A stretch of DNA of 22,990 bases from a virus (IMGVR_UViG_3300042991_000389:1-22990), one strand, 5' to 3'. Counted from the stretch's first letter, positions 1 through 22,990 are shown. The notes: generated by a model not told the origin, from the sequence alone. A program made the numbers and translations.

Positions 1-368
1 ACATCAAATCCTTTAATATAAAATCCACATAGACCCATTTGAGTTTCATTGGAAATTTTCATAAATAATTTATGTGCTCTATTAATTAAAACTTCCTCAT
101 CTTCATCATAATATGAAGTCATTTTAACACCATTTACTGCTGTTGCAACAGAAATACAAACTATTCTACCAAATTCTGGTATTAGTGGAGATTTATTTAG
201 ATAAACATCATTGGCATCTTCTTTCCAATCTAATATTTGAGAACTTTTTCTTTCTATTTTTCTCATAAAAAGTTCATATCCTCTAATATCATTCAACTTT
301 AAAGTTTCTAAATCTGCATACATACCTGCAGTTTCGATATCAAAATATACTAATTCTTTATAATCCAT
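1..368 (-). CDS. DEDD-family 3'-5' exonuclease, probable N-terminal part of a split family B DNA polymerase (truncated by window edge)
   Basis: The gene starts at an ATG at 366-368 and reads open to the window edge, giving the first 122 residues; the C-terminus lies outside. Near the N-terminus is VYFDIETAG, the Exo I motif of DEDD exonucleases with its Asp and Glu. At the truncated end is LCGFYIKGFDV, which fits Exo II (usually N/Y-x3-F/GxD). This is the pattern of the proofreading domain of family B polymerases and related stand-alone exonucleases. The plus-strand polymerase at 7277 lacks an exonuclease domain and motif A, so this gene may encode the missing half; this is inference, and a separate exonuclease is the alternative. 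The start overlaps the end of the small ORF upstream by 11 bases. Confidence 0.75.
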   Translation of the reverse strand, partial: MDYKELVYFDIETAGMYADLETLKLNDIRGYELFMRKIERKSSQILDWKEDANDVYLNKSPLIPEFGRIVCISVATAVNGVKMTSYYDEDEEVLINRAHKLFMKISNETQMGLCGFYIKGFD

Positions 369-578
369 TCTTGTTTATTATTTTTTTTAATTTAATTTTT
401 CTAATTTCAGAATCATTATAAAAAAGCTTATAAATTTTACTTTCCAAAAAAAAGTGACCATTTACATTGTATTCAAATTCTTCTTTTCCATTGCGTTTCA
501 CATTAGACACACTAATTAAAACTTCTCTAATTTTATAAAAATTATTTTTTTTAAACCGAAAAAATCTTTTTTACACAT
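358..578 (-). pseudogene. Small ORF in two frames, joined by a -1 shift at an A8 run
   Basis: An ATG at 576-578 opens a frame beginning MCKKDFFGLKK that stops after 20 codons. A second frame on the same strand stays open for about 70 codons to a TAA at 358-360, contains no ATG and looks coding (for example FYKIREVLISV and EFEYNVNGHFF). The two join in register if the ribosome slips back one base on the A8 run at 545-552, where the zero-frame codons read A_AAA_AAA. The joined product would be 73 residues and runs 11 bases into the start of the exonuclease gene. It could be a decayed gene, an indel error in the homopolymer, or genuine frameshifting. No function is recognised. Confidence 0.4.
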
Positions 579-625
579 TAAACGAACACCTTTTTTTAAC
601 ATTTTTAATTTTTATATTATTATAT

Positions 626-1033
626 TTATTTTTTATCCTGCAATTCGCCATTAATATAAACTGGTAAACTTTCATATTTTTCTAAAGTTTCAGCATCAAC
701 ATAAATAGACATTTCATCATCTAAATCTTTATTTAATTCTTCAATATCTTTTTGATTATGTTCACCTTTCATAAATTTAACCACATTTTCAAACTTACTA
801 ACATCTTCTGGTTTAATAATAAATTCATCAAATTCACCATATCTACTTCTATATCCAAAAATATACTTTATACCATATTTTAACCTAGTCCAAAAACCAA
901 ATGTGCGTAAATGCGTATGTATATACACCGTTCTATCTGTTACGTTACCTTCTTTATCAACATCTTCATCATATAAGAAAATAAATTGATGATCTGTTGA
1001 ATGACACTGACATATTATTAATTCTGTATCCAT
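626..1033 (-). CDS. Conserved-looking phage protein of unknown function
   Basis: A 135-residue protein starting MDTELIICQCHSTDHQ. It has a Cys-x-Cys-His cluster near the N-terminus, a mixed basic and aromatic middle (about residues 43-66, with FGFWTRLKYGIKYIFGY) and an acidic, probably helical C-terminal half. The CxCxS-x-HQ start followed by a WxRxxxGIKYIFGY stretch resembles small unannotated proteins I have seen in phages, but no function is known to me. The helix at 45-60 is amphipathic rather than a clear membrane span. The start is preceded by an A-rich leader with no Shine-Dalgarno sequence. It lies 30 bases downstream of the 66-residue gene on the same strand, so the two are probably co-transcribed. 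Confidence 0.8.
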   Translation of the reverse strand: MDTELIICQCHSTDHQFIFLYDEDVDKEGNVTDRTVYIHTHLRTFGFWTRLKYGIKYIFGYRSRYGEFDEFIIKPEDVSKFENVVKFMKGEHNQKDIEELNKDLDDEMSIYVDAETLEKYESLPVYINGELQDKK

Positions 1034-1063
1034 AATTTTTATATTTATTTTAAATTGTAATTT

Positions 1064-1264
1064 TTATTCCAAATAACATACGGTAATTATACCATTATCT
1101 AATTCAGCATTTATTCTATCTATCCTAAAATCCATTGTTATCATATATCTCTCTGAATCTTCTCTAACCACTCTAAATAAGAGACTTTCTTTTTCACAAA
1201 TTTCTCTACCACTTTTTTCGGTTTCACCTATTAACAAATCTATTATCTTTTGTTCTTTTTCCAT
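1064..1264 (-). CDS. Small acidic protein of unknown function
   Basis: A 66-residue ORF starting MEKEQKIIDLLIGE. It has a predicted N-terminal helix followed by alternating strand-like segments (LLFRVVRED, YMITMDFRID, GIITVCYLE), which suggests a small compact alpha/beta domain. No motif is recognised. It is the first gene of a short leftward unit and starts next to the divergent intergenic region shared with the primase gene. The codon and base composition match neighbouring real genes, and nothing else occupies the interval. Confidence 0.7.
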   Translation of the reverse strand: MEKEQKIIDLLIGETEKSGREICEKESLLFRVVREDSERYMITMDFRIDRINAELDNGIITVCYLE

Positions 1265-1278
1265 AATATTATAATTTA

Positions 1279-1316
1279 TTTAGTAATAATACTAGTAATA
1301 ATAATACTTTTTGTTT
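1279..1316. promoter_or_regulatory. Putative divergent promoter element upstream of primase
   Basis: The 111-base gap between divergent genes holds TTTAGTAATA at 1279-1288 and TACTTTTTGTTT at 1305-1316, with AGTAATAAT repeats between them. The same arrangement (TTTAGTAATA, then TACTTTTGTTT) occurs in the divergent region at 7141-7183. TACTTTTG fits the Bacteroidota sigma factor -7 element TAnnTTTG; the copy here has one extra T. No clear -33 element is seen. Confidence 0.35.
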
Positions 1317-1375
1317 AAAAATATCTATTAAACTTTTTTATATAAATATAATATAATTATCAGAAATAAAAAAAT

Positions 1376-2563
1376 ATGGCAATAGAATTAGATAAATTAT
1401 ACATAAAATCAAAGATACAAGATATATTAAATCATAATCACACAGAATCTCAAAAAAAAATAATTAAAGATTTTCCTGATAGATTAAACTTTGCTTGTCC
1501 CCTATGTGGAGACTCTTCTAAAACTGCTTCAAAAAAAAGAGGCAATTTATATCTCAAAAATATGCAATATGTATGTTTCAATGAATCAGAATGTTCTAGA
1601 TCATTCTTAAAATTACTTAAAACGTTCAATGTTGAAGTTGATTTACAGAAAAAACTTGATATTTATGATTATATAGACAATAATATTAAATGGAATAAAA
1701 AAGAGGATAATTTTGTAATTGATAAACTTGATAAATTAATAGATATAGATTATCTCACAGAATACCTAAATAGTCATCCAGAAACACAGTTTTCTAACTT
1801 TTCTACTGTTAAAAATAATTCGGCAGTATATCAGTACTTAAAATATGAAAGATTAATACACAACTTTGATAATATATACGAAGCAGATTTTTCAATAACA
1901 CCAAAATGGAAAGAAAAAGTAATGGTAATATTAAATAAATCTGGTAAAAAAGTATTAGGCTTACAAATTAGAAATTTAAAATCAGATGAAAAAAGAGTAT
2001 ATAAAATTTTTAATTTTGAAAAATTATATAATATAATACACCCAGAAGATCCACTTGATGAGATAGAAGCAGTTTCATATAATAAAATTTCAAATTTTTA
2101 TAATATATTAAATGTAAATTGGGACATACCAGTAACTATATTCGAAGGTTATTTAGATTCAATATTTTATCCTAATTCAATAGGTGCTATTGGTTTAAAT
2201 TCTATTGATGAAATGTCATTTTTAATGTCTGAAGATTTACTTTTACAATTCTTCTTTGATCAAGATTATGTTGGTATAAAAAAATCTTATAATATGTTAG
2301 AAAAGGGATATAAAGTCTTTTTATGGCAAAAATTAATTGAAAGATTGTTAAAAAATAAAAAAGATAAATATAGTGTAGAAAAACACTTATTAAAAGTTAA
2401 AGATTTAAATAAAATGGCACAAGAAATGAAAAATGATGATCCTTACAATCAACTTAAATTATATGATTATTTCTCGAATGATTTATTTGATAAATTATAT
2501 TTAAATTTTAATTCATATCCACACGATGAAAAAAAATTTAAAAATTATAATAAAAATAGATAA
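1376..2563 (+). CDS. DNA primase, DnaG / T4 gp61 type
   Basis: This 395-residue protein should synthesise RNA primers at the replication fork. The N-terminus carries a zinc-binding site: C41-P-L-C44 followed by C67 and C73, with CPLCGDSS resembling the CxxCG start of primase zinc ribbons. A TOPRIM fold follows: the Glu motif is TIFEGYLDSIF (E257) and the double-Asp motif is FFFDQDYVG (D295, D297). About 100 residues of C-terminal helical sequence come after it and may contact a helicase. A T4 gp61-type phage primase of about 340 residues is the nearest familiar match. The start is preceded by AAATAAAAAAAT with no Shine-Dalgarno sequence. It is followed by IF-3 after 48 bases on the same strand. 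Confidence 0.88.
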   Translation: MAIELDKLYIKSKIQDILNHNHTESQKKIIKDFPDRLNFACPLCGDSSKTASKKRGNLYLKNMQYVCFNESECSRSFLKLLKTFNVEVDLQKKLDIYDYIDNNIKWNKKEDNFVIDKLDKLIDIDYLTEYLNSHPETQFSNFSTVKNNSAVYQYLKYERLIHNFDNIYEADFSITPKWKEKVMVILNKSGKKVLGLQIRNLKSDEKRVYKIFNFEKLYNIIHPEDPLDEIEAVSYNKISNFYNILNVNWDIPVTIFEGYLDSIFYPNSIGAIGLNSIDEMSFLMSEDLLLQFFFDQDYVGIKKSYNMLEKGYKVFLWQKLIERLLKNKKDKYSVEKHLLKVKDLNKMAQEMKNDDPYNQLKLYDYFSNDLFDKLYLNFNSYPHDEKKFKNYNKNR

Positions 2564-2570
2564 TATATAT

Positions 2571-2578
2571 TATCTTTG
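2571..2578 (+). promoter_or_regulatory. Possible -7 promoter element upstream of IF-3
   Basis: TATCTTTG exactly fits the Bacteroidota -7 consensus TAnnTTTG and lies 33 bases before the IF-3 ATG, within the short primase/IF-3 gap. No TTTG-like -33 element is evident at the expected distance, so the support is partial. It would allow IF-3 to be expressed separately from primase. Confidence 0.3.
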
Positions 2579-2611
2579 TATAAAATAAAATTAAAAACAT
2601 AAAATATTAGA

Positions 2612-3136
2612 ATGAGACAAAAAGAAGCTGAACACAAAATTAATTACTTAATTAAATCATCAACTGTAAGATTGGTAGGAGATAACGTAGAAAACTGTGT
2701 TTCAGACACAAGAAAAGCTTTAAGCATAGCAAGAGAAATGGGTTTAGATTTAGTTGAAATTTCAAATAATGGTGGAATTTCTATTTGTAAAATTGTTGAT
2801 TACAATAAATTTCTTTTTGATAAAAAGAAAAAAGAAAAAGAACTCAAAAAGAAACAAAAAGAAAAACAATTTGACATTAAAGAAATCAGAATGACACCAA
2901 ATACTGATGATCACGATTTCAATTTTAAATTAAATCATGCTAAAAATTTCTTAAGTCACAACGATAAAGTTTTATTAACAGTATTCTTTAAAGGTAGAGA
3001 AATCACATATAAAGAAAAAGGTGAAATTATATTATTAAAATTTGCACAAGAATTAGAAGGAATTGGTATTGCTGAAAATTTACCAAAATTAGAAGGTAAA
3101 AAAATGGTGATGACTATAAAGCCAATTAAAAAATAA
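2612..3136 (+). CDS. infC: Translation initiation factor IF-3 (phage-borne, full length)
   Basis: At 174 residues it matches bacterial IF-3 (about 180) over both domains. The N-terminal domain shows INYLIKSSTVRLVGDN and GLDLVEISNN, then CKIVDYNKFLFDKKKK, the usual CKIxDYxKF sequence leading into the basic linker. The C-terminal domain shows KEIRMTPNTDDHDFNFKL, VFFKGREITYKEKGE and PKLEGKKMVM, the hallmark segments that bind the 30S platform and monitor initiator tRNA pairing. The DDHDxNFKLxHAKxFL and VFFKGR wording is typical of Bacteroidota IF-3, suggesting capture from that kind of host. The start is an ordinary ATG; bacterial infC normally uses AUU for autoregulation. A stop at 2600-2602 precedes it in frame. 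Confidence 0.95.
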   Translation: MRQKEAEHKINYLIKSSTVRLVGDNVENCVSDTRKALSIAREMGLDLVEISNNGGISICKIVDYNKFLFDKKKKEKELKKKQKEKQFDIKEIRMTPNTDDHDFNFKLNHAKNFLSHNDKVLLTVFFKGREITYKEKGEIILLKFAQELEGIGIAENLPKLEGKKMVMTIKPIKK

Positions 3137-3162
3137 TAATTAAATTTATTATTAATTATTAT
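3133..3162. terminator. AT-only inverted repeat between convergent genes
   Basis: ATAATAATTAA at 3133-3143 and its exact reverse complement TTAATTATTAT at 3152-3162 flank an 8-base loop at the convergent ends of IF-3 and the 84-residue gene. The 11-base-pair stem has no G or C, so it would be a weak terminator at best and could be a chance product of the composition. Confidence 0.3.
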
Positions 3163-3406
3163 GCTTATTATAATATTTACTTACTGTATAATTAAACCAA
3201 TTTCTAACAACCAGATTTGACTCAATTGTATATAATAAAAGAGATTTTAATTTATTTAAAAAATCAAATGTTAATTGATTTTGAAACATTACATTAGAAA
3301 ACGTAGTTCTAATTAAACCATCCTCATAATCAAAACCAGAATTTATTTTATCATTCATGTGTTTTAATTCGTACAACTCTTTTACTTGCATATCTCTTTC
3401 TATCAT
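3152..3406 (-). CDS. Small protein of unknown function
   Basis: An 84-residue ORF starting MIERDMQVKELYELKHM, the last gene of the leftward cluster 3152-5914. Its start overlaps the stop of the upstream gene as TAATG, a layout that implies translational coupling. The sequence is helical and moderately hydrophobic (FDFLNKLKSLLLYTIESNLVV) with no motif I recognise. Unlike its upstream neighbours it has neither the MKxIKxF start nor the KKYNI end. Plus-strand ORFs in the same interval are poor in charged residues and look like shadows. Confidence 0.65.
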   Translation of the reverse strand: MIERDMQVKELYELKHMNDKINSGFDYEDGLIRTTFSNVMFQNQLTFDFLNKLKSLLLYTIESNLVVRNWFNYTVSKYYNKHNN

Positions 3407-3425
3407 TATATATTATATTTTTTTG
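3406..3425 (-). repeat. 20-base gene-end repeat, copy 1
   Basis: On the minus strand it reads CAAAAAAATATAATATATAA. It encodes the KKYNI stop end of the 103-residue gene and runs into the ATG of the next gene as TAATG. Related copies lie at 3717-3736 and 4761-4780, with 18 of 20 positions identical in all three. Confidence 0.7.
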
Positions 3426-3717
3426 CTGCTTTATTTATTGGTGCACCATTCCACTTATTTAAAAGTGCTTCAAAACTATCTATTATATCTAAAACATCAT
3501 TATCTACTGGTCCATATGTTTCCATCTTATCATTTATATCTGATAATCTATTTTTCATTTCAATTAATTCAGGAATAAATTTTTCTAATTGTTCATGTAT
3601 ATAGTGATATTTATTATTATTACTAAATGCTGAATTAGGCAAATCTTCAAATTGTTGATCAGTATATATTTTACCTTTTTCATCGTAATAATATTCAAAA
3701 CGTTTAATATTTTTCAT
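3406..3717 (-). CDS. Small cluster protein with MKNIKRFE start and KKYNI end, unknown function
   Basis: A 103-residue ORF, helical in the middle (YIHEQLEKFIPELIEMKNRLSDINDKME, in parts), ending INKAAKKYNI. The start MKNIKRFEYYY belongs to a set of similar N-termini in this cluster, and the end KKYNI is shared with the genes ending at 3717 and 4761. The start overlaps the preceding stop as TAATG and the end overlaps the next start in the same way, so translation is probably coupled along the operon. The N-terminal peptide resembles the capsid-targeting sequence of T4 internal proteins (MKTYQEFIAE), which suggests a packaged protein; this is inference. Confidence 0.72.
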   Translation of the reverse strand: MKNIKRFEYYYDEKGKIYTDQQFEDLPNSAFSNNNKYHYIHEQLEKFIPELIEMKNRLSDINDKMETYGPVDNDVLDIIDSFEALLNKWNGAPINKAAKKYNI

Positions 3718-3736
3718 TATATGTTATATTTTTTTG
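3717..3736 (-). repeat. 20-base gene-end repeat, copy 2
   Basis: On the minus strand it reads CAAAAAAATATAACATATAA. It encodes the KKYNI stop end of the 116-residue gene and overlaps the ATG of the 103-residue gene as TAATG. Confidence 0.7.
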
Positions 3737-4067
3737 AATCAATTTCTAATAACAATTTTTCCAATTCATCATTTGTAACATCAATATAAAATGATGATAC
3801 AACTTCACCATTATCATTATATAATTGTAATACAAATTGCAACTCATCTTTAGTATAACCAATATGTGTTAATGATAAAAATTCATAATTTATACCACCA
3901 TAAGGAACATCACCATAATTAGGCTCGTAATCATCATCTTTAGCTAATTTTCTATATATTTCAATAATATATGGTTCTACTAATTGTATAAATTTTACAT
4001 AATCTACTATCATATTTCTAATAGATGTTACTGTATAATTATTTTCAAATAATTTTAAATAATTCAT
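3717..4067 (-). CDS. Small cluster protein with MNYLKLFE start and KKYNI end, unknown function
   Basis: A 116-residue acidic ORF. The start MNYLKLFENNY contains LFE, which fits the (L/I)xE cleavage pattern of T4-type prohead protease, and the end is DSKKYNI. The body has helical and strand segments (MIVDYVKFIQLVEPYIIEIY; LQFVLQLYNDNGEVVSSFY) with no recognised family. The start overlaps the TGA of the 176-residue gene upstream as ATGA, and the stop overlaps the next start as TAATG. The operon position and shared terminal peptides tie it to the genes at 3406 and 4761, although the middles are not alike. Confidence 0.75.
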   Translation of the reverse strand: MNYLKLFENNYTVTSIRNMIVDYVKFIQLVEPYIIEIYRKLAKDDDYEPNYGDVPYGGINYEFLSLTHIGYTKDELQFVLQLYNDNGEVVSSFYIDVTNDELEKLLLEIDSKKYNI

Positions 4068-4594
4068 TTTAATTTATCCTTTTTATCACTCCAAATATAA
4101 TATCCATTATACTCATTTTCATATGTCATATTTCCCAAAGTTGATATCACATTCAATGTAGTATCAAACGTAATAGTTTGTTGAAATGCAAATTTTACAG
4201 CATCTTTATCAATAAAAGTTAACGGCTTAACTTTAATACCAAAAATATCTAATGAATCTGGTATATCACCATAAAACTCTGACATGGCAAATGTTACCAA
4301 ATTTTCTCTTATATTTTCAACATCTTCTTTATCAAAGATGTGACACTTAAATACAACTCTTTCTGTACCAAGTATATCTCCTGACATATCATTAACCTTA
4401 TATAAATGTTTTCTTTTATCCGTAATATCAATATATTGTTCATATGTTTTATAATAATCAATCATCATTTTTGTATATTTTGGTCCTGCTAATTTTATAT
4501 TATAAAAAAACTCATCTAACTTAACATTAGGAATTTGAAACTCATTTAATGGTGTCCATTCTGTAAATTTTGTAATATTTAATGTTTCTTTCAT
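4064..4594 (-). CDS. Cluster protein of unknown function
   Basis: A 176-residue ORF starting MKETLNITKFTEWTPLNEF, a longer variant of the cluster's N-terminal theme with KFTE and LNE matching (L/I/F)xE. The body looks like a soluble alpha/beta domain (RVVFKCHIFDKEDVENIREN; DIFGIKVKPLTFIDKDAV) and it ends KKDKLK, without the KYNI tail. The start has the leader AAAATAAATAAAAATAAA, a clear example of the A-rich, Shine-Dalgarno-free starts in this window. The stop overlaps the next gene as ATGA. No homologue is recognised. Confidence 0.75.
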   Translation of the reverse strand: MKETLNITKFTEWTPLNEFQIPNVKLDEFFYNIKLAGPKYTKMMIDYYKTYEQYIDITDKRKHLYKVNDMSGDILGTERVVFKCHIFDKEDVENIRENLVTFAMSEFYGDIPDSLDIFGIKVKPLTFIDKDAVKFAFQQTITFDTTLNVISTLGNMTYENEYNGYYIWSDKKDKLK

Positions 4595-4610
4595 TTTATT
4601 TTTATTTATT

Positions 4611-4736
4611 TTAAACTGTTTCTATATTTTCATATAAAATTCCAATATCATAACTATATGGAATCTCTTCAAGTATTAAGTTATGAATTAAAATTTTATA
4701 TTTTTGCTCTGGCTCTGTTTGGTCATTATCTTCCAC
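4611..4736 (-). CDS. Possible 41-residue protein with a non-ATG start
   Basis: Between two cluster genes a frame reads from a GTG at 4734-4736 (VEDNDQTEPEQKYKILIHN) to a TAA at 4611-4613. No ATG is available in this frame; an in-frame ATT at 4740-4742 sits directly after an A-rich leader like those of neighbouring ATG genes, so ATT could be the start or the remnant of one. The composition looks coding (acidic start, then helical ILIHNLILEEI). The order and strand match the operon. It could be a real mini-gene or a fragment that lost its start. Confidence 0.38.
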   Translation of the reverse strand: MEDNDQTEPEQKYKILIHNLILEEIPYSYDIGILYENIETV

Positions 4737-4760
4737 TTTAATTTTTTATTTTTATAATAG

Positions 4761-4780
4761 TTAAATATTATATTTTTTTG
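4761..4780 (-). repeat. 20-base gene-end repeat, copy 3
   Basis: On the minus strand it reads CAAAAAAATATAATATTTAA and encodes the KKYNI stop end of the 119-residue gene. Here no gene starts at the stop; the next possible start lies about 20 bases on. Confidence 0.7.
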
Positions 4781-5120
4781 ATTCTAATCTAGTTTGCATC
4801 CAATCCTCAAATTCAACAGTCTCTATTTTACCCATAAAATATTCAAATTCAACTTCTCCATATATATTCGAAACTTCATTATAACTTTCCTTTAAAGCAT
4901 CCAAATTATTAAAATCAACATCTTCTTCAAAATCTTCAAAAGAGTCTGAATTATTACGTTCTAAAATCTCATATATTTTATAAACTAAAAATTTACAAGC
5001 ATTCTGATATGTATCTAATATATAAACATAATCTTCACCATATGGATTTTTTTCAAGGAATAAAAAAAACGCATCATGACTATCAGTACTAGAGTTTTCG
5101 TTAAATTTTTGTATTTTCAT
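4761..5120 (-). CDS. Small acidic cluster protein with MKIQKFNE start and KKYNI end, unknown function
   Basis: A 119-residue, strongly acidic ORF (DSFEDFEEDVDFNNLDALKE in the middle). The start MKIQKFNENSS carries FNE, compatible with prohead-protease-like cleavage, and the end RLESKKYNI is the shared cluster tail. The start overlaps the upstream stop as TAATG, so it is coupled to the 264-residue gene. High acidity together with a capsid-targeting-like N-terminus would suit an internal or scaffold-associated protein, but that is inference. Confidence 0.74.
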   Translation of the reverse strand: MKIQKFNENSSTDSHDAFFLFLEKNPYGEDYVYILDTYQNACKFLVYKIYEILERNNSDSFEDFEEDVDFNNLDALKESYNEVSNIYGEVEFEYFMGKIETVEFEDWMQTRLESKKYNI

Positions 5121-5914
5121 TATTTATTTTTATCTTCATTATCTTTTTTTATTGCCTCTATTAAACCATTTATATCTTCTTCTGTTATAGGAATAGGTTC
5201 AGTAAATTCATATTCTTCCTCTCCAATATCAGTAAATTCAACTCTTGGTCTTGTAGAATATCTTAAAAAAGAACTAGGTACAAAATTTGTCCAAAATATA
5301 GTTTTATTTCGTTTATCTATTTTTATAGTAACTTCATCTATACTAAAAATATAATAAAGAAAATTTTCAGAAAATACTATATCTTTTTCATTTTTAATTG
5401 CAATTCTTATATAATTAATTAAACTCATAAGCTTTGAATAGTCGCTTTTTCTTTTTTTCTCATCATTTATTTCATCTTGTGTCATTTTTGAATATCGTCT
5501 ATTTTTAATAAATCCTTTAATAAATTTTAATAAAAAATATGCAGCGCCAATACTTAATAGCCAAGAAAATTCTTCATTAATTTTATATGAATTAAATTCT
5601 TTGATATGCTTCATTTTTTTTTCTTTCTTTTTTATTTGTTTGTTTTTATACTCTTCATCTTTCTCTTTAGCTATAAAATCATCCAAAATTTCGTTCAAAG
5701 TATTTCTAACAACTTTATTATATTCATCTTCGTCTTTAACTAAATTAATACCTTTGTTTTTAATATCTTCTAATATATCTTTAAATCTTTTTTCATTTTT
5801 ATAATACTTTTTAAGAGATTTAGCATTAGCACCCTTTTTAATATAAAATCTAATTATAGGATATAACTCTTTAAAAATATCAGATTTTGCTTGTTTTATA
5901 ATATTATTTTCCAT
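5120..5914 (-). CDS. 264-residue ORF with internal MKHIKEF start and one membrane segment
   Basis: First gene of the leftward cluster. Residues 1-100 are highly charged and helical, ending in a lysine-rich run (NKQIKKKEKK). Residue 101 is a methionine beginning MKHIKEFNSYKINEE, the same N-terminal theme as the neighbouring proteins, and it is preceded by AAAAAAGAAAGAAAAAAAA-like sequence resembling this genome's start leaders. Residues about 118-136 (WLLSIGAAYFLLKFIKGFI) form a hydrophobic, probably membrane, segment followed by basic residues. The rest is soluble and ends acidic. Either this is one protein with an internal signal, or a second 164-residue product starts at 5612-5614, or two genes have fused. 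No function is recognised. Confidence 0.72.
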   Translation of the reverse strand: MENNIIKQAKSDIFKELYPIIRFYIKKGANAKSLKKYYKNEKRFKDILEDIKNKGINLVKDEDEYNKVVRNTLNEILDDFIAKEKDEEYKNKQIKKKEKKMKHIKEFNSYKINEEFSWLLSIGAAYFLLKFIKGFIKNRRYSKMTQDEINDEKKRKSDYSKLMSLINYIRIAIKNEKDIVFSENFLYYIFSIDEVTIKIDKRNKTIFWTNFVPSSFLRYSTRPRVEFTDIGEEEYEFTEPIPITEEDINGLIEAIKKDNEDKNK

Positions 5915-5983
5915 ATACTTATATATAATTTTAAAAAATTCAAAATATCATTTTTATATATATTAATAAACGAAAAATAAATA

Positions 5984-6847
5984 ATGAAAAATATTAAACA
6001 TATAAATGAATTTTTAAAAATATTAGAAAACAATGATAATAATGTTTTTAAAAATGAAAAAGAATTAAAAACACTTTTAATGCAAAATAAAAATTTTGCT
6101 AAAGGTGATGTTCATCAAGGCTTACTTGATATTTTTTATAGTCATTATTCAAATAACATAGATTATGATGCATTTTTAGAACTCATAAATGAAAAATACG
6201 GTGAGTTGGCAGAATTTTGTGTATTTTTTGCAAGTTACAATTACCAAGTTTGTAACGGTGGACATTTACAATATTTTGATAATGGATATGCAAGTTCAAC
6301 ATCACATGGATTTGGTAGCGAATATAATGATATGGAAAAACACGAATATTTCAAAGAATTATTTATAAAATTAAACTTTAATAATTTATTAAAAAATGGT
6401 AAAACCGCATATGATATAATTTCAGATTTTGATTTAGATTTGATAGACGAAGAAGAAAATTGTGGAAATTGTGGTGGTTCTGGTCAAGAAGAATGTTTTA
6501 ATTGTGAAGGTAATGGTAGAGTTGATTGTGATGTGTGTGGAGGCAATGGAGAAGATGATGATGGAGAACCTTGTGGTAACTGTGATGGTGACGGTCAAAT
6601 AGAATGTGGTGATTGCGATGGTGATGGAAATTACAAATGCGAAGATTGTCACGGTTCTGGTATATATGAAAGTGGAAAACAAATACCAGATAGCGAATCT
6701 TGGTCTAGATTAGATGAAAGATGGTATGAAATTAATGAAAAAGTTATAGAAGAATTCAATAACTATCTAAAATCTCTAACATTAGACGGTAAAAATATAA
6801 TAGAATTGATTGAACTTGCAAAAAGTACTCAAAATTACAATTTATAA
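5984..6847 (+). CDS. Zinc protein with six CxxCxGxG repeats and a DUF4375-like N-terminal region
   Basis: A 287-residue protein. The start MKNIKHINEFLKILEN matches the N-terminal theme of the minus-strand cluster. Residues about 60-130 include YNYQVCNGGHLQYFDNGYAS, which resembles the NGGxxQxFxN core of DUF4375/DMP19-type domains. Residues 160-226 hold six CxxCxGxG motifs beginning at C160, C171, C182, C197, C208 and C219; DnaJ has four of these, binding two zinc ions. There is no J domain and no HPD, so it is not a DnaJ cochaperone; a zinc-bound protein-binding module is the likely role. The C-terminus ends QNYNL, close to the KKYNI tails. The start leader is AAAAATAAATA. Confidence 0.85.
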   Translation: MKNIKHINEFLKILENNDNNVFKNEKELKTLLMQNKNFAKGDVHQGLLDIFYSHYSNNIDYDAFLELINEKYGELAEFCVFFASYNYQVCNGGHLQYFDNGYASSTSHGFGSEYNDMEKHEYFKELFIKLNFNNLLKNGKTAYDIISDFDLDLIDEEENCGNCGGSGQEECFNCEGNGRVDCDVCGGNGEDDDGEPCGNCDGDGQIECGDCDGDGNYKCEDCHGSGIYESGKQIPDSESWSRLDERWYEINEKVIEEFNNYLKSLTLDGKNIIELIELAKSTQNYNL

Positions 6848-6877
6848 AAAAAGAGAAGGTTAAACCTTCTCTTTTTT
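6847..6877. terminator. Bidirectional intrinsic terminator
   Basis: A 14-base-pair perfect hairpin, AAAAAAGAGAAGGT / ACCTTCTCTTTTTT with a 3-base TAA loop, lies between the convergent zinc-protein and PspC genes. The GC-containing stem ends in a T run on both strands, so it can stop transcription from either side. Confidence 0.9.
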
Positions 6878-6878
6878 A

Positions 6879-7127
6879 TTATTTAACCACTTCTGATTCT
6901 GGTTTTGCTTCTACCATTTCTGGCTCAGCAACTTTTAACTTTTCCATTGGCATAACTATCCAAGTAATTATGTATGCTATTAACGATATACCATTAATTA
7001 ATAATAAAGCCACACAAAGTAATCTAACGATTACTGGGTCAATATTAAAATAATTAGCAATTCCACCACATACACCACCAATAATTTTATCGGTTTTTGA
7101 TCTGTAAAGTCTTTTTGTTGTTTCCAT
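6879..7127 (-). CDS. PspC-domain membrane protein
   Basis: An 82-residue protein with a complete PspC domain: RLYRSKTDKIIGGVCGGIANYF, then NIDPVIVRLLCVALLLING and a hydrophobic helix SLIAYIITWIVMPM, with a short acidic Pro/Glu tail. IGGVCGGIAxYFxIDPxxVRL is the family signature. In bacteria PspC proteins sit in the inner membrane and take part in envelope-stress responses; small stand-alone PspC proteins are common in Bacteroidota. In a phage it may stabilise or tune the host membrane during infection, which is inference. Its base composition is slightly less AT-rich than its neighbours, which fits recent capture. It ends at the bidirectional terminator. Confidence 0.92.
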   Translation of the reverse strand: METTKRLYRSKTDKIIGGVCGGIANYFNIDPVIVRLLCVALLLINGISLIAYIITWIVMPMEKLKVAEPEMVEAKPESEVVK

Positions 7128-7140
7128 AATTTTTTTTATT

Positions 7141-7183
7141 TTTAGTAATATGTTTTACATAGTACTATATATTACTTTTGTTT
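7141..7183. promoter_or_regulatory. Putative divergent promoter element upstream of the polymerase fragment
   Basis: The 149-base gap between PspC and the polymerase contains TTTAGTAATA at 7141-7150 and TACTTTTGTTT at 7173-7183. TACTTTTG fits the Bacteroidota -7 element TAnnTTTG and lies 97 bases before the polymerase ATG. The pair repeats the arrangement at 1279-1316, the divergent region upstream of primase, so both replication genes may share a control element. Confidence 0.38.
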
Positions 7184-7276
7184 TTATAAAAAATCGTTTT
7201 TAACATTTTTTAACTAATATTTTATTTAAACATATTTTGTTTTATATCATATAAAAATAAAAACATTTAATATTTA

Positions 7277-8167
7277 ATGACAGCACAAGAAAAACGAGAA
7301 AAAATAGCAGAATTAAAAAAGAAAATTGATACCACTCAAGCAGATTATGATAGAGCAAAAGCTATGCAATTAGCTTTAAAGCTTGTTATTAATGGTACCT
7401 ATGGTGCTTTTGCACACCCAAAATTTGTTTTATCTAACTCACATATTGCTAATGCTATTACAGCTATGGGTCGTGATGTTATACAATATATGTTAAAAAT
7501 GATTGAAAATTATTTTTATAATGAATGGCATTTAGATATTAATGCACATGAAAAATTAGGTTTAGAATATATCGGTGAAAAAAATGGAAAATATTTTCTT
7601 TTAGATAAAAATGGTGAAAACATACATTATCCGCACAATTCATTAGATGAATTATTAAGCAAATTGAATATTTATAGAAATGATTTGATAGAAGATAAAA
7701 AAGAATTAAATGGTTATAATATATTATGCTATAGAAATATTCATGATTTTAGTAATATATCAAAAATACCAAAAGAAGAACCAATAATTATATACGGTGA
7801 TACAGATTCTTGCCACAAAGACACTATTATAATTACAAATAATGGAGAAAAAACAATTGAATATTTTTATAACGAAAACATTAAAAAGGGCTCTGCTGGC
7901 ATAACACTAAAAGGACATGAAAGTGTTTATACAAATGATAAAATATTAAATTATGATGAAAATAAAGGTTTATATTACGCACCAGTAAAAAGAATCATCA
8001 GACACAAGGTTTCTAAAACAAAATGGAAATTAAAAACAAAATCGGGTGAGGAGATTATAGTTACTAATGATCATTCAATGATTGTATTTAGGAATGGTAA
8101 AAAATTAGAAGTTAAACCATCAGAAATATTAAAAACAGATAAAATTCTATCTGTTAGAAAAAAATAA
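7277..8167 (+). CDS. Family B DNA polymerase fragment (fingers to motif C) fused to an N-terminal split intein
   Basis: A 296-residue ORF. Residues 1-34 are charged helices typical of the polymerase fingers. KLVINGTYGAF (K35, N39, Y42, G43) is motif B, KxxxNSxYG with Ser replaced by Gly. Residues 173-178, YGDTDS, are catalytic motif C with both aspartates, followed by CHKDTIIITNNG, the start of an intein. From S178 the sequence reads as the intein's N-terminal half, with block B TNDH at 263-266, and stops at 296. The exonuclease domain and motif A are absent, and the ATG is the first start after an in-frame stop at 7268-7270, so the N-terminus is genuinely short. It functions only if joined to the C-extein at 9522-10352. 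Confidence 0.93.
   Translation: MTAQEKREKIAELKKKIDTTQADYDRAKAMQLALKLVINGTYGAFAHPKFVLSNSHIANAITAMGRDVIQYMLKMIENYFYNEWHLDINAHEKLGLEYIGEKNGKYFLLDKNGENIHYPHNSLDELLSKLNIYRNDLIEDKKELNGYNILCYRNIHDFSNISKIPKEEPIIIYGDTDSCHKDTIIITNNGEKTIEYFYNENIKKGSAGITLKGHESVYTNDKILNYDENKGLYYAPVKRIIRHKVSKTKWKLKTKSGEEIIVTNDHSMIVFRNGKKLEVKPSEILKTDKILSVRKK
7808..8164 (+). other. N-terminal half of a split intein (Int-N, 119 residues)
   Basis: It spans residues 178-296 of the ORF. Taking S178 as residue 1 gives SCHKDT, which puts D5 and T6 of block A at the canonical places (compare CLxxDT), and excision then leaves YGDTD joined to SLYVSF, the standard DTDS-hydrophobic-Y-V polymerase motif. If C179 were residue 1, the product would be DTDSSLYV with one extra Ser. 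Block B is IIVTNDHSMIV with the TxxH pair. The half ends in a normal stop, with two further in-frame stops before the endonuclease ATG. Confidence 0.88.
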
Positions 8168-8206
8168 AATTACTATATTTATATATAGAGATAAACGTAT
8201 CACCAT

Positions 8207-9397
8207 ATGAAACAATATAATAAAAATTGGATAACTTGGTTCAATAAAAATAAAACCAAAAAACTTTATAATGATGTGTTAATAGATATTTTTCCACAAC
8301 ACAAAAGATGTAGAATTTGTGATGGTCCTATATATTTTTATGATTCAACATTTAGTATTAATCGAAACAATGATATATTTCCATTAAAAAAATCTTATTT
8401 ATCAATTAAAAAATTATATAATAACAATTATCATTTAAGTGTATGTGAAGATTGCTTAACAGAAAAATTTTCAGAATATAAAAATATGAATAAATCTAGA
8501 GTCTTTAATAAATTAAATGATATTACAGAATTTGCATTCAATATTCCAAAAGATATTGCTGAAAAATTTAAAAATGAAAATTATAAAGTTACAAAAGATA
8601 ATTTAATAAAAAAATATGGCGAATTAATTGGTAATGAAAGATGGAACTCTTACAAAAATAAACAAGCATACACAAACACCTTTGATTATAAAAATAAAAA
8701 ATATAATTGGACATTAGATAAATTTAAAGATTATAATAAAAGTAGATCAATAACTTTATCAAATTTAATTGATAAACACGGAGAAGAAAATGGTATTAAA
8801 ATTTGGGATGAATATATTATAAAACAAAAAGAAACAAAATCTAAAAAATATGTTATAAATAAATATGGGTTAGAATACTGGATAGCTTTATGTAAGAGTA
8901 AAAAAGTTACAATAAATCATTTTATTGAAAAATTTGGTAAAGAAAAAGGCGAGGAACTTTATATAAATAAAATACATAATAATATTTATTTACCATCAAA
9001 AATATCGGGCGAAGTTTTTGATAGAATTGATATGATATTAGGTAAAAAATATAAAACATATTATTATAAAAAAGATGGATTCGAATTTGGTAAATTACTT
9101 TCTAATGGTAGATATGTTTTTTTAGATTATTATATATTGGATTTAAATATTTGTATAGAATATTATGGCAATGTTTGGCATGCTAATCCTAATTTTTATA
9201 AATATAATGATATACCATTTTCATTCAAAGGTAATAAAAAAATCGCACAAGAAATTTGGTACGATGATAAAGAAAGAATATCACTTTTAAAAAAAGACTT
9301 TAATATAGACACAATTGTTATTTGGGAGACAGATGATATTTCAATTAAAAATATATTAACAAAAATTAAAAAATTAAAAAATGATAAACAAAATTGA
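8207..9397 (+). CDS. Free-standing Vsr/EDxHD-like homing endonuclease lying between split-intein halves
   Basis: A 396-residue protein with its own ATG. The N-terminus has a possible zinc site (C35-x2-C38 and C80-x2-C83). The middle holds repeats around KYGELIGNERW, KHGEENGIKIW and KFGKEKGEELY, which resemble DNA-binding repeats of phage homing endonucleases. The C-terminal nuclease has D307 in VFLDYYILD, E318 in CIEYYG, H325 in VWHANP and D352/D353 in WYDDKERISLL, a spacing like Vsr and the EDxHD enzymes. It should cut intein-less polymerase genes and so spread the intein pieces. The last 17 bases overlap the next ORF. It shares a frame with the N-intein but is separated from it by three stops. 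Confidence 0.85.
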   Translation: MKQYNKNWITWFNKNKTKKLYNDVLIDIFPQHKRCRICDGPIYFYDSTFSINRNNDIFPLKKSYLSIKKLYNNNYHLSVCEDCLTEKFSEYKNMNKSRVFNKLNDITEFAFNIPKDIAEKFKNENYKVTKDNLIKKYGELIGNERWNSYKNKQAYTNTFDYKNKKYNWTLDKFKDYNKSRSITLSNLIDKHGEENGIKIWDEYIIKQKETKSKKYVINKYGLEYWIALCKSKKVTINHFIEKFGKEKGEELYINKIHNNIYLPSKISGEVFDRIDMILGKKYKTYYYKKDGFEFGKLLSNGRYVFLDYYILDLNICIEYYGNVWHANPNFYKYNDIPFSFKGNKKIAQEIWYDDKERISLLKKDFNIDTIVIWETDDISIKNILTKIKKLKNDKQN

Positions 9398-9521
9398 ATA
9401 CTATTTTGATGATATAGAATCGTGTGAAATGATAGGTGAATTTGAAGATGAGTATGTTTATGATATTGAAGTAGATGATAATACTCATACTTTTATTGGT
9501 AATAATATATTAGTTCATAAT
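9381..9521 (+). other. C-terminal half of a split intein (Int-C, 47 residues)
   Basis: Block F reads VYDIEVDDNTHTFIGNN and block G reads ILVHN, with the penultimate His and terminal Asn needed for branch resolution, followed by Ser as the +1 nucleophile. All C-terminal splicing residues are present, so activity is expected. The size (47) together with the 119-residue N-half is typical of natural split inteins with no endonuclease domain of their own. Confidence 0.92.
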
Positions 9522-10352
9522 TCTTTATATGTATCTTTTTCACCAGTAATGAAATCTTGCAATTTTAAAGGTGATGAATTAGATTTCATTTTACACTTAG
9601 ATAGAACGGTTATTAAAAAGAGATTCACAAAATATCTTGATGAATATGCTGAAAGATTTGGTGTTAAAAATCTACACGACTTTGAGCTTGAAACTATAAA
9701 TAGATCTGCTTTACACATACAGAAAAAGCATTATATAAATAACGTAGTATTTGAAGATGGTATTTTTTATGAAAATTTATCATATTTTTATCCAAAAGGG
9801 GTTGAAATTGTCAAATCATCAACACCACCATTTGTAAGAGAAAATATTTATGACTTTTTAAAATATATATTTGCAAATCCAAATAATATAAATATTAGAA
9901 AAATATTAACATTAGTTAAAGATTTGAAAAAACAATTCATGATGGCAGACATTGAAGCAATAAGTATGACTACCAGTTGCTCTAACTATCAAACAAAGGT
10001 TATAGATGATGTTACTGATGTTGTTACTGTTAAAGGAGCACATTTTGGTGTTAAAGCGGCAGCATTACATAATTATTTATTAAATAAAAACTCTGAATAT
10101 AAAACTAAATATGATAATATAAGAGGTGGTAGAGTTAAATATTATTATTGTAATCACCCAAAAAATAATGTTTTTGCATATGCTAGAAGTTTTCATCCAT
10201 ATGAAATAGTAGAAAAAGAAAATCTTCGTATAGATTATGATGAACAATTTGATATTTGTATGTTAAATGTTATCAACAGATTTCTAGAGCCAATTGGACT
10301 ACCAACAATTAATAAAAGATTATCAGTTTTAAACTCAATATTTTCAATATAA
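9381..10352 (+). CDS. C-terminal split intein fused to family B DNA polymerase palm/thumb
   Basis: A 323-residue ORF. Residues 1-47 are the intein C-terminal half and residue S48 starts the extein SLYVSFSPVMK, the continuation of motif C. Downstream, KKHYINNVVFEDG is the KKRY-type motif and YPKGVEIVKSSTPPFVR is the conserved strand-loop of the polymerase C-terminal palm and thumb, followed by a normal thumb-length tail. Trans-splicing with the upstream half would give a polypeptide of about 453 residues (177 plus 276) with motifs B and C and the thumb. Its ATG lies within the last codons of the endonuclease gene after an A-rich leader. It is followed after 17 bases by the sliding clamp. Confidence 0.93.
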   Translation: MINKIEYYFDDIESCEMIGEFEDEYVYDIEVDDNTHTFIGNNILVHNSLYVSFSPVMKSCNFKGDELDFILHLDRTVIKKRFTKYLDEYAERFGVKNLHDFELETINRSALHIQKKHYINNVVFEDGIFYENLSYFYPKGVEIVKSSTPPFVRENIYDFLKYIFANPNNINIRKILTLVKDLKKQFMMADIEAISMTTSCSNYQTKVIDDVTDVVTVKGAHFGVKAAALHNYLLNKNSEYKTKYDNIRGGRVKYYYCNHPKNNVFAYARSFHPYEIVEKENLRIDYDEQFDICMLNVINRFLEPIGLPTINKRLSVLNSIFSI

Positions 10353-10369
10353 AAAAAAATAAAAATTAT

Positions 10370-11131
10370 ATGTCAAATATATCTTATAAATTCACAATGT
10401 CAATACAACAATTAAAATTTTTCTTGGACAAAGTTCATGATTTATTATCAATTGACAACGAAATATTAATAAAGATAAATAAAGATAAGACTTTATTATA
10501 CTCAATTGTTGGTGAAAAAATGAACGTTAATGCTTTCAAATCATTTATATACAATACAAATGAATTATTTTCTTTTGATAATGATTTAGAAAAAGAAATT
10601 AGATTCATAGTTACAGGAGGCAAGAAATTTGAAGATACGTTAAAACATTATATTGATTATGATGAAGAGATAAATTGTGAACTTTTTATGAATGACGATA
10701 CTTACGCTGACAATTTTAAATTAAAAAATACAACATTAAATTTAAGTATTGGCGGTGGTGATATTAGAGGAATGAATACTACTATTGATATAGAAAAGAT
10801 TAATAGTACTTTAAATAAAGATAATATAGATTTTAAATTCATATTAGATAAAAATTCATTTGCTAAAATAAAGAAAATAGGAGCGGTTGATAACGAAAAC
10901 GATATTTTATATTTGCATATAAAAGATAACAAAATATCAATTGGCGAAGGTAATTGGGATCTTAAAATCAGTGATGTTGAACACGAAGATACTTCAATTT
11001 CATTTCCTAAAAAATATTTTAAATCTATAACATTTACAGAAGAAACTATAAATGTCTATGTTTTTGATACATTTCTATTAATAGATAATAATAATACAAG
11101 TTTATTGATAGCATTAGAATTAACAATATAA
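10370..11131 (+). CDS. Probable DNA polymerase sliding clamp, T4 gp45-like
   Basis: A 253-residue protein directly after the polymerase. The pattern fits a two-domain phage clamp: alternating strands and helices without catalytic motifs (ISYKFTMSIQQLKFFLDKV; ILIKINKDKTLLYSIVGEK; FKFILDKNSFAKIKKIGAV; ILYLHIKDNKISIGEGNWDL), acidic overall, with a C-terminal strand LLIALELTI. T4 gp45 has 228 residues. The clamp would encircle DNA and hold the polymerase, and in T4 it also activates late transcription. Sequence similarity in this family is low, so the call leans on its position beside the polymerase and on the fold-like pattern. It converges on the terminase gene with 5 bases between stops. Confidence 0.7.
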   Translation: MSNISYKFTMSIQQLKFFLDKVHDLLSIDNEILIKINKDKTLLYSIVGEKMNVNAFKSFIYNTNELFSFDNDLEKEIRFIVTGGKKFEDTLKHYIDYDEEINCELFMNDDTYADNFKLKNTTLNLSIGGGDIRGMNTTIDIEKINSTLNKDNIDFKFILDKNSFAKIKKIGAVDNENDILYLHIKDNKISIGEGNWDLKISDVEHEDTSISFPKKYFKSITFTEETINVYVFDTFLLIDNNNTSLLIALELTI

Positions 11132-11136
11132 CACAA

Positions 11137-13215
11137 TTAACGACCTGGATATCTAAATATTTCAGGTCTTCTTCTATTATACACCTTACTATAAGCACCA
11201 ACCAAACTATTGTTATTAATTGATTTGCTTGTAATATTTTCTATATATCTCAAAGCATCACCCTGTAAATCATTATTAACATATAAATCTATTAAATTTT
11301 TAAAACCTATAGTATCAAAACAAGTTGACAACGTTACTGTACTCATTACAACATCATCATTACCACTCTCAGCTTTATATGTTATATTACCAGCATTTGT
11401 TTCGTGTTTACTAAATGTAGTTATTTCATTTATATTAATATCACTATGTAATACCATTCTTCTATTTCTAATAGATTGTTGAAATTCTTTATCTATAATT
11501 AAATGCTTATCTTTATTTAATTTCAAACCAATTTTACCAACAATATCTTCTTTATTGTGTTTATATCTTAAAAATATAGAATTTGAATAATTATTTTCAC
11601 TATCAAACACATTTGGTAAATGAGCTAAAAATTCAGCACCATATGTATTATATTCCAATACAGCTTTAACTCTTTCTGGATCTAATAACTCAAAAGCTAT
11701 TAAATAAAAAATATGAGCAACCTCCCTAATTGAATAAATATTATTTCTGAATAATCCTATTTGCTCAATTTTAAACAATTCATATAAATTATCATATTTA
11801 TATTTTTCTATTTCTTTTTTATCTCTCAGCATTATTCTGAATATATTAAGTACAGAATAATCCTTAGCTAAACCTTCTGATAAATCTATGGATATAACAG
11901 AATAATATTCCTTTGCTCTCAAAGGATTAAAAAGATCAAGATCCCTTACAAATTTTAATGATTCATATGGAATATTTAATTTTTTAAATTGAGGAAAATC
12001 AATATAATCAAATGGTAATTGTTTAGATTTTAATAAATCTATTGTTTCTTTATTAAATAAAATCTTATCACCTGTAACAAAATGTAATCCGTATTCTTGA
12101 TCAAATTTTTCAGCAGAACCTATTAATTTTGTTTCTTCTTCTTGCCAATTTGAAACAAGTGCAAATTCTTGTAATGGTATACCATTTATTCTAATTTTTC
12201 TAATATTATCAATATATGTCTTTTCATCTTCTACATCATATTTAACACAATCAATAATATCATCACCAACATGTCTTTTATATAATGTAATATCATATTT
12301 TTCCCTTATTTCTCTTAATATAGAAGATTTTGATAAACCATATTTCTTTATTTTAAAATCTAATATTTTTATTTTAGTATCTTCTCTACCATCTACTTGA
12401 TTCCAATAAACTCTCATTGCTTTATATGGATTCTTCATCGGATCATCATCAGGCAATTCTGCAGCAGTTATCAGCTCCCAAAACATATTATATCCATTTG
12501 GTGTTGATGTTATTATAATTCTTGAATTGTTTATAGATGATACTACTGGTACAATTGCACCATAGTAATCTCTAATAAAATTATCTGGAATGTGAGCAAA
12601 CTCATCAAGATATAACAAGTCAATAGTAAAACCGATTGATGGTTCTTTTGTTCTATTTTCTGTTTGTATTCTTGAATTATTTTCAAATGAAACTTGTGTT
12701 TCACTCCAGTTGGTAACACCCTTTTTCAAAAAGAATGGTAACAATTTATAAATATCTTTAATTTTTCTAATAATTTCTTTAACTGTTTTTCCCTTATTTG
12801 CAACTATCATACAACCTTTATCATCATTAAACATGACAAAATGTAATATAGCAATTGCAGCGGAAACTGTTTTGCCAACCTGTCTTGAGGCCATTAAAAT
12901 ACACCTTGAATTTTTTGTATAAAGATCTATAATATCCTTTTGATATTCGCGTAGTTTCATTTGACCAATAGAACCATCTTCCAATTTAATTTTACAATAA
13001 TTATCAGCAAAATAATGAATATTAATTTTACATTTAATATATTCTTCGAATTCGCTATCTGACATAGCAAATGTTAAATTTGGTTTTCTAATACCTTTTA
13101 AATTACTAAACCAAATTTTTTCATATCTTTTTAATATTTTACCTAGATTATCTCTCTGTTCTATTTCTTCAACTATCTCACTGGTGAGAATAAATTCTTC
13201 GATTTTTTCTGACAT
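11137..13215 (-). CDS. Terminase large subunit, T4 gp17-like
   Basis: A 692-residue packaging motor that uses ATP to drive DNA into the prohead and cuts concatemers. The ATPase shows LREYQKDII (adenine-side motif, near 88-96), Walker A SRQVGKT at 110-116, Walker B LLYLDEFAH with D204 and E205, and the coupling motif STPNG at 237-241. The nuclease domain (RNase H fold) shows D444 in ISIDLSEG, E521 in LEYNTYG and D620/D621 in NDDVVM, the expected three acidic positions. It is longer than T4 gp17 (610), with extra sequence between ATPase and nuclease at about 280-430. It is the last gene of the leftward structural block, 16 bases after gp25. No intein is present. Confidence 0.96.
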   Translation of the reverse strand: MSEKIEEFILTSEIVEEIEQRDNLGKILKRYEKIWFSNLKGIRKPNLTFAMSDSEFEEYIKCKINIHYFADNYCKIKLEDGSIGQMKLREYQKDIIDLYTKNSRCILMASRQVGKTVSAAIAILHFVMFNDDKGCMIVANKGKTVKEIIRKIKDIYKLLPFFLKKGVTNWSETQVSFENNSRIQTENRTKEPSIGFTIDLLYLDEFAHIPDNFIRDYYGAIVPVVSSINNSRIIITSTPNGYNMFWELITAAELPDDDPMKNPYKAMRVYWNQVDGREDTKIKILDFKIKKYGLSKSSILREIREKYDITLYKRHVGDDIIDCVKYDVEDEKTYIDNIRKIRINGIPLQEFALVSNWQEEETKLIGSAEKFDQEYGLHFVTGDKILFNKETIDLLKSKQLPFDYIDFPQFKKLNIPYESLKFVRDLDLFNPLRAKEYYSVISIDLSEGLAKDYSVLNIFRIMLRDKKEIEKYKYDNLYELFKIEQIGLFRNNIYSIREVAHIFYLIAFELLDPERVKAVLEYNTYGAEFLAHLPNVFDSENNYSNSIFLRYKHNKEDIVGKIGLKLNKDKHLIIDKEFQQSIRNRRMVLHSDININEITTFSKHETNAGNITYKAESGNDDVVMSTVTLSTCFDTIGFKNLIDLYVNNDLQGDALRYIENITSKSINNNSLVGAYSKVYNRRRPEIFRYPGR

Positions 13216-13231
13216 TTTTATAAACTATTTT

Positions 13232-13603
13232 TTATTCAAACACAAAATCTATGTTATATCCATTTATTACAAAATTTAAATATAAAATATCCCTTACTGT
13301 TCCTTCATATAAGTTAAGATCAAATTGATAACCCAATTCATTTAACTCTGGAATATATGTGTTTATTTGCTCTATTACTTTTGATTTAAGTGAACCTGTA
13401 GTAACTCTAGTCTGCCATAGATAATATTCTAAATTAACACCAATATTAGTATCACCTAAAACTTCACCTTTATTTGTGAATAATATCATTTCTAATTTTT
13501 GAACTATTACCTCTACTTCACTATCTTCTATGATTCTACCTGGTTCATACTTTGGATGACCAGGATATCTTATAACTAAATCTTTTACACTCTTTAAAGC
13601 CAT
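13232..13603 (-). CDS. Baseplate wedge protein, T4 gp25-like
   Basis: A 123-residue protein of the gp25/GPW family, a small wedge component that links the tail sheath to the baseplate. The family core is visible: VIVQKLEMILFTNKGEVLGD, then NIGVNLEYYLWQTRV and helix KSKVIEQINTYIPEL, followed by a strand-rich C-terminus (ILYLNFVINGYNIDFVFE). Length matches T4 gp25 (132). Together with gp6 and gp53, gp25 forms the baseplate wedge core. The gene lies between the small antisense ORF and the terminase; its start is shared with a divergent 46-base gap. Confidence 0.9.
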   Translation of the reverse strand: MALKSVKDLVIRYPGHPKYEPGRIIEDSEVEVIVQKLEMILFTNKGEVLGDTNIGVNLEYYLWQTRVTTGSLKSKVIEQINTYIPELNELGYQFDLNLYEGTVRDILYLNFVINGYNIDFVFE

Positions 13604-13649
13604 TTTAAACCTTATTTTTATTATATATATAAAAAATAAGGTTCTATAA

Positions 13650-13937
13650 ATGGATAATGTAAATTTTATATCAATAATAGATTATATCGGTGGTATCAAT
13701 AACGGAGTTGCACTGTTATTATCTATGAAAGTAAATGATAATATTTATGAAATTGGATATTGGTTTGATAGAAATGATAATTATCTATTATCTGCAGATG
13801 AAAATTTTTTGAAAGATTTTAACATAAAAAGTATTTATGAATACAAAAATCACAAAAAACTATCTTATTATATACATAACTTTGTATTACAAAATAAAGA
13901 AGAATTGTTAAATGATTTTCTAGAAAATCATGAATGA
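13650..13937 (+). CDS. Small plus-strand protein inside the leftward structural block, unknown function
   Basis: A 95-residue ORF starting MDNVNFISIIDYIGGINNG. It has strand-like stretches (GVALLLSMKVNDNIYEIGYWF) and an acidic helical C-terminus ending FLENHE. No minus-strand gene occupies this interval, the composition looks coding, and the ORF fills the gap exactly: its TGA ends one base before the gp6 stop. It runs against the direction of all surrounding structural genes. No family is recognised; its context suggests an inserted early or accessory gene rather than a virion part. Confidence 0.65.
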   Translation: MDNVNFISIIDYIGGINNGVALLLSMKVNDNIYEIGYWFDRNDNYLLSADENFLKDFNIKSIYEYKNHKKLSYYIHNFVLQNKEELLNDFLENHE

Positions 13938-15926
13938 TTATCTTTCTGTGACACCCTTCCAAATAATATTTACACTACTAAATCCGATTGCAGTATTAGG
14001 ATCTTCTGAAAAATAAATATCGTTTCTATTTTTCCAACCACCTCTTAAAATAATCAATTCATTATAACCTATTATAATATCACCCAAAATTGGATCTATG
14101 CCTACCATTTTTTTAGGATCATATTTAGATAAATCAGAATAAGCAACAATAGTTGAATCTCCAATAGAAGTATTATTAATACCTTTTTGATCTAAAATTG
14201 GCTCACCATTAACAGTAATTGCATTAGCTAATAATTGAGCATTTGTACTATTTGTTCCATCTTTGGTTAAATCGTATTGATAATATGAATTATTTTGATT
14301 TGTATTAACAACAATATTTCTATAATTATCAGCAGAAACATTAACAGAATTTGTATTTGTTGCATAAGTAGAATTTAAAATTGATTTCTGATTCGATGAT
14401 AATAATGCACCATCCCTATGATAATCTTCATTTGCCTTACCAACAAATTCTATATTAACAGAATCTATACCATCAATAATTTTCAAACCAGCAATTATAT
14501 CAGATTTTATAATTCTATCATATCTACTATATGTTGCAAAAAATTCAGACAATTTAGTAATAACATTTTCTCTAATATTATCTTCTAATACATCTTGAAA
14601 TCTTCTAATAAACACATTTATTATAAAAAATCTTTTAACTGGATCTAAAATTTTAATATATGATGTTATACTTATTATACCTTGTATTTTGAGAAAATTT
14701 ATAATTCTCTTTTTCTCAGTATCATCTAAATAAAAAGCATCCAATGATACGTTAAAATAATTAACATCAGTTGAAAAATAATCTGTAATTCTAGGTATTA
14801 AATATAAATACATCTCATTGATATTAATTTGATCTAAAGAACCATCACTATCAATATCAATATTAACCATATCTAATGTATTAAACGCATTAACCTTAGA
14901 AAACATATTTAATTTTTTAAGATGATATATATACTGAGAAGGTGTTGCAAGAACAAAATTTCTAGAAACATAAGGAATAACAGATTTAGTATATTCTACA
15001 CTTTCACCATTGCTTGCAAATTTTATATCAGTTTCTATAAAAATATCAAATAATTGAGATACCAATATTGCATTACCACTATCATCATATATATCATCAA
15101 TAAAAATAAAATCATTAAGCTTATTATTAAGTATATTACCAATTAATCCATTATTTAACAAATATGTCACTTCTATAACTGAACCAATAGGTGGTACAAT
15201 TCCATTTACACCATTTCCAAAATAAACATCTAAACCACCATTAAATCCTGTTCTAGTGTAGCAAGCATATTCATTTTCAAGCATATCATATATATGATCT
15301 TTAATCTGTAAATTAATACCATTTAAAGTAACTTTATAATCAAAATTATCAATTGCAGCACTATTACTAACTGTAACTTGAAAAGATTGTATTATTGTAC
15401 CATCTCCAGTAAAAGTTTGAGTTTCATATCTACCTTGTACTACATTTATAAAAAATTGACATCCTGGTAATAAAGAGAAATAATTTCTAAAATTTCCAAT
15501 CTTTAAAGAATAAAAAAGACCATTTGTTCTGTTTTTTATTAAAGTATTATCATATATTATCACCTGACCATTTGATACATACTTGTCAATAGGAACACCT
15601 TGTTTAAGTTTAAATTTTAATGTACCTTTTGCTGATATTGCTCTTGATGGATTATGACCAGATATTCTAGCAATATTACTTATCATTCTTTTAGAATTTG
15701 CTTGTTCTATATCTAATTGTCTAACAGCATTTTTTAAATATAAAATGTTTTGAAGAAAAAATTCTTTTGTTACTTCCAATATTTGACCATAAGGTGATGA
15801 AGCATTAAAAAGTATAGAAGATTTATCATAAATTGTACCCAACCAACTTTTTATTTGATTTGTAATATTAGTATAATTTAATTCTATTCTATTAAAAACT
15901 CTATTGAGCTTCGTGGTTCTTGCCAT
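13938..15926 (-). CDS. Baseplate wedge protein, T4 gp6 / baseplate J-like
   Basis: A 662-residue protein, close to T4 gp6 (660). The N-terminus has helical segments (FNRIELNYTNITNQIKSWLG; SPYGQILEVTKEFFLQNILYLKNAV) leading to SGHNPSRAISAKGTLKF, typical of the gp6/J region. The C-terminal part includes RFFIINVFIRRFQDVLEDNI and TYSRYDRIIKSDIIAGLKII, the J-like repeat of strands and helices. gp6 dimers form the inner ring joining baseplate wedges. The start overlaps the stop of the 217-residue gene as TAATG, implying coupled translation. The alternative is another J-like baseplate protein, but size and gp25 proximity favour gp6. Confidence 0.82.
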   Translation of the reverse strand: MARTTKLNRVFNRIELNYTNITNQIKSWLGTIYDKSSILFNASSPYGQILEVTKEFFLQNILYLKNAVRQLDIEQANSKRMISNIARISGHNPSRAISAKGTLKFKLKQGVPIDKYVSNGQVIIYDNTLIKNRTNGLFYSLKIGNFRNYFSLLPGCQFFINVVQGRYETQTFTGDGTIIQSFQVTVSNSAAIDNFDYKVTLNGINLQIKDHIYDMLENEYACYTRTGFNGGLDVYFGNGVNGIVPPIGSVIEVTYLLNNGLIGNILNNKLNDFIFIDDIYDDSGNAILVSQLFDIFIETDIKFASNGESVEYTKSVIPYVSRNFVLATPSQYIYHLKKLNMFSKVNAFNTLDMVNIDIDSDGSLDQININEMYLYLIPRITDYFSTDVNYFNVSLDAFYLDDTEKKRIINFLKIQGIISITSYIKILDPVKRFFIINVFIRRFQDVLEDNIRENVITKLSEFFATYSRYDRIIKSDIIAGLKIIDGIDSVNIEFVGKANEDYHRDGALLSSNQKSILNSTYATNTNSVNVSADNYRNIVVNTNQNNSYYQYDLTKDGTNSTNAQLLANAITVNGEPILDQKGINNTSIGDSTIVAYSDLSKYDPKKMVGIDPILGDIIIGYNELIILRGGWKNRNDIYFSEDPNTAIGFSSVNIIWKGVTER

Positions 15927-16579
15927 TACATTTTTATTTTATTTTTTAAGTTATCACCTATGGTTTCAACAAGATTATCCAAACCACTTTGTTTAACTTC
16001 ATGCTTATCACCAAAAATATCAAAAGAGAATATATATTCATCATCTTTTTCTTTTGTTATTTTCAATTTAACACTCTGATTATTATTTAAATCAATTGTA
16101 AAGTCAAAAAACAAAGACTTACAAGGCATTATATTTATTTTTTCTTCCTTAACATTAACAACCGATATGTCCGAAATGTTATTATCCTCAAACCAAGTAT
16201 TTATTAATGTTGATGGAGATTTTACAAATTTTGATAATATTTTAATATTATCACCAAATTTATTATTATTAAATATATCAGTTAATTTACTAGCAAAATT
16301 ATCTAAAGAATTAAATTCAACTCTAACATACTGGCAATTTATATCATATAAGTATGTAAAATAATTTTTAGTCAATTTAGTTTTATTAGCATCCGTCATA
16401 AATAATAATTTAGTATAAATAACATTGATATCATCATATAAAACTTTATTTAATGATATTACTAATTTATACTCATCTGATGCGCTATTTTTTTCATAAA
16501 CACTCTCAACAGATAAAACTTTCGTTGAATCAAAAGTTTGTTTTATTTTACTAACCAAATCACCTATTAAAATTTCCAT
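15926..16579 (-). CDS. Structural-block protein of unknown function
   Basis: A 217-residue acidic ORF starting MEILIGDLVSKIKQTF and ending in a basic helix NLKNKIKM. The middle alternates strands and helices (YKLVISLNKVLYDDINVIYTK, in parts) and a later region has a strand-rich look (SLFFDFTIDLNNNQSVKLKI). No family is recognised. It begins 3 bases after the 897-residue gene stops and overlaps the gp6 start, so it is locked into the baseplate operon and is most likely a baseplate component or assembly factor. Confidence 0.75.
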   Translation of the reverse strand: MEILIGDLVSKIKQTFDSTKVLSVESVYEKNSASDEYKLVISLNKVLYDDINVIYTKLLFMTDANKTKLTKNYFTYLYDINCQYVRVEFNSLDNFASKLTDIFNNNKFGDNIKILSKFVKSPSTLINTWFEDNNISDISVVNVKEEKINIMPCKSLFFDFTIDLNNNQSVKLKITKEKDDEYIFSFDIFGDKHEVKQSGLDNLVETIGDNLKNKIKM

Positions 16580-16582
16580 ATA

Positions 16583-19276
16583 TTAAATTATTTTATATGA
16601 TACATCATATCTTTCAGCCATAGTAGTAGTATTAGAGGCATCAATTCTCAACACTGACACTTGGATACCTCTGTAATAACTAACTCTTGGGTGTCCAACT
16701 AAACTACATCCTGGAACTTGTAATTCTATCGTTAATGTTGTACCAGATTTAACTAATATTAAATAAGGTCCACTATAATCAACCACTTCATTCGTTGTTG
16801 TCAATAAATATAAATTTTGAACATATACAACATCATCAACCTCAAATAAATCTTCAGTTAAATATAAATCAGTAAACCCTGTTCCACAATATGTTGCTCC
16901 AGTACTAATACCAGTTGAATTAACATAAATATTTTCATTAATATAATAACTATTATTATAAATATTATTTAAAGAATCCAAAGAATCATATGATTCTAAA
17001 TCTACTGGCGTATCAACCGATACCAACGTTTCTTCTGTTTTAGTGCCACTTTGATTAAATAAAATATTAACATATAATCTTTGCGAATACAATGCAACAT
17101 CAGCTTTTATATAAATTTCCAATTTTTGCTTATATTCTAAATCTCTATCAATAAGAACAGAAACTGTACCTGTATTATAATAAACATTATCATTTATTAA
17201 ATTTAATAACATCTGTCCAGAATATTTTAATGCTATTGGATAAGATGTACCTGTTGTTGACAAATTATAATTATATGCATCATTTAAACTGATAGTATGT
17301 ATTTCATCATATGCAACACCAACAACATTCATTTGTAATTTAGGATATGTTCCAGAATAATCTATGGATATTTTTGCAGTATCAGAATCAATAAATTGAT
17401 TTGTAGCATATAATCTTAAAAGCTCTTCCATGTTTCTCATTCTACTCTTAACATCATCAATATCAGTTTGAGAGTATATTAAGCTTTTCATTTCTTGAAG
17501 ATCTAAATTAATTCTAATGAATTCTTCTATAATATTAATGAAATTTTCATTTACCTTATAATATCTCTTCATCATTTCATTATACATATCAAATCCAAAC
17601 ATATTGTAAATTGTACTAGGATCATATGTCATAGGCTGAACATCATTATCTATGTTATAATGTAAATTTAAATTAAACATATATGATAAACCATCATTTG
17701 AACCATTGGTTACAAGTTTTTGATAAGGGGTAATTAAAGTATTTAAGTTATCATCGTCACTATCAGGGTTATTCAAAAATTCTATACCATATAAATTAAC
17801 ATAAGATTTATAAGAATTGTCTTGTTGCTTCTCAATTAATTCATAATACCATAAGATAGCATTGAAATTAAAATCAGAAGGAGCTTGACCTTGAATAGAT
17901 ATGGAATTAAACTCATCAAAATTTTTAGACTCCAATCCAGGAATATTCATTTTATAATAATGTCTTCTATCAACATCTAAAAATACACCATCTATATTAT
18001 CTGAACTAAAATCTGTTAATTTTTCAATATAATCATCTGCATTTAAACCTGTATTTTCATTTAACAATACTCCATAATAGTCACCTTGATACCTAAGAGC
18101 ATCACCATTAGAACATAAATATGTGTTATCTTGTGTATCAAATTGACCAAAATATGAGCCTGGATAGTCAGCAGGATTAGCCACAATTGGTGAATTTAAA
18201 CTTTCTGCACCAATTATTTCTGTTTGTATCTCATCTGCTAATATTGGCACTTCTAAATTTGGATAATAGTTTGAGTTATCTCTTATACCAAATAAAACCG
18301 TTGGTGTTTTACCAGCATGATGTGGAATATAAGCAGTAACTTCTTGACCAACTCTAGACGCTGTTTGAATATTTGTTATTTGATTTATCTCTCCAACATA
18401 TTGTATCAATCTATTATAATTTAAATAAACATTTGTATCAGTTAAACTACCACCACTTCCAGCAAAGTGTTTATTTAACCAAATACTAGTAGTAGAGCCA
18501 GAAAATTCAATATAAACTATTTTATAAGAAACTCCAACATATATACACTCACTACCAGTATCACCCGATAATGTTATTCTATCGGTATTATTAGTAGTGG
18601 TAAATATAACTTCATCTCCGACTTTAAACTTTGCAATTTCATTTATAGTAATTTTTGGTGTACGTTGATATTCATATTGATGATCATCATCACTTTCAAA
18701 AACACTTGTAGCTTTATAATTTATAATTTCCCTTTCTTTCCACAAATATTTTCTAAAATAGTCTGGATAAGTAATGGTTGATTTATTAGGATTATCAAAA
18801 TCTGAAATGTTTTTATCCCAATCAACCTTATGTACTGCTGGTTCAAAATCTATCAAATTTAATTTTCTACACCACTTCCAAAAAATTTGTTCTGTTGGTG
18901 TATATCTTTCTTCAATATTATAAAAATCAGTGTTAGAATTTATTCTACTTTCATGTAAAGTAGTATCATAATTTGCTACATAATTTCTCAAAGATTCAAC
19001 TAATTGTTCTGATAACTTACTTGGTAGTGAAGTAGATGGATCATCACAATAAAAAGCATTTTCTCCCATATCAGATTTTGGTATAAAATCCATAACTCCA
19101 TCAATTGGATAAGGTGAACCATCTTTTTGTATTGGTATATTTAATAGTGCAAATTTACTAAAATTTAAATTATAAAAATCATTATAATTTGCTAAATTTA
19201 AATCTGAAGCTGCCGAAGGAAAAGCGTAAAAGCTTGTGCCCCTGTCTTTTAGCCTTTTGTAGCAAGGAGTAGCCAT
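16583..19276 (-). CDS. Large structural protein, probable baseplate component, unrecognised
   Basis: An 897-residue protein starting MATPCYKRLKDRGTSFYAFP. The N-terminal third includes PTEQIFWKWCRKLNLIDFEPA, the middle is rich in Asn, Tyr and Asp with beta-type segments (for example FKVGDEVIFTTTNN), and the C-terminus is beta-rich. There is no enzyme motif, signal peptide or membrane span. The size and position upstream of a gp6-like gene recall T4 gp7 (1032 residues), which lies next to gp6 in T4, but I see no sequence feature that proves this. It is preceded by a strong A-rich leader and followed after 3 bases by the 217-residue gene, so it heads the baseplate operon. Confidence 0.8.
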   Translation of the reverse strand: MATPCYKRLKDRGTSFYAFPSAASDLNLANYNDFYNLNFSKFALLNIPIQKDGSPYPIDGVMDFIPKSDMGENAFYCDDPSTSLPSKLSEQLVESLRNYVANYDTTLHESRINSNTDFYNIEERYTPTEQIFWKWCRKLNLIDFEPAVHKVDWDKNISDFDNPNKSTITYPDYFRKYLWKEREIINYKATSVFESDDDHQYEYQRTPKITINEIAKFKVGDEVIFTTTNNTDRITLSGDTGSECIYVGVSYKIVYIEFSGSTTSIWLNKHFAGSGGSLTDTNVYLNYNRLIQYVGEINQITNIQTASRVGQEVTAYIPHHAGKTPTVLFGIRDNSNYYPNLEVPILADEIQTEIIGAESLNSPIVANPADYPGSYFGQFDTQDNTYLCSNGDALRYQGDYYGVLLNENTGLNADDYIEKLTDFSSDNIDGVFLDVDRRHYYKMNIPGLESKNFDEFNSISIQGQAPSDFNFNAILWYYELIEKQQDNSYKSYVNLYGIEFLNNPDSDDDNLNTLITPYQKLVTNGSNDGLSYMFNLNLHYNIDNDVQPMTYDPSTIYNMFGFDMYNEMMKRYYKVNENFINIIEEFIRINLDLQEMKSLIYSQTDIDDVKSRMRNMEELLRLYATNQFIDSDTAKISIDYSGTYPKLQMNVVGVAYDEIHTISLNDAYNYNLSTTGTSYPIALKYSGQMLLNLINDNVYYNTGTVSVLIDRDLEYKQKLEIYIKADVALYSQRLYVNILFNQSGTKTEETLVSVDTPVDLESYDSLDSLNNIYNNSYYINENIYVNSTGISTGATYCGTGFTDLYLTEDLFEVDDVVYVQNLYLLTTTNEVVDYSGPYLILVKSGTTLTIELQVPGCSLVGHPRVSYYRGIQVSVLRIDASNTTTMAERYDVSYKII

Positions 19277-19315
19277 ATTATTTTATTTTATTTTTTTTTA
19301 TTATATATTAATATT

Positions 19316-20560
19316 TTAATTTTTATATAATTCTTTTTTTAATTTTTGTAAAATATCTTCATCATATTTTATTCTTATTAATTTAATTTGATTCTCTGTA
19401 CAAAAATTAGTTTTGATATCATCATTAATTTTGGTATTTTTTAATTTTTTATCACCACCAAAATACTTTATTGGAATAAAATGTTGTATTCCATCATATT
19501 CTATACAACAATTATATTTTGGTAAATAAAAATCAAATGATAATTTTAAAATATTAACACATTTATCGAATTTTTGTTGTCTATTAAAAATAATATCATT
19601 TTCTTTTAAAAATTTAGCAATTTGTTTTTCACCAAAACTTTCACCGCAAATTGAACAACCTCTCTTGGTACCATTAATATGATCATTTGGTGCTAAATTA
19701 AATTCACCATGAATTTGACAAATAATTTTAACCTTATCAAATGTATTAATATACTCAACTAATGAATAATCATATTTGTTTCCGTGTATTTTTTTTGCCT
19801 TTTCAATAAAAATATCTGTATTTAATTTTTTTATATCATCCGAACATTTTTTACAACCACTTCCTCTTATATGATATATTACTTCCTGTTCAAACATACC
19901 GTGTTTAGGACAAACTATTTTAACTTTTGTATATTTATCTTTATAATCCACTAAATAATAATCATATTTATTATTGTGTGTTTTTTTAGAACTGCGTATA
20001 AAATTCTCCTCCCTTTTACACAAAACACAACCAACATCAATATGAGATTGAGGAAATTGTTCAAATTTTCCATGTTTAGGACAGATAATATCTACTTTAG
20101 TATAAGAATTTTTATATTTTGTTAAACTATAATCATATTTATTATGATGAACATTATTTGCATTTTCAATAAAATTATTAATATTTATTGAACATTTTAT
20201 ACAACCACAACCATTTAAATGAACAGATGGCAACTGTTCAAATTCTCCATGCTTAGGACATAATATTTTTATTTTATTTTGTGAATTTTTATACTCAACC
20301 AACGAATAATCATAATAGTTATTGTGTTTTTCTTTAGCTCTTTTAATAAAATTAGATAATGTTAATTTTTTTGTACCACCACAATTAGGACAACCTCGTT
20401 TAATGAAATGTTTATCAGGAGTTTGTTCAAATTTACCATGTTCTTTACAAATTATAATAACTTTAGTTCTCAAATTTATATAATTAACCAATGAATAATC
20501 ATATTTATCACCATGTATTTCAATTGAACTGTCTATAAACCATTTATTATCATATCTCAT
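19316..20560 (-). CDS. Homing endonuclease with five zinc-ribbon-like repeats and a Vsr/EDxHD-like nuclease
   Basis: A 414-residue protein. Five tandem repeats of about 57-60 residues fill residues 7-305, each with the outline HGxKYDYSLVxY, KVxIxCxxHGxFxQ, H and GCxxC (for example HGDKYDYS at 16, HNNYYDYS, HHNKYDYS, HNNKYDYY and HGNKYDYS at 259); these match the DUF723-type repeats of phage endonucleases and probably bind zinc and DNA. The C-terminal domain has D343 in LSFDFYLP, E354 and D356 in CIEYDGIQHF, H360 and a later D381, fitting the EDxHD/Vsr nuclease fold. It stands alone upstream of the structural operon, consistent with a selfish insertion. It is behind a terminator and so probably has its own promoter. 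Confidence 0.87.
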   Translation of the reverse strand: MRYDNKWFIDSSIEIHGDKYDYSLVNYINLRTKVIIICKEHGKFEQTPDKHFIKRGCPNCGGTKKLTLSNFIKRAKEKHNNYYDYSLVEYKNSQNKIKILCPKHGEFEQLPSVHLNGCGCIKCSININNFIENANNVHHNKYDYSLTKYKNSYTKVDIICPKHGKFEQFPQSHIDVGCVLCKREENFIRSSKKTHNNKYDYYLVDYKDKYTKVKIVCPKHGMFEQEVIYHIRGSGCKKCSDDIKKLNTDIFIEKAKKIHGNKYDYSLVEYINTFDKVKIICQIHGEFNLAPNDHINGTKRGCSICGESFGEKQIAKFLKENDIIFNRQQKFDKCVNILKLSFDFYLPKYNCCIEYDGIQHFIPIKYFGGDKKLKNTKINDDIKTNFCTENQIKLIRIKYDEDILQKLKKELYKN

Positions 20561-20596
20561 ATTTATTATATATAAAAATTATATCTTCATAAAAAT

Positions 20597-20630
20597 AAAA
20601 AAGAGTGTTATTTTCATAACACTCTTTTTT
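20597..20630. terminator. Intrinsic terminator
   Basis: A perfect 15-base-pair hairpin, AAAAAAGAGTGTTAT / ATAACACTCTTTTTT with a 4-base TTTC loop, lies between the stop of the 74-residue gene and the start of the endonuclease gene, both on the minus strand. It should end leftward transcription of the 20648-21404 genes before the endonuclease. The T runs on both strands also allow rightward termination. Confidence 0.88.
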
Positions 20631-20647
20631 CATTAAAATAATTAACA

Positions 20648-20872
20648 CTAATAATCACCATACCACAATCTTCTATTTAACTCCATTCTTATAAGACGAA
20701 TATCAATTTCATAATCATCATTTTCTTTTTTTAAATCATCATAATTATTATTTTCTTCCTTCGCCATATCTATAAGAATTTCATTTTTTTCAGATATTTT
20801 TTCATATTTTTTTAACAATTTCTTTAACTCTTCTGTTTTTATATTTCCGTAAAAATCAATTATCTTTGTCAT
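20648..20872 (-). CDS. Small coiled-coil protein of unknown function
   Basis: A 74-residue ORF starting MTKIIDFYGNIKTEEL. Almost the whole length is charged helix with heptad-like leucines and isoleucines (LKKLLKKYEKISEKNEILI; DDYEIDIRLIRMELNRRLW), suggesting a coiled coil. It overlaps the end of the 127-residue gene by 17 bases in another frame and is followed by a strong terminator, so it is the last gene of this small unit. No function is recognised. Confidence 0.68.
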   Translation of the reverse strand: MTKIIDFYGNIKTEELKKLLKKYEKISEKNEILIDMAKEENNNYDDLKKENDDYEIDIRLIRMELNRRLWYGDY

Positions 20873-21239
20873 CTTCTATTTTATTAAGTTTTTTTACTCT
20901 ATTTTTATTTTTCTTATATCTCTCATATTTAACACCATCATTTATAGCATCAGATGAAATAGTATTTAATATAAATTCCAATTCTAAATGATCCTCATAT
21001 TTTGATGCCCTAAACCCACCACTTGTCATAGCAAAAACATCATCATCTTCAATATAAACATTATTTAATAATTGAATAACAACAGTTTTCATATCATTTA
21101 TTGTTGGAACATCCATACCTTGAGATTTTGTATTATACCATTTCCAATCAACAAACTTCATAACATTATAAACTTTATTAAAATTAAAATTATCTACAAT
21201 ATACTTAATATGTTCATCTTTATTTATTGTAAAACTCAT
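20856..21239 (-). CDS. Phage protein of unknown function
   Basis: A 127-residue ORF with the core VMKFVDWKWYNTKSQGMDVP, followed by helix INDMKTVVIQLLNNVY and the strand FAMTSGGFRASKYEDHLELEF. This W-rich start, a VPT loop, a helix and a GGFxA strand recall a family of small unannotated phage proteins, but I know no function for it. The C-terminus is a basic, then acidic tail. It lies 3 bases downstream of the minus-strand ribbon-helix-helix gene, forming a three-gene leftward unit with it and the coiled-coil gene. Confidence 0.75.
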   Translation of the reverse strand: MSFTINKDEHIKYIVDNFNFNKVYNVMKFVDWKWYNTKSQGMDVPTINDMKTVVIQLLNNVYIEDDDVFAMTSGGFRASKYEDHLELEFILNTISSDAINDGVKYERYKKNKNRVKKLNKIEDDKDN

Positions 21240-21242
21240 AAT

Positions 21243-21404
21243 TTATAAATTATTTTTAAAATGTTCAATTAATAAATTTTCAATTAATGTTGATTTTGTT
21301 ACTTCCTTCTCTTCAATAACCTCCTCCAACATTTTATTAATTTTTCTATTTAAAGATATAGAACATTTAACTTTCTTCTCATCTATTGGTAATTTTTTTC
21401 TCAT
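21243..21404 (-). CDS. Ribbon-helix-helix DNA-binding protein (53 residues)
   Basis: A short ORF, MRKKLPIDEKKVKCSISLNR onward. KVKCSISLN is a strand of alternating residues, followed by helix KINKMLEEVIEEKE, a turn VTKS and helix TLIENLLIEHFK: the strand-helix-helix plan of MetJ/Arc repressors, whose dimers insert a two-stranded ribbon into the major groove. It is the first gene of the leftward unit 20648-21404 and faces a second ribbon-helix-helix gene across 88 bases. It probably regulates that divergent region; this is inference. Confidence 0.75.
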   Translation of the reverse strand: MRKKLPIDEKKVKCSISLNRKINKMLEEVIEEKEVTKSTLIENLLIEHFKNNL

Positions 21405-21492
21405 AATATTTATATATTATATTGAAAAAAAGTTTAAAAAATAGAAAACATGACGCATGATTATTTATATATAGTATAAAAATAGTATAATT
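21405..21492. promoter_or_regulatory. Divergent control region between two ribbon-helix-helix genes
   Basis: The 88-base gap contains two exact copies of ATAGTATAA at 21471-21479 and 21482-21490, 11 bases apart start to start (one helical turn), ending just before the rightward ATG. It also holds CATGACGCATG at 21449-21459, two self-complementary CATG blocks and one of the few GC-containing spots in the gap. Direct repeats in helical phase are typical operators for ribbon-helix-helix repressors. Confidence 0.45.
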
Positions 21493-21660
21493 ATGAAAAC
21501 TAAAAGAGGTATAATAAAGGATAGTGTTTCCATAACATTAAACCCAGACATAATGAAAATGTTAAAAGATGAAACCAATAACAAGTCAAAATTAATCGAA
21601 TGGTTGTTGTTAAACTATTTTAACAACATTGGTAAAGATACTAAAAATATAATGATTTAA
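21493..21660 (+). CDS. Ribbon-helix-helix DNA-binding protein (55 residues)
   Basis: A short ORF starting MKTKRGIIKDSVSITLNPDI. DSVSITLN is the ribbon strand, PDIMKMLKDETN the first helix, NKS the turn and KLIEWLLLNYFNNI the second helix, a standard MetJ/Arc-type fold. The stop is followed after one base by the ATG of an endonuclease gene, so the two form an operon in which the repressor may hold the endonuclease in check. The start has an in-phase direct repeat immediately upstream that may be its own operator. It is divergent from, and not closely alike in sequence to, the other ribbon-helix-helix gene. Confidence 0.78.
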   Translation: MKTKRGIIKDSVSITLNPDIMKMLKDETNNKSKLIEWLLLNYFNNIGKDTKNIMI

Positions 21661-21661
21661 T

Positions 21662-22465
21662 ATGATAATAACAAAAAGTGTTAAAATAGAAATTAATAAA
21701 GGTAACATACCTTATTATAAAAAATATGAAGAATTTAAAAATATAAAAATTGGTGATATTATTGATGTTGATTTAAAATATCTATCAAAATCGAATCATA
21801 GTAAAATAGAATATATCTGTGATATTTGTGGAGCAAAAAAGGAAACAACATATGTATCATATTGTGATCCGAGAAGAGATAAAGATAAAGATGTGTGCAA
21901 AGGTACTTGTGCTAATGAAAAAAGGGAAAACACAAATATGGAACTTTATGGTGTTAAAAACTGTTTTCAAAACGAAAAAATGAAAGAAACAGCAAAAGAA
22001 ACTATGTTAAAAAAATATGGTGTATATCATAACATGAAAACAGAAAAGTGTTTAAATGATAGAAAAGAAACATATATTAAAAATTGGGGTGTTGATAATC
22101 CGACAAAAAATAGAGGTATTTTTAAAAAAGCATTAAATTCAGGTAAAAAAATAAAATATTTCAATAATACAAATATATATTATCAAGGATTATATGAATT
22201 AGATTTTTTAGAAAATTTTTATGATAAAATAGAAATAGAAAATGGTCTATCAATACAATATATATTTAATGATGAAGAAAAAATATATCATAGCGACTTT
22301 TTTATTCCAAATAAAAATTTAATAATAGAAATAAAATCAACATATTGGTATGAACGTCAAAAAGATATGAATATCGCTAAAATATCATATACCAAGGAAA
22401 AATATAATTTCATTTTAATATTAGATAAACAATATGACGAATTTATAAAATATATAAATATTTAA
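21662..22465 (+). CDS. Putative homing endonuclease, PD-(D/E)xK type
   Basis: A 267-residue protein. A possible zinc site lies at C53-x2-C56 with C68, C79 and C83. Three repeats follow with the outline YGVxN: MELYGVKNCFQ, LKKYGVYHNMK and IKNWGVDNPTK (about residues 93-149), a pattern common in phage homing endonucleases and probably DNA-binding. The C-terminal domain has YYQGLYELDFL (173-183), D212 in HSDFFIPNK and E223-x-K225 in LIIEIKSTYW, the PD-(D/E)xK nuclease core. It is a different nuclease fold variant from the two Vsr/EDxHD-like enzymes in this window. It follows the ribbon-helix-helix gene by one base and converges on the glycosyltransferase with overlapping stops in TTAA. Confidence 0.82.
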   Translation: MIITKSVKIEINKGNIPYYKKYEEFKNIKIGDIIDVDLKYLSKSNHSKIEYICDICGAKKETTYVSYCDPRRDKDKDVCKGTCANEKRENTNMELYGVKNCFQNEKMKETAKETMLKKYGVYHNMKTEKCLNDRKETYIKNWGVDNPTKNRGIFKKALNSGKKIKYFNNTNIYYQGLYELDFLENFYDKIEIENGLSIQYIFNDEEKIYHSDFFIPNKNLIIEIKSTYWYERQKDMNIAKISYTKEKYNFILILDKQYDEFIKYINI

Positions 22466-22990
22466 TAGTCAGCATTATGGTAGTGGCATACCAAATACTC
22501 GCTTGGAATTTCTAATTTTTTGAATTTTAAACCCATGCTTACTAATTTAAACATAAAAATAAAATCCTGGCCATAACCAACAGACCATGAGTTAGTTATC
22601 TCCTTTAAATTTTTATGACTTATTGAACTAGTTCCAATACTTGCCCATCTTGGTTCAACTATTCTTAAATGTAATTTTTTAAATGTTGAATCTAATGTCA
22701 TATAATCATTATAATAAACCATATCATAATTTTCTAAATCAAATTGTTCAACAATCTTTTTTAAATGATTTGAACCCAAAACATCATCAGAATCTAAATA
22801 TGAAATTATATCACCGTCTGCCAATTTAAGTGCAATATTTCGCATTTCACCTGAGTATAATTGTTGTTTAGGTATTTGTATTACCTTTATATTCTTATCA
22901 TCTATAAAAAATTTATTATACAAATCTACAGTTAATTGACAACCATCAGAAACTATAATCAATTCCTTATTATCATATGTCTGTTTTTTA
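22462..22990 (-). CDS. Family 2 glycosyltransferase, N-terminus beyond the window edge
   Basis: The frame is open to the right edge and reads KKQTYDNKELIIVSDGC before the first internal start-like codon, matching the usual QTYxNxEIIIVDDGS of GT-A glycosyltransferases, so the gene starts outside the window. The nucleotide-sugar and metal site is ISYLDSDDVL (a DxD-type motif), with GEMRNIALKLADGD just before it. Downstream, SVGYGQDFIFMFKLV holds the GxxxD/E position near the catalytic base. In a phage it could glycosylate modified DNA bases, virion proteins or host surface sugars; the sequence does not decide. The protein ends HYHNADY. Confidence 0.85.
   Translation of the reverse strand, partial: KKQTYDNKELIIVSDGCQLTVDLYNKFFIDDKNIKVIQIPKQQLYSGEMRNIALKLADGDIISYLDSDDVLGSNHLKKIVEQFDLENYDMVYYNDYMTLDSTFKKLHLRIVEPRWASIGTSSISHKNLKEITNSWSVGYGQDFIFMFKLVSMGLKFKKLEIPSEYLVCHYHNADY

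What the first reader, a model, noticed from the sequence alone, without database searches (positions are those of the whole stretch)
7277..10352. Fractured DNA polymerase: split intein in catalytic motif C with a free-standing endonuclease gene between the halves
Seen: ORF 7277-8167 ends in an intein N-half right after YGDTD; ORF 9381-10352 begins with an intein C-half ending ILVHN followed by SLYVSF; ORF 8207-9397 between them is a separate Vsr/EDxHD-like endonuclease. The N-half and endonuclease share a frame but have three stops between them, and the C-half is in another frame, so one sequencing error cannot explain it. Known: fractured genes with split inteins flanking Vsr-like endonuclease genes have been described, mostly in environmental phage sequences. 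Inference: the polymerase active site exists only after trans-splicing, so splicing gates replication.
Basis: partly seen in the sequence, partly recalled or inferred. Interest (0 to 1): 0.85.

Follow-up and report, generated by a model that had tools for sequence, protein, structure and literature searches.

The report
Phage DNA polymerase split by intein
A bacterial virus's DNA-copying enzyme is encoded in separate pieces that a self-splicing protein element (a split intein) should rejoin, with a DNA-cutting gene sitting between the pieces; the arrangement is real and mobile, but the same layout is already known from other phages.

Summary
ORF 7277-8167 is family B polymerase (motif B to motif C, YGDTD) fused to a 119-aa intein N-half starting at Ser1. 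ORF 9381-10352 is a 47-aa intein C-half (LVHN) followed by SLYVSF and the rest of the polymerase. ORF 8207-9397 is a separate Vsr-fold endonuclease. Contigs from several metagenomes repeat the layout; close relatives have an uninterrupted gene there. The cassette is mobile: two relatives share it at dS 0.04-0.13 while the polymerase around it differs at dS 0.5-0.75.

The kind is known. Aeromonas phage Aes123 has gp43A / gp43B1+intein-N / VSR endonuclease / gp43B2+intein-C, and its intein trans-splices in vitro. Tenacibaculum phage PTm1 and Lak phages match too.

It also missed that the gene between the halves is exchangeable (several endonuclease types, one methyltransferase-like gene), and that the intein alternates between one-piece and split forms.

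'Splicing gates replication' is unsupported: intein-free and one-piece alleles exist, and homologous inteins splice spontaneously. Verdict: new member of a known kind, in an informative family.

The parts
7277..7807 (+). PolB second segment, N-extein (gp43B1-like): motif B (KLVINGTYG, about 7379-7405) to motif C (YGDTD, 7793-7807)
   Evidence: PF00136 E 1e-10; phrog_1918 from profile position 13; aligned with intein-free L020, L012-L017
7808..8167 (+). Intein N-half, 119 aa, Ser1 nucleophile, TNDH block, NX-motif RH, plus stop
   Evidence: TIGR01445 E 9e-11; alignment A2 invariant columns; PDB 9HTH match E 7e-23
8165..8206 (.). Spacer with three in-frame stops (8165, 8186, 8192) between N-half and endonuclease
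8207..9397 (+). Free-standing Vsr-fold (EDxHD-type) endonuclease, 396 aa: N-terminal Cys-pair region, helical repeats, C-terminal nuclease with E293, D307, E318, H325, D354
   Evidence: phrog_22677 E 8e-42; tblastn to VSR endonucleases; AlphaFold2 pLDDT 90.8; fold match to Vsr 1CW0; residues conserved in 25-26 of 26
9381..9521 (+). Intein C-half, 47 aa, ends LVHN (penultimate His, terminal Asn); its ATG overlaps the endonuclease end by 17 nt
   Evidence: TIGR01443 E 1.2e-5; alignment A1
9522..10352 (+). PolB third segment, C-extein (gp43B2-like), +1 Ser of SLYVSF to polymerase end
   Evidence: phrog_262 positions 581-851 E 1e-30; tblastn 54% to LR756501

Best explanation
This is a mobile split-intein/homing-endonuclease cassette (about 1.7 kb, 7808-9521) inserted in the second polymerase gene of a huge T4-like phage, at the codons for motif C (YGDTD|S). 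The two halves are translated as separate proteins. The intein fragments bind each other and splice in trans by Ser1/Ser+1 chemistry, restoring YGDTD-SLYVSF (inferred from conserved residues and a biochemically active homologue). The rejoined polymerase-B chain then assembles without a covalent link with a separately encoded front part, exonuclease plus motif A, which lies outside this contig (inferred from relatives). The free-standing Vsr-type endonuclease cuts cassette-free alleles during co-infection, so that repair copies the cassette in (homing; shown only by its sequence signature in relatives). The split intein makes the insertion harmless to the host gene. A regulatory role is not needed.
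For: Profile hits to both intein halves and both polymerase parts. All splicing residues conserved in 10 diverged alleles. Homologous Aes123 PolB1 intein solved as 9HTH; it trans-splices, and its engineered CLm form has t1/2 16 s (PMC11923092, PMC13014065). Same gene order annotated in Aes123 and PTm1. Empty-site alleles in L012-L017 and L020. Homing signature between L006 and L009: dS extN 0.75 and extC 0.52, against intN 0.04, endonuclease 0.13, intC 0.04 (sliding identity). Occupancy needs at least 5-6 changes on the polymerase tree; L011's polymerase groups with empty L014-L017 and L007's with empty L020. Window dN/dS 0.06-0.23 in every part against its closest relatives. Front part on the same contig but 96 kb away in L011's contig, about 86-87 kb in two others. 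No Rfam RNA family in the window.
Against: Splicing, cleavage and homing were not tested for this sequence. Wild-type Aes123 halves splice only about 30% in vitro (PMC11923092). The front polymerase gene is absent from this 23-kb fragment. Many dS values between the window and its relatives exceed 1, so the homing signature is clean only for L006/L009. The Foldseek match to Vsr has E 6e-3 (probability 1.00, TM-score 0.52 on the target).
Confidence: 0.88

Rival explanations
1. Domesticated switch: the phage keeps the split so that trans-splicing controls when the polymerase becomes active.
For: The break lies inside catalytic motif C, so unspliced halves should be inactive; both intein halves are under purifying selection.
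Against: Near relatives have no intein and more distant ones a one-piece intein; state changes are frequent and not clustered on the intein tree; homologous inteins splice spontaneously in vitro (PMC11923092). Purifying selection is expected anyway, because failed splicing would destroy the polymerase.
Confidence: 0.06
2. The halves work as non-covalent subunits, the intein pieces being inert remnants.
For: The same polymerase already tolerates a non-covalent break between the fingers helices; gene-in-pieces enzymes without splicing are known, for example a phage ribonucleotide reductase (cited in PMC10448857).
Against: All splicing residues are intact and constrained; an unspliced 119-aa tail would sit at the active-site hairpin; a homologous intein splices.
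Confidence: 0.04
3. Decaying or mis-assembled gene (pseudogene, frameshifts, chimeric contig).
For: The window is an incomplete metagenomic contig.
Against: Contigs from several different samples share the layout; dN/dS 0.06-0.23 against its closest relatives; complete isolate genomes such as PTm1 have it.
Confidence: 0.01

Closest known systems
Aeromonas phage Aes123 gp43A / gp43B1 / VSR endonuclease / gp43B2 (JN377899), Aes123 PolB1 split intein (PDB 9HTH)
   Same: Same gene order, same DTD|S insertion site, Ser1/Ser+1 split intein, related endonuclease (32.8% identity over 63%), break before motif B
   Different: In Aes123 gp43A directly abuts gp43B1; in the window's relatives the front part lies 86-96 kb away. 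The window intein has two non-catalytic Cys. Sequences strongly diverged.
Tenacibaculum phage PTm1/PTm5 split polymerase (ORF236, ORF239-241)
   Same: Same pieces and order, annotated 'intein-containing split DNA polymerase precursor' and 'VSR endonuclease'
   Different: Front part only about 2 kb upstream with two ORFs between; 34-37% protein identity
Prevotella Lak megaphage PolB (MK250016, MK250024)
   Same: Same split site, same endonuclease family, front polymerase gene unlinked
   Different: Read here with TAG as a residue (table 15); extra short ORFs after the endonuclease; 33-36% identity
Pseudomonas phage MIJ3/Paride PolB split intein (PMC6892783)
   Same: Split intein at the same YGDTD|S site with an endonuclease gene between
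   Different: Front part not separated (N piece of about 800 aa); a different, longer endonuclease type
Fractured genes (Dassa et al. 2009) with the Vsr-like/EDxHD endonuclease family (I-Bth0305I)
   Same: Split intein flanking a free-standing Vsr-like endonuclease gene (paper known from citations and memory; not held)
   Different: Here in the second gene of an already divided polymerase

Membership tests
Class 1 Ser1/Ser+1 split intein (PolB type) | Nucleophilic Ser1, block-N3 TxxH, penultimate His, terminal Asn, Ser+1 | tested here: met
   S at 7808, TNDH, LVHN, S at 9522; invariant or near-invariant in A1/A2
Class 1 Ser1/Ser+1 split intein (PolB type) | NX-motif His preceded by Arg/Lys, signature of Ser1 inteins (PMC10189870) | tested here: met
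   RIIRHKV; this His is invariant in A2 (definition)
Class 1 Ser1/Ser+1 split intein (PolB type) | Halves splice in trans | not testable with these tools
   Shown for homologous Aes123 and LCGC14 inteins only (PMC11923092, PMC12707363)
Fractured gene arrangement | Two extein-intein genes with a free-standing endonuclease gene between the intein halves | tested here: met
Vsr-fold / EDxHD homing endonuclease | Vsr-like nuclease fold | tested here: met
   Best PDB matches Vsr 1CW0 (probability 1.00) and 1VSR (0.99), then AbaSI; E-values are weak (6e-3)
Vsr-fold / EDxHD homing endonuclease | Ordered E, D, x, H, D active-site residues | tested here: met
   E293, D307, E318, H325 invariant and D354 25/26; assignment of the pattern rests on memory of the family
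Vsr-fold / EDxHD homing endonuclease | Cuts the cassette-free allele | not testable with these tools
   Needs biochemistry
Homing mobile element | Cassette much less diverged than flanking host gene; patchy occupancy | tested here: met
   L006/L009 dS contrast, sliding identity, patchy tree; shown for relatives, weaker for the window itself
T4-type family B polymerase | Exonuclease and motif A present in the genome | tested here: inconclusive
   Not in this 23-kb fragment; found unlinked in three relatives' contigs

The most novel reading that the evidence does not exclude
The motif-C intein of huge-phage polymerases is a reusable docking site. Unrelated endonucleases, and once a DNA methyltransferase-like gene, replace one another between the same intein halves, and the intein switches repeatedly between one-piece, split-with-endonuclease and split-with-decayed-endonuclease states: a homing cycle caught at several stages.
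Probability: 0.45. Interest if true: 0.6.

Novelty: new member of a known kind. Interest (0 to 1): 0.42.

Why it matters
It adds a well-supported, strongly diverged, naturally split Ser-type intein and bears on how such splits arise. Similar alleles with and without the endonuclease gene (L039 against L036/L043) place the insertion to within a few bases, and decayed copies point to its loss. That makes the origin of naturally split inteins directly testable, offers further natural split inteins for protein engineering, and gives an essential polymerase apparently assembled from three polypeptides by two different means.

Tried and rejected
Group I/II intron in the interval: no Rfam family at E 0.1 over the whole window. 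PDB sequence search with the endonuclease: nothing meaningful; only the fold search worked. AlphaFold of the intein-free polymerase-B protein: pLDDT 46 with 8 sequences, discarded. The front polymerase gene was sought in the window's own record with the PolB family model: only the known segment found. A short inverted repeat upstream of the endonuclease (GATAAACGTATC, 8190-8201) was followed, but the exact motif recurs only in L129 and chance gives a match with up to 2 mismatches in 17% of shuffles. A T4-type late promoter octamer was tested in relatives' spacers: clear there, but no exact match in the window's own spacer on the coding strand. Genome contigs gave mostly weak distant hits, no clear host. 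Sequencing error and pseudogene readings rejected.

Full report
WHAT IS THERE. The window is an IMG/VR viral contig fragment of 22,990 bases, 23% GC. ORF 7277-8167 (296 aa) begins just before polymerase motif B, runs to YGDTD at 7793-7807 and continues into a 119-aa intein N-half. ORF 9381-10352 (323 aa) begins with a 47-aa intein C-half ending LVHN and continues with SLYVSF and the polymerase C-terminus. ORF 8207-9397 between them is a separate 396-aa protein. The N-half and endonuclease share a frame with stops at 8165, 8186 and 8192; the C-half lies in another frame with 30 stops across the interval, and its start codon overlaps the endonuclease end by 17 nt.

IS IT REAL. The same three-gene order occurs in contigs from different metagenomes (L006, L009/L010, L011, and as far as the contig reaches L008), and L007 has the same intein halves with another endonuclease. 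L012-L017 and L020 encode the same polymerase segment as one uninterrupted stretch of about 453 residues with YGDTDSLYISF and nothing inserted. Codon comparison of the window with its closest relatives gives dN/dS 0.06-0.23 for every part, endonuclease included (0.21-0.23), so all look like functional genes; against the more distant L011 the endonuclease reaches 0.5, and many dS values are near saturation.

THE INTEIN. Ser1, the TNDH block, the penultimate His, terminal Asn and Ser+1 are all present and conserved in ten diverged alleles. The Arg-His pair that marks Ser1 inteins (NX motif, PMC10189870) is also there. The best solved structure found by sequence is 9HTH (E 7e-23), the Aes123 PolB1 intein (PMC13014065). 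That intein trans-splices: about 30% efficiency as wild type (PMC11923092), t1/2 16 s for the engineered CLm form (PMC13014065). Trans-splicing of the window's own intein is inferred, not shown.

THE ENDONUCLEASE. No Pfam family matches, but phrog_22677 does (E 8e-42), and tblastn finds proteins annotated VSR endonuclease in PTm1 and Aeromonas phages. The AlphaFold2 model has mean pLDDT 90.8; the best solved folds are E. coli Vsr (1CW0, probability 1.00; 1VSR, 0.99) and the Vsr-like enzyme AbaSI. E293, D307, E318 and H325 are invariant and D354 nearly so in 26 relatives, in the order expected of EDxHD enzymes (pattern order from memory; family outline in PMC3943268).

A POLYMERASE IN THREE PIECES. 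The window has no exonuclease or motif A. In three relatives' contigs the front part (about 494 aa) is a separate gene on the other strand: 96 kb away in L011's contig, about 86-87 kb in two others. In LR756501 (735 kb) and Lak-A1 the two genes are unlinked as well. By alignment to RB69 gp43 and relatives the front part's match ends near residue 492 and the back part's begins near 525, the fingers region (domain limits from memory). PTm1 and Aes123 also have this break, but with the genes close together. So the polymerase should need one non-covalent assembly and one trans-splicing event.

MOBILITY. L006 and L009 differ at dS 0.75 and 0.52 in the polymerase parts but only 0.04, 0.13 and 0.04 in intein-N, endonuclease and intein-C; sliding identity rises sharply at the cassette. 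On the polymerase tree occupied and empty alleles interleave (6 changes, at least 5 forced by supported branches): L007 groups with empty L020, L011 with empty L014-L017. This is the classic signature of homing, and it shows that the split cassette can move as a unit.

EXCHANGE OF THE MIDDLE GENE. Among 65 distinct motif-C intein alleles collected here, 15 are one-piece and 50 are split. In the 66-row tree set (65 plus Aes123), the gene between the halves is phrog_22677-type in 30, DUF723-type in 3 (L007, L033, L034), a longer endonuclease type in 3, GIY-YIG in 1 (L082), a DNA methyltransferase-like gene in 1 (L063; phrog_56, no Pfam hit); in 13 no long intervening gene is left. The window's intein is sister to L007's (support 99/90), whose endonuclease is of a different type and 46% identical to another endonuclease in this same window (19316-20560). 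One-piece and split states need at least 13 changes on the intein tree and are not more clustered than shuffled labels, though the alignment is short and many branches are weak.

SNAPSHOTS OF A CYCLE. L039 (one-piece) and L036/L043 (split) match on both sides of a 1,171-bp insert carrying the endonuclease gene (blastn 88-90% upstream, 76-88% downstream), so insertion or clean removal is placed to within a few bases. L069 keeps only the last codons of the endonuclease of its close relative L061, and L046, L070, L128, L143 and L145 keep fragments. Some short gaps could be sequencing errors; the direction of change is not known. In 10 of 35 endonuclease-bearing alleles the 60 bases upstream of the endonuclease hold TATAAATA, the T4 late promoter octamer (identity from memory), against 0.48 expected, and none upstream of the C-half or N-half. 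The window has no exact copy there on the coding strand, so this is not claimed for it.

HOW IT WORKS. Shown: layout, conserved active sites, selection, empty alleles, homing signature in relatives. Inferred: trans-splicing, polymerase assembly from three chains, endonuclease cutting of cassette-free alleles. Not supported: control of replication by splicing.

KNOWN OR NEW. The layout is a fractured gene (Dassa 2009, not held here) and matches Aes123, PTm1, Lak and MIJ3 polymerases. It is a new, diverged member of a known kind. What may be new is the comparative picture of exchange and of one-piece/split interconversion; I found no paper describing it in nine searches of an incomplete library.

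CONTEXT. The terminase large subunit is closest to phages of 630-735 kb (LR756501, LR745206). Only 3 of 23 genes have a Shine-Dalgarno-like site and upstream regions are A-rich, which, with Prevotella and Tenacibaculum relatives, suggests a Bacteroidota host (inference).

Noticed in passing
window 2612-3136 (+): Complete phage-encoded translation initiation factor IF-3 (IF3_N E 2e-20, IF3_C E 2.5e-30).
   Followed up: no
window 6879-7127 (-): Stand-alone PspC-domain protein (E 8e-27) directly upstream of the polymerase segment.
   Followed up: no
window 19316-20560 (-): Second endonuclease, DUF723-repeat type, next to baseplate-region genes; 46% identical to the endonuclease that sits between the intein halves in L007.
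   Followed up: partly
window 21662-22465 (+): Third endonuclease-like gene, DUF7487 (E 8e-25; phrog endonuclease hits).
   Followed up: no
L063 6115-6948: A DNA methyltransferase-like gene (phrog_56 E 2e-28; DPPY motif) sits between the PolB intein halves in place of an endonuclease.
   Followed up: partly
L039 against L036 and L043: One-piece and endonuclease-split alleles of a similar intein; insertion placed to within a few bases.
   Followed up: yes
L069 against L061, also L046, L070, L128, L143, L145: Split inteins whose intervening gene is reduced to endonuclease remnants.
   Followed up: partly
spacers upstream of the endonuclease in L044, L054, L061, L064, L076, L077, L082, L083, L087, L133: T4-late-promoter-type octamer TATAAATA in 10 of 35 alleles against 0.48 expected, suggesting separate late expression of the endonuclease.
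   Followed up: partly
L011 5092-5748 and 5714-5980: Two ORFs without family hits lie between the endonuclease and the intein C-half; Lak phages also have extra short ORFs there.
   Followed up: no
window 10370-11131 (+): 253-aa protein without any family hit directly after the polymerase; a sliding clamp would be expected here by analogy, but was not shown.
   Followed up: no
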